The notes below the pieces were generated by a model. The model saw only the letters and a program-made list of their open reading frames with translations. It was not told where the DNA came from and made no database searches. A DNA stretch of 64,000 bases from Pseudorhodobacter turbinis (lineage in GTDB: Bacteria; Pseudomonadota; Alphaproteobacteria; Rhodobacterales; Rhodobacteraceae), in NCBI RefSeq assembly GCF_005234135.1, contig NZ_CP039965.1, positions 1,479,501 to 1,543,500 on the forward strand. Direction: 5' to 3'. Positions 1 to 64,000 of the stretch are shown one piece after another; the stretch's first letter is position 1, and every line of letters starts with the position of its first letter. A program made the translations under genes and the position numbers.

Positions 1-442
1 TGGGCGGCATAGAGGAGGCCCGCCCCGGTGTGCGCGTCAGGACCAGCGATTGCGCCACACCCGGCAGCGTCAATTCCGCCCCAAGCGCGGCAGCAGCAGC
101 AGCAAAGGCTGGCACGCCGGGGGTGACGGTAAAGGCAATACCCTCGGCACGCAGTCGCCGGATTTGCTCGCCCATCGCGGACCAGACCGACAGATCCCCC
201 GAATGCAGCCGCGCCACGTCAAGCCCGGCCTGATCGGCCGCGCGAATTTCTGCGATGATGGCATCCAGATCAAGGGAGGCGGTGTTCACGATCCGCGCGC
301 CTTTTGGGCAATGGTCCAGAACGGCCTCGGGGACCAGAGATCCGGCATAAAGACAGACCGGACAGGCGGCGATCAGATCGCGACCACGTAAGGTAAGCAG
401 GTCGGGTGCGCCGGGGCCGGCGCCGATGAAATGTACGGTCAT
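1..442 (-). CDS. cobM: Precorrin-4 C11-methyltransferase (3' end outside window)
   Basis: SAM-dependent methyltransferase of aerobic corrin ring synthesis that methylates precorrin-4 at C11. About 147 residues are visible; the gene runs off the left edge. The N-terminus carries the tetrapyrrole methylase glycine loop ([11 protein letters not shown], residues 7-17), and further in is the family motif [12 protein letters not shown] at 442 is chosen because it overlaps the cobE stop in an ATGA junction. It is the last visible gene of cobL-cobE-cobM. CobM is favoured over other Cob methylases by these N-terminal motifs and by context. Confidence 0.93.
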
Positions 443-807
443 GGGTCCTCTGTCATGGCAAGGGCACAGGTGGCCTGCCGGTCGGTTGAGATGATGCGCG
501 GTGCAAGCAGTCGCGCTTGGGGGCCGGCGGCAGCAAGGGCTGCGGCCTCGGCGACGCTGCCGGTGCCATGGCTTGTTTGTGCGGCTGCACTTTGGGTCGG
601 GGTGTTTATGGCGGCCAGATCATGGGCGGGAACGGCGCGAAAGGGCAGGCCGGTTTCGGTGACAAGCTGTTGAAACGCGGCGGATTGGGCCTTGGCCGCG
701 GCGGTGGCCAGACAGTCCGGCCTATGCCCGTCTGCGGCCTGCACCAGCGCGTTGCGTAGGCTTGCGGCGCTGGCACCTGCCCTGAACCCAAATCCCGCGA
801 TGATCAT
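439..807 (-). CDS. cobE: CobE/CbiG C-terminal-like cobalamin biosynthesis protein
   Basis: 122 residues related to CobE and to the C-terminal domain of CbiG, a small protein of the aerobic cobalamin route whose exact chemistry is poorly defined. It opens [13 protein letters not shown]; the FGFRAG segment is typical of the family. The ATG at 807 overlaps the cobL stop by 4 bp (ATGA), and its own stop overlaps the cobM start in the same way, so the three genes are probably translationally coupled. An in-frame ATG at 822 lies inside cobL and is less likely. No signal peptide or membrane segment is seen. Confidence 0.87.
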
Positions 808-2003
808 AGCACCACCGCCCATTGCACGACCGGATAGCTGGCCTTCCAGCCGCGTTTGCTGCCCAAGGGCGCGGCGCGCGCCAGTTCGATCCGCAGCAAT
901 GTTCCGCCCAGGCGGGCCTGCGCAGAGGCCAGTAATGCCTCGGATTCCAGCGTGACGGCATTGGCGACCAGCCGTGTGCCTTGGGGTAATGTTGTTGTCA
1001 GATGGTCCAACATCCCATCCGACAACCCGCCACCGATAAAGACCGCATCAGGGCGGGGCAGATCGGCCAATGCCTTGGGGGCGTGACCTTCGACGATCTG
1101 CAAACGGTCGACGCCCAGCCGGTCGGCATTGCGGCGGATGGTGGCGGCACGGTCGGCACGCGGCTCTATCGCCACGGCTTGGGTCGTTGGATGTGTCAAA
1201 AGCCATTCAACCGCGATAGAGCCGGACCCGCCGCCGATATCCCACAGCCGCAGCCCCGCACGCGGTTCCAGCACAGAGAGGGTCAGCGCGCGGATCGGGC
1301 GTTTGGTGATCTGGCCGTCGGTCTCAAAAAAGCTGTCGTCGATGCCGCTGCTGCGAGGCAGGGCGGGGCCGTTGCCTGCAACCTCTAGCGCGACACAAAG
1401 CGGGTGTGCGAAATCACGGTTCGGTAGGGCCTGCGCGGGCGCATTCGTGATCCGTTGCCTTGGACCGCCAAGGGATTCCATCACCGTCATGCGGGTTTCG
1501 CCAAACCCTTGGGCGCAAAGCCATGCGGCTAGCGCGTGCGGCGCGTGGCCATCCCTTAACAGCACAATCGCACGCGCGCCGCTTGCCAGATGCGGGCGCA
1601 GGCGCGCCAGCGGGGCGGCGTGCAAGCCCAAGCATAGCGTTTCCTCCAACCGCCAGCCAAGTTGTGCAGCGGCAAGGGAAAAGGTCGAGGGGGTAGGAAA
1701 TGCGCGCCATTCGCGGCGGTCAAGATGGGCGGCGATGACGCTGCCCGCACCAAAACAAAACGGATCACCCGAGGCCAGCACAACCACCCGCTGCCCGCGC
1801 AAAGCCAGCAGCAACGGCAGCCCATCCGCAAAAGGCACCGGCCATTCCACCTGTTTGGCCAAGGTTTCGCCCAATAATGCCAGATGGCGGGGTGGGCCCA
1901 TCACAACTTTGGCCTGCGTCAGCGCATCACGGCTTGCGGGGGACAGCCCCTCCGGTCCATCTTCGCCAAGTCCGATGATTGTCAGCCAAGGGGTTTCAAC
2001 CAT
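804..2003 (-). CDS. cobL: Precorrin-6Y C5,15-methyltransferase (decarboxylating), CbiE-CbiT fusion
   Basis: 399-residue bifunctional enzyme that methylates precorrin-6B at C5 and C15 and decarboxylates it to precorrin-8X. The N-terminal half is a tetrapyrrole methylase domain (IIGLGEDGPEGLS near residue 10; LASGDPFCFG near residue 75). The C-terminal half is a CbiT-type domain with the SAM loop LWDIGGGSGSIAVEW. The length fits the fused CobL family. ATG 2003 matches the family N-terminus (MVETPWLTIIGLG) and has an AAGG motif about 10 nt upstream. Its start codon overlaps the divergent cobK start by 2 bp, so its promoter must lie inside cobK. Confidence 0.96.
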   Translation of the reverse strand: MVETPWLTIIGLGEDGPEGLSPASRDALTQAKVVMGPPRHLALLGETLAKQVEWPVPFADGLPLLLALRGQRVVVLASGDPFCFGAGSVIAAHLDRREWRAFPTPSTFSLAAAQLGWRLEETLCLGLHAAPLARLRPHLASGARAIVLLRDGHAPHALAAWLCAQGFGETRMTVMESLGGPRQRITNAPAQALPNRDFAHPLCVALEVAGNGPALPRSSGIDDSFFETDGQITKRPIRALTLSVLEPRAGLRLWDIGGGSGSIAVEWLLTHPTTQAVAIEPRADRAATIRRNADRLGVDRLQIVEGHAPKALADLPRPDAVFIGGGLSDGMLDHLTTTLPQGTRLVANAVTLESEALLASAQARLGGTLLRIELARAAPLGSKRGWKASYPVVQWAVVL

Positions 2004-2757
2004 GCCGCTCAACCTTCTGATCCTCGGCGGCACGACTGAGGCCGCCGCCCTGTGTCGCCGTATTGCCGCGCTGGGCCTGCCCGCCACCGTCAGCCTTGCG
2101 GGGCGGGTGGCAGCCCCCGCACCCTTGGCCTTGCCGCAGCGGGTTGGCGGTTTCGGGGGGGCAAAGGGGTTGGCAGAGTATATCCGCACCCACCGCATCA
2201 CCCACCTGATCGACGCCACCCATCCTTTTGCCGCCAATATCAGCGCAAATGCGGTCGAGGCAAGTGCCGTGACCCGGATCCCGCTGGTCGCCCTGACCCG
2301 CCCCGCTTGGCAACCGCAGCCGCAAGATAATTGGCAGGTGGTGCCCGATATGCCCGCCGCTGTCGCCGCGCTGGACCGCCTGTCTGCGCGGGTGTTTCTG
2401 GCCGTCGGGCGTATGCATCTGGCGGATTTCGCCGCCCATCCGCAGCATTTCTACCTGTTGCGCCTGATTGATCCGCCGCAAACGCCCTTGCCGTTCCCGC
2501 ATCATCACGCCCTGATTTCGCGCGGCCCCTTTACCGAGGCTGCGGATATGGCCTTGCTGACCGATCACCGTATTGACCTGATCGTGTCGAAAAATTCGGG
2601 CGGCAGCGGGGCCATTGCCAAGATCGCAGCCGCCCGTGCGCTTGGCCTGCCGGTTTTGATGATCGATCGGCCTGCCATTCCCCCGCGAGCGGAGGTAAGC
2701 TCTGTCGATGATGTGCTGGCGTGGTTGGCTCATTTCGGGATCGACCTTGGCGTGTAG
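2002..2757 (+). CDS. cobK: Precorrin-6A reductase
   Basis: 251-residue NADPH-dependent reductase converting precorrin-6A to precorrin-6B (6Y). The N-terminal dinucleotide motif LILGGTTEAAALCRR and the DATHPFA motif (about residue 74) are diagnostic of CobK/CbiJ. It is the only cob gene on this strand in the left block. Its ATG (2002) has AAGGGG 8 nt upstream and overlaps the cobL start, while its last 28 bp overlap the 3' end of cobJ. The reading frame stays open far upstream, but that part is antisense to cobL and the conserved protein begins here. Confidence 0.96.
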   Translation: MPLNLLILGGTTEAAALCRRIAALGLPATVSLAGRVAAPAPLALPQRVGGFGGAKGLAEYIRTHRITHLIDATHPFAANISANAVEASAVTRIPLVALTRPAWQPQPQDNWQVVPDMPAAVAALDRLSARVFLAVGRMHLADFAAHPQHFYLLRLIDPPQTPLPFPHHHALISRGPFTEAADMALLTDHRIDLIVSKNSGGSGAIAKIAAARALGLPVLMIDRPAIPPRAEVSSVDDVLAWLAHFGIDLGV

Positions 2758-3482
2758 ACAAAGGGCACGCCGTCGCGCGCAATCATCCGTGTGCGCGATG
2801 AACCCACGATCACCATGGTGCGCATATCGGCCATCTCTGGGCGCGCCTCGGGCAGGGGGACCACGGTCAACACCTCTTCGGAGGTAGAGACGGCGCGGGC
2901 AAAGATCACCGGCCGGGCATCATTGCAGGCCTGTTGCAACAGCTCCAGCGTGCGGGCAAACCCCTCGGGACGGCTGGCCGAACGCGGGTTGTAAAAGGCC
3001 ATGGCGAAATCCGCCCCGACCGCAAGGCGCAAGCGTTGCTCTATCACTGCCCAGGGTTTGAGGTTGTCGCTCAGGTTGATCGTGCAAAAATCATGCCCCA
3101 AGGGCGCGCCAGCCCGTGCCGCCGCCGCAAGCATCGCCGTGATGCCGGGCAACACGCGGATATCCAGCGCGCGCCATTGCGGATCACCGGCCTCGACAGC
3201 CTCAAAAATAGCCGAGGCCATGGCGAAGACCCCCGGATCGCCCGAGCTGACCACAACCACCCGCGCCCCCCCGGCCGCAAGGGCAAGGGCGTGGCGGGCG
3301 CGGTCCATCTCGACGCGGTTGTCGGTGGGGTGCAGGGTCAGGCCCGGTCGCGGTGCAATCCGCGCGACATAGGGGATATAGCCGATGACATCACTGGCCT
3401 CGGCCAAGGCTTGGGTGACCTCGGGCGTGACCATCGCATCCGATCCGGGCCCGAGGCCCGCAATAACCAACCAGCCCGTCAT
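2730..3482 (-). CDS. cobJ: Precorrin-3B C17-methyltransferase
   Basis: 250-residue tetrapyrrole methylase that methylates C17 of precorrin-3B and drives ring contraction. It has the N-terminal glycine loop (VIAGLGPGSDAMVTPE), the VVSSGDPGVFAMA motif near residue 75, and the IRVLPGITA segment. ATG 3482 overlaps the cobI stop by 4 bp. It appears to be the last gene of the riboswitch-led operon, and its 3' end overlaps convergent cobK by 28 bp. The size matches stand-alone CobJ, with no CbiG or other fusion. Confidence 0.95.
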   Translation of the reverse strand: MTGWLVIAGLGPGSDAMVTPEVTQALAEASDVIGYIPYVARIAPRPGLTLHPTDNRVEMDRARHALALAAGGARVVVVSSGDPGVFAMASAIFEAVEAGDPQWRALDIRVLPGITAMLAAAARAGAPLGHDFCTINLSDNLKPWAVIEQRLRLAVGADFAMAFYNPRSASRPEGFARTLELLQQACNDARPVIFARAVSTSEEVLTVVPLPEARPEMADMRTMVIVGSSRTRMIARDGVPFVYTPRSIPK

Positions 3483-4207
3483 GGTCGCCGCCCCTGACCA
3501 TGGACAAGGATGATCGAGAAATAGGGCGTGATGCGTGCGGTTGCCTCGCGCAGGGGGGTGACGCGCTGTTCCTCCATGCTGGCGAATTCCACCAGCCATG
3601 CAGCATCATAACGTCCCGAGGTTTTCAGCGCCTCTACCACCTTGTCGATGTTGCGCCCGATTTTCATCACCACGATGGCATCTGCACCCGACATGCCACG
3701 GATCAGGTCTTCCATGGGTAGGGTGCCCGCCAGCACGGTCAGGATATCATCGCCCCAAGTGATCGGCAGGCCCGTCGCGGTCCAGGCCGCCGACATGCCG
3801 GTGATCGCGGGGACGACCTCAACCCGATTGCTGTCCTTCAACCGTTCATAAAGATGCATGAAAGAGCCGTAGAAAAACGGGTCCCCTTCGGACAGCACCA
3901 CGACATCCTCACCGGTCGCGGCGAGGGCGCGCAGATGGGCGGTGCACTCCTCATAGAATGCGGAAAGCGTGGCGTTATAGGCCGGATCGTCCAGCGGGAT
4001 CTCGGTTGTGACCGGATATTCCATCGCGAATTCGGTGACATCGGCGCGCAGCATGCCCTCAACGATCTTGCGCGCGCGCCCTGCACGACCGGCCTTGCGG
4101 AAAAAGGCGATATGTTTGGCATTGCGCACCAGACGGTCGGCCCGCACGCTCAGCAGATCAACCGCACCGGGGCCGAGGCCCACACCATGAATGACGCCGG
4201 GCCTCAT
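3479..4207 (-). CDS. cobI: Precorrin-2 C20-methyltransferase
   Basis: 242-residue SAM-dependent methyltransferase acting on precorrin-2 to give precorrin-3A. It shows GVGLGPGAVDLLSVRA at the N-terminus, the VVLSEGDPFFYGSFMHLYE motif near residue 90, and EVVPAITGMSAA after it, typical of CobI/CbiL. The ATG (4207) overlaps the cobH stop as ATGA, and the gene overlaps cobJ the same way downstream. The order cobH-cobI-cobJ is common in alphaproteobacteria. Confidence 0.95.
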   Translation of the reverse strand: MRPGVIHGVGLGPGAVDLLSVRADRLVRNAKHIAFFRKAGRAGRARKIVEGMLRADVTEFAMEYPVTTEIPLDDPAYNATLSAFYEECTAHLRALAATGEDVVVLSEGDPFFYGSFMHLYERLKDSNRVEVVPAITGMSAAWTATGLPITWGDDILTVLAGTLPMEDLIRGMSGADAIVVMKIGRNIDKVVEALKTSGRYDAAWLVEFASMEEQRVTPLREATARITPYFSIILVHGQGRRP

Positions 4208-4833
4208 TCGGAACGGCTCGCGAGGGCGTTGACGGCGGCCACGGTGATCGCACTGCCACCCAAACGCCCCGCAACGATGCAGCAGGGGGTGGGTTGCGCC
4301 TGCCAAAGCACCTCTTTGCTTTCGACCGCGCCGACAAAGCCGACAGGGCAGCCGATGATCGCGGCAGGGCGCGGGCAGGCGGGGTCTTCAAACATATTGA
4401 GCAGATGGAACAACGCGGTGGGGGCATTGCCGATGGCGACGACGGCCCCCGCCAGATGGGGGCGCCACAGCTCCAATGCGGCGGCGGATCTGGTGGTGCC
4501 CATCTTGGCGGCAAGGGCGGGTGTGGCGGGGTCATGCAGGGTGCAGATCACAGCGTTCTCGGCGGGCAGGCGCGCGCGGGTGATGCCCTCGCTGACCATA
4601 CGCGCATCGCATAAGATCGGCGCGCCGTTTGCCAAAGCCTTGCGCGCGGCGGCGGAAAACCCGGATGAAAAGCAGATATGCGCCGCCAGATCGACCATCC
4701 CGGCGGCATGGATCATGCGCACCGCGACCTGTTCATCATCCGCATCAAAACGTGCAAGATCGGCCTCGGCCCGTATCATTGCAAAGGATTGCCGGTAAAT
4801 CGCGGCACCGTCGGTTTCATATTTATAGGGCAT
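4204..4833 (-). CDS. cobH: Precorrin-8X methylmutase
   Basis: 209-residue enzyme that moves the C11 methyl group of precorrin-8X to C12, giving hydrogenobyrinate. Family segments seen are RMIHAAGMVDLA with the catalytic-type histidine near residue 43, PILCDARMVSEGI, and IGCPVGFVGAVESKE. ATG 4833 starts MPYKYETDGAAIY, the usual CobH opening. It overlaps the end of cobG by 11 bp and cobI by 4 bp. The length is normal. Confidence 0.96.
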   Translation of the reverse strand: MPYKYETDGAAIYRQSFAMIRAEADLARFDADDEQVAVRMIHAAGMVDLAAHICFSSGFSAAARKALANGAPILCDARMVSEGITRARLPAENAVICTLHDPATPALAAKMGTTRSAAALELWRPHLAGAVVAIGNAPTALFHLLNMFEDPACPRPAAIIGCPVGFVGAVESKEVLWQAQPTPCCIVAGRLGGSAITVAAVNALASRSE

Positions 4834-5971
4834 TCTGGGGTCCGAAGATGAGAGGAAGTTGATCTGGCGCAAGGCCATATTGTGAAGGGGGGGCACCAAC
4901 CGTGCCATCCCGGATAAGGTCAAAGCGGCCATCCCGCCCGACCAGGGTGAAATCGGCAGGGCGTTGGAGCGCACAGCCCTTGGCACAGCCCGAAACATGA
5001 AGTGTTTTCCCCGCAGGCAACAATGGCGCAAGCGCGCGGGCGGTTGTGCGGGTTTGAACGGTGGCTTGTGGGCAGGCGGGTGCGCCTGTGCAGCCGTGGA
5101 TCGCCGCCAGCCCCGTACCGGGCGACAGGATAAGGTCGGGATGTGTCAAGCCTGTCAGATCGGCCTTGCGCAGCACAAGCAGCCGGAAGGGGGTAACCCG
5201 TATGGGGTGGCTTGTGGCACGTGCGATCTGGCGCAGGGCGGCGGCGGGAAACAGGCCAAAGCCCGCCCCGACCGCGCCCGATCCGGCCTGCATCTGGGCG
5301 GCGGTTGGCGGTGGCGGGATGTTCGCCCATGCGGGGGGCAAAACGGCCCCTGCGGCCAGATGACGGCGCATCCGCCCTCGCCCGTCAGGGCCGACCCCGC
5401 CAGTCTCTTGGAACCACCGCGCCAGATCAACACAGGCCTGTACCGCAGCGTTCGCATCCGTGACCCTTCGTCCCGCCGCTGCCCCGTCCGCCCGCACGAT
5501 CAGCGCGTCCTTGGTGCCCTCCACCCTTATGTCGCCGCTGGTGGTGGCCAGATGCCGCATCGCGCCTGTATCGATAACAAAACCGAATTTCGCGGGCAGG
5601 GGCGGCAGATCCATCAGGGTTTTGGGCAAAGTGTGGGCGATATCCTCGGCCACGCTATCCTCGCGGTGGGGGGAAAGGATAAGGTTGCTGCGGGCCTCCA
5701 GCTCGGCCGAGGCGGCGATCAGGCCCAGCCCGTCAAGTGCGGCCAAAAGCGTGGCAAAGCGGGCCTCGGCCACGCCCCGGATTTGCAGATTGGCGCGTGA
5801 GGTCGCCTCTATCACGCCGGTGCCGTGATCTTCGGCCAGATCGGCCAAAGCGGCCAGTTGCGCGGGCGAGACCTGCGACAGCGGCGGGCGCACCCGCACC
5901 ACCAAGCCGTCACCTGCCATCATCGGGCGATAGCTGCCGGGGCACCAGCCTTGGATAATCGGGTCAACCAT
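4823..5971 (-). CDS. cobG: Precorrin-3B synthase (Fe-S monooxygenase of the aerobic pathway)
   Basis: 382-residue nitrite/sulfite reductase-fold protein that hydroxylates precorrin-3A at C20 using O2, the step that marks the aerobic cobalamin route. Two ferredoxin-like half domains are present. Cluster-binding cysteines appear near the C-terminus as GCTGAPACPQ and VSGCAKGCA. ATG 5971 overlaps the cobN stop by 8 bp. Some relatives (R. capsulatus) use the unrelated CobZ instead; this genome uses CobG. Related sulfite-reductase-like proteins exist, but the cob context settles the call. Confidence 0.94.
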   Translation of the reverse strand: MVDPIIQGWCPGSYRPMMAGDGLVVRVRPPLSQVSPAQLAALADLAEDHGTGVIEATSRANLQIRGVAEARFATLLAALDGLGLIAASAELEARSNLILSPHREDSVAEDIAHTLPKTLMDLPPLPAKFGFVIDTGAMRHLATTSGDIRVEGTKDALIVRADGAAAGRRVTDANAAVQACVDLARWFQETGGVGPDGRGRMRRHLAAGAVLPPAWANIPPPPTAAQMQAGSGAVGAGFGLFPAAALRQIARATSHPIRVTPFRLLVLRKADLTGLTHPDLILSPGTGLAAIHGCTGAPACPQATVQTRTTARALAPLLPAGKTLHVSGCAKGCALQRPADFTLVGRDGRFDLIRDGTVGAPPSQYGLAPDQLPLIFGPQNAL

Positions 5972-8900
5972 CGGCCATCCCCGCCAGAATGGAGTTGCGG
6001 CGCGACTGCCATAGCCCGGCCTTTTGCAGCGCCGCAAATCGGGCGCGCAGGGCGGCAAGGGCTTGTGGGTTTTCTGCCTGCAAAAAGCCAGTGACATCGG
6101 TATCGCCCAAGGTTGCATCATGGAACAGATCAAACAGATGGGGGCCGACCACATCGGCCAGATGCGCAAAGGCGGCCATGTTGTCCAAGGTCGCGGCAAT
6201 CTCGGCGGCACCGCGAAACCCGTGGCGGTGCATGCCCGCGATCCATGCCGGATTGGCAGCGCGGGCCTGAACCACGCGGGCGATTTCCTCGGGCAGGCTG
6301 CGGGCGCGGGGGCGGGCGGGATCGGTGTTGTCCAGATGCCAAAGGGCGGCTTGTCCGCCGGTGATTGCCTTGGCGGCGGCAAAGCCTGCCTCATGGGCGG
6401 CATAATCCACGGCCAGCAGCAGGTCGGTTTCGGGCAAATCCTGCAAGTGGACAAAGCTGTCTGCCGCCGCGACCCGTTGGGCGATGCCGGCCTCATCACG
6501 CACTGTTTTATCGCCATCAAGCGCCCAGGCACTGGCCGCAAGCCATGCCTGCCCTGCCGCGGCGCGGCCCTCGGCGCTGTAATCGGTCAGGCTGTTGCCC
6601 ATGCCCAAACCGTAGCTGCCGGGCATCGGGCCATAGACCCGCGCGCCCGCATCCGTGCCTGCATAGGGGTTCCAGTCGGGCGCCTCATCGCGGGCGGCAA
6701 GCGCCCGAACGGCACTTGTGAAAAGCGCGGACAGATTGGGGAACACATCGCGAAACAGCCCCGAGACGCGCAGGGTCACATCAAGCCGCGGGCGGTTCAT
6801 CTCGGCCAAGGGCAGCACCTCGATGCCGGAAACCCGTTCGCTATTGGCATCCCAGACGGGCCGCACCCCCAACAGATGCAGGGCCATGGCGAATTCCTCT
6901 CCGGCTGTGCGCATGGTGGCAGAGCCCCAAAGATCGACGATCAACCCGCGTGGATAATCACCATGATCTTGCAGGTGGCGGCGGACCAGCTCCTCGGCCA
7001 GTTTGACGCCTTGGGCATAGGCGGCGCGGCTGGGGACGGCGCGGGGATCGGTGGTATAAAGGTTGCGCCCCGTGGGCAAAACATCCCCACGCCCACGGTA
7101 AGGGGAGCCGGACGGCCCCGCCGGAATACGCCGCCCCGCCACCGCATCCAGCAAGGCTTGGCGTTCGGCCTGCGCGGCGCTTGCGCCATCAAAGGCGGTT
7201 TGACTGGCGGGCGCGCGGCCCCAGATATGCAGCCCGTCGCCAAAGAGGCTGTCTTTGACATCGCAGACAAAGCTGTCGATACGGGTGATCGCCTCAGCCA
7301 ATGAGGTCGCAGCGCTAAGGCCCAGATCGGCCTCTACGCCCAAGGCCTGTGCCTCGGCGCGGATGTCGCCTTGCAAGCGGTCACGACGGCGCGGGTCAAG
7401 CCCGTCGGCATTGGAAAACTCATCCAGCAGGGATTCCAGCCGCGAAAGCCGCTGTGGCGCGCCCGATTGGCGCAGAGGCGGCGGGATATGGCCCAAGGTC
7501 ACAGCCCCGATGCGCCGCTTGGCCTGTGCCGCCTCACCGGGGTCATTGACGATAAAGGGATAGATGACGGGCATTGCGCCCACCAAGGCCTCGGGCCAGC
7601 AGGCATCCGATAGGGCGACCGATTTGCCCGGCAACCATTCCAGCGTGCCATGCGCGCCGATATGGATCATCACATCCGCCTGTTGCCGCAGCCACAGATA
7701 GAAGGCGACATAGCCATGGCGCGGCGTGCGCATCAGGTCATGATACTCGACATCGCGCAGATCGGGGGAGCCGCGTTCAGGCTGTAGAGCGATCAGCGCG
7801 CCGCCCCGCCGCGTGACGGCAAAATGAAACGCACCGTCATGGCAGGCGGGATCAGTTTCGGGCGCACCCCAGACGGCGTTTAGGTCGTCCTGTAGCTCTT
7901 GGGGCAGGGATGACAGGGCCGCGCGGTATTCGGCCAGCGGCCATGCCTCAGACGGTGCAGAGAGTGCATCTGAAAGGGGGCGGGCATCGGGCGATACGCT
8001 GTGGCCCGCCGTCGCCAGATCCGCCAAGATCGCCTCGGCAGAGGCCAGCGCATCCAACCCCACGGCATGGGCCATATTCCAGTCCTTGCCCGGATAGGTG
8101 GATAGGATCAAGGCAGGCCTGCGGTCAGCGGCGGGGCGGGCGGCAAGGTTAGTCCAGCCCGCGACCTTTGCCACAATCGCGGCGATCCGATCGGCCTCGG
8201 GGCGATGCGCGTGGCGAGAGAATTGCAGATCGGGGTCGCGGGTGTCAGGGTCTTTGAAGGAGGCGACGCCTGCAAACAACCGCCCGTCCACCTCTGGCAA
8301 CACAACATGCATCGCAAGATCGGCAGGCGACAGACCGCGTGCCGATTCCGCCCAAGCGCTGTGCGTAGCGGTTGAAAGCGCGACCTGAAAAACCGGTACT
8401 TCAGCTAAATCCAGCGGCGACACCCCATTCGCGCCCTTGCCGCTAAAAGAGGTGGCGTTGATGATCGCGACCGGCCCAAGAAAGGCCACTTGGCGGGACA
8501 GCCAGCGTGCAGCTTCGGGCGCTTTGAGCGAGGGCGCGAACAGTCCCAATACGGTAAAGCCCGCGTCCCGCAACGCCTGTGTCAGCGCGGTCATCGGGGC
8601 CATATCGGCGGCGGCCAGCCATGTCCGGTAGAACGTCACCAAGACCAGAGGGCGGGCGGGATCGCGCATCAGTGGGCAACAGGCGCCATGTTCCGGCAAC
8701 CACGCGCCGACTTGCGGCAGCACCTTTGCGCCGACCACAGGGCCGGTATAAAGCCCCGCGGCAAGTGCCAATTGCGCCAGTGCTGCCTGTGCCGCGATTT
8801 CCCCGCCGGTATCGCAAAGCTGTGACAGGCGGCGCAGGGTAGATTTGGGCAGGGTGGACACCTCATCCAGCCGTGGATCAGGGCGCCCGTCTGCGGGTAA

Positions 8901-9248
8901 AACCGCCAGCGCCAACCCCTTGCGGCGGGCCAGATCGGCCACGCTTTGCAACCCGTAGGGCCAATAGGGCACCCCGCCGATTAGCCGGATCAGGATGGCT
9001 TTGGCGCCCTCAAGCGTGCGCTCCACATAGGTATCGACCGAAAGAGGGTGTTTCAGCGCGGCCAGATTGGCCAAACGCAGGCTGGGCAAACGGCCCTCGC
9101 ACCCGCCACCCGCACGCCAGCCCGCCGCGAAAGCGCCAAGGTCACTGTCCGAGAACGACAGCACCACCAGATCACCCGGGCTTTGGCCCAGATCGGTGGG
9201 GGTGTCGGCCTCGTCCAACCCGTGGCTTTCGCGAAAGACAACGTGCAT
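5964..9248 (-). CDS. cobN: Cobaltochelatase subunit CobN
   Basis: 1094-residue large subunit of the ATP-dependent aerobic cobaltochelatase (CobNST), which inserts cobalt into hydrogenobyrinate a,c-diamide. Segments typical of CobN/BchH-type chelatase subunits include VLPEVDGRLFAGV, IHIGAHGTLEWLPGKS (about residue 535) and YPRGLIVDLWGSATMRTAGEE. CobS and CobT are not in the window. The protein is at the short end of the family and no internal disruption is seen. cobW lies 5 bp upstream, and the 3' end overlaps cobG by 8 bp. Confidence 0.96.
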   Translation of the reverse strand: MHVVFRESHGLDEADTPTDLGQSPGDLVVLSFSDSDLGAFAAGWRAGGGCEGRLPSLRLANLAALKHPLSVDTYVERTLEGAKAILIRLIGGVPYWPYGLQSVADLARRKGLALAVLPADGRPDPRLDEVSTLPKSTLRRLSQLCDTGGEIAAQAALAQLALAAGLYTGPVVGAKVLPQVGAWLPEHGACCPLMRDPARPLVLVTFYRTWLAAADMAPMTALTQALRDAGFTVLGLFAPSLKAPEAARWLSRQVAFLGPVAIINATSFSGKGANGVSPLDLAEVPVFQVALSTATHSAWAESARGLSPADLAMHVVLPEVDGRLFAGVASFKDPDTRDPDLQFSRHAHRPEADRIAAIVAKVAGWTNLAARPAADRRPALILSTYPGKDWNMAHAVGLDALASAEAILADLATAGHSVSPDARPLSDALSAPSEAWPLAEYRAALSSLPQELQDDLNAVWGAPETDPACHDGAFHFAVTRRGGALIALQPERGSPDLRDVEYHDLMRTPRHGYVAFYLWLRQQADVMIHIGAHGTLEWLPGKSVALSDACWPEALVGAMPVIYPFIVNDPGEAAQAKRRIGAVTLGHIPPPLRQSGAPQRLSRLESLLDEFSNADGLDPRRRDRLQGDIRAEAQALGVEADLGLSAATSLAEAITRIDSFVCDVKDSLFGDGLHIWGRAPASQTAFDGASAAQAERQALLDAVAGRRIPAGPSGSPYRGRGDVLPTGRNLYTTDPRAVPSRAAYAQGVKLAEELVRRHLQDHGDYPRGLIVDLWGSATMRTAGEEFAMALHLLGVRPVWDANSERVSGIEVLPLAEMNRPRLDVTLRVSGLFRDVFPNLSALFTSAVRALAARDEAPDWNPYAGTDAGARVYGPMPGSYGLGMGNSLTDYSAEGRAAAGQAWLAASAWALDGDKTVRDEAGIAQRVAAADSFVHLQDLPETDLLLAVDYAAHEAGFAAAKAITGGQAALWHLDNTDPARPRARSLPEEIARVVQARAANPAWIAGMHRHGFRGAAEIAATLDNMAAFAHLADVVGPHLFDLFHDATLGDTDVTGFLQAENPQALAALRARFAALQKAGLWQSRRNSILAGMADG

Positions 9249-9253
9249 TTAGG

Positions 9254-10300
9254 TTATCCCGCCGGAGCGTTCAACGCAGCATGAAGTGCCACCGGATCGA
9301 TATCATCATGCTCGGCGATCACCACCAAACGGCCGCGCCGCGGTTCCTCGGCCCCCCAAGGGCGGTCAAACTGATGGCGGACCCTTGCGCCCACGGCTTG
9401 CACCAAAAGGCGCATTGGCTTGCCGGTGACGGCGGCATAACCCTTGACGCGCAGGATGTTGTGATCGCGGGCCAAAGCCTCAATCCGGGCGGCAAGATCG
9501 GCGGGTTCTGCCACCTCGGCGATGTCGATGACAACGGATTCGAAGTCATCATGGTCATGATCATCGGCGCCGTCATGGTGGCTGGGACGGGCGTCGAGGC
9601 TATCTTCGGCGGCGGCGCCCAGGCCCAGGATCACACGGGGGTCGACAACGCCCTCGGCGACCTCAATCACCGGCAGCAGGCGGGGTGCCTCGGCGGCGAT
9701 TATGGCGCGGGCGCGGGCGACACCTTCTGGGCCGGCCAGATCGGGCTTGGTCAACAAGACGATATCGGCGCAAGCGATCTGATCCTCAAACACCTCGGAC
9801 AGCGGGGTTTCATGATCAAGTGAGTCGTCTGCCGCACGCTGGGCCTCAACTGCTGCTTCATTGGGCGCAAAGCGACCGGCCGCAATGGCCTCGGCATCGG
9901 CCACGGCAATCACACCGTCCACGGTGATGCGCGACCGGATATCGGGCCAGTCAAAGGCCTTGAGCAAGGGCTTGGGCAGGGCCAGTCCTGAGGTTTCAAT
10001 CAGGATGTGATCGGGGCGCGGCGTCAAGGCCATCAGCGCCTCAATCGTCGGGATAAAGTCATCGGCGACGGTGCAGCAGATGCAGCCATTGGCCAGCTCA
10101 ACGATGTTTTCAGCCGGGCAATCAGGGATCGCGCAGCTTTTGAGGATATCACCGTCGACCCCCACATCGCCAAATTCATTGACCACAACGGCCAGACGGC
10201 GGCCCTGCGGATTTTGCATCAGGTGACGGATCAGCGTGGTTTTGCCAGCGCCCAAAAAGCCGGTGATGACGGTAACGGGAAGTTTCGACAGGTCAGACAT
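9254..10300 (-). CDS. cobW: CobW G3E-family GTPase, putative cobalt chaperone
   Basis: 348-residue P-loop GTPase of the G3E family, thought to deliver cobalt for corrin synthesis. Walker A is TGFLGAGKTTLIRH (residues 13-26), the metal-binding CXCC motif is GCICC near residue 75, and a His/Asp-rich stretch (HHDGADDHDHDD) lies near residue 245. The C-terminal CobW domain follows. The start at 10300 overlaps the upstream DUF1636 gene by 8 bp. Zinc chaperones of the same family (ZigA/YeiR type) look similar; the position between DUF1636 and cobN argues for the cobalamin form. Confidence 0.95.
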   Translation of the reverse strand: MSDLSKLPVTVITGFLGAGKTTLIRHLMQNPQGRRLAVVVNEFGDVGVDGDILKSCAIPDCPAENIVELANGCICCTVADDFIPTIEALMALTPRPDHILIETSGLALPKPLLKAFDWPDIRSRITVDGVIAVADAEAIAAGRFAPNEAAVEAQRAADDSLDHETPLSEVFEDQIACADIVLLTKPDLAGPEGVARARAIIAAEAPRLLPVIEVAEGVVDPRVILGLGAAAEDSLDARPSHHDGADDHDHDDFESVVIDIAEVAEPADLAARIEALARDHNILRVKGYAAVTGKPMRLLVQAVGARVRHQFDRPWGAEEPRRGRLVVIAEHDDIDPVALHAALNAPAG

Positions 10301-10700
10301 GATCAACCTCTGGGGTGGGGGTTTGCGGAAGTGGAGGGATGCGGGCGATGCAGTTTTTGCGGAAATGTACGGGGCGTTCGCGCCAAGGCACGAGCCCGTC
10401 AGCGGCATCACGGTATTGCGCGACCCCTTCATAGACCATCGCGGCGTCTGTGCCCTCTGACAGGTTACCGTAAACATAGGTCCAGCGGGCAGGGCCGCCG
10501 CGCAGGGCAACCGTACAGCCGCGCGAGCAGTTCGACAGGCATTCCACAGCGGTGATTTTAACGCCATCCATCGGCTCTTGGGCCATCAGGGCCGCGTGCA
10601 ATGCAGCACCGGGAACCGGCTGGCCTTCGGTCACGGGTTGGCCTGCGCGGCAACTGGTGCAGACCAGTAATTCGACTGGATGGGGGTGGTCCTGTGGCAT
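10293..10700 (-). CDS. DUF1636 ferredoxin-like metal-binding protein, first gene of the cob operon
   Basis: 135 residues with a thioredoxin-like ferredoxin signature: CTSC near residue 14 and ECLSNCSRGC near residues 52-61, four to five cysteines suited to a 2Fe-2S cluster or metal. The family (DUF1636) is often found beside cobW/cobN, but its function is not established. ATG 10700 has GGGA 6 nt upstream; a TTG two codons earlier is possible. It is the first gene behind the cobalamin riboswitch and overlaps cobW by 8 bp, so a role in cobalt or electron supply to corrin synthesis is inferred from context only. Confidence 0.85.
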   Translation of the reverse strand: MPQDHPHPVELLVCTSCRAGQPVTEGQPVPGAALHAALMAQEPMDGVKITAVECLSNCSRGCTVALRGGPARWTYVYGNLSEGTDAAMVYEGVAQYRDAADGLVPWRERPVHFRKNCIARIPPLPQTPTPEVDHV

Positions 10701-10740
10701 CGGCAATCCCGTTCATTAGGCAGAACGAGGCTAGGCGACA

Positions 10741-10777
10741 GGGTGCAAAACGATAGCGACCCGCCACCGAGGCACCC
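10741..10777 (-). promoter_or_regulatory. Candidate riboswitch expression platform (inverted repeat)
   Basis: GGGTGC (10741-10746) and GCACCC (10772-10777) can pair in the leader between the riboswitch B12 box and the first start codon. This is the expected place for a terminator or SD-masking element. The stem is short, and the assignment rests on position. Confidence 0.4.
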
Positions 10778-10799
10778 CGCCCGGTTTCGATCAATCCCG

Positions 10800-11012
10800 T
10801 GCTGGCAGGTCTCCCGGCTTGCGGATGTCAGGGGGTGCCGGATGGCAGCCCTTGTCGGTCACCCAACCTTCCCGACCATATCGGCCAGTGGCATTCGGGT
10901 GACCTCTCCGGTCACGGTCGCGGGGGCGGCTCTGCTGACCTGATCAAACGCTTGCGCGTTCGGCCCGATTGCAAATTCCCTTTTCACCCAGCCAAGACCG
11001 GGCACCAACACG
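10800..11012 (-). ncRNA. Cobalamin riboswitch
   Basis: Read leftward, the segment carries the known landmarks of the AdoCbl riboswitch in order: GGTGCC (11006-11001), GTGAAAAGGGAA (about 10987-10976), GCCCCCGCGACCGTGA (about 10927-10912), GCCACTG (10892-10886), and the B12 box GCCGGGAGACCTGCCAGC (10818-10801). It precedes DUF1636-cobW-cobN-cobG-cobH-cobI-cobJ, so it should shut the operon down when adenosylcobalamin is plentiful. It is antisense to any cobO leader that starts far upstream. Together with its downstream platform it fills most of the 423 bp between the DUF1636 gene and cobO. Confidence 0.95.
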
Positions 11013-11013
11013 A

Positions 11014-11042
11014 GGTCAGGTCTGACCGCTTGGCCCTGCCAA
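11014..11042. promoter_or_regulatory. Two dyad repeats in the divergent cob promoter region
   Basis: GGTCAG-GT-CTGACC (11014-11027, perfect 6-bp arms) and TTGGC-CCT-GCCAA (11030-11042, perfect 5-bp arms) lie between the riboswitch 5' end and cobO. They sit where promoters for the leftward operon and for cobO must fall. They could be protein operators. No known consensus was matched. Confidence 0.4.
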
Positions 11043-11123
11043 GTCAAGAGCCCAAGCTGCCATATTGACGCCCCGCACGCAGGCTGCCACACATCAGGGC
11101 GATGAACCCCTAAGGAGGGACGG

Positions 11124-11732
11124 ATGGAAGACACCAACAGCCGCCACACCGAAAAGATGCGCAAGATCAAAGCCGCGCGTGACCGGATGATGCAAACCAA
11201 GACCGAGGAACGCGGGCTGATCATCGTTCACACCGGCACCGGCAAGGGCAAAAGCTCTTCGGGATTCGGGATGATCATGCGCTGTATCGCCCATCAGATG
11301 CCCTGCGCCGTGGTGCAGTTCATCAAGGGGGCGCGCGCCACAGGCGAACGCGATTTCTTGCAAAAACATTTCCCCGATGCGTGCAAATTTGTCGTTTCAG
11401 GAGAAGGGTTTACTTGGGAGACCCAAGACCGCGAACGCGACATTGCCGCCGCCCGCAACGGTTGGGAACAGGCCAAGGCGCTGATCCTCGACCCCGAGGT
11501 CCAATTCGTGCTTTTGGACGAAATAAACATCGCGCTGCGCAATGATTATCTGGAGATCGACGAGGTGGTGGATTTCCTGCAAACGCAAAAGCCGCTGATG
11601 ACCCATGTTGCGCTGACGGGGCGTAATGCCAAGCCCGAATTGATCGAGGCCGCCGATCTGGTGACCGAGATGACCTTGGTCAAGCACCCCTTCCGCGACG
11701 GGATCAAGGCGCAAAAAGGGGTTGAATTCTAG
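11124..11732 (+). CDS. cobO: Cob(I)yrinic acid a,c-diamide adenosyltransferase
   Basis: 202-residue CobA/CobO-type ATP:corrinoid adenosyltransferase that attaches the upper adenosyl ligand. The P-loop variant HTGTGKGKSSSGFG (about residues 36-49) and the LLDEIN motif near residue 133 are diagnostic. The ATG has a strong AAGGAGGG site 4-5 nt upstream. It leads the rightward operon; cobQ begins 3 bp after its stop. Its promoter must lie in about 110 bp shared with the divergent riboswitch operon. Confidence 0.96.
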   Translation: MEDTNSRHTEKMRKIKAARDRMMQTKTEERGLIIVHTGTGKGKSSSGFGMIMRCIAHQMPCAVVQFIKGARATGERDFLQKHFPDACKFVVSGEGFTWETQDRERDIAAARNGWEQAKALILDPEVQFVLLDEINIALRNDYLEIDEVVDFLQTQKPLMTHVALTGRNAKPELIEAADLVTEMTLVKHPFRDGIKAQKGVEF

Positions 11733-11735
11733 GGG

Positions 11736-13181
11736 ATGGGCCGCGCGCTGATGATCCAGGGCACCGGCTCTAATGTCGGTAAGTCGATGCTGGTGGCGGG
11801 GCTGTGCCGTGCGGCGCGGTTGCGCGGGTTGACCGTGGCACCCTTCAAGCCGCAGAACATGTCGAATAATGCCGCCGTAACGGTGGATGGCGGCGAGATC
11901 GGGCGGGCGCAGGCATTGCAGGCGCAGGCCTCGGGGCTGGCGCCGGTGTCGGATATGAACCCTGTGCTGCTCAAGCCGGAGACCGAATCCGGGGCGCAGG
12001 TGATCGTGCAGGGGCGTTGGCTGACCTCGACCCGCGCGGCGGATTATGCGGCGTTGAAACCAAAGCTGATGGGCGCGGTTCTGGACAGTTTTTCCCGTCT
12101 CAAGACGCGATATGATTTGGTGATTGTCGAAGGGGCGGGCAGCCCGGCCGAGGTCAACCTGAGGCGCGATGATATTGCCAATATGGGCTTTGCCCGTGCG
12201 GCGGATGTGCCGGTGATACTGGCGGGCGATATTGATCGCGGCGGGGTGATTGCGCAGATCATCGGCACGCAAGCGGTGATTGACCCAGAAGATGCGGCAA
12301 TGGTGGCGGGGTTTCTGGTCAATAAATTCCGCGGTGATCCGCGTTTGTTTGGGGACGGCTATGCGCTGATCGGCGCGCGCACGGGCTGGCGCGGCTTTGG
12401 CGTCTGCCCGTGGTTCCCCCAAGCGTGGCGGCTACCTGCCGAGGATGCGCTGGATATCGCCGCAAGGCCCAAGGCCGAGGGGCTGCATATCGTTGCGCTG
12501 ACCTTTTCGCGGATTGCAAATTTCGATGACCTCGACCCGCTGGCACAAGAGCCGGGCGTTCGGCTGACGATGCTGCGCGCAGGAGAGGCGATTCCCGGCG
12601 ATGCCGATCTGGTGATCCTGCCCGGCAGCAAATCGACGCGCGGCGATCTGGCGTTTTTGCGCGCGCAAGGTTGGGATATCGACCTTGCCGCCCACCACCG
12701 GCGCGGCGGCCGGATCCTTGGCCTTTGCGGGGGGTATCAGATGCTTGGCCGCTCTATCGCGGACCCTGAGGGGGGCGAGGGGCCTGCGGGCACCACCGCC
12801 GGTCTGGGCTTGCTGGAGGTCGATACGGTGATGACGGGCGATAAACGTCTGACCCAAGTGCAAGGCCGCCACATCGCCAGCGATACACCGGTGCAGGGAT
12901 ATGAGATCCACATCGGGCGCAGCGAGGGCCCCGACCGCGCCCGCCCCTTTGCCCGTATCAACAACGGGGGTGAGGGCGCGATAAGTGTCGACGGGCTGGT
13001 CACGGGCAGCTATTTGCACGGGATTTTCGCGGATGATGCCTTTCGCGCGGCCTTTCTGGCCAATCTCGGCGTGTCCTCAAGCCATAGCCATAGCACGGCG
13101 GTTGAGGCCGCATTGGACAGCCTTGCCGCGCATCTGGAGGAACATCTGGATGTCTCTGGCCTGTTCGGGGTCGCGCGCTGA
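11736..13181 (+). CDS. cobQ: Cobyric acid synthase, glutamine-hydrolysing
   Basis: 481-residue amidotransferase that amidates positions b, d, e and g of adenosylcobyrinic a,c-diamide. The N-terminal dethiobiotin-synthetase-like domain has GTGSNVGKS (residues 10-18) and [11 protein letters not shown]. The C-terminal class I glutaminase domain has the nucleophile motif [11 protein letters not shown] (about residue 330) and a YEIHIG histidine motif (about residue 392). The length is normal. The stop overlaps the next gene's ATG by 1 bp (TGATG), which suggests that gene belongs to the operon. Confidence 0.96.
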
Positions 13182-14170
13182 TGGCCCCTTTGGCCGATCT
13201 TTTGCCCCGGTTGGAGCGGCTGGCAAAAGCATCGCTGCGGCTGTGGCCTGTGCCCGAAGGCGCGACCCTGCGGTTGATCAATGTGTCGGAAAACACCACA
13301 TGGCTGGTCGAGGCCCCTGATTTCCGCGCGGTCCTGCGAATCCACCGCGCCGCCTATCATTCCCGCCGCGGGATAGAGCAAGAGTTGGAGTGGTCACAGG
13401 CGTTGGCAGCCCTTGGTACCGTACTGACCCCTGCGCCGATCGCAGGGCGGGACGGGGCCTTTGTACAGCAGGGCCATGCGCCCGATCTTGACGATCCGCG
13501 CTTTATGGTGATGTTCCACTTTGCCCCCGGTGCGCAACCCGATGAGGGCAATGATCTGACCACCCCCTTTGCGTCATTGGGTGCTATTGCCGCCGCGATG
13601 CATCTGCACACGCAACAGTGGCAGCCGACCACCCCGCTGGAGCGTTTGATCTGGGATGATGAGGCGGTCTTTGGCCCGAACCCCACTTGGGGGGATTGGC
13701 GCGCCGCCCCGAATGTCACCCCCGAAATTGTCACGGTTCTGGAACAGGCCGAGGCCACCGTCCGCCGCCGCCTGAGCGCCTTTGGCAAGGGGGCGGATCG
13801 CTATGGGTTGATCCATGCAGATATGCGTCTGGCCAATCTGTTGATCGACGGCGCGACCACGCGGTTGATCGATTTCGACGATTGCGGGCTGGGCTGGCAC
13901 CTTTATGATTTCGCGGCCGGCATCAGCTTTATCGAGGATCACCCCCAGATCCCCGCTTTGCGCGCGGCTTGGTTGCAGGGCTACCGGCAGGTGCGCCCCT
14001 TATCGGCCTGCGATGAGGCCGAGATCGACACCTTCATCATGCTGCGCCGCATGGCGCTTTTGGCGTGGATCGGCAGTCATATTGAGGCGCCCGAGCCGCA
14101 AATGCTCGCCCCTGATTTTGCCGCCCGCACGCTTGTTCTGGCGCAGCGCTATCTGGCCAGCCACGGATAA
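13181..14170 (+). CDS. APH-fold small-molecule kinase coupled to cobQ
   Basis: 329-residue protein of the aminoglycoside phosphotransferase/choline-homoserine kinase fold. The catalytic loop is HADMRLANLL (His212, Asp214, Asn219) and the metal-binding motif is DFDDCG (Asp231). The nucleotide lobe is at the N-terminus. Its substrate cannot be read from sequence. The TGATG junction with cobQ suggests a job in late cobalamin synthesis or salvage. An L-threonine or aminopropanol kinase making the nucleotide-loop linker is a reasonable hypothesis, since no PduX-like gene is visible. A kinase of unrelated function carried in the operon remains possible. Confidence 0.8.
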   Translation: MAPLADLLPRLERLAKASLRLWPVPEGATLRLINVSENTTWLVEAPDFRAVLRIHRAAYHSRRGIEQELEWSQALAALGTVLTPAPIAGRDGAFVQQGHAPDLDDPRFMVMFHFAPGAQPDEGNDLTTPFASLGAIAAAMHLHTQQWQPTTPLERLIWDDEAVFGPNPTWGDWRAAPNVTPEIVTVLEQAEATVRRRLSAFGKGADRYGLIHADMRLANLLIDGATTRLIDFDDCGLGWHLYDFAAGISFIEDHPQIPALRAAWLQGYRQVRPLSACDEAEIDTFIMLRRMALLAWIGSHIEAPEPQMLAPDFAARTLVLAQRYLASHG

Positions 14171-14174
14171 GGTG

Positions 14175-14771
14175 CTATAGCCCGCCACGGGCGCGGATGG
14201 CCTCGGCGACATGATCGGCATCATCCAGCGCCATCAGGCTGACGGGCAGCATGATCCGCCAGTTTGCGCGCCGGGCGGACCGGGCGCGCCATGCGTGACC
14301 AAGCTGGGTTGTCTTCTCCATCAAAACCGGGGTGAAGCGGATGACCAAAGCCATCGCAACGGCCAGCACGCGCGGCGACAGGCCAAAGCGCGACAAAGGG
14401 GCGGCGAGGCGTTCTACAAGGGTGATCATATCCTCAAGCCGGCTGGTCATGGTGACCAGATTGGCCAGCGCCACGGCCACCAGCATCTTGCCTGCCAACG
14501 CGGCCCCTGTGACCCATTCGCCTGTCCAGCCGTGCCAGATCCCCAGTATCAGTAAAAACGGCCAAAGCGGGCGCAGCATGGCCGCTGCATGGCGGGCAAA
14601 GGCCCACCCGAAGGCAAGGTGAAGCCCCGCCACCGCAGCCATGACCGCCCCGATTAGCCAGAGGTTCTGCAACTGGAACAGCGCCACGCTTCCTACCGCC
14701 AAGGCCAGCAGCTTCGGGCCCACGGGGATGCGGTGCAGGGGGGTCTTAATCGGACAGGTCAGTGTCAGCAT
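14175..14771 (-). CDS. bioN: ECF transporter transmembrane (T) component, BioN/CbiQ family
   Basis: 198-residue integral membrane protein with about five hydrophobic segments and a cytoplasmic coupling region (HAWRARSARRANW) typical of EcfT proteins that contact the ATPase. ATG 14771 has GGGGGA 7 nt upstream. It overlaps the ATPase gene by 26 bp. Size and sequence resemble BioN of Rhodobacter biotin transporters more than cobalt CbiQ. No S component (BioY or CbiM) is beside it, so the biotin assignment is inferred. Confidence 0.75.
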   Translation of the reverse strand: MLTLTCPIKTPLHRIPVGPKLLALAVGSVALFQLQNLWLIGAVMAAVAGLHLAFGWAFARHAAAMLRPLWPFLLILGIWHGWTGEWVTGAALAGKMLVAVALANLVTMTSRLEDMITLVERLAAPLSRFGLSPRVLAVAMALVIRFTPVLMEKTTQLGHAWRARSARRANWRIMLPVSLMALDDADHVAEAIRARGGL

Positions 14772-15483
14772 CAACTTCCCCCAAACGGGTCATCTCGGTC
14801 GTGAAATCGGGCAGGATCGTGGTTGGCGGGCCATCGGCACGAATGCGCCCCTGTTCCAGCCAGATCACCCGATCATAGCGCGCCAGCGCCGCCGGATCAT
14901 GGGTGATCAGGATCAGCCGTTGCGGCAGGGCATCAAAGGTGCGCGTCAGCCGCGATTGCGTGGGCAGATCAAGGCCCGCAAAAGGTTCGTCCAGCAAAAT
15001 CGTGGCGGGCTTCATCGCCAGCAGTGACAGCAGGCACAAAAAATGCCGCTGACCTTGTGAGAGGGCTGTGACAGGGCGATCCTCCCAATGGCTGCGGCCG
15101 TGCTGCGCAAGCATGGCGCGCATCGCGGCTTTGGCGGCAGGTTTCGCCATGCCTTGCTGGTGCAGGCCAAAGGATAATTCCTCGGCCACGGTTGGGAAGA
15201 TGATTTGATGGTCGGGGTTCTGGAACAAGATCCCGAGCCGCGACAGGATCGCCTTGCGGTCGCGCGCAGGGTCCAGCCCATCGACGCGCACGGTGCCGGT
15301 GGCGGGGGCCACAAGGCCCGAAAGCAGGCGCAACAGGCTGGTTTTCCCCGAACCGTTGCGCCCGATAATGCCGATGCGTTGCTCTGTCAGCGACAGCGTC
15401 AGATCGGACAGGATCACACGACCGGCGGCGGTAAAGCCTGCGTTTTCAAGGGTCAATCCGACGGGAGGGTTTGGCGGGGGCAT
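14746..15483 (-). CDS. bioM: ECF transporter ATP-binding (A) component, BioM/CbiO family
   Basis: About 245-residue ABC ATPase with Walker A IGRNGSGKTSLLRL (about residue 38), Q-loop LFQNPDHQI, signature ALSQGQRHFL and Walker B TILLDEPFAGLD. The FQNPD Q-loop is typical of ECF ATPases. It is cotranscribed with the T component. The start is uncertain: ATG 15483 is used, while a TTG at 15543 would add 20 proline-rich residues. No substrate-binding S gene lies upstream, where a small lipoprotein sits instead. Confidence 0.8.
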   Translation of the reverse strand: MPPPNPPVGLTLENAGFTAAGRVILSDLTLSLTEQRIGIIGRNGSGKTSLLRLLSGLVAPATGTVRVDGLDPARDRKAILSRLGILFQNPDHQIIFPTVAEELSFGLHQQGMAKPAAKAAMRAMLAQHGRSHWEDRPVTALSQGQRHFLCLLSLLAMKPATILLDEPFAGLDLPTQSRLTRTFDALPQRLILITHDPAALARYDRVIWLEQGRIRADGPPTTILPDFTTEMTRLGEVDADTDLSD

Positions 15484-15569
15484 AGGCTCTATCGGCTCGG
15501 GCTGCGGTTGGGGGCTTTTACCCTGCCAGCCCGCCCGTGCCAAGCACCCACGGAAAAAGCTGCCCCGCG

Positions 15570-15830
15570 TCAGCAGTCAGCAATAAAGCGCTCGCCGCGG
15601 CTGTTGCGGTAATAACACTGGTCTTTGCCGGGTGCAGTGCCGATCAAGGTAGAGGCGGCAACACCTGCAGCGGCACCAAGGGCGGCACCTGTCAGGCGGT
15701 CATCCTTATTGGAAACAGCAGCGCCCAGAACGCCGCCAGCAACGGCCCCTGCGGCCGCATTTTGATTGGCAGTTTGGCAGCCCGCAAGGGACAGCGCGAT
15801 AACGGGAAGGGAAAGCAGTAGCGTTTTCAT
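15570..15830 (-). CDS. Small glycine-zipper outer-membrane lipoprotein
   Basis: 86 residues. It starts MKTLLLSLPVIALSLAGCQ, a clear lipoprotein signal with lipobox LAGC (Cys17). A Gly/Ala-rich stretch follows (AAAGAVAGGVLGAA and GAALGAAAGVAAS), a glycine-zipper pattern that may insert in the membrane. The tail contains the two other cysteines. GAGGA lies just upstream of ATG 15830. Similar small lipoproteins are common in Rhodobacterales; their role is unknown. Confidence 0.82.
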   Translation of the reverse strand: MKTLLLSLPVIALSLAGCQTANQNAAAGAVAGGVLGAAVSNKDDRLTGAALGAAAGVAASTLIGTAPGKDQCYYRNSRGERFIADC

Positions 15831-15914
15831 GGCATCCTCACTCAAAAATGATTGTCTGAGAGGGAACGCATGATCTGCAGAAAAGTTCCCTAGAATTTCA
15901 AAAAACCAAGGAGG

Positions 15915-15944
15915 CCGGAAAAGGGAACGCAAATCCCCTTTTCC
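15915..15944 (-). terminator. Hairpin 3' of gabT
   Basis: Perfect 10-bp stem CGGAAAAGGG / CCCTTTTCCG (15915-15924 with 15935-15944), 16 bp beyond the gabT stop. On the gabT strand a run of T follows about 10 nt after the stem, so this is a probable but not textbook intrinsic terminator. Confidence 0.55.
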
Positions 15945-15959
15945 GATGTTTCAAATGGC

Positions 15960-17237
15960 TTAGCCTTTGCGCGCGGCAGCGACGGAAGCCTCCAGGATAT
16001 CCATTGCCTCGGCGAAATGCTCATCAGGAATGGTGATCGGCGCGAGGAAGCGGATCACGTTGCCGTAGACACCGCAGGTCAGCAGGATCAGGTTGCGCTT
16101 CAATGCCTCCATCCGCACCCGGTTGGTGAAATCCGGATCAGGGGCATGCGTGGCCGGATCGCCAAACTCCACCGCGACCATAAAGCCGGGACCGCGAATA
16201 TCGATCACCTCGGGAGAGGTGGAGCGAATCGCCTCCAGCTTTTGGCGCAAGCGGCTGCCAAGTTCGTTGGCGCGGTCGCAAAGGCCCTCTTCCTCGATGA
16301 TGTCGAGGACGGCATTTGCCGCCGCAATCCCCAAGGGGTTGCCCGCATAGGTGCCCCCCAAGCCGCCGGGACGGGCCGCATCCATCAGGTCCGCGCGACC
16401 GGTGACCGCCGCCAAAGGCAAGCCGCCTGCCAGACCTTTGGCCATGGTGGTAATATCGGCGGCCACGTCATAGCCGTCCATCGCAAACATCGTGCCGGTG
16501 CGGGCAAAACCGGTTTGCACCTCATCGGCGATCATCACGATGCCATGCTCGTTACAAAATGCCCGCAGGCTGCGCAGCAAATCTGGCGGCGCGGGGTAAA
16601 AGCCGCCTTCGCCCTGCACAGGTTCAAAGATGATGGCGGCTACGCGGTCCGGGTCCAGATCCGATTTGAAGAGCTTGTTGAGCGAGGACATCGCATCGGC
16701 GGTCGAGATGCCGTGAATGTCTTGCGGGAAGGGCACGTGATAGACATCGGGCATCATCGCGCCAAAGCCTTTTTTGTAAGGCTCCACCTTGCCGGTCAGC
16801 GACATGCCCATGAACGTGCGGCCATGGAAGGCACCGCCAAAAGCGACGATCGCAGGGCGGCCCGTGGCAATACGCGCAACTTTAATTGCGTTCTCAACGG
16901 CTTCGGCACCGGTGGTGACAAAGATCGTCTTTTTGGGGAAATCACCGGGGACCAGTTCGTTCAGGCGTTCTGCCAGGCGGACGTAGGGCTCATAGGGCAT
17001 GACCTGATGGCAGGTGTGTGTGAAACGGCCAAGCTGCTCGGTCACGGCGGCCATCACCTTGGGGTGGCAGTGGCCGGTATTGACCACGGCGATGCCAGCG
17101 GCAAAGTCGATATAACGGGTGCCTTCAATATCCCACACTTCGGAATTGAGCGCGCGATCTGCATAGATCTGCGTCAACATACCTACACCGCGCGAGATTG
17201 CCTTATCCTTGCGCTCGGCCACTTCTGCATTCAACAT
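15960..17237 (-). CDS. gabT: 4-aminobutyrate aminotransferase
   Basis: 425-residue class III PLP aminotransferase converting GABA and 2-oxoglutarate to succinate semialdehyde and glutamate. It shows the class III pattern VTTGAEAVENAIKVAR, AFHGRTFMGMSLTGK, the PLP aspartate motif IADEVQTGFARTG and the Schiff-base lysine in TTMAKGLAGG. Length and motifs match GabT closely. It is monocistronic here, with no gabD nearby. ATG 17237 is the only reasonable start. Related omega-aminotransferases cannot be wholly excluded. Confidence 0.9.
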   Translation of the reverse strand: MLNAEVAERKDKAISRGVGMLTQIYADRALNSEVWDIEGTRYIDFAAGIAVVNTGHCHPKVMAAVTEQLGRFTHTCHQVMPYEPYVRLAERLNELVPGDFPKKTIFVTTGAEAVENAIKVARIATGRPAIVAFGGAFHGRTFMGMSLTGKVEPYKKGFGAMMPDVYHVPFPQDIHGISTADAMSSLNKLFKSDLDPDRVAAIIFEPVQGEGGFYPAPPDLLRSLRAFCNEHGIVMIADEVQTGFARTGTMFAMDGYDVAADITTMAKGLAGGLPLAAVTGRADLMDAARPGGLGGTYAGNPLGIAAANAVLDIIEEEGLCDRANELGSRLRQKLEAIRSTSPEVIDIRGPGFMVAVEFGDPATHAPDPDFTNRVRMEALKRNLILLTCGVYGNVIRFLAPITIPDEHFAEAMDILEASVAAARKG

Positions 17238-17373
17238 CGTCTATACCTCGATTAAAGATCATCACAGATATGACGCCTTTTTAAGCGCCGCTTCAACAGA
17301 CGATTGCAGCGGCAGGGAATGATCTTGTCGATTTGCCAAAATGGCTGCCGTAAGCGGAGGTAAACGGCGCGGG

Positions 17374-17787
17374 CTAGTCTTCGCGCCCGGTTTCGCGGAC
17401 CATGCGATCGGCTTTTTTGCGGATCAGAACTGATTTGAGGTCATGCATCGCCATAAGCAGCGCGTCGGTTACTTGGTCCAACTGCGCGTCAGAGGCGCGG
17501 GTCTGCACCCATTGGCTGGTCAGGTTCATATGGTCGACGGCGCGTATGATATCATCGACCTCGCGCTCTGCCAGTTGGTTCGTGCGCCACGCGACCCAAC
17601 TTTGGATTTCGGCGATATCCTTGGGGGTCAGGCTGCGATCCCCTTGGGGTTTGACCTCACCGTTGCGGATATTGACGGTGGCGATCTGGTCCATGTCAAT
17701 GCGGCGCTGGCGGTTGTCGGCATCCACCCGAAACACCAAGGCCCCGTTGTCGCGCACCCGAAAGTAATACTCTGGCAGGTCATTCAT
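17374..17787 (-). CDS. Conserved Rhodobacterales protein of unknown function
   Basis: 137 residues, soluble, acidic and charged, starting MNDLPEYYFRVRDNGALVFRV with GGGG about 7 nt upstream. No recognised domain. The first half looks beta-rich, the second half helical. It lies alone between gabT and aspC on the same strand. The aspC terminator upstream makes it a separate unit. I do not assign a function. Confidence 0.75.
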   Translation of the reverse strand: MNDLPEYYFRVRDNGALVFRVDADNRQRRIDMDQIATVNIRNGEVKPQGDRSLTPKDIAEIQSWVAWRTNQLAEREVDDIIRAVDHMNLTSQWVQTRASDAQLDQVTDALLMAMHDLKSVLIRKKADRMVRETGRED

Positions 17788-17825
17788 CTGTTTGCCCCTG
17801 TTGCACGATCACTCTGCGTTCATTG

Positions 17826-17862
17826 CGAAAAACCCGGCCACGCATAGAACGCGGCCGGGTGG
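17826..17862 (-). terminator. Rho-independent terminator of aspC
   Basis: On the minus strand ACCCGGCC (17860-17853) pairs with GGCCGGGT (17839-17832), followed at once by TTTT (17831-17828). It starts 7 bp beyond the aspC stop. Confidence 0.85.
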
Positions 17863-17868
17863 TTTGGA

Positions 17869-19584
<1,716 letters not shown>

Positions 19585-19588
<4 letters not shown>

Positions 19589-19878
19589 ATGCGGGCGTGG
19601 ACGAGGTGCTAAACGAGACGCCCGAGGCGCGGCTTAAACGCATGAAGATGCGGTCATGGCGGCGCGGTACCAAAGAGATGGATATGATTCTCGGCCCCTA
19701 TGCCGATGAACATCTGGCGGGCATGGATGAAGCGCGGCTGATTCTATATGATCGCCTGCTGTGGGAAAATGATCAGGAAATTTTGCCTTGGATTTTAGGG
19801 AAGGCGGAAACGCCCATTGATTACAAGGACTTGGTTGGTGAAATCGGCGTTTTTGCGCGTAATCGTCTGAAAAGATAA
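19585..19878 (+). CDS. sdhE: Succinate dehydrogenase assembly factor SdhE (DUF339)
   Basis: 97 residues of the SdhE/SDHAF2 family, which promotes covalent FAD attachment to SdhA. The hallmark RGTKEMD (family RGxxExD) is at about residues 27-33, followed by LILYDRLLWENDQEILPW. ATG 19585 overlaps the XRE stop by 4 bp and gives the normal family length. The sdh operon itself is not in the window. Confidence 0.92.
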
Positions 19879-19880
19879 GC

Positions 19881-19895
19881 GCGAAATATTTTCGC
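19881..19895. repeat. Palindrome between sdhE and ldtR
   Basis: GCGAAA-TAT-TTTCGC, a perfect 6-bp inverted repeat 2 bp after the sdhE stop and about 90 bp before ldtR. It may be a weak terminator or an operator. There is no T run. Confidence 0.45.
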
Positions 19896-19983
19896 AAATT
19901 CGAGACTAATCTAGCGCGAGTTTACCGAATGTTTGCGTTTTGTGCCGATTCTGTCCCTATCCAATTTCGGGGCGGAGAAGAGA

Positions 19984-20481
19984 ATGACCCTACATACAAA
20001 TTTGCTGGACGGCTCTGACAAGGCGTTGATGTCCAGTTATCTTGAAAGTCTTGCGCTGGTCGAACGGCTTCACCGATTGTTGCTTGATGTCGTCAAAGAC
20101 GAATTTGAACGTTTAGGCGTGCTGGAGATCAATTCGGTGCAGGCACTGTTGTTGTTCAATGTTGGCGACAATGAAGTTACGGCCGGTGAGCTGAAATCGC
20201 GGGGCTATTATCAAGGCTCCAACGTGAGCTATAACCTGAAAAAGCTGGTGGAGCTGGGCTATATGCACCATCAGAGGTCCGAGATTGACCGCCGCTCTGT
20301 GCGGGTTAGCCTGACGGAAAATGGCCGGTATATCCGGACCGTTCTGAATGATCTGTTTGCGCGTCACACCGAAGGGTTTGAGCAGCGCGGGATCATCAAT
20401 GCGGAAGGGATGGAAAACATCAACCAGTCGCTTAAACGGATGGAACGGTATTGGACAGACCAGATCCGGTATATTTACTAA
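19984..20481 (+). CDS. ldtR: MarR-family regulator, LdtR type
   Basis: 165-residue winged-helix regulator. The segment GVLEINSVQALLLFNVGDNEVTAGE, then RGYYQGSNVSYNLKKLVELGY and DRRSVRVSLTENG, is highly typical of alphaproteobacterial LdtR, a MarR protein known to control an L,D-transpeptidase and stress genes. ATG 19984 follows GGAGAAGAG; an earlier in-frame ATG (19933) lacks a good site. It is convergent with kpsC, 4 bp apart. The target operon is not here. Confidence 0.85.
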   Translation: MTLHTNLLDGSDKALMSSYLESLALVERLHRLLLDVVKDEFERLGVLEINSVQALLLFNVGDNEVTAGELKSRGYYQGSNVSYNLKKLVELGYMHHQRSEIDRRSVRVSLTENGRYIRTVLNDLFARHTEGFEQRGIINAEGMENINQSLKRMERYWTDQIRYIY

Positions 20482-20485
20482 TGGG

Positions 20486-22537
20486 TTACCGCCAAAGCGC
20501 GGCATGGCTTGCCAGTTTGCCTTGTGTCTTTGCAAGCAGACGGTTGGCAAGTGAAGGGCGCGGAATTGCGCCATTGCGCAGCCGGTCCAGCACCACCTCG
20601 GGTGGGCAGGGCAAGCGGCTGACGGGATCAAAGTAACGCGGGTATGAAATCAGCGTTGCATGGACCAGAAGGTCCAGCGAGGTGTGACTGCGGGCGGTGC
20701 CATCGGGCTGCAAAAGGCGGCGCTGCGGCACAGGACCAAGATCATTGGTCAGCCCCCAACCGGCATAGAACGGGGTGCCCAAACAGGTGACCTTTTTGCC
20801 ACGAATCAACGCCTCAAATCCCAGAAGGGATGTCATGGTCCACACCTCCTGTACCTGATCCAGCAAAGCGATGGGATCGGTCTTGTTGGCGATATAATCA
20901 ACCAGGGGTACAAGCGCCTTCGGGTCAATCAGGCCCGGGCGCAGGCCCGCCTCTACATCCGGATGGGGTTTGTAGATCAAAATGGCATCGAGGTTGGCCT
21001 TGCGAGCCGCTTTTACAAGCGCAAGGTTGCTGCGTACCTGCCCTGCGCCCAAGCGGATGGACGCGTCATCCTCAACCTGTCCGGGCACTAGAATGCGGTG
21101 GCCTACGGGCAGCGTTGGCAGGGCCGTGCCGGACAGGTTATATTTGCACAAACGGTCGCGGATTACTCGTTCCACCAAAGCTCTTGCCCGAAGCTCTGCA
21201 CCGGGGGGGGCGGGGCTGGTGATGATCCGCTCAAGACGGCTTTCACGGGAGGGATCATAATAGATCCCCAGATCATCGGCCACGAGGCTAAGTGGAGGGA
21301 TCAGCTCTGCGCCCAAGCCGCGCGACCGCAAAAAGCCGTCTTCTACCCGCCGAATCGGTGTCGGCGCGGTCAGGCCCGCAGGTTCGGCCCCAGCCCAAAC
21401 CAAAAGTCCGGCGTTAGCGGTCGCGGCGAGGGCGACAGCTTTTTCCGGTGAATCCGCAAACCTCAACGCGGTGTGACGACCGAAAACCGCCTGCAACCGG
21501 CCCCGTTTCCAAAGACGCATGCCAAGTGCGATATGGCCCGCCCGATCCTCGCGGTAGGTGCGGGCTTCCGCCTCCAATTGGTCGACGGCCTCTTCAAAGC
21601 TGCAGAGCCGGTCGCGGCAGGGATCATACCATGTCGGCGCAAGGATCATCGCGGCCGCGAAAAGCTGTTCCGGTGTCAAATTGCGTGTGCGGCGCGGGAT
21701 TGAACACGCATCATCGGATGCCCCCCAACCGGCATAGAAGGGCGTGCCGAACACGCGAGGGCGATGGCCCGCCAAAATCGCCTCAAACCCCAATTGTGAT
21801 GACACGGTATAAACCGCCGCGGCCCCTGCCAGCAGCATCCAAGGGGAAACCGGTGTGGTTAGCAGAGTATAGTCGGGATAGGCTGCGAAATGGCCGCCGC
21901 GCAGGCTCAGGTTGGTTTCTGGGTGTGATTTTACCACGATCCTCTTGCCCGGGTGTTCGCGCTTTGCCGCCGCCAGCATCTGGTCAAACACATCTGCACC
22001 GCAGCCCTTGAGCGAGGCATCACCTTTGGTTTGATCCACAACCAGCACATATCCGGGCGTAGGGCAAGGCAGGGACGGGTCGTGGATGTTGTACTTTGAA
22101 AGATGCAGGGCTTTCAGCCGCACGATACCCAGTGAAGCGCGCATCAAAAGATGCGAATCGTTCAGATCCTCGGTGGCTAGAATATGCTCCAACAGGGACG
22201 GTTGGCTGGCATCGAAATGGACGCCGAAAGGGTCGATAAACAGCCCCAGCGGCGCATCCCCCGCGCGGCCCGGTCTGATGGAGCGTAAAAAGGTATCCTC
22301 TACCCGGATCAAGTTTGCTGCCCGCCACGCTGCGATTGTTTCACCGCGTTTGGCATAGGGGCTGCGGCCCCAAACCGCCACGGCATCCCCTTTTGAAGGC
22401 AAGCCAAGGGTCAGGTCATAGCCCGCAAGTTGCAGTATCCGGCGCAGCCGGGGGGCACGCCAAAACCCGGCATTATATGCAAAAAGCCGCCGAGGATGCG
22501 CCCCGGCGGCTTTTGATTCAATTGGATGCGCCTGCAT
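20486..22537 (-). CDS. kpsC: Capsule beta-Kdo glycosyltransferase KpsC
   Basis: 683-residue cytoplasmic capsule enzyme with two related glycosyltransferase modules. Each contains a matching motif set: VEDTFLRS / VEDGFLRSRG, LSKYNIHD / LCKYNLSG, KSHPETN / KPHPDVE, and twice FGTPFYAGWG / LGTPFYAGWG. KpsC builds the poly-Kdo linker on the lipid acceptor of ABC-exported capsules. ATG 22537 lies 6 bp after the export-lipoprotein stop, so it is likely coupled. The full two-module length is kept. Confidence 0.92.
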   Translation of the reverse strand: MQAHPIESKAAGAHPRRLFAYNAGFWRAPRLRRILQLAGYDLTLGLPSKGDAVAVWGRSPYAKRGETIAAWRAANLIRVEDTFLRSIRPGRAGDAPLGLFIDPFGVHFDASQPSLLEHILATEDLNDSHLLMRASLGIVRLKALHLSKYNIHDPSLPCPTPGYVLVVDQTKGDASLKGCGADVFDQMLAAAKREHPGKRIVVKSHPETNLSLRGGHFAAYPDYTLLTTPVSPWMLLAGAAAVYTVSSQLGFEAILAGHRPRVFGTPFYAGWGASDDACSIPRRTRNLTPEQLFAAAMILAPTWYDPCRDRLCSFEEAVDQLEAEARTYREDRAGHIALGMRLWKRGRLQAVFGRHTALRFADSPEKAVALAATANAGLLVWAGAEPAGLTAPTPIRRVEDGFLRSRGLGAELIPPLSLVADDLGIYYDPSRESRLERIITSPAPPGAELRARALVERVIRDRLCKYNLSGTALPTLPVGHRILVPGQVEDDASIRLGAGQVRSNLALVKAARKANLDAILIYKPHPDVEAGLRPGLIDPKALVPLVDYIANKTDPIALLDQVQEVWTMTSLLGFEALIRGKKVTCLGTPFYAGWGLTNDLGPVPQRRLLQPDGTARSHTSLDLLVHATLISYPRYFDPVSRLPCPPEVVLDRLRNGAIPRPSLANRLLAKTQGKLASHAALWR

Positions 22538-22543
22538 TTACGC

Positions 22544-23683
22544 TTAGTCCGACGACCCTACGGAGGAAAGCGAGCTGGCGGCACCGGCAGTCCCGGTTAC
22601 GGCAGAGATGGTTTTTTGCCACTGCACGAAAGGCGCCTCGGTGACGTAAACCGTATCGCCGTCGCGGACCAAGAAATCGCGGGCCTCAAACATGCCGGTC
22701 GGCTGCGTCAGGTCGAGGACATAGACCATGCGTTGATCGCCGGTCAGGTCAGATCGGCCAAGAACGGCATTTGCGATCTCTGCCGGTTCGTTGCGGAACA
22801 CAAAAACGCCAGTGGGATCCGCAAGGGAAGTATTCAACCCGCCAACCTGCGCAATCGCTTCAATCGCAGAGAGGGACTGGGTTTCAAACGGTACGCGGTT
22901 TTGCGATCCGGTTGCCCCCATCGCGACAAAGGCGCGGGTGTCACGTTCCACCACAATCCGGTCGCCCGCCCGCAGCGCAATATCCAGCGACGGGTTGGCA
23001 TAGAGATCTTCCAACCAGATCTGCCCCGTTTTCCCGCCGCGCGTCACGCGCACAATGGCAACCGAGGGCTCAATAGCAGAGCCGCCTGCCTGTGCAAGCA
23101 TTGCCGTCAGGGTGCGTGTCGGACGCTCGATCGGATAGACGCCCTGACCGCCAACCATGCCCGACACTGAAACAGTGGCACCGTTACCCGCAACCCGTTG
23201 CACGGTAACCTGCGGATCAGGCGTCTGACTGTCGAGCTTGCGTGTGATCAGGCGGCGCAACCCTTCGGGTGTGTTCCCCGCAGCTTTGATCCGGCCGGCG
23301 TAAGGCACGAAAATATAGCCTGCGCCGTCAACCTGCACCTCTTCCAGCGCCGAGACACGTTGCCCGGTATTGCCCAAAAGCGGGTCATCCTTGACGTTTT
23401 CAAAGACGGTCAGCGCAACCGTATCCCCCGGTGAGATTGTATCCGAGCCCATCACGCTTGCATTGCGGAAGTCGGACCCGAAGCCAAGCGCGGGAACAAC
23501 AGATGTTGCGCGGGTCACACGGCTGTTGACCGTAACAATAAAGGCATCACCCTGTTTAAGCACGGAGCCCGCAAAGATTTCTTTCTTATTCGGTCCGGAC
23601 CGCGGCAGCCCGCAGGATGCCAGTGCCGTAACCATAAGGACAAGGGCCAAGCCCTTGGCCCCCTTGTTTGCCGTAATTTTCAC
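22544..23683 (-). CDS. Capsule/polysaccharide export outer-membrane lipoprotein (Wza/KpsD family)
   Basis: 379 residues: a lipoprotein signal peptide with lipobox ending LASC, a Poly_export (BexD/Wza) domain from about residue 70 (DTISPGDTVALTVFENV), and SLBB-type repeats (VSGMVGGQGVYPIERP; VAMGATGSQNRVPF). It should form the outer-membrane exit for capsule. The start is decided by AAAAGGAG 8 nt before the GTG at 23683, which also gives a proper basic n-region. A GTG at 23731 would add 16 residues and has no good site. It lies between kpsS and kpsC. Confidence 0.87.
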   Translation of the reverse strand: MKITANKGAKGLALVLMVTALASCGLPRSGPNKKEIFAGSVLKQGDAFIVTVNSRVTRATSVVPALGFGSDFRNASVMGSDTISPGDTVALTVFENVKDDPLLGNTGQRVSALEEVQVDGAGYIFVPYAGRIKAAGNTPEGLRRLITRKLDSQTPDPQVTVQRVAGNGATVSVSGMVGGQGVYPIERPTRTLTAMLAQAGGSAIEPSVAIVRVTRGGKTGQIWLEDLYANPSLDIALRAGDRIVVERDTRAFVAMGATGSQNRVPFETQSLSAIEAIAQVGGLNTSLADPTGVFVFRNEPAEIANAVLGRSDLTGDQRMVYVLDLTQPTGMFEARDFLVRDGDTVYVTEAPFVQWQKTISAVTGTAGAASSLSSVGSSD

Positions 23684-23774
23684 TGCCCGGGCTCCTTTTA
23701 TTCTGGATTTTGCCTCAGTATTTTTTGCCACGCTACATAAAGGCCTGATAAAATTCCAGCTTTTCGAGGGTTTG

Positions 23775-25064
23775 TCACGTCACGGCCCGTAACTGTTGCC
23801 GAGGTGCCGCGCTTCCCGTGGTTAACGCGTCATAGGGATCGTCGTGTAAAAGCATCATATCAACCACTTGCCGCAGCAATTCTCGCCTGCCACGAGAGGA
23901 ATAGAAGCCGCCGGAAACCTGGCTCGTTTCCAGCAGATAATGCCGATAAGCGCGGTAGGCGCGGCTGTCGGGGCGCGTCGGGCGGGTGAAAAAACGGTCC
24001 AGCGGTTGCGATGAGACAAATTCAGGCTTGTCATAGACCGCTGCCCCGAAAGCCTTGAGCGGCAGACCGCGCCACAACACCTGTTGCGCGGCGGTAGAGT
24101 TGACCGTCACCGCAGATCGGGCGTGGTTCAACAGCCCTGCAAGCTTGCCGCCTCGCACGAAATGTACGCGGTCTTTGACGCCGTGCAACAGGGCCAGACG
24201 TTTGATTTCGCGTGCGACGGGTACGCGCCCATCCTCAAGCGGGTGGGCCTTGAACACAAGGTGATGATGGGGGGCGGCCCCTCGGGCGAACCCTTCCATC
24301 ACCATGCTTAGAAAATCGGTCATGGTAGAAAACGGCGAGTGCATTTGAAAGCTGCTGTCATGTTCCAGTTGCAGCAGTACCAGATGATAGGGAAAGCCAC
24401 CGTGTTTGATCCGGAACCCCGCCAGCATCCGTTCCCAGCGGTGAAAAGGCAGCAAGACCAATCGCTTACAATAGAGCAGGAATTCTTGCCGGACAGTAAG
24501 GGCGCGGTGCGGGCGATAGTTGCGGTAATCCCAGAAGCCGGTCAGCACGAACCAGTGATAAAGCGCGCCCCACACCATATGTTGCCGCATATCGCCCCAG
24601 CGGGCAGGGGCATCGGGCAGATCCATATCGTAATTTTCCAGCGCGGCTTGCATTTGCGCCAGCGTCAGATCCATTAGCCGCGAGTTGCCGTTTGACCCGC
24701 CGCGCTCATAGGTGACCCAATGCGGGCGCAGATAGCCTTCCTCAAAGACATGCACTGTGATCCCCGCCGCTTTGGCGATCCGCACAGCATGGGCATGAAT
24801 CGGGCGGGTATCACCGTAAAGCACGATATCGGTGATTTCTTTCGTCTCGATCAGCGCAGAAAATGTGGCGGGCCAATCGGCCGCGCAGCCCTTGAACGGG
24901 ATGTACGAGGCGCCATGCGCCCAAAAGGCCCGGTCACCACGGTTAAAGCCGACACGCCAGACGTCCGCGCCTGCCTTGGTCAGCATCGCGGCAAGTTGCG
25001 TGAAGAAAGGGCCATGCGGCCCCTGCAGCAACAGGAACCGGCGATTCTCACCTGATAAGCGCAT
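23775..25064 (-). CDS. kpsS: Capsule Kdo transferase KpsS
   Basis: 429 residues of the capsule polysaccharide synthesis family (KpsS/LipB). KpsS adds the first beta-Kdo to lysophosphatidylglycerol before KpsC extends it. Motifs seen: LLLQGPHGPFFTQLA at the N-terminus, VLYGDTRPIHAHAVRIA, VFEEGYLRPHWVT, and LVFKAHPLEDGR with NSTAAQQVLWRGLPLKAFG. ATG 25064 has AAGGA about 7 nt upstream; an ATG 39 bp earlier has no clear site. It is first of the three leftward capsule genes and divergent from ribE. The kpsM/T/E exporter is not in the window. Confidence 0.9.
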   Translation of the reverse strand: MRLSGENRRFLLLQGPHGPFFTQLAAMLTKAGADVWRVGFNRGDRAFWAHGASYIPFKGCAADWPATFSALIETKEITDIVLYGDTRPIHAHAVRIAKAAGITVHVFEEGYLRPHWVTYERGGSNGNSRLMDLTLAQMQAALENYDMDLPDAPARWGDMRQHMVWGALYHWFVLTGFWDYRNYRPHRALTVRQEFLLYCKRLVLLPFHRWERMLAGFRIKHGGFPYHLVLLQLEHDSSFQMHSPFSTMTDFLSMVMEGFARGAAPHHHLVFKAHPLEDGRVPVAREIKRLALLHGVKDRVHFVRGGKLAGLLNHARSAVTVNSTAAQQVLWRGLPLKAFGAAVYDKPEFVSSQPLDRFFTRPTRPDSRAYRAYRHYLLETSQVSGGFYSSRGRRELLRQVVDMMLLHDDPYDALTTGSAAPRQQLRAVT

Positions 25065-25224
25065 CAAAAATCCTTTTGCCCTATCCACTTGAATTTTTCT
25101 CATTGGTAAAGGGAATTATTCCCGCCATCTTGCAATATACCGTTAATGACCGGCGAAATAGCGGTCGGCTTGCATAGCGGCTTTGGGGGCGGTAGGCCTT
25201 GGGCAGCAATTAAGGGATTTTGGC

Positions 25225-25827
25225 ATGTTCACAGGTATCGTCACAGACATCGGCAAGCTGTTGGAGCTGGAGCAGCAGGGCGATTTGCGCGCGCGTATCG
25301 GCACCGGCTATGACATTGCGGGCATTGATATCGGGGCCTCGATTGCCTGTGACGGGGTGTGCCTGACGGTGATTGCGCTGGGGGATGCGCCGCAAAACTG
25401 GTTCGACGTGCAGATCAGCGCGGAATCGGTGGGCGCAACCAATATCGGCGGGTGGAGTGTGGGCAAACGCCTCAACCTTGAACGGGCATTGAAAGTCGGG
25501 GATGAGCTGGGCGGCCATATCGTCTCGGGCCATGTCGATGGCGTGGCCGAGGTAATCGCCATGCACCGTGAGGGCGACAGCACCCGCGTCACCTTTCGCG
25601 CGCCGCATGCGCTGGCGGGCTTTATTGCGCCAAAAGGCTCGGTTGCGCTGAACGGCACCTCATTGACAGTGAATGAGGTGGAGGGCACCGACTTCGGCGT
25701 CAACTTTATTCCGCATACTCAGCAAGCTACGACATGGGGCGATGTGGCCGTTGGGGATCGTATCAACCTCGAGGTGGATACGATGGCGCGTTATGTTGCC
25801 CGTTTGCGCGATTGGGCACAGCAATAA
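25225..25827 (+). CDS. ribE: Riboflavin synthase (alpha chain)
   Basis: 200 residues with the duplicated lumazine-binding fold. It starts MFTGIVTDIGKL, the invariant N-terminal MFTG. The first barrel has SIACDGVCLTV and the second has GSVALNGTSLTVNEV. It dismutates 6,7-dimethyl-8-ribityllumazine to riboflavin. It opens a ribE-ribBA-ribH-nusB run. No FMN riboswitch is seen in the 160 bp before it. An in-frame ATG 42 bp upstream is not conserved. Confidence 0.96.
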   Translation: MFTGIVTDIGKLLELEQQGDLRARIGTGYDIAGIDIGASIACDGVCLTVIALGDAPQNWFDVQISAESVGATNIGGWSVGKRLNLERALKVGDELGGHIVSGHVDGVAEVIAMHREGDSTRVTFRAPHALAGFIAPKGSVALNGTSLTVNEVEGTDFGVNFIPHTQQATTWGDVAVGDRINLEVDTMARYVARLRDWAQQ

Positions 25828-25908
25828 GCGTCTCGTTTTAACATCGCGTGCACTGGCATTCGGCTTCAAGGCGCGGTAAGGGCTGGGCATCCAGTTTCGA
25901 GGCCCAAG

Positions 25909-27009
25909 ATGACCCAGACAGAATATACGCACGCTATCGCCTCTATTGAGGAGATCATCGACGACGCTCGCAATGGTCGCATGTTCATTCTGGTGGACCA
26001 TGAGGACCGCGAGAACGAGGGTGATTTGGTCATTCCGGCGCAGATGTGCAATGCAGCCCATGTGAACTTCATGGCGACCTATGGGCGCGGGTTGATTTGC
26101 CTGACGCTGACCGAAAAGCGGATCGAGACTTTGGGCCTGTCTCTGATGAGCGCCAAGAACTCCAGCAGGCATGAAACGGCCTTCACCACCTCGATCGAGG
26201 CGCGTGAGGGGGTCACCACCGGCATATCGGCGGCGGATCGCGCGCTGACGATCAAGGTTGCGATTGACCCCAAAGCGGGCCCGCAAGATATCGCCTGTCC
26301 CGGCCATGTGTTCCCGCTGCGGGCGCGCAATGGGGGCGTTCTGGTGCGCGCGGGCCATACCGAGGCGGCAACGGATGTTTCGCGCTTGGCGGGGTTGGAC
26401 CCTTCGGGCGTGATCTGTGAGATTATGAATGACGATGGCACCATGGCGCGCCTGCCTGATCTGGTCACTTTCGCGCAAAAGCATGGGCTCAAGATCGGCA
26501 CGATTTCCGATCTGATCGCCTACCGCCGCCGCAATGACAACCTTGTGCGGGTCAGCTCTGAAAGCACGGTCACCTCGGAATTTGGTGGGGACTGGACGCT
26601 GCGGATCTATACCGATGATACCGAGGGCGCGGATCATGTGGTGCTGATCAAGGGTGATATTTCCACGCCGGAACCGGTTTTGGTGCGGATGCACACGCTG
26701 GACCCGCTCTTGGATGTGGCGGGCCTTGGGCCTGCGGGCCGGACGCATGAATTTGGCGATGCAATGCGCCTGATCGCGGATGAGGGGCGCGGCGCGTTGG
26801 TCTTGTTACGCGATGTGCATATGAAGATGACATCGGCCAGTGATGACAGCCCGCAAACCTTACGCCAATACGGGCTGGGCGCGCAAATCCTGTCGAGCCT
26901 TGGCATCACAGAGATGGTCTTGCTGACCAATTCCCCCCAGCCCCGCATTGTCGGGCTGGATGCATATGACCTGACAATCACCGGCACCCGTGCCATTCCG
27001 AAAGGGTGA
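25909..27009 (+). CDS. ribB: 3,4-dihydroxy-2-butanone 4-phosphate synthase with degenerate GTP cyclohydrolase II domain
   Basis: 366 residues. Residues about 8-210 are a complete RibB domain (VDHEDRENEGDLVIPA, RHETAFTTSIEAREGVTTGIS, GHVFPLRARNGGVLVRAGHTEAA). The remainder has the GTP cyclohydrolase II outline, but where active enzymes have a zinc site with three cysteines (HSECLTGD...CDC type) this protein reads RMHTLDPLLDV...GRTHEFGDAM with no cysteine. So DHBP synthase activity is expected, and GCH II activity is probably lost, as reported for other alphaproteobacterial RibBX proteins. A separate ribA would be needed elsewhere. Confidence 0.92.
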   Translation: MTQTEYTHAIASIEEIIDDARNGRMFILVDHEDRENEGDLVIPAQMCNAAHVNFMATYGRGLICLTLTEKRIETLGLSLMSAKNSSRHETAFTTSIEAREGVTTGISAADRALTIKVAIDPKAGPQDIACPGHVFPLRARNGGVLVRAGHTEAATDVSRLAGLDPSGVICEIMNDDGTMARLPDLVTFAQKHGLKIGTISDLIAYRRRNDNLVRVSSESTVTSEFGGDWTLRIYTDDTEGADHVVLIKGDISTPEPVLVRMHTLDPLLDVAGLGPAGRTHEFGDAMRLIADEGRGALVLLRDVHMKMTSASDDSPQTLRQYGLGAQILSSLGITEMVLLTNSPQPRIVGLDAYDLTITGTRAIPKG

Positions 27010-27012
27010 AAC

Positions 27013-27534
27013 ATGGCTTCTCTTGAATCGCATTATACCTTGCCTTTGCCAGAGTTCGACAAGCCGGTGAAGCTGCTTGTTGTGGTTGCCCCCTATTACC
27101 GCGAAATTGCCGACCAGATGCTTGCCGGAGCCCGCGCTACGGCTGCGGCTTGCGGTGCTGATGTGGAGGTCATCGAGGTGCCCGGTGCCCTGGAGGTGCC
27201 GACCGCGATCGCGATGGCCGAACGGCAAAGCAATTATGACGGTTACGTCGCCCTTGGCTGCGTGATCCGCGGTGAGACAACGCATTACGACACGGTGTGC
27301 AACGACAGCAGCCGCGCGATCTCTTTGCTTGGCTTGCAAGGTGCCTGCATCGGCAATGGCATCTTGACGGTTGAGGATATGGATCAGGCCGAGGTTCGCG
27401 CCAATCCTGACAAACAAAACAAAGGTGGTGGCGCCGCCGCTGCCGCCCTTCATCTGATTGCCCTGTCGCGCCGCTGGTCCAGCAAGCGCACAGGCATCGG
27501 CTTTCGCCCTTCCGAGGATAGCTTTCGCGCATGA
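27013..27534 (+). CDS. ribH: 6,7-dimethyl-8-ribityllumazine synthase
   Basis: 173 residues, condensing DHBP with the ribityl-aminouracil. Family segments are VVAPYYREIADQMLAGA, the substrate loop VPGALEVPTAI, ALGCVIRGETTHYD with the catalytic histidine, and GNGILTVE. It starts 3 bp after the ribBA stop with an AAAGGGTG site, and overlaps nusB by 4 bp (ATGA). The extended C-terminus (about 25 residues past the core) is unremarkable. Confidence 0.95.
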   Translation: MASLESHYTLPLPEFDKPVKLLVVVAPYYREIADQMLAGARATAAACGADVEVIEVPGALEVPTAIAMAERQSNYDGYVALGCVIRGETTHYDTVCNDSSRAISLLGLQGACIGNGILTVEDMDQAEVRANPDKQNKGGGAAAAALHLIALSRRWSSKRTGIGFRPSEDSFRA

Positions 27535-28007
27535 CCAAGCCTGACCCAAAAAAAGACCAAAAGAAGCAAATGAAATCTGCCGCCCGGCTTTATGCTGTGC
27601 AGGCCTTGTTCCAGATGGAAAGCTCTGGCCAGACGGTTGAGGGGATCCAGCGCGAGTTTGAGAACCACCGTTTCGGCGCGACCTATGATGGGGACGAGAT
27701 GGCCGAGGGGGATGTGACCCATTTCCGCGCGCTACTGAACCATGCCGTGAACCGTCAGGCGCGGGTCGACCAGATGACCGACCGTGCTTTGGTGGAGAAA
27801 TGGCCCATCGCCCGTATCGACCCGGTTTTGCGCGCGCTGTTTCGGGCCGCCGGTGCCGAGATGCTGGAGCTGCCAACCCCGCCCAAGGTTGTCATCACCG
27901 AATTTGTGGATGTGGCCAAGGCCTTCTTTCCTGAAGGGAAGGAATCAAAATTCGTCAATGCAGTGCTTGACCACATGGCCCGTGAGGCAAAGCCCGAGGC
28001 GTTCTAG
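27531..28007 (+). CDS. nusB: Transcription antitermination factor NusB
   Basis: 158-residue all-helical RNA-binding protein that pairs with NusE (S10) at boxA in rRNA antitermination. Family motifs are ARLYAVQALFQME near residue 18, VDQMTDRAL, and PPKVVITEFVDVAKAFFPEGKE-type segments at the C-terminus. The ribH-nusB order is widespread in proteobacteria. The start overlaps the ribH stop. A lysine-rich N-terminal tail (KPDPKKDQKKQMKS) is longer than in E. coli. Confidence 0.95.
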   Translation: MTKPDPKKDQKKQMKSAARLYAVQALFQMESSGQTVEGIQREFENHRFGATYDGDEMAEGDVTHFRALLNHAVNRQARVDQMTDRALVEKWPIARIDPVLRALFRAAGAEMLELPTPPKVVITEFVDVAKAFFPEGKESKFVNAVLDHMAREAKPEAF

Positions 28008-28077
28008 GCCCGCGACGATTAGACTTATGGATATGCCCCCCTTTCGTGCTATAAAAATGGATGAAACGGGGGATATC

Positions 28078-28380
28078 ATGCCAAAACTGATCCGACTCTA
28101 TATCGTAAACGTCGCCATTGGCTTTGCCTTGGCGCTGGCCTTTGTGTCGATGATCGTATTTTTTGACGTGGGTGGCCTGCGGCATTTGGTGACGGGCACC
28201 GAAATGGGCTGGCTCGCATTTCTGATGATGGTTGTGTTCAACGGCATCGTCTTTGCAGGCGTTCAATTCGCCTATGCGGTGATGAGCCTTGCCGCGCCCG
28301 ATGACGGCCCCAAGGGCGGTCTGAAACAGCATATCACCGGAGAACTTGCACGCGTCAAAGTCGGCGCCAAGCGGCGCTGA
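28078..28380 (+). CDS. Small two-helix inner-membrane protein
   Basis: 100 residues with two hydrophobic helices (LYIVNVAIGFALALAFVSMI and WLAFLMMVVFNGIVFAGVQF) separated by a short polar loop, and a basic C-terminal tail. GGGGG precedes ATG 28078. It follows nusB by 70 bp and may ride on that operon. Similar proteins occur in other Rhodobacterales without known function. I assign none. Confidence 0.78.
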   Translation: MPKLIRLYIVNVAIGFALALAFVSMIVFFDVGGLRHLVTGTEMGWLAFLMMVVFNGIVFAGVQFAYAVMSLAAPDDGPKGGLKQHITGELARVKVGAKRR

Positions 28381-28384
28381 CAAA

Positions 28385-28511
28385 GGTGGCGGGGACCGCA
28401 GCAGTCGTGTCTGCGTGAATTTCCCGAGAGCCTGAGTTTTCAGGTGGGCGCCAGATACCAAGACCAGGATCTTAGCAGAGCCAGCTCCCTCGGAGTTGCT
28501 TATGGGCCACT
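28385..28511. ncRNA. Candidate structured RNA between the membrane gene and tldD
   Basis: No ORF of note. Nested complementary blocks occur in order: GGTGGC (28385-28390) with GCCACT (28506-28511), GCAGC (28398-28402) with GTTGC (28495-28499), CCGAG (28424-28428) with CTCGG (28489-28493), an inner perfect hairpin CCTGA-GTTT-TCAGG (28431-28444), and a small AAGA/TCTT hairpin. A long rod with an internal bulge and an apical fork is reminiscent of 6S RNA, but I cannot identify the family or the strand. It lies between converging genes. Confidence 0.45.
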
Positions 28512-28579
28512 GGAAATGTGCTGATCACAAACCGAGCAGATCCGCCAATTCAACAGATAGGGGCGCAAGGCGCCTTAGG

Positions 28580-28602
28580 CAAGGGGCGATGAACGCCCCT
28601 TG
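28580..28602. terminator. Strong hairpin before the tldD 3' end
   Basis: Perfect 9-bp stem CAAGGGGCG / CGCCCCTTG with loop ATGAA, 15 bp outside the tldD stop. No T run on either side, so it may be a terminator for tldD or for a transcript through the structured region, or an mRNA-stabilising 3' hairpin. Confidence 0.6.
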
Positions 28603-28616
28603 GCCGTCAATTGTGT

Positions 28617-30038
28617 TTAGGCCGCCGATCCGCCCACCGTCAGCCCGCCGATCATCAGGGTTGGCTGGCCCACACCCACCGGCACCCATTGCCCCGCCTT
28701 GCCGCAATTGCCGATGCCGGGGTCCATTGCCATATCATTGCCAATGGCGCGGATCTGTTTAAGGGCGGTCGCCCCGTCCCCGATCAACGTCGCCCCCTTG
28801 ACCGGCGCGCCGATCTTGCCGTTCTGGACACGGTAGGCCTCGGTGCAGGAAAACACGAATTTACCGTTGGTGATATCGACCTGCCCGCCGCCAAAGCCGA
28901 CCGCATAGATGCCATCCTTCAGGCTGGCGACGATTTCAGCGGGATCAGTATCGCCACCCAGCATATAGGTATTGGTCATGCGCGGCATCGGGATATGGGC
29001 ATGGCTTTCGCGGCGTCCGTTGCCGGTGGGGGCCACACCCATCAGCCGCGCGTTTTGGCGGTCTTGCATATAGCCGACCAACACGCCGTCATCGATCAGC
29101 ACATTGCGGGCCGAGGGCGTACCCTCATCATCAAAGGAGATAGAGCCGCGACGGTCGGGGATGGTGCCATCATCTAGAACGGTCACGCCCTTGGCGGCGA
29201 TCTGTTGTCCCATAAGCCCGGCAAAAGCCGAAGTTTTCTTACGGTTGAAGTCGCCCTCCAGCCCGTGGCCGATGGCCTCATGCAGCAAGATACCGGGCCA
29301 GCCGGCCCCAAGGACCACATCCATCACGCCCGCAGGGGCAGGCACCGCGTCGAGGTTCAGCAAAGCGATTCGCAATGCCTCGCGCGCGACGGATTGCCAA
29401 TGCGCAGGTTCCATCAGCCGCGAGAGGCCATAACGCCCGCCGCCGCCCATGCCGCCCTGTTCGCGCCGCCCGTTCTGTTCAACGATGACCGAGATATTCA
29501 GCCGCGCCATAGGGCGGATATCGGAAAGGCGCAGGCCCTCGGGGCGCAGAATTTCCACCTCTTGCAGGCCTGCCGCGATGGTCGCGGACACCTGAACCAC
29601 ACGCGGGTCGAGCGCGCGGGTGAAGGCATCCACCTCACGCAGCAAGTCAATTTTTCCCGCAAAGCTGGCATCCAGCATAGGGTTCGCATCGGTGTAAAGC
29701 TTTTGGTTGGTGCCCTTGGGGGCATCGGCCATGGTGCCGCCACCGTCACCCACGGCCAGACGGGTGGTTTCCAGCGCACGGCCCAATGCCGCCTCTGAAA
29801 TCTCGGTGGAATGGGCATAGCCAGCCACCTCACCGCGAACGGCCCGCAACCCGAAGCCCTCAGATGCGTCATAGGTTGCATTTTTCACGCGGCCATCATC
29901 CAAAACAATGGCCTCAGAGCGGCGACGTTCTAAAAATAGCTCTCCGTCGTCGGCGCCATGGGTGGCTTTTCGCAACAGAGCAAGGGTGCTTGCCTCGTCC
30001 AGATGCTGCTCAAAAGGGCGGAAAGGGGCGTCTGTCAT
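28617..30038 (-). CDS. tldD: TldD metalloprotease
   Basis: 473-residue zinc peptidase subunit that normally forms a heterodimer with TldE/PmbA and degrades unfolded peptides. The active-site motif HEAIGHGLEGD (HExxxH) is near residue 255; VGFGGGQVDITNGKFVFSC and the C-terminal glycine-rich IGNCGKAGQWVPVGVGQP are typical. tldE is not in the window. ATG 30038 is 10 bp from a perfect FNR-type box, placing that box in its promoter or leader. Confidence 0.93.
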   Translation of the reverse strand: MTDAPFRPFEQHLDEASTLALLRKATHGADDGELFLERRRSEAIVLDDGRVKNATYDASEGFGLRAVRGEVAGYAHSTEISEAALGRALETTRLAVGDGGGTMADAPKGTNQKLYTDANPMLDASFAGKIDLLREVDAFTRALDPRVVQVSATIAAGLQEVEILRPEGLRLSDIRPMARLNISVIVEQNGRREQGGMGGGGRYGLSRLMEPAHWQSVAREALRIALLNLDAVPAPAGVMDVVLGAGWPGILLHEAIGHGLEGDFNRKKTSAFAGLMGQQIAAKGVTVLDDGTIPDRRGSISFDDEGTPSARNVLIDDGVLVGYMQDRQNARLMGVAPTGNGRRESHAHIPMPRMTNTYMLGGDTDPAEIVASLKDGIYAVGFGGGQVDITNGKFVFSCTEAYRVQNGKIGAPVKGATLIGDGATALKQIRAIGNDMAMDPGIGNCGKAGQWVPVGVGQPTLMIGGLTVGGSAA

Positions 30039-30048
30039 GGGCGTGTCC

Positions 30049-30062
30049 TTGATTTACATCAA
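30049..30062. promoter_or_regulatory. FNR/FnrL-type operator between tldD and ctaC
   Basis: TTGAT-TTAC-ATCAA, a perfect match to the FNR half-site consensus TTGAT-N4-ATCAA. It lies 10 bp upstream of the tldD start and about 147 bp upstream of the ctaC start. Oxygen-responsive control of the aa3 oxidase operon, of tldD, or of both is likely. Confidence 0.75.
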
Positions 30063-30209
30063 ACGGCTACGTTTTGCCGCTATGGTTTCTCTTGTTGTTT
30101 CTGACTTAATATGGTTTCACCATAGATGGAAACAACGGGATTCTGCCCTAACTTTTGGCGGATCTCAAAAAGCAGGCAAAAACTGCCGCGTAACGAACGG
30201 GAAATGCAA

Positions 30210-31064
30210 ATGCGCATGATGACAGGAATTTCCGGCATTGCCGCTGGTTTTGGGTCCCTGTGGATGGCCGGGATGGCCTTTGCACAGGATTTGGAAGTTG
30301 TGGGGAGGCCAGTTGACGGCGCAATGGGCTTTCAGCCTGCGGCGACCGAATTGGCCCGCGACATTCACTGGTTGGATGATTTCATCTTGGTGATCATCAC
30401 GGTGATTACGCTTATGGTCACAGGATTGATGCTGTGGTGTGCATGGCGTTTTAGCGAAAAGCGTAACCAAAACCCTGCCACATTCACCCACAATAGCCCG
30501 CTGGAAGTGGCTTGGACGATTGTTCCGATCGTGATTCTGGTGCTGATCGGCGCGTTCTCCCTGCCCGTGCTGTTCAAGCAGCAAGAGATCCCCAAGGGCG
30601 ACATTAACATCAAGGTGACCGGCTACCAGTGGTATTGGGGCTATGAGTATGTTGATGAGGAGTTCGGTTTTGACAGCTTCTTGCTGCCCAAGGAAGAGCT
30701 GGCCGCGAACGGCTATGCCGAAAGCGATTACCTCTTGGCAACGGATACTTCCGTGGTTGTGCCTGTCGGCAAGACCATCGTGATGACGGTGACCGGCGCG
30801 GATGTGATCCACTCTTGGACGATCCCTGCGTTCGGCGTAAAGCAGGATGCGGTGCCAGGCCGTTTGGCGCACCTGTGGTTCAATGCTGAACGTGAAGGTA
30901 TTTACTACGGGCAATGTTCAGAGCTTTGCGGCAAGGATCACGCCTATATGCCGATTACGGTGAAGGTCGTGTCTGAAGAGGCCTATGCAGAGTGGCTGTC
31001 CGAGGCCAAGCAGGAATTTGCCGGTATTCCAGCGACCCCTGTCACTGTCGCATTGGCAGATTAA
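30210..31064 (+). CDS. ctaC: Cytochrome c oxidase subunit II
   Basis: 284-residue precursor of the aa3-oxidase subunit that carries CuA and receives electrons from cytochrome c. It has a signal peptide (to about AFAQ), two transmembrane helices (residues about 60-85 and 105-125), and a periplasmic cupredoxin domain. The CuA ligands lie in IHSWTIPAFG and in GQCSELCGKDHAYM, and the aromatic patch GYQWYWGYEY is present. ATG 30210 has GGGA 7 nt upstream; ATG 30204 is also possible. First gene of the cta operon. Confidence 0.96.
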   Translation: MRMMTGISGIAAGFGSLWMAGMAFAQDLEVVGRPVDGAMGFQPAATELARDIHWLDDFILVIITVITLMVTGLMLWCAWRFSEKRNQNPATFTHNSPLEVAWTIVPIVILVLIGAFSLPVLFKQQEIPKGDINIKVTGYQWYWGYEYVDEEFGFDSFLLPKEELAANGYAESDYLLATDTSVVVPVGKTIVMTVTGADVIHSWTIPAFGVKQDAVPGRLAHLWFNAEREGIYYGQCSELCGKDHAYMPITVKVVSEEAYAEWLSEAKQEFAGIPATPVTVALAD

Positions 31065-31118
31065 AAGCATCGGCGACGGGGCTTCTCGTCGCCAGACTTT
31101 CGGTAAAGGACCCACGTG

Positions 31119-32051
31119 ATGAGCGATACGCAGGCATATACACAAGACACAGAGGCGAGCTTTGGCGACTACGTTGCCTTGCTCAAGCCGCGTGTCATGT
31201 CGCTTGTGGTGTTCACCGCGATGGTCGGGGTTTTGGTGGCGCCGGTGCCGGTGCATCCATTTTTGGCAATGACGGCGATTTTGTTTATCGCGCTTGGGGC
31301 AGGGGCCTCGGGTGCGCTGAACATGTGGTGGGATGCCGATATCGACGTGATCATGAAGCGCACGGCAGGGCGTCCGATTCCTGCAGGCAAGATCCATCCG
31401 CGTGAGGCTTTGGGCTTTGGGCTGGCGTTGTCGGGGATCGCGGTTGTCATGCTGGCGCTGGCGACCAACCTGTTGGCGGCGGGGTTGCTGGCCTTCACGA
31501 TCTTCTTTTACGCCGTCGTTTATTCGATGTGGCTGAAGCGTTCTACGCCGCAAAATATCGTTATTGGCGGGGCTGCGGGCGCATTCCCCCCTATGATCGG
31601 TTGGGCGGCGGTGACCGGTGGGGTTTCCGTGGAATCGGTGCTGATGTTCATGCTGATCTTCATGTGGACGCCGCCGCATTTCTGGGCTTTGGCCTTGTTC
31701 ATGAACAGTGACTATAGCAAGGCCGGTGTGCCGATGCTGACGGTGACGCATGGCAAGAAGGTCACGCGCAACCATATCCTTGTCTATACGATTGCGCTGG
31801 TGCCCTTTGCTGTCGGGGCGGGGTTCACCTCTATTGGCGGGCCGCTTTATCTGGCTGTGTCGGTGCTGTTGAACGCGGGCTTCCTTTGGGGGGCGTGGAA
31901 AATATGGCGGCGCGATGAGGTGCAGGCCGAGGCGGATAAATATACCGTTGAAAAGCAGGTTTTCAAGTTCTCCTTGCTTTATCTGTTCCTACATTTCGGG
32001 GCCTTTCTGGCAGAGGCCGCATTGAAACCTTACGGGCTTGGGGGCTGGTAA
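31119..32051 (+). CDS. ctaB: Protoheme IX farnesyltransferase (heme O synthase)
   Basis: 310-residue UbiA-type prenyltransferase that farnesylates heme b on the way to heme a. About eight to nine membrane helices. The first Asp-rich motif is [21 protein letters not shown] and a second conserved block is [15 protein letters not shown] 31119 follows AAAGGA with 8 nt spacing; the GTG one codon earlier is less likely. It lies 54 bp after ctaC in the same operon. Confidence 0.96.
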
Positions 32052-32052
32052 T

Positions 32053-32250
32053 ATGGCGTTCCGCGAAGAGCATGAGATGCACAAACGCCGACTGGGCCGC
32101 AATGTCGGCCTTGGCCTTGTGTTGGTGGCCTTTGTTGCGTTGGTCTTTGGGCTGACGGTGGTTAAGGTGATGAATCTTGGGGAAATGCAGGCGTTTGACC
32201 ATGTGGTTCGCCCTGAAATGATCCCGGTTGAGGAGGGAGCGAGCCAATGA
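32053..32250 (+). CDS. Small single-helix membrane protein of the cta operon
   Basis: 65 residues: a charged N-terminus ([17 protein letters not shown]), one transmembrane helix ([20 protein letters not shown]) and a short acidic tail. It starts 1 bp after the ctaB stop, and its end overlaps ctaG by 4 bp, so it is a true operon member. Similar short genes sit between ctaB and ctaG in other alphaproteobacteria and are sometimes called CoxF. A role in oxidase assembly is inferred from position. Confidence 0.82.
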
Positions 32251-32819
32251 CACCAATTCAGAAAACTGCAATCCAACTTAGCGGCGTTGCCGTCATGATG
32301 GTGTCGCTGTCCTTTGCGGCGGTGCCGTTTTATGACTGGTTTTGCCGTGTGACGGGTTTTGCGGGCACCACGCAGACCGCTGTCGCCGCCTCGGATGTGA
32401 TCTTGGATCAGACCATTACCGTCCGCTTTGACGGCTCTAAAACACGCGGCATGCCGTGGGAATTCAAGCCGATGCAGCGTGAGATGGAGATTCGGATCGG
32501 TGAAACCGGGCTGGCGTTCTATGAGGCGTATAACCCGACCGACCGGGTTGTTGCCGGTATGGCCAGCTATAATGTCGCACCGGATTCGGCAGGGGGCTTT
32601 TTCAATAAGATCGCCTGCTTCTGCTTTACCGAGCAGGTCTTGCAACCCGGGGAAAGGGTTCAGATGCCTGTCACATTCTATGTGGACCCGGAAATTGTGG
32701 ATGACCGCGAGGGCAAATATGTCCACGAAATCACACTATCCTACACCTTTTACGAATCCGAACTGCCAGAGACAGAGCAAGCAAGCCTTGCCCAATCTGA
32801 CGCCGGAACAGTAAACTAA
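32247..32819 (+). CDS. ctaG: Cytochrome c oxidase assembly protein CtaG/Cox11
   Basis: 190-residue membrane-anchored copper chaperone that builds CuB in subunit I. One N-terminal helix ([20 protein letters not shown]) leads into a periplasmic Ig-like domain with the copper motif CFCF (in [16 protein letters not shown], about residue 125) and the conserved [11 protein letters not shown]. It overlaps the upstream 65-aa gene by 4 bp and precedes ctaE. Confidence 0.96.
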
Positions 32820-32869
32820 GAAAAACCGCGAAACAAAGCGGCAAAGCGCTAAACGAGGGAATGACGACT

Positions 32870-33670
32870 ATGGCCCACGCCAAGAACCACGATTACCATA
32901 TTCTTCCGCCGTCCATATGGCCCTTAATGGGGTCTCTCGGTGCGTTCATCATGCTGTTTGGCGCGGTGATCTGGATGCACGGATCCGGCCCGTGGATGGG
33001 GCTTATTGGCTTGGCCCTTGTGCTCTATGTCATGTTTGCCTGGTGGTCCGAAGTGGTCCATGAGGCAGAAACCGGCGACCATACACCCGTTGTCCGTATT
33101 GGCCTGCGCTACGGTTTCATCATGTTTATCATGTCCGAAGTGATGTTCTTTGCAGCATGGTTCTGGTCGTTCTTCAAACATGCGATGTACCCGATGGGGC
33201 CGCTTTCACCCGGAATCGATGGTGTTTGGCCTCCAGCGGGAATTGAGACATTTGATCCTTGGCACTTGCCGTTGATCAACACGTTGATTTTGCTGTGTTC
33301 CGGTGCAGCGGCAACTTGGGCGCACCATGCGCTGGTCCATGAGAACAATCGCAAAGACATCAAGAACGGTCTGCTCCTTGCGATCATTCTGGGCGCGCTT
33401 TTCACCATGTTGCAAGCCTATGAATATAGCCACGCGGCCTTTGGTTTTGCGGGTAACATCTATGGCGCGAACTTCTTTATGGCGACCGGCTTTCACGGCT
33501 TCCACATTGTTATCGGCACGATCTTTTTGATTGTTTGCTTGGTGCGCGCCCAAAAGGGCCACTTTACCCCCGAACAGCACGTCGGCTTTGAGGCGGCTGC
33601 TTGGTACTGGCACTTTGTGGATGTGGTCTGGCTGTTCCTGTTCGCGGCAATCTACGTTTGGGGCCAATAA
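32870..33670 (+). CDS. ctaE: Cytochrome c oxidase subunit III
   Basis: 266-residue integral membrane subunit with about seven helices. Typical segments: [11 protein letters not shown] at the N-terminus, [35 protein letters not shown], and a C-terminal [14 protein letters not shown] 32870 is preferred because ACGAGGGA is 9 nt upstream; an ATG three codons earlier abuts that site. Subunit I (ctaD) is not in the operon, as is usual in Rhodobacterales. Confidence 0.96.
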
Positions 33671-33705
33671 ATCCGGGTGACGGGTTTTAAGGCCAAAATA
33701 TCAGG

Positions 33706-33737
33706 AGGCGCGGGCCGAAAGGGCCGCGCCTTTCGCT
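33706..33737 (+). terminator. Hairpin after ctaE
   Basis: AGGCGCGG (33706-33713) pairs with CCGCGCCT (33724-33731), with a G-G mismatch and a GAAA tetraloop inside, followed by TTTCGCTTT. It probably ends or attenuates the cta transcript before surf1. Confidence 0.7.
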
Positions 33738-33759
33738 TTCAGAAAGAACGGAACGGGAC

Positions 33760-34422
33760 ATGATACGGCGGATAGTGGTGCCCCTGCTTTTCGGGCTCTT
33801 CGGGGTCTCGATTTTAGTGGCCCTTGGCACATGGCAGATGCAGCGTTTGGCGTGGAAAGAGGAAACTCTGGCCGCGATAGATGCGCGTATCGGTGCCGCC
33901 CCTGTGGATTTGCCCGCCGCGCCCGATAGCGTTGCAGATCGCTTTTTGCCGGTGATGGTGTCAGGCACACTTCTGGATGAGGGTCTGGATGTTCTGGTCA
34001 GCCGCAAGGATATCGGTGCCGGTGTTCGCGTGATCTCGGTGCTGGAAACGGATAGTGGCCGCCGCGTCTTGCTTGATCGCGGGTTTCTGGCTGATGCCTC
34101 GCGCGGCCTGCCCCGCGAAACCCGCAAGGTTGAGGTGACGGGAAACCTGCTTTGGCCCGATGAGGTGGACGGGTTTACGCCTGCGCCGGATGCGGCCAGC
34201 GGGCTGTGGTTTGCGCGTGACTTGCCGGCGATGGCAGGGGCGCTTAAAACCGAACCCGTTCTGATCATCGCCCGCTCTCAATCCGGGGACGGGATAGAGC
34301 CTTTACCGGTGGACAGTTCCGCCATTCCCAATAATCACTTGAACTATGCGATCACATGGTTTTCCTTGGCGATCGTATGGGCGGGGATGACAGTCCTGCT
34401 GCTGTGGCGTATGAGGCGTTAG
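33760..34422 (+). CDS. surf1: SURF1-family oxidase assembly protein
   Basis: 220 residues with the SURF1 layout: an N-terminal helix (LLFGLFGVSILVALGTWQMQRL, ending in the conserved GxWQxxR), a periplasmic domain with a LLDRGF motif, and a C-terminal helix after NNHLNYAITWFSLA. SURF1 binds heme a during subunit I maturation. A GGAACGGG site precedes ATG 33760. It follows the cta hairpin by about 20 bp. Confidence 0.93.
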   Translation: MIRRIVVPLLFGLFGVSILVALGTWQMQRLAWKEETLAAIDARIGAAPVDLPAAPDSVADRFLPVMVSGTLLDEGLDVLVSRKDIGAGVRVISVLETDSGRRVLLDRGFLADASRGLPRETRKVEVTGNLLWPDEVDGFTPAPDAASGLWFARDLPAMAGALKTEPVLIIARSQSGDGIEPLPVDSSAIPNNHLNYAITWFSLAIVWAGMTVLLLWRMRR

Positions 34423-34443
34423 ATTGCATAAAGGGGGCGTTTG

Positions 34444-35829
34444 ATGCGCTATATCTCTACTCGGGGTCAGGCCCCGGAGCTTAGCTTTTCCGAGGCGATG
34501 ATGACGGGGCTGGCCCGCGATGGCGGGCTTTACGTCCCGCAAGAGATTCCGGCCATGGCAGCGGCTGATATTGCCGCGCTTGCCGGTCAACCCTATGAGG
34601 AGATCGCCTTTCGCGTGATGTTGCCCTTCTTGGGCGACACCTTCACTGAGGCGGAGTTCCGCGGGTTGCTTGCCAATGCCTATGGCGGGTTCGGCCATCC
34701 GGCCCGTGCGCCCTTGGTGCAACTGGCACCCAACCACTTTTTGCTAGAGCTGTTTCATGGCCCGACGCTGGCGTTCAAAGATTTCGCCATGCAGCTGATC
34801 GGCCAGATGATGCAGGCCGCCCTTGCCAAATCAGGAGAGCGGATCACGATTGTCGGTGCCACATCCGGCGATACCGGGTCGGCGGCGATGGAGGCCTTTC
34901 GCGGGCTGTCGAATGTGGATGTCTTTATCCTGTATCCGCATGGTCGGGTGTCCGAGGTGCAGCGCCGCCAGATGACCACGCCGAGCGAGGCAAACGTCCA
35001 TGCCATCGCAATTGACGGCGATTTCGACGATGCGCAGGCCCGCGTAAAGGACATGTTCAACGATATGGAATTCCGCGACGGGGTGCGTCTTGCAGGTGTC
35101 AACTCTATCAATTGGGCGCGGGTTCTGGCGCAGGTGGTCTATTATTTCAGCGCGGCGGTCAGCCTTGGCGCGCCACACCGCAAGGTCAGCTTTACCGTGC
35201 CAACGGGCAATTTCGGAGATATTTTTGCGGGCTATATTGCGCGGAAAATGGGCTTGCCGATTGAAAAGTTGGTGATCGCCACCAATCAGAACGACATCCT
35301 GGACCGCGCTATCAAACTGGGCGAATACCGGACGGACGGGGTTAAACCCTCGATCAGCCCGTCGATGGATATTCAGGTGTCCTCTAACTTTGAGCGTGTT
35401 TTGTTTGATGCCTACGGGCGTGACGGTGCCGCCGTTTCGGCCTTGATGGGTGAGTTGCGTGAGGGCGGCTTTACGATTTCGCAAGGGGCGCTGGAAATGC
35501 TGCGTGAGCAATTCGCCTCGGGCCGCTGTTCCGAGGAAGAAACCCGCGACACCATCCGTAGCTGTTTCGCCGAGACCGGAGAGGTGCTTTGCCCACATTC
35601 CGCCGTTGGCGTGAAGGTTGCGGCAGAACATTTGGGCGCGACGCCGATGATCACGCTTGCCACCGCCCATCCCGCCAAATTCCCCGATGCGGTCGAGGCG
35701 GCGATGGGCACCCGCCCGATTCTGCCCGACCGTATGGCGGATCTGTTTGACCGCGATGAACGCGTCACACGCCTGCCCAATGATCTTGCCGCCTTGCAAG
35801 CCCATATCCGCGAAAGGATCGCCAATTGA
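34444..35829 (+). CDS. thrC: Threonine synthase
   Basis: 461-residue PLP enzyme (fold II) making threonine from O-phosphohomoserine. It opens MRYISTRGQAPELSFSEAM, typical of the long ThrC type. The PLP lysine is in LAFKDFAMQLIG (about residue 110), and the phosphate loop motif is VGATSGDTGSAA. ATG 34444 is preferred over the adjacent TTG. It heads a thrC-M16 protease-GNAT run in which each gene overlaps the next. Confidence 0.95.
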   Translation: MRYISTRGQAPELSFSEAMMTGLARDGGLYVPQEIPAMAAADIAALAGQPYEEIAFRVMLPFLGDTFTEAEFRGLLANAYGGFGHPARAPLVQLAPNHFLLELFHGPTLAFKDFAMQLIGQMMQAALAKSGERITIVGATSGDTGSAAMEAFRGLSNVDVFILYPHGRVSEVQRRQMTTPSEANVHAIAIDGDFDDAQARVKDMFNDMEFRDGVRLAGVNSINWARVLAQVVYYFSAAVSLGAPHRKVSFTVPTGNFGDIFAGYIARKMGLPIEKLVIATNQNDILDRAIKLGEYRTDGVKPSISPSMDIQVSSNFERVLFDAYGRDGAAVSALMGELREGGFTISQGALEMLREQFASGRCSEEETRDTIRSCFAETGEVLCPHSAVGVKVAAEHLGATPMITLATAHPAKFPDAVEAAMGTRPILPDRMADLFDRDERVTRLPNDLAALQAHIRERIAN

Positions 35830-37085
35830 AAAGCCGGCTGACAACACTTCCCAACGGGTTTCGCATTGTGACCGAGGCGATGCCGGGCTTGAAATCTGCC
35901 AGCGTGGGGATCTGGGTCACCGCAGGCGGGCGGCATGAACGGGTAGAACAGAACGGCATCGCGCATTTTCTGGAACATATGGCGTTCAAGGGCACGGAAA
36001 AGCGCAGCAGCTTGCAAATTGCCGAGTCAATTGAAGATGTCGGCGGCTATATAAATGCCTATACCAGCCGCGAAATGACGGCCTATTATGCCCGCGTTTT
36101 AGAAGATGACGTGACGCTGGCGCTGGATGTGATCGGCGATATCGTTCTTAATCCGGTGTTTGATCCCAGAGAAATCGAGATCGAGCGTCATGTGATTTTG
36201 CAAGAAATCGGGCAGGCGATGGACACGCCCGATGATATCGTTTTCGATTGGCTGCAAGAGGCCTGCTATCCCGATCAACCTTTTGGGCGCAGTATTCTCG
36301 GCCCCGCCGAACGCGTTAGCGGCTTTTCTCGCGAGGACCTGACCGGTTTCGTGGCCGAACATTACAGCCCCGACCGCATGATCCTTTCGGCGGCGGGTGC
36401 GGTGGATCATGATGCGATTGTCGCACAGGCCGAGGCGCTGTTTGGCGATCGTAAAGCCACGGGCAAGGCCCTCATCCAGCCTGCCGTTTTCAAAGGTGCC
36501 GAGCGGCGCGAGGTCAAGGCGCTGGAGCAGGTGCATTTCGCGCTGGCCTTTGATGCGCCCGGATATCTTTCGCCCGATGTCTATACCGCGCAGATCTATG
36601 CGATGGCCTTGGGCGGCGGCATGTCTAGCCGCTTGTTCCAAAAGGTGCGCGAAGAGCGGGGGCTGTGCTATTCCATTTTCGCCCAGTCCGGCGCTTATGA
36701 GGATGGCGGCCAGATCACGATTTATGCGGGCACCTCTCAGGAAGAGATTGCCGATCTGACCGCAATCACCCTGCAAGAGCTGCGCCGTGCCGCGTCGGAT
36801 ATGAGCGATGCCGAGGTCAACCGTGCCCGTGTGCAACTAAAGGCGGGAATGTTGATGGGGCTTGAAAGCCCGTCAAGCCGCGCCGAACGTTTGGCGCGTC
36901 TGCTTGCGATTTGGGGTAGGGTGCCAGAACCCGAGGAAGCCGTGGCCAAGATTGAGGCGGTAACCACCGAGGGCGTGCGCCGCTATGCCGGTGAGATGAT
37001 TACGGCCGATACGGCGATGGCGCTTTACGGCCCGATCGATTCCGCCCCGAGTCTGGAAGACATCAGACGAGGTCTTGCTGCCTGA
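35826..37085 (+). CDS. M16-family zinc protease (processing-peptidase-like)
   Basis: 419 residues of the pitrilysin/MPP-beta family. The inverted zinc motif HFLEHMAFKGT (HxxEH) is near residue 48 with the downstream glutamate in EIEIERHVILQEIGQA. Both M16 half-domains are present. The start is a TTG at 35826 that overlaps the thrC stop (TTGA). It is supported by AAAGGA 7 nt upstream and by the family N-terminus (LTTLPNGFRIVTE). Close relatives are conserved in alphaproteobacteria and resemble the mitochondrial processing peptidase. Confidence 0.93.
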   Translation: MKSRLTTLPNGFRIVTEAMPGLKSASVGIWVTAGGRHERVEQNGIAHFLEHMAFKGTEKRSSLQIAESIEDVGGYINAYTSREMTAYYARVLEDDVTLALDVIGDIVLNPVFDPREIEIERHVILQEIGQAMDTPDDIVFDWLQEACYPDQPFGRSILGPAERVSGFSREDLTGFVAEHYSPDRMILSAAGAVDHDAIVAQAEALFGDRKATGKALIQPAVFKGAERREVKALEQVHFALAFDAPGYLSPDVYTAQIYAMALGGGMSSRLFQKVREERGLCYSIFAQSGAYEDGGQITIYAGTSQEEIADLTAITLQELRRAASDMSDAEVNRARVQLKAGMLMGLESPSSRAERLARLLAIWGRVPEPEEAVAKIEAVTTEGVRRYAGEMITADTAMALYGPIDSAPSLEDIRRGLAA

Positions 37086-37669
37086 TGCTTGGGTTCCGCC
37101 GTAAAGTCCGGATAGAGACAGAGCGCATGACCCTGCGCTTGCCTATTCACACGGATTGGAACGGGTGGAGCGCGCTGCGGGCGGAAAGCAAGGGGTTCCT
37201 ATCCCCGTGGGAGCCGGTCTGGGCCGCTGACCATCTGTCGCGCCGCGCCTTTACCAACCGGGTTTACTGGGCGTCTCGGGCGCAGGCGCAGGGCACGGCA
37301 CTGCCGATGCTGCTTATCCGCCGCCAAGATCAACAGCTTTTGGGCGCGATCACGCTGGATAATATCCGTCGCGGGCCGTCACAGGCGGGGACCTTGGGCT
37401 ATTGGGTCGGGGAACCTTTTGCGCGTCAGGGCCTTATGCGCGAGGCAATTCTTGCGATGGTGCATCATGCCTTTACCGAGTTGGACCTGAGCCGTGTCGA
37501 GGCGGCCTGCCTGCCCGAAAACAGCGCTTCGCGCGGGGTGCTGGAAAAGACCGGTTTCAAATATGAAGGCGTCGCGCAAAGCTATTTGCAAATCGCGGGA
37601 CGTTGGCGCAATCATGTGCTTTATGCCAATTTGCGCGGTGACCGGCGCGGCCGGACGGATGTGGGCTGA
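37085..37669 (+). CDS. GNAT acetyltransferase (RimJ/RimL type)
   Basis: 194 residues of the ribosomal-protein-alanine N-acetyltransferase class. N-terminal IETERMTLRLP, acetyl-CoA region LGYWVGEPFARQGLMREAI, and C-terminal NSASRGVLEKTGFKYEGVAQSYLQI are typical of RimJ. The ATG overlaps the protease stop by 1 bp (TGATG). The acceptor protein is not known from sequence; ribosomal protein S5 or another N-terminus is possible. Confidence 0.87.
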   Translation: MLGFRRKVRIETERMTLRLPIHTDWNGWSALRAESKGFLSPWEPVWAADHLSRRAFTNRVYWASRAQAQGTALPMLLIRRQDQQLLGAITLDNIRRGPSQAGTLGYWVGEPFARQGLMREAILAMVHHAFTELDLSRVEAACLPENSASRGVLEKTGFKYEGVAQSYLQIAGRWRNHVLYANLRGDRRGRTDVG

Positions 37670-37694
37670 TCCCCCCACAGGATAAGGAGCCATC

Positions 37695-39113
37695 ATGTTG
37701 AACCCTGCTGACACGGCCTTTCTTGAAACCCTAGCGGCAGCCTTGCCCGAAGGGGTGATTTCAGCGGCAGAGCCCCGCTATCTGGCGGAACCGCGCGGAC
37801 GTGTTACGGGGCAGGCGGGCGGCGTTGCGCGGCCCCGCTCGGCCGAAGACGTCTCGGTGATTTTGGCTGCGTGTAATGCGGCACGTGTTGGGGTGATCCC
37901 TTTTGGCGGCGGTACGGGGCTTGTGGTCGCACAGGTGCGGCCGGACGGCCCGCCGGTTCTGGTACTGTCGTTGGAGCGGATGCGGGCGGTGCGCGCCGTG
38001 CATCCGTCCGAAAACGTGATGGTGGTTGAGGCAGGTGCCACGCTGGCCGAGGTGCAGGCAGCGGCTGAGGAGGCGGGGCGGCTCTTTCCGCTCTCGCTGG
38101 CCAGTCAGGGCAGCGCGCATATCGGCGGCAATCTGGCGACCAATGCGGGCGGGGTCAATGTGCTGCGCTATGGCAATACGCGTGATCTGTGCTTGGGGCT
38201 AGAGGCGGTTTTGCCCGATGGCACGATCTGGCACGGGCTGAAACGCTTGCGCAAGGACAACACCGGATATGATCTGCGCAATCTTTTGATCGGGGCAGAA
38301 GGGACGCTGGGTGTTATTACCGCAGCCAGTCTGAAGCTGTCCCCGATACCAGCGGCGATAGGCACGGCGCTGATGGTGGTGCCAAGCCCTGCTGCGGCGC
38401 TGGAATTGCTGGCGCTGGCGCAATCGCGGCTTGGCGGGCTGGTGTCTGCGTTTGAGCTGATCTCTGGCATGGGTCTGTCATTTCTGGCCGAGACGATGCC
38501 CGAGCAACGCCAACCCTTTGCCCAACCGCCAGAGTGGATGGTGCTGATCGATGTGGGCCTGCCTGATGGGCTGGACCCTGATGCAGCCCTTGCCGGATTG
38601 TTTGAGGCTGCCGCCGAGGCCGGCCTGGTGCTTGACGGCGTTATCGCACAATCGCAGGCGCAGCGGGCGGAATTCTGGTCGGTGCGCGAAAACATCCCCG
38701 AGGGGAACCGCCGGATCGGGTCAATCTCCAGCCATGATATTTCCCTGCCTTTGGGCGAGGTGGCGGGGTTTATTGCCGCGGGGGCACCGGCGCTTGCCAC
38801 GCTGGGGGATTTCCGGATCAATTGTTTTGGCCATCTGGGGGATGGCAACCTGCATTACAATGTCTTCCCCAAAGCGGGAGAGACCCGCGCAGATCATGAA
38901 AACAGCCGTGAGGCGATCAAGACTATGGTGCATGATATGGTTCATGCGCGCGGCGGCTCGGTCAGTGCGGAACACGGGATCGGGCGGCTCAAGGTTGAGG
39001 ATCTGGAGAAATACGGCGATCCGGCCAAACTGGCCGCGATGCGGGCCATAAAGGCCGCGCTTGATCCGATGGGGATTATGAACCCCGGTGCGGTCTTGCG
39101 GGAAGCGCTTTGA
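37695..39113 (+). CDS. FAD-linked oxidase of the D-2-hydroxyglutarate/D-lactate dehydrogenase family
   Basis: 472 residues: an FAD_binding_4 domain (VIPFGGGTGLVVAQ near residue 75; SQGSAHIGGNLATNAGGVNVLRYGNTRD near 137) and a C-terminal FAD-oxidase domain with FGHLGDGNLHYNVFP and SAEHGIGRLK. The His/Asn set in the C-terminal half fits GlcD/D2HGDH-type enzymes. The exact substrate (D-2-hydroxyglutarate, D-lactate or glycolate) is not decided. AAGGAG precedes ATG 37695. It follows the GNAT gene by 25 bp. Confidence 0.9.
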   Translation: MLNPADTAFLETLAAALPEGVISAAEPRYLAEPRGRVTGQAGGVARPRSAEDVSVILAACNAARVGVIPFGGGTGLVVAQVRPDGPPVLVLSLERMRAVRAVHPSENVMVVEAGATLAEVQAAAEEAGRLFPLSLASQGSAHIGGNLATNAGGVNVLRYGNTRDLCLGLEAVLPDGTIWHGLKRLRKDNTGYDLRNLLIGAEGTLGVITAASLKLSPIPAAIGTALMVVPSPAAALELLALAQSRLGGLVSAFELISGMGLSFLAETMPEQRQPFAQPPEWMVLIDVGLPDGLDPDAALAGLFEAAAEAGLVLDGVIAQSQAQRAEFWSVRENIPEGNRRIGSISSHDISLPLGEVAGFIAAGAPALATLGDFRINCFGHLGDGNLHYNVFPKAGETRADHENSREAIKTMVHDMVHARGGSVSAEHGIGRLKVEDLEKYGDPAKLAAMRAIKAALDPMGIMNPGAVLREAL

Positions 39114-39122
39114 TATTTAAAT

Positions 39123-39148
39123 GCCCTACCGGGGTGAACCGGCAGGGC
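39123..39148. terminator. Inverted repeat between converging FAD oxidase and apt
   Basis: GCCCT-a-CCGG / CCGG-c-AGGGC (39123-39132 with 39139-39148), a 9-bp stem with one mismatch, 9 bp after the oxidase stop. No clear T run. It may serve as a shared 3' hairpin. Confidence 0.5.
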
Positions 39149-39242
39149 TGGGGTTAAATGGTCACGTGTTTGCAAGCAGCGACCGGTTTTTCCCGGTTTT
39201 TTCAGATTATGCCGAATTCGTTACCAAATAGTTAATGGTATT

Positions 39243-39776
39243 TCAGAGGCCCTCAAAGGCGCAAAGGGCATGAACCTGCATCCCCATTGCCTCCAGTTTG
39301 GCGCGGCCCCCGAGGTCGGGTAGATCGACCACAAAGGCACATCCGACAACCTGCGCACCCAGCCGTTCAATCAGCTTGATCCCGGCCTCGGCGGTACCGC
39401 CAGTTGCCAGCAAATCATCGACCAAAAGCACCTTCTCGCCGGGGTGGAAGGCGTCGTCATGCACCTCTATCTCGGCCTCGGCGTATTCCAATGTATAGGC
39501 TTGGGAAATGGTGCGCCCCGGCAGTTTGCCCTTTTTGCGCACAGGCACAAAGCCGGTCGAAAGCTGATGCGCCACCGCCCCGCCAAGGATAAAGCCGCGC
39601 GCCTCCAGCCCCGCGACCTTGTCGATATCAAGACCCGCATAGGGTGAAAGAAGTTGGTCCACCGCCATCCGAAACCCGCGCGGATCGGCAAAAAGCGTGG
39701 TGACGTCGCGAAACAGGACCCCCTCATGCGGGAAATCCTTGATCGTGCGGATATAGTCTTTGACGGCTTTGATCAT
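39243..39776 (-). CDS. apt: Adenine phosphoribosyltransferase
   Basis: 177 residues converting adenine and PRPP to AMP. The N-terminal [18 protein letters not shown] and the PRPP loop [17 protein letters not shown] (about residues 117-133) are diagnostic. It lies 27 bp after mtnP on the same strand, so adenine released from methylthioadenosine by MtnP can be recycled at once. ATG 39776. Confidence 0.96.
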
Positions 39777-39803
39777 ACATTGCTTTCGGTTGTGAATGGT
39801 AGG

Positions 39804-40664
39804 TCAGAGCATGCGGCCGGCGATAACATCCAGCTTGGCCAGCAAATCAGGATCGCGGGCAGAGGGGGCTGTCATGATCGCATGGTCAAGCGCGCGGTCG
39901 CAGCCATGCGGGCAGGGCGCACGATCAGCCCCCAAAAGCGTGGGCAGGCGGGCGATCATATCCTTGGCGTGGCCGGAGTTGGCAGTCAGGGTGGCGATCA
40001 CCTCGGCCACATCCACCGCGCCGTGATCCTCATGCCAGCAGTCGAAATCGGTGACCATCGCGACAGAGGCATAGCAAAGTTCTGCCTCGCGGGCGAGTTT
40101 TGCCTCGGGCATATTGGTCATGCCGATCACATCCGCCCCCCAAGCACGGTAAAGCCGTGATTCCGCCAACGTGGAAAACTGCGGCCCCTCCATCGCCAGA
40201 TAGGTGCCACCCTGATGCACCTGCACCCCCGTGGCCGCCTGCGCACAGGCCGCCCCCAGGCGGGGACAGGTGGGCTGGGCCACAGAGACATGCGCGACAC
40301 AGCCGGTGCCGAAAAAGGATTTCTCCCGCGCGAAGGTGCGGTCAATGAACTGATCGACAATCACAAAATCACCGGGCGCGTAATCTTCGCGCAAGGAACC
40401 GCAGGCCGAAACCGAGATAACATCGGTGCAGCCCAGCCGTTTGAGCGCATCAATATTGGCGCGGTAGGGCACATCGGTGGGCGACAGCCGGTGCCCGCGA
40501 CCGTGGCGCGGTAAAAACGCCATTGGCACCCCGTCCAGCCGTCCCACAAGGATCTGATCCGAGGGCGCGCCCCAAGGAGTTTTCACCTTGACCCATGACG
40601 CCCCCTCCAGCCCTGCAATCTCATAAAGGCCAGAGCCGCCGATAACACCGATCATGGTTTCCAT
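39804..40664 (-). CDS. mtnP: S-methyl-5'-thioadenosine phosphorylase
   Basis: 286 residues of the purine phosphorylase family II, splitting MTA into adenine and methylthioribose-1-phosphate. Motifs: IGVIGGSGLYEI, FLPRHGRGHRLSPTDVPYRAN, VSACGSLRED, GGTYLAMEGPQFSTLAES and GMTNMPEAKLAREAELCYA. ATG 40664 has AAGGAG 8 nt upstream. It forms a small purine-salvage operon with apt. The other mtn genes are not visible. Confidence 0.95.
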   Translation of the reverse strand: METMIGVIGGSGLYEIAGLEGASWVKVKTPWGAPSDQILVGRLDGVPMAFLPRHGRGHRLSPTDVPYRANIDALKRLGCTDVISVSACGSLREDYAPGDFVIVDQFIDRTFAREKSFFGTGCVAHVSVAQPTCPRLGAACAQAATGVQVHQGGTYLAMEGPQFSTLAESRLYRAWGADVIGMTNMPEAKLAREAELCYASVAMVTDFDCWHEDHGAVDVAEVIATLTANSGHAKDMIARLPTLLGADRAPCPHGCDRALDHAIMTAPSARDPDLLAKLDVIAGRML

Positions 40665-40732
40665 GCTTGCCGCTCCTTTTTGTCCAAGGCTCACGATAGG
40701 GCGCAGGCGGCGGGCCTGAAAGGGAAAAATCC

Positions 40733-41323
40733 ATGTTCTGCCATTCGGTCTTGCATATGCTGCGCTTGCGTGTTTCTTGCGCTGGGGGTTCAGCGCAAAG
40801 GACGGCATCCTTGTACAAACTGGAACAAGAGACCGAAGCCGACGGGTGGGAGGTAGAGGCGCTATATGATCTGTGCTTTGCACCGGGTCGCACGGCGCTG
40901 TCCTCGTACCGTTTGCGGGAAGGGGTGCGCACGATTGCAGCACTCAGTCTGGTTTTGCGCGATGAGGGCGGGGTTCTGGCCGCTGCAATCCGCTATTGGC
41001 CGGTCAGGGTCGGGGCGGATGATGTGCTGTTGTTGGGGCCGATCGCCGTTCATCCGACCCGTCAGGGCGAAGGGCTGGGCGCGCTTTTGATGACCGAAAG
41101 CCTTGATCTGGCCCGAAACCTGGATTGGGACCGCGTGCTTTTGGTGGGGGATGCGCCCTATTACAACCGATTCGGCTTTACCAAGCTGGAAGGGGTGGTA
41201 ATGCCGCCGCCCACCAATCCCGACCGTGTCTTGGGCTTGTCGTTGCGGCAAGATGCATGGCGTGGTGTTCAGGGGCAGGTGGAGCGTGCTGCTTGTTTTG
41301 CGCCCAACGGCACATTACCTTAA
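40733..41323 (+). CDS. GNAT-family N-acetyltransferase (YhbS-like)
   Basis: 196 residues. GNAT core with the acetyl-CoA binding loop LGPIAVHPTRQGEGLGALLMTESL (about residues 100-123) and VLLVGDAPYYNRFGFTKLEG, a pattern of the YhbS subgroup. ATG 40733 has an AAAGGGA site about 7 nt upstream; a later start near 40811 would remove about 26 poorly conserved residues. It is divergent from mtnP. Substrate unknown. Confidence 0.83.
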   Translation: MFCHSVLHMLRLRVSCAGGSAQRTASLYKLEQETEADGWEVEALYDLCFAPGRTALSSYRLREGVRTIAALSLVLRDEGGVLAAAIRYWPVRVGADDVLLLGPIAVHPTRQGEGLGALLMTESLDLARNLDWDRVLLVGDAPYYNRFGFTKLEGVVMPPPTNPDRVLGLSLRQDAWRGVQGQVERAACFAPNGTLP

Positions 41324-41327
41324 GCGT

Positions 41328-42104
41328 ATGGAACAGGAAATTACCGCCCATCTGCCCGTGCTGCACAACCACGACCCGCTGCCCGAGATTTCGGCGCTGG
41401 CGGCGCGACAGCTGCGCGCCGACGGGCCATTGATGCGGGTTATCAACAAGTTTGGCGGCAAGATCGAAGCACAGATGGCGCATCTGCCCGCCGGACTGCG
41501 CGGCCAGATCGAAAGCATCACGACCCAAGCCCTGACCCGTGCCGTCAGCCTTGCGCAGCATGGGCGCAACGCGCCGGATTTCGGGCCACGCGGGGCCCCT
41601 GCGTTGGCTGCCTTGACGGGGGCAGTTGGTGGGGTAGGCGGGATTGCGACCGCCCTTGCCGAATTGCCGGTGACTGTCACCGTTATCTTGCATGCCATCC
41701 TGCGCGCAGCCGAGGCCGAAGGCTTCGACACAAGCTTGCCCGAGGTGCGGGCCGAAGCCCTGCGTGTGCTGACGATGGGCGGGCCGCTGGCGGATGATGA
41801 CGGGATCAACACCTCATTTATCGGAGCGCGGATCACACTGACGGGCCCCGCCTTGCACAAGCTTTTGGCCAAGATCGTGCCGGGCTTTGCCACAGTTCTG
41901 GGCCAGAAACTTGCCGCGCAATCGATTCCGGTTTTGGGTGCGGTTTCGGGGGCGGCGCTGAATACGGCCTTTCTGACGCATTACCGCGAATTGGCTCATA
42001 TCCGTTTTGGCCTGCTGCGCCTGACTGCATTACACGGGGCGGAACCTGTTCGCACCGCGTTTGAGCAGGAGCTGCGCGCGCAAAAGCGGCTTAAGGCGCG
42101 CTGA
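41328..42104 (+). CDS. EcsC-family protein
   Basis: 258 residues resembling the EcsC family (named for a Bacillus gene next to an ABC exporter, function unclear). Two glycine/alanine-rich hydrophobic segments are present (ALAALTGAVGGVGGIATALAELP, in the family usually near residue 90, and IPVLGAVSGAALNTAFL near 210). The ATG lies 4 bp after the GNAT stop, so the two genes are probably cotranscribed. It ends 4 bp from the convergent epimerase gene. Confidence 0.8.
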   Translation: MEQEITAHLPVLHNHDPLPEISALAARQLRADGPLMRVINKFGGKIEAQMAHLPAGLRGQIESITTQALTRAVSLAQHGRNAPDFGPRGAPALAALTGAVGGVGGIATALAELPVTVTVILHAILRAAEAEGFDTSLPEVRAEALRVLTMGGPLADDDGINTSFIGARITLTGPALHKLLAKIVPGFATVLGQKLAAQSIPVLGAVSGAALNTAFLTHYRELAHIRFGLLRLTALHGAEPVRTAFEQELRAQKRLKAR

Positions 42105-42107
42105 TAT

Positions 42108-43256
42108 TCAGCGCCGGGTTTGCCACAGGCCCGCGCGGGCACCTTCGGTAACGAAAACAGCCAGATGGTACAGCAACCGCGATAGCGCGGCATCCCAAAG
42201 GGTATTTCCGTTTTCATCGAGCTGGTTTACCCAGTCGGCGGCATCCGTGGCACTGATGTAGCGCGTGAATATCACCTCGGCGCAGGTCTTGGCCGCGGCC
42301 TTTGCATCGGGATCACCGCTCTGGACAAATTGCGCGGCATAGACCTTGCCTGCCTCGGTCAGGGGCCACAAAAGATGCGAGGCCTCGGTCACATTCCCCT
42401 TGGCGTCAAGTGCATCATAGGGCGCGCCGCCTAACGGGCCGTGGTGGCGTATACCGTGGGTTTCGACAAAGCGCTGCATCCGGCTGGCCAATGCAAGCGG
42501 GGCGGGGTTGCCGCTAAAACCGGCAAAGCGCCGCAACAGCCAGGCCCATTCAAATTGATGTCCCGGCTCGCGCCGCGCGCCATCCACCGTGCGCAATGGC
42601 AAAAGATCCGGCGCAACGAATTCACGCACAGCGCCGGTTGCCGCATCAATAAGGTGTCGCTCTGCCAGATCAACAAAGCCCGCAGCACGGTCCAGCCAGA
42701 CCTGTGCGCGGGTCATCTCATGGCATTGCAAGAGCGCCTCCAGCATATGCATATGCGGGTTTTGCGAGCGTAGCGTGTCACCCTCTGCGCCCCGGTCATC
42801 CTCCCATAAGGAGCCGTCCGGCGCGGTCAGATGGTCATGGATAAAGCCCCAGCAGGCGTCGATATCATTCGTGCTGACCAGTGTCGGGTCCGCACGGTGC
42901 AATGTCGCCATCGCCAGCAAGACAAAGGCTTGGTCATAGCTACGCCGCAAATGGCCATCCGCCGCCGTGGATTGACGAAAGCCGCCGTCATTGTCGCGCA
43001 GCTGCACCAGCATATAGGCATAGACCCGCCGTGCCGCCTGCAGCAGCCCCGGCGTGCCGTTGGTCAAGTGCAGATGCGCCAAGGTGAAAATGATGCGCGC
43101 TTGTGTCAGGGTGGTTGCGGGGGCGTCAGGCGCGCCTAAGCTTTCGACCACGGGGGCAGGACCGTCGCCTGCAGGCAAGGCCCGCGCCAGCCAAGCGGGC
43201 ATGAAGTCTGATGCAAAGCGGTCCGGGCTATGCGCCGAGGCGTTGGTTACTGGCAA
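42108..43256 (-). CDS. AGE-family sugar epimerase/isomerase
   Basis: About 382 residues of the N-acylglucosamine 2-epimerase superfamily with the alpha6/alpha6 barrel pattern. Active-site type segments: RSYDQAFVLLAMA, NPHMHMLEALLQ, EPGHQFEWAWLLRRF and TEASHLLWPLTEAGK, which supply the conserved His/Glu/Arg residues. The start is unsure: TTG 43256 has AAAGGA 9 nt upstream; TTG 43274 and ATG 43202 are alternatives. It is the last gene of uxuA-uxuB. Known relatives isomerise mannose, glucosamine derivatives or cellobiose; a role in uronate feeding is inferred only. Confidence 0.85.
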   Translation of the reverse strand: MPVTNASAHSPDRFASDFMPAWLARALPAGDGPAPVVESLGAPDAPATTLTQARIIFTLAHLHLTNGTPGLLQAARRVYAYMLVQLRDNDGGFRQSTAADGHLRRSYDQAFVLLAMATLHRADPTLVSTNDIDACWGFIHDHLTAPDGSLWEDDRGAEGDTLRSQNPHMHMLEALLQCHEMTRAQVWLDRAAGFVDLAERHLIDAATGAVREFVAPDLLPLRTVDGARREPGHQFEWAWLLRRFAGFSGNPAPLALASRMQRFVETHGIRHHGPLGGAPYDALDAKGNVTEASHLLWPLTEAGKVYAAQFVQSGDPDAKAAAKTCAEVIFTRYISATDAADWVNQLDENGNTLWDAALSRLLYHLAVFVTEGARAGLWQTRR

Positions 43257-43281
43257 GGTCTGCGGTCCTTTCAAGGGCTGG

Positions 43282-44724
43282 TCAAAGGGGCTCTTGGGCG
43301 ATCGCTCGGGTCATGCCACGCGCCAGCATGATTTGCAGCCGATCGGTGCAAGCCTGCCGAAAGCTGGGGTTTTCCTTCAAGGCCTTGGGGAACAGATCGG
43401 GCAGGCCGATCAGGGCATCGCATATGGCCCCGGCAGTGGTGGCACCCTTCAGCGCGGCGTGAATTTCTGCCGCGCGCGGGTCGCGCAGGTCATAGGGCCG
43501 CCCCTGTTCATCAATGCCGGTGCAATAGCGCATCCAAGCGGCTGTCGCAAAAGCAAAGGCATCGATGTCGGTGCCTGCCTCCAGTGCGGGGGCAAAAATC
43601 CGTTGTGGCAGTTTTTCGGTGCCATCCATGGCGATTTGATAGGTTTGATGCGCGATAGAGCGGTTGGCAAACCGGGCCAGAAGCGCATGGCGGTAGGCAT
43701 CCAGATCAATATCCCCCAATGCGCCCAAACCCGCCGCTGCGGCCTTCATGTGACGATCCACCAAGGCGACCAAAGGGGCATCCTGCATCGCATCGCGTAC
43801 AAATTCATGCCCCGCGATGAAACCGGCATAGGCGATCAGCGAATGCGCCCCGTTCAGCATCCGCAGCTTCATCCGCTCATAGGGGGCGACGTCTTGGACG
43901 AAAAGCGCGCCTGCCGCGTCCCATGCGGGGCGACCTTGGGGGAAATTATCCTCTATCACCCATTGGGAAAACGCCTCGCATTCAATGGCGGCGGTATCCG
44001 TCACACCAAAGAGATCCTTGATGCGGTCCGCCGTGGCATCGGTTGCCGCAGGGGTGATCCGGTCGACCATGGATGAGGGGAAAGCGACATTGGCTGCGAT
44101 CCATTCCGCCAGCCCCGCATCAATACGGCGGGCAAAGCCCAGAACACCTGCGCGCAGCAAGGCACCGTTTTCCGGCAGGTTGTCGCAACACAGGATGGCA
44201 GGGGCGGGAAGCCCTGCCTTTTGCCGCCGCCGCAAGCCCTCGACCAAAAGCGCCAGAACGCCGTTGGCATGGCGCGGATCCTTCAGGTCGCGGTCAACAT
44301 CGGGGTGGGCGGGGTCAATATCCATCGCGGCGCGGTCAATGCCATAGGCTTTTTCGGTAACCGTCAGCGTGATCACCCGGATCTCGGGGCGGGCCAGTGC
44401 GGCGCGAACCGCTTCGCTATCGCGGGCGGCGGCAAGCGTTTCACCGATTGCGGCGATCACGCGGGTCCGGTCGGTATCGGCCCGCTCGGTCAGGGTGAAA
44501 AGCCCGTCTTGGGCGGCCAGCGCGTCAATGATGTCAGTGGAGCGCAGGCTGACACCCAGAATACGCCAATCGCCCCCCTCTGCGGCAAGCGCGTCGTCGG
44601 TATAGGCCGCCTGATGCGCACGGTGAAACGCCCCGAGGCCCAGATGCAGGATGCCGATTCCATGTGCCTCTGGATCATAGGCAGGGAGTAGCGATTGCGG
44701 CAGGGTGTTAAGGCAAAGCCGCAT
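43282..44724 (-). CDS. uxuB: Mannitol-dehydrogenase-family oxidoreductase, D-fructuronate reductase
   Basis: 480 residues of the long-chain mannitol dehydrogenase family: an NAD-binding N-terminal domain (GILHLGLGAFHRAHQAAYTDD; LTVTEKAYGI) and a C-terminal catalytic domain (RMLNGAHSLIAYAGFIAGHEFV with the conserved lysine/asparagine/histidine set). Tight coupling to uxuA (TAATG junction) favours fructuronate reductase (D-mannonate:NAD oxidoreductase) over mannitol dehydrogenase. ATG 44724. Confidence 0.9.
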   Translation of the reverse strand: MRLCLNTLPQSLLPAYDPEAHGIGILHLGLGAFHRAHQAAYTDDALAAEGGDWRILGVSLRSTDIIDALAAQDGLFTLTERADTDRTRVIAAIGETLAAARDSEAVRAALARPEIRVITLTVTEKAYGIDRAAMDIDPAHPDVDRDLKDPRHANGVLALLVEGLRRRQKAGLPAPAILCCDNLPENGALLRAGVLGFARRIDAGLAEWIAANVAFPSSMVDRITPAATDATADRIKDLFGVTDTAAIECEAFSQWVIEDNFPQGRPAWDAAGALFVQDVAPYERMKLRMLNGAHSLIAYAGFIAGHEFVRDAMQDAPLVALVDRHMKAAAAGLGALGDIDLDAYRHALLARFANRSIAHQTYQIAMDGTEKLPQRIFAPALEAGTDIDAFAFATAAWMRYCTGIDEQGRPYDLRDPRAAEIHAALKGATTAGAICDALIGLPDLFPKALKENPSFRQACTDRLQIMLARGMTRAIAQEPL

Positions 44725-45932
44725 TACAGGCCCGCCCCGTGTTCCAGCGCCCGCATCACGCCGCGCAATTCAGCCAAGCCCTTCAACCGCCCAATGGCCG
44801 GATAACCGGGCTGCGGCTTGCGCGACAGGTCGTCCAGAATATCCTGCCCGTGATCAGGTCGGAACGGGATAGAGCAATCCACGCGCCCCATATCGCGGCG
44901 GCGCTTTTCCTCGGCCAGAACGGCTTTGACCAAGGCCACCATATCGGTGTCCCCGCCCAGATGCTCTGCCTCAAAGAAAGAGCAGGGCGTGGTGTCGCTG
45001 TCGCGTTTGATGTTGCGCAGATGCAAGAAATGCACGCGGTCGCCCAAGCGCTCCATCATCCCCGGCAAGTCATTGTCGGGCCGCGCCCCCAAAGAGCCGG
45101 AACATAAGGTCACCCCATTCGCGGGCAGATCAACCGTATCCAGTATCATGCGGTAATCGGCCTCGGTCGACATCACGCGCGGCAGGCCCATCAGCGGGAA
45201 TGGAGGATCATCGGGGTGACAACACAGGCGCAGGCCCAGCCTTTCGGCCTCGGGGGCAACCTCGGTCAGGAAATCAATAAGATGTTTGCGCAGGGTGTCG
45301 GCGGAGATGTCGGCATATTCGGCAAGATGGGCGCGCACATCCTCAAGGCTGAAACCTTCGGCAGCCCCCGGCAGGCCGAATATGATATTGCCCATCAAAG
45401 CATCCCGCCGCGCCTGAGACATTGCGGCAAAACGGGTTTCGGCCTCGGCCGCCACACCTTCGGGAAAGTCATCGGCGGCCCCTTTGCGCCCGAGGATATG
45501 GATATCGAAGGCCGCGAAGTCATAAAGGTCAAACCGCATCGCCGTGCCGCCATGACCCACCCGCCATGCAAGATCCGTGCGCGTCCAGTCCAGCACCGGC
45601 ATGAAGTTATAGCAGATCACCTTGATCCCGGCTTCGGCCAGATTGCGCAGGCTGGCGCGGTAGGCGTCGATATGATTGCGCCACGCGCCTTGCTGCTTTT
45701 TGATGTTTTCGGACACCGGCAGGCTTTCGACCACATCCCAACGCAGCCCCGAGGGGCTGCCATCGCGGCGGGTCGCTATTTGGGTCTGGCGAAGTTTGAT
45801 TTCCTCGGGCGACCAGACCTGTCCGGTAGGGATGTGGTGCAGCGCCGAGACGACACCCTCCACACCCGCTTGCAGCATATCATCAATCGACACCCCGTCA
45901 GTCGGGCCGAACCAACGCCAAGTCTGCTGCAT
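44724..45932 (-). CDS. uxuA: Mannonate dehydratase
   Basis: 402 residues, dehydrating D-mannonate to 2-keto-3-deoxygluconate. The opening MQQTWRWFGPTDGVS closely matches UxuA, and CHPDDPPFPLMGLPR carries metal-site residues. VHFLHLRNIKR is also typical. Of three in-frame ATGs, 45932 has GGAG 6 nt upstream and aligns with the family start. It is first of uxuA-uxuB-epimerase. UxaC and a KDG kinase are not in the window. Confidence 0.95.
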   Translation of the reverse strand: MQQTWRWFGPTDGVSIDDMLQAGVEGVVSALHHIPTGQVWSPEEIKLRQTQIATRRDGSPSGLRWDVVESLPVSENIKKQQGAWRNHIDAYRASLRNLAEAGIKVICYNFMPVLDWTRTDLAWRVGHGGTAMRFDLYDFAAFDIHILGRKGAADDFPEGVAAEAETRFAAMSQARRDALMGNIIFGLPGAAEGFSLEDVRAHLAEYADISADTLRKHLIDFLTEVAPEAERLGLRLCCHPDDPPFPLMGLPRVMSTEADYRMILDTVDLPANGVTLCSGSLGARPDNDLPGMMERLGDRVHFLHLRNIKRDSDTTPCSFFEAEHLGGDTDMVALVKAVLAEEKRRRDMGRVDCSIPFRPDHGQDILDDLSRKPQPGYPAIGRLKGLAELRGVMRALEHGAGL

Positions 45933-46031
45933 CGCCATCTCCATTCCGCTTCATAAAAAAGCTAGCATGGAGTGATGGCGCAAACAAGTATGGTAGTATG
46001 CGAGTTCGGGTGGCGCCCTGTTTCCCTGAGA

Positions 46032-47129
46032 TCAGCCAGAGAAGAGGAAGTGCAGGACGTCGCCGTCTTTTACCTCATAAGTCTTGCCCTCGACGCGGAA
46101 CTTGCCTGCCTCTTTGGCGCCGGCTTCGCCCTTGCCTGCGATATAATCGTCATAGGCGATGGTCTCGGAACGGATAAAGCCTTTTTCAAAGTCACCATGG
46201 ATGACACCTGCCGCCTGCGGGGCAAGGGTGCCCTTTTTGATGGTCCAGGCGCGGGCCTCTTTCGGGCCGATGGTGAAATAGGTCTGAAGCCCCAAGAGGT
46301 CATAGCCCGCGCGGATAAGACGGTCCAGACCGGCCTCTTCCAGCCCCATTTCGCCCAGAAACATCTCTGCTTCCTCGGCGTCAAGCTGGCTGATCTCTTC
46401 CTCAATGCGGGCGGATATCACAACCATGCCAGCGCCTTGCTTGGTGGCCATTTCCGCCACGCGTGCCGATTGGGAATTGCCATTCGCGGCCGAGGATTCC
46501 TCAACATTACAGACGAACAGCACGGGTTTGGAGGTCAAAAGCTGCAAAAGCCGCCAGTTGCGCGCGTCATCCTCAGTCACCTCGACCGAACGGGCGGGCT
46601 TGCCCTCTTCCAGCGCCACCTGCGCCAGTTTTAGCAAACGCACCTGATCGCCCGCATCCTTGTCGCCGCCCTTGATCTTGCGCGCGAGGTTGGCCAGACG
46701 GCGCTCAATCGATTCCAGATCGGACAGCATCAGCTCGGTCTCGATGGTTTCGGCATCGGCAACGGGGTCGATCTTGCCCTCGACATGGGTGATGTCATCA
46801 TCTTCAAAGCAGCGCAAAACATGGGCGATGGCGTCACATTCGCGAATGTTGGCCAAAAACTGGTTGCCCAACCCCTCACCCTTGGAGGCACCGCGCACAA
46901 GGCCCGCAATATCGACAAAGGTCATCCGTGTCGGGATGATCGCCTTGGAGCCTGCAATCGCGGCCAGCTTTTCCAGTCGCGCATCTGGCACAGCCACATC
47001 GCCGACGTTCGGCTCAATCGTGCAGAACGGAAAGTTCGCCGCCTGTGCTGCGGCCGTACGCGTCAATGCGTTGAACAAGGTAGACTTGCCCACATTCGGC
47101 AGCCCGACAATCCCCATGCGAAAGCCCAT
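46032..47129 (-). CDS. ychF: Redox-regulated ATPase YchF/Ola1
   Basis: 365 residues of the Obg-related ATPase family that binds ribosomes. G1 is [18 protein letters not shown] (residues 6-23), G3 is [20 protein letters not shown], and the NKxD position is non-canonical (CNVEE), which explains ATP preference in the family. A coiled-coil arm and a C-terminal TGS domain ([10 protein letters not shown] to [11 protein letters not shown]) are complete. ATG 47129 has GGAGA upstream. Divergent from trpA. Confidence 0.96.
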
Positions 47130-47283
47130 GATCTTCTCTCCATCCGTTTCACCGCCCTCATAGGCCGAAACACGGGTTATCTGCAAGCGGGCAGGGCTTC
47201 TTGTGCCGAAACAGCGCCGAGGGCCATTGATTTTCGCGCCGCCTTTGGGCAAACCTTGGCGCAACATATATAAGGACGCCAGA

Positions 47284-48075
47284 ATGACCCGGATCGATCA
47301 GAAATTTGCCGAACTGAAAGCTGCGGGCAAGAAGGCTTTTGTCTCTTATATTATGGCGGGGGACCCGGATGTGGAAACCTCGCTTGCGGTGATGAAGGGT
47401 TTGCCGGGCGCGGGTGTGGATATCATTGAGATCGGCCTGCCCTTTACCGATCCGATGGCCGATGGCCCCACGATCCAGCTTGCCGGTCAACGTGCGCTGG
47501 AAGGCGGCATGACGCTGGACAAGACGTTGGCGATGGTTACTGATTTCCGCAAGGGCGATGATACCACCCCGATTGTGCTGATGGGCTATTACAACCCGAT
47601 CTATTCGCGCGGCGTGGATCTGTTCCTAACCCAAGCGAAAACCGCCGGCATTGATGGGCTGATCATCGTCGACCTGCCACCCGAGGAAGACAGCGAGTTG
47701 TGCATCCCTGCGCAAAAGGCGGGCTTGAATTTCATTCGTCTGGCAACGCCGACCACCGATAACAAGCGTTTGCCAAAGGTGCTGCAAAACACCTCTGGCT
47801 TTGTGTATTATGTTTCGATCACCGGGATCACGGGGGCCGCGGCGCCCGAGCCTGCCGATGTTGCCCCCGAGGTGGCGCGCATCAAATCGCAAACCGATCT
47901 GCCCGTGATCGTGGGCTTTGGCATCTCTACGCCCGAGGCCGCCGAGGGCATTGCAGGCATCGCAGATGGTTGTGTTGTGGGTTCAGCCATCGTCAAAGAC
48001 ATCGCCGAGGGCATGCCCGTGGCAGAGGTGCTGGACCGTGTGGCCAAGCTTGCCGCCGGCGCCCATCGCGGCTGA
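47284..48075 (+). CDS. trpA: Tryptophan synthase alpha chain
   Basis: 263-residue TIM barrel that cleaves indole-3-glycerol phosphate. Catalytic Glu is in [19 protein letters not shown] (about residue 50) and Asp in the IIVDLPPEE segment (about residue 130). GIT-loop residues SITGITGA and the phosphate-binding GFGIS are present. ATG 47284. trpB is not next to it, and the next gene is a glutamine-synthetase-like ligase, so this is a lone trpA. Confidence 0.95.
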
Positions 48076-48099
48076 AGATTTTCACCAAGGAACCGTCCC

Positions 48100-49494
48100 A
48101 TGACCGCAGACATCAGCCCCTCGGGTTCCTCCGTCGCTGAGGCAGAGGCCTTTATGGCCGCGCACCCCGAGGTGGAGGCGATTGATCTTGTGCTGCATGA
48201 CGCCAATGGGGTCGGGCGCGGCAAGATCATCCGCCGGCATGAATTGCTGGGGTTTTACAAGTCGGGCCGTCATGTGCCGATTTCGGTGCTGGCCTTGGAT
48301 ATCTGCGGCGAGGATGTGCATGAAACCGGATTGATCTGGGATCAGGGAGATGGCGATTTGCGCGCGTGGCCGGTGCCGGGCACGTTGGTGCCCTTGCATG
48401 GCACCAAGCCAGCGCGGGCCGAGGTGTTCATGTCCATGTACGGGCTGGACGGCAGCCCGATGAGCTCTGATCCGCGTCATGCCTTGCAACGGCAGGTGGA
48501 TGCGCTGGCCGCCGAGGGGCTTTTCCCCGCAGGCGCGTTCGAGCTGGAGTTTTTTCTGTTGGCAAACGAGCGCGGGCCGGATGGCAAGGTGCAGCCCGCG
48601 CGCGATGTGCTGGACGGGCGCGCCGCCAGCGCCAAGACCGAGGTCTATTCGGTCGATCATTTGCACGGCATGTTGCCGCTGTTTTCCGATATTTATGCGG
48701 GGGCTGCCGCCGCCGGTATCAATGCGGAAACCGTGATTTCGGAATTTGCGCCGGGGCAGTATGAGCTGACGCTGGATTACCGCACCGATGTGATGCAAGC
48801 CGCCGATGACCTGATCCGGTTGAAACGGATCGTGCGCGCGCAGGCCCGCGCACATGGGGTGACGGCCTGTTTCATGGCCAAGCCGGTGCAGCAATATGCG
48901 GGCTCTGGCATGCATTTTCACGTCTCGATGCTGGATAGCGACGGCAATAACGTCTTTGTCGAAGCTGTCGAAGGGAAATGGTCCGACACCATTCTGCACA
49001 GCATCGGCGGGTTGCGCAGCACAATGGCGGAATCCATGCTGGTGTTTGCGCCGCATGCGAATTCATGGCGGCGGTTTGTCGGGCAATCCTATGCACCTGT
49101 CAGCCCTTCTTGGGGGGTGAACAACCGTTCGGTGGCCTTGCGTATCCCTGCGGGCGACATAAAGGCGCGACGGATTGAGCATCGTCCCGCGGGCGTGGAT
49201 GCCAACCCATATCTGGTTGCGGCCACCGTCTTGGCGGGCATTCGCACGGGGCTTGCAAACCAGATCGATGCGGGGCCGCAAACCACCGGCAACGGCTATG
49301 ACGGGGCAGAGGTCGGCGATATGCCGGTTGACTGGCGCGGCGCGATAGATGCCGCGCGCGCGTCAACATTTTTGCGGGATGCCTTGGGCGTGGATATGCA
49401 CCGCACCTTTGTGGCGATCAAAGCGGCCGAATATGCCCGCGTTGCCAGCACCATTTCCGAGGTGGATTTCGAGCTTTACCTGCACACAGTCTAG
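48100..49494 (+). CDS. Glutamine synthetase family ligase (PuuA/GlnT-like)
   Basis: 464 residues with the type I glutamine synthetase fold: N-terminal beta-grasp, then the catalytic domain with metal-binding glutamates in [10 protein letters not shown] and [16 protein letters not shown], the [10 protein letters not shown] histidine motif, and NRSVALRIP plus [18 protein letters not shown]. It lacks the adenylylation-type tail of GlnA, so a gamma-glutamyl-polyamine or other gamma-glutamyl ligase is more likely. It is 24 bp after trpA; its stop shares the CTAG with the convergent msrB stop. Confidence 0.88.
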
Positions 49495-49928
49495 GTGGCC
49501 TGATCCAGATAGTCGCCATAGCCCTCGGCCTCCATCTGCGCTTTGGGGATAAACCGCAAGCTGGCAGAGTTGATGCAATAACGCAGCCCGCCCATATCGG
49601 GCGGCCCGTCATTGAATACATGGCCCAAATGGCTGTCGGCATGGGCAGAACGTACCTCGACCCGCGTCATGCCGTGGGTCTGGTCGCGCAGCTCGCCGAC
49701 ATTCGCAGGCTCGACCGGTTTGGCAAAGGCAGGCCAGCCGCAGCCGGATTTGAATTTGGCGGCGGATGCAAAAAGCGGCTCCCCCGAGACGACATCAACA
49801 TAGATCCCCGGCGCGTAGTGATCGTCATATTCGCCGGTATAGGGCCGCTCGGTGCCGCTTTGCTGGGTTACGCGGAATTGTTCTGGCGTCAGGCGGTCAA
49901 GCGCCTCTTTGGTTTTGTGGTAGGTCAT
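49491..49928 (-). CDS. msrB: Peptide methionine (R)-S-oxide reductase MsrB
   Basis: 145 residues reducing methionine-R-sulfoxide in proteins. Catalytic cysteine in [13 protein letters not shown] near the C-terminus, with KSGCGWPAF and [10 protein letters not shown] as fold markers. The two CxxC pairs that bind zinc in E. coli MsrB are absent (here PLFASAAKF without CxxC before it, and [12 protein letters not shown]). ATG 49928 has AAAAGGAGG upstream. It overlaps the convergent ligase gene by 4 bp. Confidence 0.95.
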
Positions 49929-50113
49929 TGCGTCCTCCTTTTGGGCTTGAATGCTTATTTGGGGGCGATCACGCCGGAAAGCAACTTGTGGACGAAAATC
50001 TTGTAGGGGTGTGGCACGCTCGGGGCTTTGAAATGGGGGCAAATCATGCGAAGGATTACGGCATTATCGGTGCCGCAAAACAGGGCGCGCAAAAATCTTT
50101 GGGGGGATGAAGC

Positions 50114-51145
50114 ATGATCAATCGCAGAACGTTGCTGGGTGCGGCCTTGATCGGGGCGATGGCAAGCACGGCCACCGCGCAAGAGGTCACCTTGCGCTTG
50201 CATCAATTTTTGCCCACGCAATCGGTTGTGCCAAGGGATATTCTGGACGTCTGGGCCGATAATGTGGAGCGTGACAGCGCAGGCCGTATTAAGATCGACC
50301 GCTTTCCCTCGATGCAACTGGGCGGCACCCCGCCCGAGCTGATGGACCAAGCGATTGACGGTGTGGCCGATATTATCTGGACGGCGGTTGGCTATACCCC
50401 GGGGCGCTTTCCGTCTACCGAGGTGTTTGAGCTGCCGTTTATGGTGACCGATACCCACGCAGCCTCGGCCGCCTATTGGCAGTTGTTTGAGCGTCACATG
50501 AAAGAGACCGAGTTCAAGGATGTTCACGTGTTGGGCACATGGGTGCATGGGCCGGGGGTGTTTCACACCGCCGATCCGGTAGAGGTTCCAAGCGATCTGC
50601 GCGGCATGAAAATTCGCGGCGCATCGCGGATGATCAATACCATGCTGGAAAGTCTGGGCGCGACCCCCGTGGGGATGCCCGTGCCCGCCGTGCCCGAGGC
50701 GCTTTCAAAGGGCGTGATTGATGGCACCACCGTTCCATGGGAGGTAACGGGCGCGCTGAAAGTGGCAGAACTTGTTGAAAACCATACCGAGTTTGAAGGT
50801 GCCGCCCCCTATACGCTGGCCTTTATTCTGGCGATGAACAAAGGCGTCTATGAGGGGCTTTCGCCAGATTTGCAGGCGGTGATCGACCGCAATTCCGGTC
50901 TTGAGTTTTCGATTTTTGCGGGCATCACCCATGCGGCGGCAGATGCCCCCTCGCGGCAGATCGCGGTTGATCTGGGCAATTCGATCGTCACTATTCCGGC
51001 AAGCGATGTCGCGGCGGACTGGCTGCCCTTGGTGGCGCCGATCTATGCCGCTTGGGTTGCCGAAATGGCGGAAAAAGGTATCGACGGGCAGGCGCTGATA
51101 GACGAGGCACGCGCCTTGATGGCTGCCTACAAGCCGGCCGATTGA
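50114..51145 (+). CDS. TRAP transporter solute-binding protein (DctP family)
   Basis: 343-residue periplasmic receptor. Signal peptide MINRRTLLGAALIGAMASTATAQ with a cleavage site after ATAQ. The mature DctP fold contains the substrate-gating region KIRGASRMINTMLESLGATPV, where the conserved arginine (RG) usually binds a carboxylate or sulfonate. First gene of the three-gene TRAP unit. Its position in front of tpa makes taurine or a related organosulfonate (TauK role) possible, but no TauR box lies upstream. Confidence 0.9.
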   Translation: MINRRTLLGAALIGAMASTATAQEVTLRLHQFLPTQSVVPRDILDVWADNVERDSAGRIKIDRFPSMQLGGTPPELMDQAIDGVADIIWTAVGYTPGRFPSTEVFELPFMVTDTHAASAAYWQLFERHMKETEFKDVHVLGTWVHGPGVFHTADPVEVPSDLRGMKIRGASRMINTMLESLGATPVGMPVPAVPEALSKGVIDGTTVPWEVTGALKVAELVENHTEFEGAAPYTLAFILAMNKGVYEGLSPDLQAVIDRNSGLEFSIFAGITHAAADAPSRQIAVDLGNSIVTIPASDVAADWLPLVAPIYAAWVAEMAEKGIDGQALIDEARALMAAYKPAD

Positions 51146-51717
51146 TGCATGCTGTCGTTCTGTCCTTGTCGCGGGGCTTTGCTTATTTGGGCGGGCTGGT
51201 GCTGGCGGCGTTGATCGTGATGATCTGCGCCTCGGTGCTGGGGCGGGCGGTGGCGGACGCCGCGCATGCGATGTTGGCGGCGGGATGGTTTCCGGTCGTG
51301 GCGCAAGCTGTGCTGGATGCAGGAATTGGGGCCATAAAGGGTGATTTTGAGTTGGTGGAGGCGGGGATTGCCTTTGCCATTTTTGCCTTTCTGCCCTTGT
51401 GCCACATAACGGGCGGCCATGCTGCCGTGGATGTGTTTACCCGCCGTTTGCCGCCGCGCGCAGATCGGGCCTTACGCGCAATAACCGAAAGCGTTTTTGC
51501 GGCTGTTTTGGTGTTGATCGCCGTGCAATTGGGTGCAGGCGCGCAAAGCAAATGGCACTCGGGGCAGACGACGTTTTTGCTGCAATTTCCGCTGTGGTGG
51601 GCTTATGGGCTGTCGCTTGTCGCGGCCTTGGTTGCTGCCCTGGTCGCGACCTATATGGCGGTCATGCGGCTGGTTGAGATGTGGCTGGGACGAGACATCC
51701 TACCGGAGGCGGCATGA
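51145..51717 (+). CDS. TRAP transporter small membrane subunit (DctQ family)
   Basis: 190 residues with four predicted membrane helices. The first is FAYLGGLVLAALIVMICASVLG, and LLQFPLWWAYGLSLVAALVAAL is the conserved DctQ block (FPLWW). The loop between helices 1 and 2 is longer than in short DctQ proteins (about 35 residues). The ATG overlaps the dctP stop by 1 bp (TGATG), and its end overlaps dctM by 4 bp. Confidence 0.88.
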   Translation: MHAVVLSLSRGFAYLGGLVLAALIVMICASVLGRAVADAAHAMLAAGWFPVVAQAVLDAGIGAIKGDFELVEAGIAFAIFAFLPLCHITGGHAAVDVFTRRLPPRADRALRAITESVFAAVLVLIAVQLGAGAQSKWHSGQTTFLLQFPLWWAYGLSLVAALVAALVATYMAVMRLVEMWLGRDILPEAA

Positions 51718-53210
51718 GCGATCTGGCAATCGGGCTTTGGTCTTTTCCGGCCCTTCTGGTGCTGATTTTCATGCGGGTGCCGATTGGACTGGCGATGTTT
51801 CTGGCCGGTCTGGCGGGTTTGATGCTGGTGGGGGGCGGGCCTGTGGTGCCGCTGGCACGGCTGAAATCCGAAACCTTCACCACATTTTCCAGCTATTCGC
51901 TCTCGATTGTGCCGATGTTCCTGCTGATGGGACAGTTTGCAACTTTGGGCGGCATGTCACAGGCGCTGTTCAAGGCCGCGGAAAGCTGGCTTGGGCATCG
52001 GCGAGGCGGGGTGGCGATGGCGGCCATCGGGGCTTGTGCAGGCTTTGGCGCGATCTGCGGGTCGTCGCTTGCCACGGCGGCAACGATGGGCCGCGTTGCC
52101 CTGCCCGAGATGCGCGCCTACGGCTATTCCGGCGGGTTCTCAACTGCGACCCTCGCCGCAGGGGGAACCTTGGGGATACTTATTCCGCCGTCCGTGGTGC
52201 TGGTAATTTATGCCATCCTGACCGAGCAAAACATAGCCAAGCTTTTTGTGGCAGCGGCCCTTCCGGGGCTGTTGGCAGCACTGGGATATATGCTGGTAAT
52301 CGGGGTGTATGTGCGGCTTTATCCGGCCTCGGCGGGGGTGCGCCGCGCCGTGCCTTATGCCGCGCGCTTTGCCGCTTTGGCCAAAGTGTGGCCGGTGCTG
52401 GCGGTGTTTGGCGTGGTCGTTGGCGGGATCTATGGCGGGCTGTTCACTCCGACCGAGGGTGCAGCCGTTGGCGCATTGGGCACCGGTTTGATTGCATGGG
52501 CCAATGGCGGGCTGACGCGCGCAACGCTGGCCGGCAGCTTTTACGCCACGGCGAAATCTTCGGCGATGATCTTTTTCATTGTGTTGGGGGCTGCGTTTTA
52601 CAACGGGTTTCTGGCGATGACCCAAGTCCCGCAAGAGGTGGCCCTTTGGGTTTCAGGCCAAGGGTTTAGCCCCTGGTTGGTGTTGATCTTGATTTTGGTC
52701 TTTTACCTGTTTTTGGGCTGTTTGATGGATAGCCTCTCGATGATCTTGCTAACCATCCCGATCTTTTGGCCGGTGGTGCAAGGGCTTGATTTTGGCATGG
52801 TCAGCATGGCCGATTTGCACGCTGCCCGCGCGTGGGAGGCATTGGCCAAAGGTGCCCCGCTTGCCCCGGATATGCTTGACGCGGTCCATACGGCGTTGGC
52901 CCAAGGCGCGGAGCTTTCGCGCGAACAAATCCGCGCGCTGGGGGTGCGCGGGGTCAATCAAGGCGCGCTGGCACGGATCAACATTGAACAAACCGCGATC
53001 TGGTTCGGGATCTTGGTGCTGATCGTGGTGGAGGTGGGCTTGATCACCCCGCCTGTGGGCATGAACCTTTTCATCATTAATACGATGGACCGCAAAACCC
53101 CGATGGGTGACACCTATAAGGCGGTTTTGTTCTTTGTCGCTTCGGATTTGATCCGCGTGGCGTTGCTGCTGGCCTTTCCCGCGATCACATTATTCTTGGT
53201 GGGCTGGTAG
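51714..53210 (+). CDS. TRAP transporter large membrane subunit (DctM family)
   Basis: 498 residues, about twelve membrane helices. It is the Na+-driven permease of the TRAP system. Typical parts: MRVPIGLAMFLAGLAGL near the N-terminus, FGAICGSSLATAATMGRVALPEM, GGTLGILIPPSVVLVIYA, TPTEGAAVGALG, and ITPPVGMNLFIIN near the end. A cytoplasmic or periplasmic insert of about 70 polar residues (around 360-430) sits before the last helices. It overlaps dctQ by 4 bp. Confidence 0.93.
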   Translation: MSDLAIGLWSFPALLVLIFMRVPIGLAMFLAGLAGLMLVGGGPVVPLARLKSETFTTFSSYSLSIVPMFLLMGQFATLGGMSQALFKAAESWLGHRRGGVAMAAIGACAGFGAICGSSLATAATMGRVALPEMRAYGYSGGFSTATLAAGGTLGILIPPSVVLVIYAILTEQNIAKLFVAAALPGLLAALGYMLVIGVYVRLYPASAGVRRAVPYAARFAALAKVWPVLAVFGVVVGGIYGGLFTPTEGAAVGALGTGLIAWANGGLTRATLAGSFYATAKSSAMIFFIVLGAAFYNGFLAMTQVPQEVALWVSGQGFSPWLVLILILVFYLFLGCLMDSLSMILLTIPIFWPVVQGLDFGMVSMADLHAARAWEALAKGAPLAPDMLDAVHTALAQGAELSREQIRALGVRGVNQGALARINIEQTAIWFGILVLIVVEVGLITPPVGMNLFIINTMDRKTPMGDTYKAVLFFVASDLIRVALLLAFPAITLFLVGW

Positions 53211-53220
53211 GCGCGATTTT

Positions 53221-53253
53221 CTGGCCTTAAATTGAGGTGTGATCTGGACCTAT
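53221..53253 (+). promoter_or_regulatory. Probable TauR operator in front of tpa
   Basis: Two direct repeats on the + strand, CTGGCCTTAA (53221-53230) and CTGGACCTAT (53244-53253), 23 bp apart start to start, 11 bp after dctM and 67-99 bp before tpa. The core and the two-turn spacing recur in front of tauR. MocR regulators bind such direct repeats. Confidence 0.75.
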
Positions 53254-53319
53254 TCGCCCGCAGCAAAGCCTGTGACCATAGGCGCTAATACTTCGAACCG
53301 CATTTTTCAAAGGTGTCCC

Positions 53320-54699
53320 ATGGAAAGCATGACCCGTAGCAACGATATGTCCGATGTGGTGGAGGCTGACCGCGCCCATATCTGGCACCATCTGACGCAA
53401 CACAAACCGTTTGAGACGACCGATCCCCGGATCATTGTGGAGGGCAAGGGCCTGCGGGTTTGGGATGCCAAAGGCACGGAACTTTTGGACGCTGTCTCGG
53501 GCGGTGTCTGGACGGTCAACGTCGGCTATGGCCGTGAGAGCATTGCCCGCGCGATCTACGATCAAGTGTTGAAGATGAACTTTTACGGCGCGTCGGCGGG
53601 CTCTGTTCCAGGTGCGCAATTTGCCGAGCGGTTGATCGAGAAGATGCCGGGGATGAGCAGGGTTTACTATGCCACCTCGGGATCAGAGGCCAATGAGAAA
53701 GCCTTTAAAATGATCCGCCAAATTTCGGCGCGTCATCACGGCGGCAAGAAATACAAGATCCTGTACCGCAATCGCGATTATCACGGATCGACGCTTGCCA
53801 CGATGTCGGCCGGTGGCCAGAATGAGCGTAACGCCCAATATGGCCCCTTTGCACCGGGGTTTGTCGAGGTGCCGCATTGCTGTGAATACCGCAAACAGTG
53901 GGATGGTGAGGATTACGGCATCCGCGCCGCCAATGCGATTGAGGAAGTGATCTTGCGTGAAGGCCCCGATACGGTCGGCGGCCTGTGCCTTGAGCCGGTA
54001 ACAGCGGGCGGCGGCGTGATTACCCCCCCAGCGGGCTATTGGGAGCGCGTGCAAGAGATCTGTCAGAAGTACAACATCTTGCTGCATATCGATGAAGTAG
54101 TCTGCGGGATGGGCCGGACAGGCACGTGGTTTGGTTATCAAAACTACGGCATCAAGCCGGATTTCGTGACCTTGGCAAAGGGTGTGGCCTCGGGATATGC
54201 CGCGATTTCTTGCATGATTACCAATGAGAAGGTGTTTGAGCAGTTCAAGGACGATCCCAGCGACCCGATGTCTTATTTCCGCGATATTTCGACCTATGGC
54301 GGTTGTACGGCGGGGCCTGCGGCGGCGCTTGAAAACCTGCGGATTCTTGAGGACGAGGACCTGTTGGCCAATACCGTGAATATGGAAGCGCGGTTGATGG
54401 GCAATTTGCACAACCTGATGGACAAGCATCGGGTGATCGGGGATGTGCGCGGCAAGGGCCTGTTCTGTGGTGCCGAGCTGGTCGCGGACCGCGACACCAA
54501 AGAGCCTGCCGATGAAAAGCGGGTTGCCGCCGTGGTTGCCGAATGTGCCGCCCAAGGCGTGTTGATCGGTATGACCAACCGCAGCCTGACGGGATTGAAC
54601 AATACGCTGTGCCTGTCTCCGGCCCTGATCGCCAATGCGGATGATATCGACCAGATTACCCATGCGATTGATAAAGCCTTGACCAAGGTATTTTCCTAA
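53320..54699 (+). CDS. tpa: Taurine-pyruvate aminotransferase
   Basis: 459-residue class III PLP aminotransferase that converts taurine and pyruvate to sulfoacetaldehyde and alanine. It opens MESMTRSNDMSDVVEADRAH. Motifs: YATSGSEANEKAFKM, RNRDYHGSTLATMSAGG, the PLP Asp in HIDEVVCGMGRTGTWFG and Lys in VTLAKGVASGYAA. Resemblance to Rhodobacter Tpa plus an adjacent TauR-like regulator supports the substrate. ATG 53320 has AAAGGTG upstream. A strong terminator follows. The next enzyme, Xsc, is not in the window. Confidence 0.9.
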   Translation: MESMTRSNDMSDVVEADRAHIWHHLTQHKPFETTDPRIIVEGKGLRVWDAKGTELLDAVSGGVWTVNVGYGRESIARAIYDQVLKMNFYGASAGSVPGAQFAERLIEKMPGMSRVYYATSGSEANEKAFKMIRQISARHHGGKKYKILYRNRDYHGSTLATMSAGGQNERNAQYGPFAPGFVEVPHCCEYRKQWDGEDYGIRAANAIEEVILREGPDTVGGLCLEPVTAGGGVITPPAGYWERVQEICQKYNILLHIDEVVCGMGRTGTWFGYQNYGIKPDFVTLAKGVASGYAAISCMITNEKVFEQFKDDPSDPMSYFRDISTYGGCTAGPAAALENLRILEDEDLLANTVNMEARLMGNLHNLMDKHRVIGDVRGKGLFCGAELVADRDTKEPADEKRVAAVVAECAAQGVLIGMTNRSLTGLNNTLCLSPALIANADDIDQITHAIDKALTKVFS

Positions 54700-54725
54700 A
54701 CGCAGCAGTTGAGCGTCATGACGAC

Positions 54726-54762
54726 AGCCCGAGAAGCCTTAGGTGGTTTCTCGGGCTTTGTT
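54726..54762 (+). terminator. Rho-independent terminator of tpa
   Basis: 13-bp stem AGCCCGAGAAGCC / GGTTTCTCGGGCT (54726-54738 with 54745-54757), loop of 6 nt, followed by TTGTT. It separates tpa from tauR. Confidence 0.9.
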
Positions 54763-54769
54763 CTGTGGC

Positions 54770-54829
54770 TTGACAAATCGGTATGGGTGGCGCGCAAATA
54801 GGTCCAGTTGCATTGTGATATGAGGCCAG
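54770..54829. promoter_or_regulatory. tauR promoter region with a second probable TauR operator
   Basis: On the minus strand CTGGCCTCAT (54829-54820) and CTGGACCTAT (54807-54798) repeat the two half-sites seen before tpa, in the same order and 22 bp apart, but inverted relative to tauR. A TTGACA (54770-54775) upstream is a likely -35. The first half-site covers the tauR ribosome-binding GAGG, so binding could block tauR expression. Confidence 0.7.
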
Positions 54830-54830
54830 A

Positions 54831-56297
54831 ATGGCGATCCCACCCGAAACGTTTTTCCTGCCCGCCAATCTGCAAGGCAGCTTGCAGCAACGCATCCGCC
54901 AGTTGGTTGCCCAAGGGATCGTCGAGGGGCGGTTCCGGGCAGGCGAAAAGATGCCCTCTAGCCGCGGTCTGGCGACCCATTTGGGGGTAAGCCGGATTAC
55001 GGTAACGCTGGCCTATGCCGAGCTGGTGGCCTCGGACTATCTGACATCGCGAGGGCGGTCGGGATATTTCGTATCGTCAAGCGCGCCCCTCCAGCCAGAG
55101 TTTGAGCCGCGCCCGCAAGCTGCCGCCGATCAGGTGGATTATGCCATCCGCACCGGCGCGCGGTTTTCGGGAACAGAGATGCTTAAACGCCCCCCCGATT
55201 GGGCAAGCTTTCGCTTTCCCTTCATCTATGGGCAGGCCGATGCAAGTTTGTTTGACCATCAAAACTGGCGGCAATGTGCATTGCGGGCCTTGGGCAAGCG
55301 CGATTTTGAGGCGTTGACCAGCGATTACTACGACCGTGATGATCCTTTGCTGATCGAATACATCCTGCGCAACATCCTGCCACGGCGCGGGATAGAGGCG
55401 AGTTCGGGGCAGGTGTTGTTGACGATGGGCGCCCAGAATGCGCTTTGGTTGGCGGGGCAGGTCTTGACCGGGCCGGGGGTGCGCACGGTGTTGGAAAACC
55501 CAAGCTATCCCAGCCTGCGCGGGATATTGGCGCAAACCGGCGGCGTGGTGGATTGGGTGGATGTTGACAGCGACGGCCTGCCACCCGAAGCGCTGCCAAA
55601 AGACGTTGATGTGGTCTTTACCACCGCCAGCCACCATTGTCCGACCAATGCCACGATGCCGATGGCGCGCAGGCGGGCGCTGTTGGATGCGGCAAGCGCT
55701 CAGGATTTCGTGATCGTAGAGGATGACTACGAGTTTGAGATGTCCTTTCTCAAGGCGGTCTCGCCCGCGCTCAAGTCCCTCGACCGGGAAGGGCGGGTGA
55801 TCTATGTGGGGTCATTCTCCAAGTCGATTTTTCCGGGGCTGCGTTTGGGGTATATTGTGGCCCCCGAAGGCCTCATCCGTGAGGCGCGCGCCCTGCGCGC
55901 CCTGACCCTGCGCCATCCGCCGGGGCATATTCAACGTACGGCGGCGTATTTCCTGTCATTGGGGCATTATGATGCGCTGGTCAACCGGATGAAACAGGCC
56001 TTCAAACGTCGCCGTCTGGCAATGGCCGAGGCGATTGAGGCGGCGGGCCTTTGTGTAGCAGGGCAGGGTGGTGTGGGCGGCTCCAGCTTTTGGATGGCGG
56101 CCCCCGAGGGGGTTGATACCGAAATTCTAGCGCGAGATTTACATCAAGAGGGGGTGTTGATCGAACCGGGCCGCGTGTTCTTTGACCCTGCGAATGCGCC
56201 GCGCAACTATTACCGATTGGCCTATTCGACCATTCCTGTCGGGCGGATTGCGGAGGGGATCGAACGGATCGGGGTGGCTATTGCAAGGGCTGTGTGA
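54831..56297 (+). CDS. tauR: MocR-family PLP-dependent regulator TauR
   Basis: 488 residues: a GntR-type winged helix at residues about 10-80 (IRQLVAQGIVEGRFRAGEKMPSSRGLATHLGVSR read in two parts) joined to a class I aminotransferase-like domain. The PLP lysine is in VGSFSKSIFPGLRLGY and the aspartate region in VIVEDDYEFEM. MocR/TauR proteins activate taurine genes on sensing taurine with PLP. Position directly after tpa supports TauR over GabR, PdxR and others. Confidence 0.87.
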   Translation: MAIPPETFFLPANLQGSLQQRIRQLVAQGIVEGRFRAGEKMPSSRGLATHLGVSRITVTLAYAELVASDYLTSRGRSGYFVSSSAPLQPEFEPRPQAAADQVDYAIRTGARFSGTEMLKRPPDWASFRFPFIYGQADASLFDHQNWRQCALRALGKRDFEALTSDYYDRDDPLLIEYILRNILPRRGIEASSGQVLLTMGAQNALWLAGQVLTGPGVRTVLENPSYPSLRGILAQTGGVVDWVDVDSDGLPPEALPKDVDVVFTTASHHCPTNATMPMARRRALLDAASAQDFVIVEDDYEFEMSFLKAVSPALKSLDREGRVIYVGSFSKSIFPGLRLGYIVAPEGLIREARALRALTLRHPPGHIQRTAAYFLSLGHYDALVNRMKQAFKRRRLAMAEAIEAAGLCVAGQGGVGGSSFWMAAPEGVDTEILARDLHQEGVLIEPGRVFFDPANAPRNYYRLAYSTIPVGRIAEGIERIGVAIARAV

Positions 56298-56368
56298 CTT
56301 GTTCCAAGTCAAGGCGGCACGAATAAGCGCCTGATAATCTATACATGTATTTTATGCCGGAGGCCAAA

Positions 56369-56548
56369 ATGACCCGTCTTATGATGATTCTCTTTTCGAT
56401 AATCTCGACCACGCTTATGGGGGTTGGCATGATCGTGGCCTTGGTCACGGGCTATGACACGCTGAATCCGCTTTTGGTGGCGATTGCAATCGGCTTTGTG
56501 GCGGCCTTTCCGGCAAGCTGGTTGGTTGCGAAACAAATCACCGGCTAG
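56369..56548 (+). CDS. Tiny two-helix membrane protein
   Basis: 59 residues: MTRLMMILFSIISTTLMGVG begins the first helix, and NPLLVAIAIGFVAAFPASWL forms the second, ending in VAKQITG. GGAGG lies 6 nt before ATG 56369, which decides the start over ATGs at 56345 and 56354. Short genes of this type are conserved in Rhodobacteraceae and are sometimes misnamed CTP synthetase. No function is assigned. Confidence 0.75.
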   Translation: MTRLMMILFSIISTTLMGVGMIVALVTGYDTLNPLLVAIAIGFVAAFPASWLVAKQITG

Positions 56549-56555
56549 GGCGCGG

Positions 56556-57317
56556 TCAGGCGAATTGTTCGCGCAAAAGCCGTTCTTCCAGCCCGTGGCC
56601 CTCATCAAACAAGATGCGGTGGCGGATGGCGGGTTGGCTGCGGATCTCTACGGCAAGCACACCGGGGACTGACATGCTGTCGGCATCGGCGCGTACTGGG
56701 CGCTTTTCGGGCTCCAACACATCAAAGCGCACGACGGCGGCCTTGGGCAGTAGCGCGCCGCGCCAGCGGCGGGGGCGAAAGGCGGCGATCGCGGTTAGGG
56801 CCAGAACCTCGGCACCGATGGGCACGATAGGGCCGTGCGCTGAAAGGTTATAGGCCGTGGACCCTGCCGGCGTGGAGACTAGCGCGCCGTCGCAAACCAG
56901 TTCCTCCATCCGCACACGCCCATCGACAGAGATGCGCAGCTTGGCCGCTTGCGGGCCTGTGCGCAGCATGCTGACCTCATTGATCGCCAAGCCATGTGCC
57001 ACACCGCCGCTGATGGTTTCGGCGCGCATGGCCAACGGGTTCAACACCTCCTCACCCGCCTCGGCCAGCCGGTCGGGCAGGTCATCTTCGGCATAGGTGT
57101 TCATCAAAAAGCCGATGGTGCCGCAATTCATTCCGTACACCGGAATATCCAGCTTTTGCGTTTGATGCAGGGTTTGCAGCATGAAACCATCCCCCCCGAG
57201 GGCGACGATATGGCTGGCCTCCTCGGGCGTGTGGTTGCCATAGCGGGCGGTGAGGGTGTGAAGGGCTGTTTGCGCGGCGTCAGCCTCGCTGGCCAGAAAT
57301 GCGATACGTAGCGGCAC
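56556..57317 (-). CDS. nadK: NAD kinase
   Basis: 253-residue ATP/polyphosphate-dependent NAD kinase making NADP. The GGDG motif (HIVALGGDGFMLQTLH, about residue 40), NxE motif in LAINEVSMLR and the glycine-rich VSTPAGSTAYNLSAHGPIV are diagnostic. Start GTG 57317 is chosen because AAGGGA lies 4-5 nt upstream and the family N-terminus (RIAFLAS) follows; GTG 57332 would add 5 residues. Divergent from glyA. Confidence 0.94.
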   Translation of the reverse strand: MPLRIAFLASEADAAQTALHTLTARYGNHTPEEASHIVALGGDGFMLQTLHQTQKLDIPVYGMNCGTIGFLMNTYAEDDLPDRLAEAGEEVLNPLAMRAETISGGVAHGLAINEVSMLRTGPQAAKLRISVDGRVRMEELVCDGALVSTPAGSTAYNLSAHGPIVPIGAEVLALTAIAAFRPRRWRGALLPKAAVVRFDVLEPEKRPVRADADSMSVPGVLAVEIRSQPAIRHRILFDEGHGLEERLLREQFA

Positions 57318-57461
57318 TTGTTCCCTTTCCACGGGTCAGCACAGATGCCGACCTTTTGGCGTAGCTTGGGCCATCGGGGGGGGCAGTTTCAACCCCCGGC
57401 CGGATGCTATGGGGGCAAAACTTAATGCACTCGGGTCGTTAAGTCGCTCAAAGCGGGTATT

Positions 57462-57530
57462 GGGGCGGATTCTTGGCTTTCTCCGGCAGGCAAGCTGCAC
57501 TAAACAATAGGCAATCAATATCACCGCCCT
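57462..57530 (+). promoter_or_regulatory. Possible long-range pairing in the glyA leader
   Basis: GGGGCGG (57462-57468) can pair with CCGCCCT (57524-57530), which is next to the glyA ribosome-binding site AGGAG. This 213-bp intergenic stretch between nadK and glyA holds no gene. A leader switch is conceivable but unproven. Confidence 0.3.
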
Positions 57531-57545
57531 GAACAGGAGACGCAT

Positions 57546-58853
57546 ATGAATGCCCCCGTTACCTCCGCGACTACAAGCAAAGGCTTCTTTACCGAAAGCC
57601 TTGCCAGCCGTGATCCGGCGCTTTTCGGTTCCATCACGGATGAGCTGGGCCGCCAGCGCAACGAGATTGAGCTGATCGCCTCGGAGAACATCGTCTCGCG
57701 CGCTGTGATGGAGGCGCAAGGCTCGGTGATGACCAACAAATACGCCGAGGGCTATCCGGGCCGTCGCTATTACGGCGGGTGCCAATTTGTCGACGTGGCT
57801 GAAAATTTGGCGATTGACCGCGCCAAGGAACTCTTTGGTTGCGATTTTGCCAATGTGCAGCCCAATTCCGGCTCACAGGCCAACCAAGGCGTGTTTACCG
57901 CGCTGATCAAGCCCGGTGATACCATTTTGGGCATGTCGCTGGATGCGGGCGGGCATTTGACCCATGGTGCGGCGCCGAACCAGTCGGGCAAGTGGTTTAA
58001 CGCGGTGCAATACGGCGTGCTGCAAGACAGCCTGCTGCCCGATTACGACCAGATTGAGGCCTTGGCGCTGGAGCATAAGCCCGCGCTGATCATCGCGGGC
58101 GGCTCGGCCATTCCGCGTATTCTGGACTTTGCCCGTTTCCGTGCGATTGCCGATAAGGTCGGGGCCTATTTCATGGTGGACATGGCGCATTTCGCGGGGA
58201 TGGTGGCCTCGGGCCATTACCCAAGCCCGTTCCCACATGCGCATGTGGCCACGACGACCACGCATAAAACTCTGCGCGGTCCGCGCGGCGGGATGATCGT
58301 GACCAATGACGCGACGATTGCGAAAAAGGTCAACTCTGCGATTTTCCCCGGCATTCAGGGTGGTCCTCTGATGCATGTGATCGCGGCCAAGGCCGTTGCC
58401 TTTGGCGAGGCACTGCGCCCGGACTTCAAAGAGTATCAGGCACAGGTGATCAAAAACGCGCAGGCGCTGGCAGATCAGCTGATGAAAGGCGGGCTTGGCA
58501 CCGTGACCGGCGGCACCGATACGCATTTGATGCTGGTCGATTTGCGCCCCAAAGGCGTGAAGGGCAATGCCACCGAAAAGGCTTTGGGCCGTGCGCATAT
58601 CACTTGCAACAAGAACGGTATCCCGTTTGATACTGAAAAGCCGACCATCACCTCGGGCATCCGGCTTGGATCGCCCGCAGGCACGACCCGTGGCTTTGGC
58701 GAGGCAGAGTTCCGCCAGATCGGTGACTGGATCGTAGAAGTGGTCGACGGTCTGGCCGCCAATGGCGAAGAGGGCAACGCCGCGATCGAGGCTGCCGTCA
58801 AAGCCAAGGTAGAGGCGCTTTGTGCCCGTTTCCCGATCTATCCTGATCTGTGA
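57546..58853 (+). CDS. glyA: Serine hydroxymethyltransferase
   Basis: 435 residues interconverting serine and glycine with tetrahydrofolate, the main source of one-carbon units. Motifs: [23 protein letters not shown], the PLP lysine in [14 protein letters not shown] (about residue 240) and [21 protein letters not shown] precedes ATG 57546. The full family length is present. A hairpin with a T-rich tail follows the stop. Confidence 0.97.
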
Positions 58854-58860
58854 TGATTTG

Positions 58861-58893
58861 GGGCGCGGCAGCAATGTCGCGCCCTTATTCTTG
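58861..58893 (+). terminator. Terminator of glyA
   Basis: GGGCGCG (58861-58867) pairs with CGCGCCC (58878-58884), followed by TTATTCTT, starting 7 bp after the glyA stop. It also lies at the end of the convergent membrane gene. Confidence 0.75.
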
Positions 58894-59265
58894 CTACAAG
58901 AACCCCCGCCACATCAGCACTGCAATCAGCACAGCCACCACCGCAAGCAGGCTGAACAAGATTGACGTGGATATGCCCAACAGCATCCCGCGCAACCGAT
59001 GCCCGCGGTTCAGCGCGCTTAGATATTTCACACAAATATCGTAATTCGCGGCAACGCTTTCCTCATCTATCTGCAAAAGAAGTTTTGGGTTTTGGGCCTG
59101 ATGTGCGGCCTCGGCAAGGGCGAGGGCGGCTTTGTGTTCCCGACGTGGCAGGCGGCGGCCTGCGCGGGCCAGTTTTTCTTCCAGATCCTGACCTTTGACG
59201 TGCATGCGTTCGGTCATCAACACCGAAATCCGTTCTGCCAATTGCCGCGTTGTGACCGCACTCAT
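58894..59265 (-). CDS. Conserved protein with C-terminal membrane helix
   Basis: 123 residues. The soluble, charged N-terminal part is probably helical (LAERISVLMTERMHVKGQDL; LEEKLARAGRRLPRREHKA), and a single C-terminal helix (GISTSILFSLLAVVAVLIAVLMW) would anchor it as a tail-anchored inner-membrane protein. AAAGGTG lies 6 nt before ATG 59265. No recognised domain. It is convergent with glyA and divergent from the hydrolase gene. Confidence 0.75.
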   Translation of the reverse strand: MSAVTTRQLAERISVLMTERMHVKGQDLEEKLARAGRRLPRREHKAALALAEAAHQAQNPKLLLQIDEESVAANYDICVKYLSALNRGHRLRGMLLGISTSILFSLLAVVAVLIAVLMWRGFL

Positions 59266-59361
59266 GTTATGCACCTTTTGGTTTCGTCAAAGCTTATGCG
59301 CGCGCGCTGTGCTGTTCAACTGCACTGGCACAGCCTTGGGTGCTGGTCTATATACAAGCCT

Positions 59362-60132
59362 ATGCTGAACATAATCTTACACCCCGCCCAATCGCCCTCT
59401 AAGCTGCCGCCTTTGCTGATTGTGCACGGGCTGTTCGGATCTGCGCGCAATTGGGGTGTGATCGCACGGCGAATGGCGGCCGATCGTGAGGTGCTGGCCG
59501 TGGATATGCGCAACCACGGCGAAAGCCCTTGGATGCCCAGCCATAGCTATGCCGATATGGCCGCTGATCTGGCCGAGGTGATCGCTGCGCATGGCGGGCG
59601 GATGGATGTAATGGGGCATTCGATGGGGGGCAAGGCCGCGATGCAGCTTGCCCTGACGCATGGCGATATGGTGGATCGGTTGATTGTGGCCGATATCGCG
59701 CCGGTCGCCTATTCCCATGATCAGAGCCTGCATATCCGGGCCATGCGCGCGCTGGACCTGACCGGCCTTACCGCCCGGTCAGAGGCGGATCGGCGACTGG
59801 CGGCCCATATGGATGATCCGTCCTTGCGCGCATTTTTCCTGCAATCGCTGGACCTCAAGGCGGACCCTGTGCGCTGGCGGCTTAATCTGGATGTGCTGGA
59901 GGCAGAGATGGCCAAGATTACCGGTTGGCCGGGCACCACGGGCCGGTTTGATGGCGCGGCCCTGTTTCTGGCGGGCGGAGACAGCACCTATATCCTGCCT
60001 GAGCATCGCCCAGCCATCCGCGACCTCTTTCCTGCGGCCCGTTTTGCAAAGATCCCCAATGTCGGCCATTGGCTCCACGCCGAAAAGCCGCGAGAGTTCG
60101 AGGAAACGATGCGGATCTTTCTGGCCCGTTAA
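59362..60132 (+). CDS. Alpha/beta hydrolase (esterase YbfF-like)
   Basis: 256 residues with the alpha/beta hydrolase fold. Oxyanion region LLIVHGLFGSARNWG, DMRNHGESPW, nucleophile elbow GHSMGGKAAMQLAL (Ser about residue 92), Asp in a late loop (LAGGDSTYI region), and catalytic His in NVGHWLHAEKP. This is the YbfF/ABHD11 class of thioesterase-like enzymes. Start ATG 59362; the frame is open upstream without homology. It shares a 4-bp TTAA overlap with the convergent response regulator gene. Confidence 0.9.
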   Translation: MLNIILHPAQSPSKLPPLLIVHGLFGSARNWGVIARRMAADREVLAVDMRNHGESPWMPSHSYADMAADLAEVIAAHGGRMDVMGHSMGGKAAMQLALTHGDMVDRLIVADIAPVAYSHDQSLHIRAMRALDLTGLTARSEADRRLAAHMDDPSLRAFFLQSLDLKADPVRWRLNLDVLEAEMAKITGWPGTTGRFDGAALFLAGGDSTYILPEHRPAIRDLFPAARFAKIPNVGHWLHAEKPREFEETMRIFLAR

Positions 60133-61568
60133 TTGGGCTGATCGGCCTTGGCCCATTGTTCCAGCTTGCGGTAAAGCGTGGAGGGGGACACATCCAGCAC
60201 CCGCGCGGCCCGTGGCACTGATCCCGCGTGAAGCTCGAGCGTTGCCTCGATGATGCGGCGTTCAACTTCGGCCAGCGGAAGGCCCATCAACTCTGTCAAA
60301 CCTACCCCAGGTTCGGGGGCGGCTTGGGGGGGCGGCACATGGGTTCTGGCGGCGATATCATCGGGCAGCATATAGGGCTGCACCTCGGTCCCATCATAAA
60401 GCACGGCCACATTGCGCATGACGTTCAGCACTTGCCGCACGTTTCCGGGCCAGGTCATTTCGCGAAACATGCTGCGCACCTGGGGCGAAAGGCTGGTAAA
60501 GGCGCGGCCTTCCTCGGCGGCAAAGCGTTGGAGGGCGGTTTCCGCAACCTCGATGACGTCCTCGCCGCGATCGCGCAGCGGGGGCATATGGATCGGGATC
60601 ACATAAAGCCGGTAGTAAAGATCTTCGCGGAACTCGCCCCGGCGCACGGCCTCGGCGGGGTCGCGGTTGGTGGCGCAGACGATCCGCACGTTGACCTTGC
60701 GCGGCCGTGTCGCGCCCACTGGCTGCACAGTGGATGTTTGCAAGAACCGCAGCAGCTTGGTTTGCAGGGCGGGCAGCATTTCGCAGACCTCGTCCAGAAA
60801 CAATGTGCCGCCATCGGCCGCCGCCGCCGCCCCCAGCTTGTCCGAAACTGCCCCGGTGAATGAGCCTTTAAGATGGCCGAAGACTTCGGATTCCAAAAGA
60901 TCCGCCGGTATAGCGCCGCAGTTCAACGCGATGAAGGGGCCTTGTTTGCGCGGAGAGTTCTGATGAACGGCAAGGGCGCAAAGCTCTTTGCCGGTGCCGC
61001 TTTCGCCGGTGATAAAGACCGTCGCCATGCTTTGGGCCACCGATTCGATCTTGTCGTGAACCTGCGCCATCACGGTCGAGGAGCCGATAAAGGCACCTTC
61101 GGGCAAATCGTTAGGTTGGCGCATAATGGTGCGTGGCTGGATCGGTGCAGTTGTTGTATCGCGCAAGGCATTGTCGACACTGGACAGGAAGCGCCCCTCT
61201 TCGATGGGTTTGACCAAAAACTCATGGGCGCCGGCGCGCATCGCCTCTACGGCCTTGTTTATGGTTCCGTTCGCGGTGATGACGATGACAATGACATTGG
61301 CTTGCCGTGCCAGCATATCCTGCATCAAGTCCAGCCCATCACGATCCGGCAAGGTCAGGTCCAAAAGCACGATGCTGGGCTTTTCACTGTTAAAAAGGGC
61401 CAGACCTTCGGCGGCGGTGGCGGCGCAAACCACGCGGTGGCCAGCATTGATCAATATGGTGCGATACACCATTTGCAACGAGATCGTATCCTCGATCAGC
61501 AGAATTGGGGCGCTACCACCGGCGCTTGCTTTGCCGCGGGCGGAGGGCGCTTTGGGGCGCGAGGTCAT
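60129..61568 (-). CDS. Sigma54-dependent response regulator (NtrC/LuxO type)
   Basis: 479 residues: receiver domain (about 20-135, phospho-Asp in IVLLDLTLPDRDGL), AAA+ sigma54-interaction domain (Walker A TGESGTGKELCALA; Walker B TLFLDEVCEM), and a C-terminal Fis-type helix-turn-helix (GSVPRAARVLDVSPSTLYRKLE). The sigma54-contact loop reads GSFTGA instead of the usual GAFTGA. ATG 61568 overlaps the kinase stop by 4 bp, so the two proteins very likely form one phosphorelay. Target genes are unknown. Confidence 0.93.
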   Translation of the reverse strand: MTSRPKAPSARGKASAGGSAPILLIEDTISLQMVYRTILINAGHRVVCAATAAEGLALFNSEKPSIVLLDLTLPDRDGLDLMQDMLARQANVIVIVITANGTINKAVEAMRAGAHEFLVKPIEEGRFLSSVDNALRDTTTAPIQPRTIMRQPNDLPEGAFIGSSTVMAQVHDKIESVAQSMATVFITGESGTGKELCALAVHQNSPRKQGPFIALNCGAIPADLLESEVFGHLKGSFTGAVSDKLGAAAAADGGTLFLDEVCEMLPALQTKLLRFLQTSTVQPVGATRPRKVNVRIVCATNRDPAEAVRRGEFREDLYYRLYVIPIHMPPLRDRGEDVIEVAETALQRFAAEEGRAFTSLSPQVRSMFREMTWPGNVRQVLNVMRNVAVLYDGTEVQPYMLPDDIAARTHVPPPQAAPEPGVGLTELMGLPLAEVERRIIEATLELHAGSVPRAARVLDVSPSTLYRKLEQWAKADQPN

Positions 61569-63019
61569 GAAGAGGCCCGATGTTGCTGTTGGATGAAGTC
61601 GATAAAGCTGAGCAAGTCGGTAACGCCCTGTATTATATCTGTTTTCTGGATTTCTATTTGGGCTCGGTCAGAGGCATTTGCCGCATGGTTGAAGTCACGG
61701 GCTTTGGCCTCCAGATCCGATGCGCCTGCCGTTCCGGCGAGGGCGATCAAGGTATGGGATGCCGCGCGCAGGGCTTTCCAGTCAAAGGCTGGCAAGGCCT
61801 TGGCCAGTTTGTCTTGTACATCGGCGAGGTCGGCGTGGAACTGTGCGACCAGCTCTGCCGCGGCCACGGGGCCTGCGATATCAAGCAAATGCAGGAATGC
61901 GCCTGATTGGACAGGGGCCATTGCCCCCATGCGCATCGCCGCAATCAGATCGTCAGCCGAGGTGATCGGCTTGGCCAGAACCAGATCGGCACCGGCCGTT
62001 TTGGCCCTTGTGCTGAATGCATCAGAGCGGTGGGCCGTCAGGATCGCAATGCGGGGGCGATGGGGCCGCTTGACCAGCTCGGCACAAATCTGGAGCCCGG
62101 ACTTTCCCGGCAGCTCCTGATCCAGCAGCACAAGGTCGAAGGTGTCTGTATTCAGCATCGCCATAGCGGCCTGCCCGTCTTGGGCAACGGTGACAAGCGC
62201 CCCGCATTGCGCCAATATCTGTTCCAGAAACATGGCCTGAGAGGTGCTATCTTCCGCAATCAACACGCGCTCGCCTTCGAGCGGGGTTGGCCGTGCGGCG
62301 GTACCTATTGGCTGGTCGGCCAAGACGGTCACCGGCAGATGGAACTCTGCCAGCCCCCCTCCGCAAGCGGGATTGCGAAGGGCGATGCGCGCGCGGATAC
62401 GCTGTGCGAGGCTTTGGACGATCCGCAGGCCAAGGCCGTGCCCCGCAGCGCTTTGCCAGAGAGGAAGGGCGCTTTCGCTATTGGTCGGGCGCGATTGTGT
62501 CAGCGTTTCGGGGAAGCCGGGGCCGTGGTCCCTGACGGTGAAAAGCAATTGGGTCGGGCTGGGATGGCTGATTTCTACGGTAACCGGCTGCCCACCCGAA
62601 TGTGTTACGGCATTGCTGATCAGGTTGGACAGAATCCGTTCCACCGCGGCGCGGTCACAGATCACGGTTCCGGGCAGATCCGGCTGGATGTTGATCACAA
62701 CCGCGACCCGCGAATCGTCGTCATAGGTCCAACGGCGTGCAACGCTTTCGATCAGCTTGGCGAGCACCACAGGCTTGGGCCGCGGCTGGGCCGGGGCCTG
62801 GGTCAGCAACGTGGTCATCCCGTCCTCGAACAGGCGCGCCAGCCCCTTGCTGGCGGCACGCGTGCGATAGAGTTGCTGGCGATCTTTTAGCGTAAGCCCT
62901 TGGTCATCAATCAGGGACAGCCCGGCGAGGATGTCGGCGATTGCAGATTGAATATCATGTCCCAGAAGGGCCATCTCTTCTGTCATCGGATCGCCGTCGG
63001 GGCCTGGTCGGTTAATCAT
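61565..63019 (-). CDS. Hybrid histidine kinase without a sensor domain (HisKA-HATPase-REC-HPt)
   Basis: 484 residues. Residues about 15-80 form a dimerisation/H-box region (LLGHDIQSAIADIL), then an HATPase domain (LSNLISNAVTHSGG; DHGPGFPET; GHGLGLRIVQSLA), a receiver (LVLLDQELPGKSGLQ) and a C-terminal HPt domain (ASHTLIALAGTAGASDLE). There is no PAS, GAF, HAMP or membrane segment, so the input must come from a partner. ATG 63019 is chosen; ATG 62986 is possible and closer to the H-box. Coupled to the sigma54 regulator. Confidence 0.87.
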   Translation of the reverse strand: MINRPGPDGDPMTEEMALLGHDIQSAIADILAGLSLIDDQGLTLKDRQQLYRTRAASKGLARLFEDGMTTLLTQAPAQPRPKPVVLAKLIESVARRWTYDDDSRVAVVINIQPDLPGTVICDRAAVERILSNLISNAVTHSGGQPVTVEISHPSPTQLLFTVRDHGPGFPETLTQSRPTNSESALPLWQSAAGHGLGLRIVQSLAQRIRARIALRNPACGGGLAEFHLPVTVLADQPIGTAARPTPLEGERVLIAEDSTSQAMFLEQILAQCGALVTVAQDGQAAMAMLNTDTFDLVLLDQELPGKSGLQICAELVKRPHRPRIAILTAHRSDAFSTRAKTAGADLVLAKPITSADDLIAAMRMGAMAPVQSGAFLHLLDIAGPVAAAELVAQFHADLADVQDKLAKALPAFDWKALRAASHTLIALAGTAGASDLEAKARDFNHAANASDRAQIEIQKTDIIQGVTDLLSFIDFIQQQHRASS

Positions 63020-63069
63020 TGTTTTGCAAACCCTTACGCGCCCCAATCTACGGTTGAATTCGGGGCTAA

Positions 63070-63099
63070 AACCCTTGGTCACTACTTCGACCAAGGGTT
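63070..63099 (-). terminator. Hairpin between prpE and the hybrid kinase gene
   Basis: Perfect 11-bp stem AACCCTTGGTC / GACCAAGGGTT (63070-63080 with 63089-63099), loop of 8 nt, followed on the minus strand by TTTT overlapping the stem end (GGGTTTTAG). It lies 92 bp beyond the prpE stop and about 50 bp before the kinase start, so it may end prpE transcription or attenuate read-through. Confidence 0.7.
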
Positions 63100-63191
63100 A
63101 CGCAGCGCGGGATTAATGTCTAGATGCTATTCGTAGTTAATATTATCTCTTGACGTGTATTTATATATATGATTACGCGCTAGGGTCTTTT

Positions 63192-64000
63192 TTACCTAGG
63201 GGAAACTCCCGATTCGGTCAAGATTTTTCGAATCTCCTCCAGCACTTGGGGGTCTTCAATCGTGGCGGGTATTTTGAAGGGTTCGTTGTCCGCAATCTTG
63301 ACGATCGTGGCGCGCAAAATCTTGCCGGAACGCGTCTTCGGTAGGCGGTTTACCACCACTGCACGTTTGAAATCCGCAACAGGACCGATGCTGTTGCGCA
63401 TCAGCTTGATACATTCGGCGATGACTTCGGCCTCATTGCGGTTGGAGCCGGAGTTGAGGCAGAGGAGCCCCAGAGGCGATTGCCCTTTCAAAGCGTCGGC
63501 GATACCGACAACGGCACATTCGGCGACATCGGGGTGCCCTGCAAGCACTTCCTCCATCGCGCCCGTGGACAGGCGGTGTCCTGCCACGTTGATCACGTCA
63601 TCCGTGCGCGCCATAATATAAAGATAGCCGTCCTCATCGATATAGCCCGCATCGCCGGTCTCGTAATATCCGGGATAGGTGGTGAGATAGGCTTTGCGGA
63701 AACGGTCCTCGGCGTTCCACAGGGTGGGCAGGGTGCCGGGGGGCAGGGGCAGCTTGACGGTGATTGCGCCAAGCGTGCCTGCGGGGGCAGGGTGGCCGCC
63801 TTCGTCCAGCACCTGCACGTCATAGCCCGGCATCGGCACCGAAGGGGAGCCGATCTTGACCGGCAGCGCCTCAATTCCCAGCGGGTTGGCGGCGATGGCC
63901 CAGCCGGTTTCCGTCTGCCACCAATGGTCGATTACAGGGATGTTCAGCGCGGCCTGTGCCCATTTGATTGTGTCGGGGTCCGCACGCTCACCAGCAAGGA
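63192..64000 (-). CDS. prpE: Propionyl-CoA synthetase (5' part outside window)
   Basis: The last about 269 residues of an acyl-CoA synthetase. The visible order is HWWQTETGWAIAANPLGIE, a segment typical of PrpE rather than Acs, then GYYETGDAGYIDEDGYLYIMARTDDVINVAGHRLS and the acyl-adenylate lysine in LPKTRSGKILRAT. It activates propionate to propionyl-CoA, feeding the B12-dependent methylmalonyl-CoA route or the methylcitrate cycle. The 5' end lies beyond position 64000; there is no sign of disruption. Confidence 0.9.
   Translation of the reverse strand, partial: LAGERADPDTIKWAQAALNIPVIDHWWQTETGWAIAANPLGIEALPVKIGSPSVPMPGYDVQVLDEGGHPAPAGTLGAITVKLPLPPGTLPTLWNAEDRFRKAYLTTYPGYYETGDAGYIDEDGYLYIMARTDDVINVAGHRLSTGAMEEVLAGHPDVAECAVVGIADALKGQSPLGLLCLNSGSNRNEAEVIAECIKLMRNSIGPVADFKRAVVVNRLPKTRSGKILRATIVKIADNEPFKIPATIEDPQVLEEIRKILTESGVSPR

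Follow-up and report, generated by a model that had tools for sequence, protein, structure and literature searches.

The window analyzed here, a stretch of 64,000 nucleotides from Pseudorhodobacter turbinis, carries a kinase gene that overlaps the end of the cobyric acid synthase gene cobQ, which raises the question of what a kinase might contribute to cobalamin (B12) synthesis at this point. The B12 linker is (R)-aminopropanol, usually supplied by a branch in which L-threonine is converted to threonine phosphate (PduX or BluE) and then to aminopropanol phosphate (CobC). We consider it likely that the window kinase is an ATP-dependent 1-amino-2-propanol kinase, which makes aminopropanol phosphate for CobD and bypasses threonine phosphate. 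The early aerobic B12 pathway is present in the genome, with cobF, cobA, and cobB lying upstream of the window cob genes (by inspection), and the features of the locus are the following.

804..6541, strand unassigned: aerobic cob genes cobL (CbiE/CbiT), cobK, cobJ, cobI, cobH, and cobG (NCBIfam matches; the outer limits are raw ORF ends, and cobG falls short of the TIGR02435 cut-off)
5964..9248, minus strand: cobN, cobaltochelatase subunit (NF008973, 1658 bits)
10787..11024, minus strand: cobalamin riboswitch before the divergent DUF1636-cobW-cobN genes (RF00174, 98.3 bits)
11124..11732, plus strand: cobO, corrinoid adenosyltransferase, first gene of the cobO-cobQ-kinase unit (TIGR00708, PF02572)
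11736..13181, plus strand: cobQ, cobyric acid synthase (NF001989, 612 bits, cut-off 273)
13179..13183, plus strand: TGATG overlap of cobQ stop and kinase start (sequence; conserved in Pseudorhodobacter aquimaris)
13181..14170, plus strand: APH-fold kinase, proposed to be a 1-amino-2-propanol kinase feeding CobD (PF01636; PDB ID 6EF6 best by sequence and fold; tree)
13814..13837, plus strand: catalytic loop H212-A-D214-M-R-L-A-N219 (sequence and conservation; role by analogy with APH-fold kinases)
13868..13882, plus strand: I230-D-F-D-D234 motif, presumed metal-binding (sequence and conservation)

The cobO, cobQ, and kinase genes share a strand, with 3 bases between cobO and cobQ and one base common to the cobQ stop codon (TGA, 13179-13181) and the kinase start codon (ATG, 13181-13183). 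The gene downstream of the kinase is convergent, so that the apparent unit is cobO-cobQ-kinase, and the kinase is probably co-transcribed and co-translated with cobQ. The earlier note had described the kinase as fused to cobQ by a TGATG junction; the overlap is there, but these are two overlapping cistrons, for which "fused" is too strong. The junction GCGCGCTGATGG is kept in P. aquimaris, and the dN/dS between the two species (0.14-0.19 for the kinase, against 0.12 for cobQ) points to purifying selection on the kinase. The conservation of the junction, which the earlier note had proposed to check, thus extends to two species only, while elsewhere related kinases are coupled to cobD, cobO, and cobF. 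A cobQ gene lies near the kinase at one of 23 fetched relative loci (some of them short), that of P. aquimaris, and a general adjacency of the two genes was rejected.

The only cobalamin riboswitch found sits on the opposite strand, and riboswitch control of the kinase was rejected. The convergent stretch downstream (14175-15543, minus strand) contains genes for a CbiQ-type protein and an ABC ATPase, resembling an ECF transporter. The window CobQ is 67-71% identical to those of five congeners without the kinase and up to 75% identical to those of some other genera, whereas CobD (L026:9327-10235) is 77-84% identical to those of the same congeners. The lower identity of CobQ points to a possible horizontal origin of the cobO-cobQ-kinase unit. 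Two paralogues of the Lin0512 family (PF09585), of about 111 residues, lie between cobO and cobQ in congeners G001 and G003-G006 (L142-L146); the pair is absent from the window unit and also occurs at the cobQ of G057 and, in part, of G008. Since it co-occurs with BluE in G057 and G008, we rejected it as a BluE stand-in.

The kinase reading frame is open and encodes 329 residues, with APH (PF01636) as the sole Pfam domain (87.6 bits against a cut-off of 23.2). The intact HxD...N and DFD motifs read in the earlier note are confirmed by the sequence, the PF01636 match, and an alignment of 39 sequences including the window kinase, in which H212, D214, N219, D231, F232, and D234 are invariant and D233 is conserved in at least 90%. 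By analogy with APH-fold kinases, H212, D214, and N219 presumably form the catalytic loop, and the I230-D-F-D-D234 motif presumably binds metal. The NCBIfam models yield only matches far below their cut-offs (homoserine kinase, SrkA, and one other kinase model); the homoserine kinase ThrB2 (42.7 bits against a curated cut-off of 271) and SrkA (34.1 against 194) were both rejected.

The best PDB sequence match is 6EF6 (E 1.2e-80), with an amicoumacin kinase as runner-up (E 6.3e-15). The PDB title of 6EF6 is "Structure of the microcompartment-associated aminopropanol kinase", and we take it to be the structure of the (S)-1-amino-2-propanol kinase of the Mycobacterium smegmatis aminoacetone microcompartment, reportedly the subject of work by Mallette and Kimber in 2018. 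The AlphaFold2 model of the window kinase (pLDDT 93.8, pTM 0.91) also finds its best fold match in 6EF6 (TM 0.88/0.90, 42% identity), followed by the amicoumacin kinase. A W-G-x-W stretch and a G-S-H stretch of the window kinase both align with 6EF6; the former falls in a gap of the amicoumacin kinase alignment and the latter past its end. An aminoglycoside phosphotransferase was rejected, as the query TM is 0.43-0.51 for APH(3') and 0.58-0.64 for APH(9), at 11-16% identity, against 0.88 and 42% for 6EF6. With an aminopropanol kinase as the nearest solved structure, aminopropanol is the favoured substrate. The stereochemistry counts against this reading: the known homologue is named an (S)-1-amino-2-propanol kinase, and the window kinase would have to act on the (R) form for the linker.

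The relatives of the kinase are often found in a different setting. At 10 of the 23 fetched contig loci (some of them short), the kinase lies in a microcompartment-type operon with genes for a class-III aminotransferase (the phospholyase candidate), an aldehyde dehydrogenase, a BMC-domain shell protein, transporters, and a short-chain dehydrogenase, the gene families being named on one locus, L012, with L014 and L023 incomplete or near-copies. The phospholyase and shell genes of the 6EF6-family operons are absent beside the window kinase; such an operon is typical of part of the 6EF6 family, and the activity does not require it. The window kinase is 93% identical to that of P. aquimaris and 73% to a Defluviimonas microcompartment kinase, and the window and P. 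aquimaris kinases nest within the microcompartment kinases beside Defluviimonas (support 95/94, and 100/99 in a second tree omitting the long or divergent rows L121, L122, L021, L018, L019, and L015; L016, L020, L023, L111, L116, L120, and L194 are in neither tree).

Four further cob-linked kinases were found in four other genera (G316, G363, G216, and G298), with CobF, CobA/SUMT, and CbiB model matches identifying the neighbouring genes. In G316, the kinase overlaps cobD by 10 bases and directly precedes it, in the place of cobC in many relatives; G363 has the order cobB-cobA-cobF-cobO-kinase, and in both G216 and G298 the kinase comes immediately after cobF, with cobB and cobA further upstream. 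The loci of G216, G298, and G363 give 55-80% matches to cobB, cobA, cobF, cobJ, cobK, and cobL of the window genome, and none of the four genomes yielded a CobC match (E 1e-20). Their kinases group together (100/99) in a clade next to the aminotransferase-linked kinases, apart from the window pair, so that the tree requires at least two changes of the cob-linked label, each a gain or a loss, with two recruitments as the simplest reading. This kinase family is thus associated with cob genes (cobQ in two species, cobD, cobO, and cobF in two genera) in more than one lineage.

The host genome (G000; 4 contigs, completeness 99.99) encodes one CobD, without cobC beside it. No TIGR01140 match passes the cut-off of 290.55 (best 179 bits), a cut-off also narrowly missed by a congener CobC (283.3 bits), and with the congener CobC as query the genome gives no match at E 1e-20. 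The two top TIGR01140 matches were rejected as CobC: one is HisC-like and has a tyrA-like neighbour, and the other, which NCBIfam assigns to another aminotransferase model, is an aminotransferase beside a valS-like gene. As CobC was not found, threonine phosphate would be a dead end, which favours aminopropanol over threonine. Among the three substrates put forward in the earlier note, aminopropanol is thus preferred, given also the 6EF6 match, while threonine and alpha-ribazole are less likely.

The GHMP kinase model PF00288 was rejected as a BluE test: it has one match in most family genomes, its only match in the host is an IspE-like gene (IspE by inspection), and a BluE candidate scores weakly. 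We therefore used as query this BluE candidate, a GHMP-type gene directly before cobD in the cob cluster of G021 that matches PF00288 weakly. Its plasmid matches number six, four of them carrying the annotation "propanediol utilization protein"; the one whose surroundings were viewed is near bluB, cobQ, cobO, cobW, and cobN. The candidate has no match in the host genome, and the window kinase, matching PF01636 only, is no GHMP-kinase relative. All 14 genomes with a clear BluE have CobC, but within a sample of 101 relatives the candidate was also not found in 28 of the 42 family genomes with CobD and CobC. The earlier argument from a missing PduX or BluE is thus right in that BluE was not found but weak alone, and we do not use it for the role of the kinase.

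A microcompartment phospholyase was not found in the host or in P. aquimaris (G002), in a search that covered the microcompartment type and did not list G010, whose kinase adjoins another type of aminotransferase. A window aminotransferase (15960-17237) matches GABA transaminase and was rejected as phospholyase. A GABA-transaminase-like gene also adjoins the kinase at L195 (G391), 77% identical to that of the window, itself some 2 kb away from the window kinase; this may be chance.

The genus itself provides a contrast that partly controls for ancestry. Of seven Pseudorhodobacter genomes sampled (G000-G006), the two with the kinase, the host and P. aquimaris, are those in which CobC was not found, whereas the five others (G001, G003-G006) have no kinase downstream of cobQ and carry cobC directly beside cobD. 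The order in G005 is a conserved ORF of about 116 residues, cobC, and cobD; in the two kinase-bearing genomes the same ORF (no Pfam match for the host copy) is separated from cobD by about 100-150 bp, in which no cobC remnant could be detected.

The same pattern extends beyond the genus. Among the 101 relatives, in which cobD and cobQ were also searched, 51 family genomes have CobD, and CobC was not found in nine of these; the kinase (E 1e-40) is present in 6 of these 9 but in 3 of the 42 with CobC (p=3e-4; this and the following p-values assume independent genomes, an assumption that does not hold). Counting all 70 genomes with cobD and cobQ (weak CobD matches outside the family in G079, G081, G083, and G095 and the cobQ-less G038 omitted, and G029 kept despite an in-frame stop in its cobQ), the kinase occurs in 9 of 15 without a CobC match and in 3 of 55 with one (p=1.3e-5). 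The corresponding counts for "orphan" kinases are 7 of 15 and 0 of 55, omitting the G047 copy (38% identity, CobC present, a TGA within the match), which is kept in the "any kinase" count. A larger set of 395 family genomes from 351 genera has the kinase (E 1e-60) in 42, spanning 39 genera, and CobC (E 1e-20) in 294; CobC is present in 6 of the 42 with the kinase against 288 of the 353 without it (p=3e-18).

Six of the 15 genomes (G009, G029, G061, G074, G082, and G087; the last four outside the host family) have neither CobC nor the kinase despite cobD and cobQ, which implies one or more additional routes, or reliance on salvage. In G010, matches were obtained for the kinase and cobQ, but none for CobD. 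At L149 (G029), the cobQ match contains an in-frame TAA and no CobC match was obtained, possibly reflecting pathway decay. G088 (L117, L118) and G097 have two kinase copies each, and CobC was not found in either genome; one G088 copy is in a microcompartment operon and the other stands alone.

The contexts of the 42 kinases bear on an alternative in which a purely catabolic aminopropanol kinase, serving the breakdown of aminoacetone or aminopropanol through the phosphate and a phospholyase, stands behind cobQ by chance. Judged on 5-20 kb (with a short contig or a kinase near its end in G105, G146, G185, G210, and G231), 5 kinases are cob-linked, 18 stand alone with none of the tested cob genes seen nearby (a class including weak dehydrogenase matches in G175, G176, G182, G282, and G423, an aminotransferase 4 kb away in G182 (33%), and the GABA-transaminase-like neighbour in G391), 9 are of microcompartment type (G244 by a dehydrogenase alone, at a contig end), and 10 are aminotransferase-linked. 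The last two classes make up 19 of the 42, the closest relatives of the window kinase sit in such operons, and the phospholyase search covered the microcompartment type, a second aminotransferase type adjoining 10 of the 42; all this speaks for a catabolic role. Against it, CobC was found in 0 of 5 cob-linked and 0 of 18 lone cases (0 of 23), compared with 3 of 9 microcompartment and 3 of 10 aminotransferase-linked ones, so that all six exceptions are in catabolic settings. The missing microcompartment phospholyase in the host and P. aquimaris, the kinase-cobQ overlap kept in two species, and the separate clade linked to cobD, cobO, and cobF also disagree with chance placement, and we regard this alternative as unlikely. 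The absence of a CobC match from 13 of the 19 catabolic-context genomes indicates either dual use or shared lineage.

It is very unlikely that the kinase acts on another substrate, such as alpha-ribazole, cobinamide, ethanolamine, or a natural product. APH-fold kinases are diverse and the amicoumacin kinase is the next fold match, but 6EF6 is far closer in sequence, and none of these substrates predicts the absence of CobC. Most doubtful is an L-threonine kinase that replaces BluE or PduX alongside an unrecognised decarboxylase, which would fit the placement in a cob unit and the BluE result, many CobC-bearing relatives also being without a recognised threonine kinase, but which would be expected alongside CobC, whereas the window-type kinase avoids CobC and the best host TIGR01140 matches are a HisC-like gene and an aminotransferase of another model.

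The 1-amino-2-propanol kinase reading can be put as a sequence of steps. A kinase of the microcompartment aminopropanol/aminoacetone family would have been recruited into the cobO-cobQ unit, where CobQ would yield adenosylcobyric acid and the kinase would phosphorylate free 1-amino-2-propanol to aminopropanol phosphate in one step. CobD (CbiB type) would then join the two, and the kinase would replace the branch through PduX or BluE and CobC. The passages seen of PMC6249242 and PMC7242693 give adenosylcobyric acid as the CobQ product and aminopropanol phosphate as a requirement of CobD. The aminopropanol might come from aminoacetone reduction, from cobinamide hydrolysis by a CbiZ-like enzyme, or from uptake. 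The suggestion in the earlier note that an APH-fold enzyme could be a further solution for the nucleotide loop is computationally well supported by the likeness to 6EF6, the CobC pattern, and the cob linkage. We also lean towards the broader view that in Alphaproteobacteria without CobC the B12 linker is generally supplied by a third route, in which aminopropanol kinases start from free aminopropanol and not from threonine phosphate, these kinases having entered cob clusters more than once and possibly having a dual use elsewhere.

The supply of the aminopropanol linker is among the less settled parts of B12 synthesis. According to passages of PMC6249242, the identity of protein alpha in the aminopropanol-attachment system of Pseudomonas denitrificans has yet to be established; the same passages argue from a Km of 20 mM that free aminopropanol is perhaps not the true substrate. 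Among the matches listed in our literature search, no title or abstract opening proposes an aminopropanol kinase in B12 synthesis, and no B12 role for an M. smegmatis-type aminopropanol kinase was found in the portions of the literature searched. If our reading is true, the kinase would provide a molecular basis for the old proposal of free aminopropanol as precursor in aerobic B12 producers, reconciling the older picture with the newer one in a definable group of bacteria, and copies in microcompartment or aminotransferase operons may have a double role in aminopropanol breakdown and B12 synthesis. It would further account for B12 production by bacteria whose genomes lack CobC, improve annotations such as "phosphotransferase" or "Ser/Thr protein kinase RdoA", and offer a new module for engineered B12 production.

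Among known systems, the M. smegmatis (S)-1-amino-2-propanol kinase shares the fold, the catalytic motifs, and 42% identity with the window kinase, which differs in lying in a cob unit without an adjoining shell gene, dehydrogenases, or phospholyase. The threonine-phosphate decarboxylase CobC (named CobD in S. typhimurium) would have the same product as the proposed kinase, aminopropanol phosphate, but is a PLP enzyme and was not found in the host genome. The L-threonine kinases BluE and PduX would feed the same aminopropanol phosphate pool, but act one step earlier and need CobC, and the BluE candidate is of GHMP type. MM2060 of Methanosarcina mazei, reportedly a bifunctional kinase/decarboxylase, likewise represents an alternative way to the B12 linker, but its route is said to pass still through threonine phosphate, unlike that of the proposed kinase.
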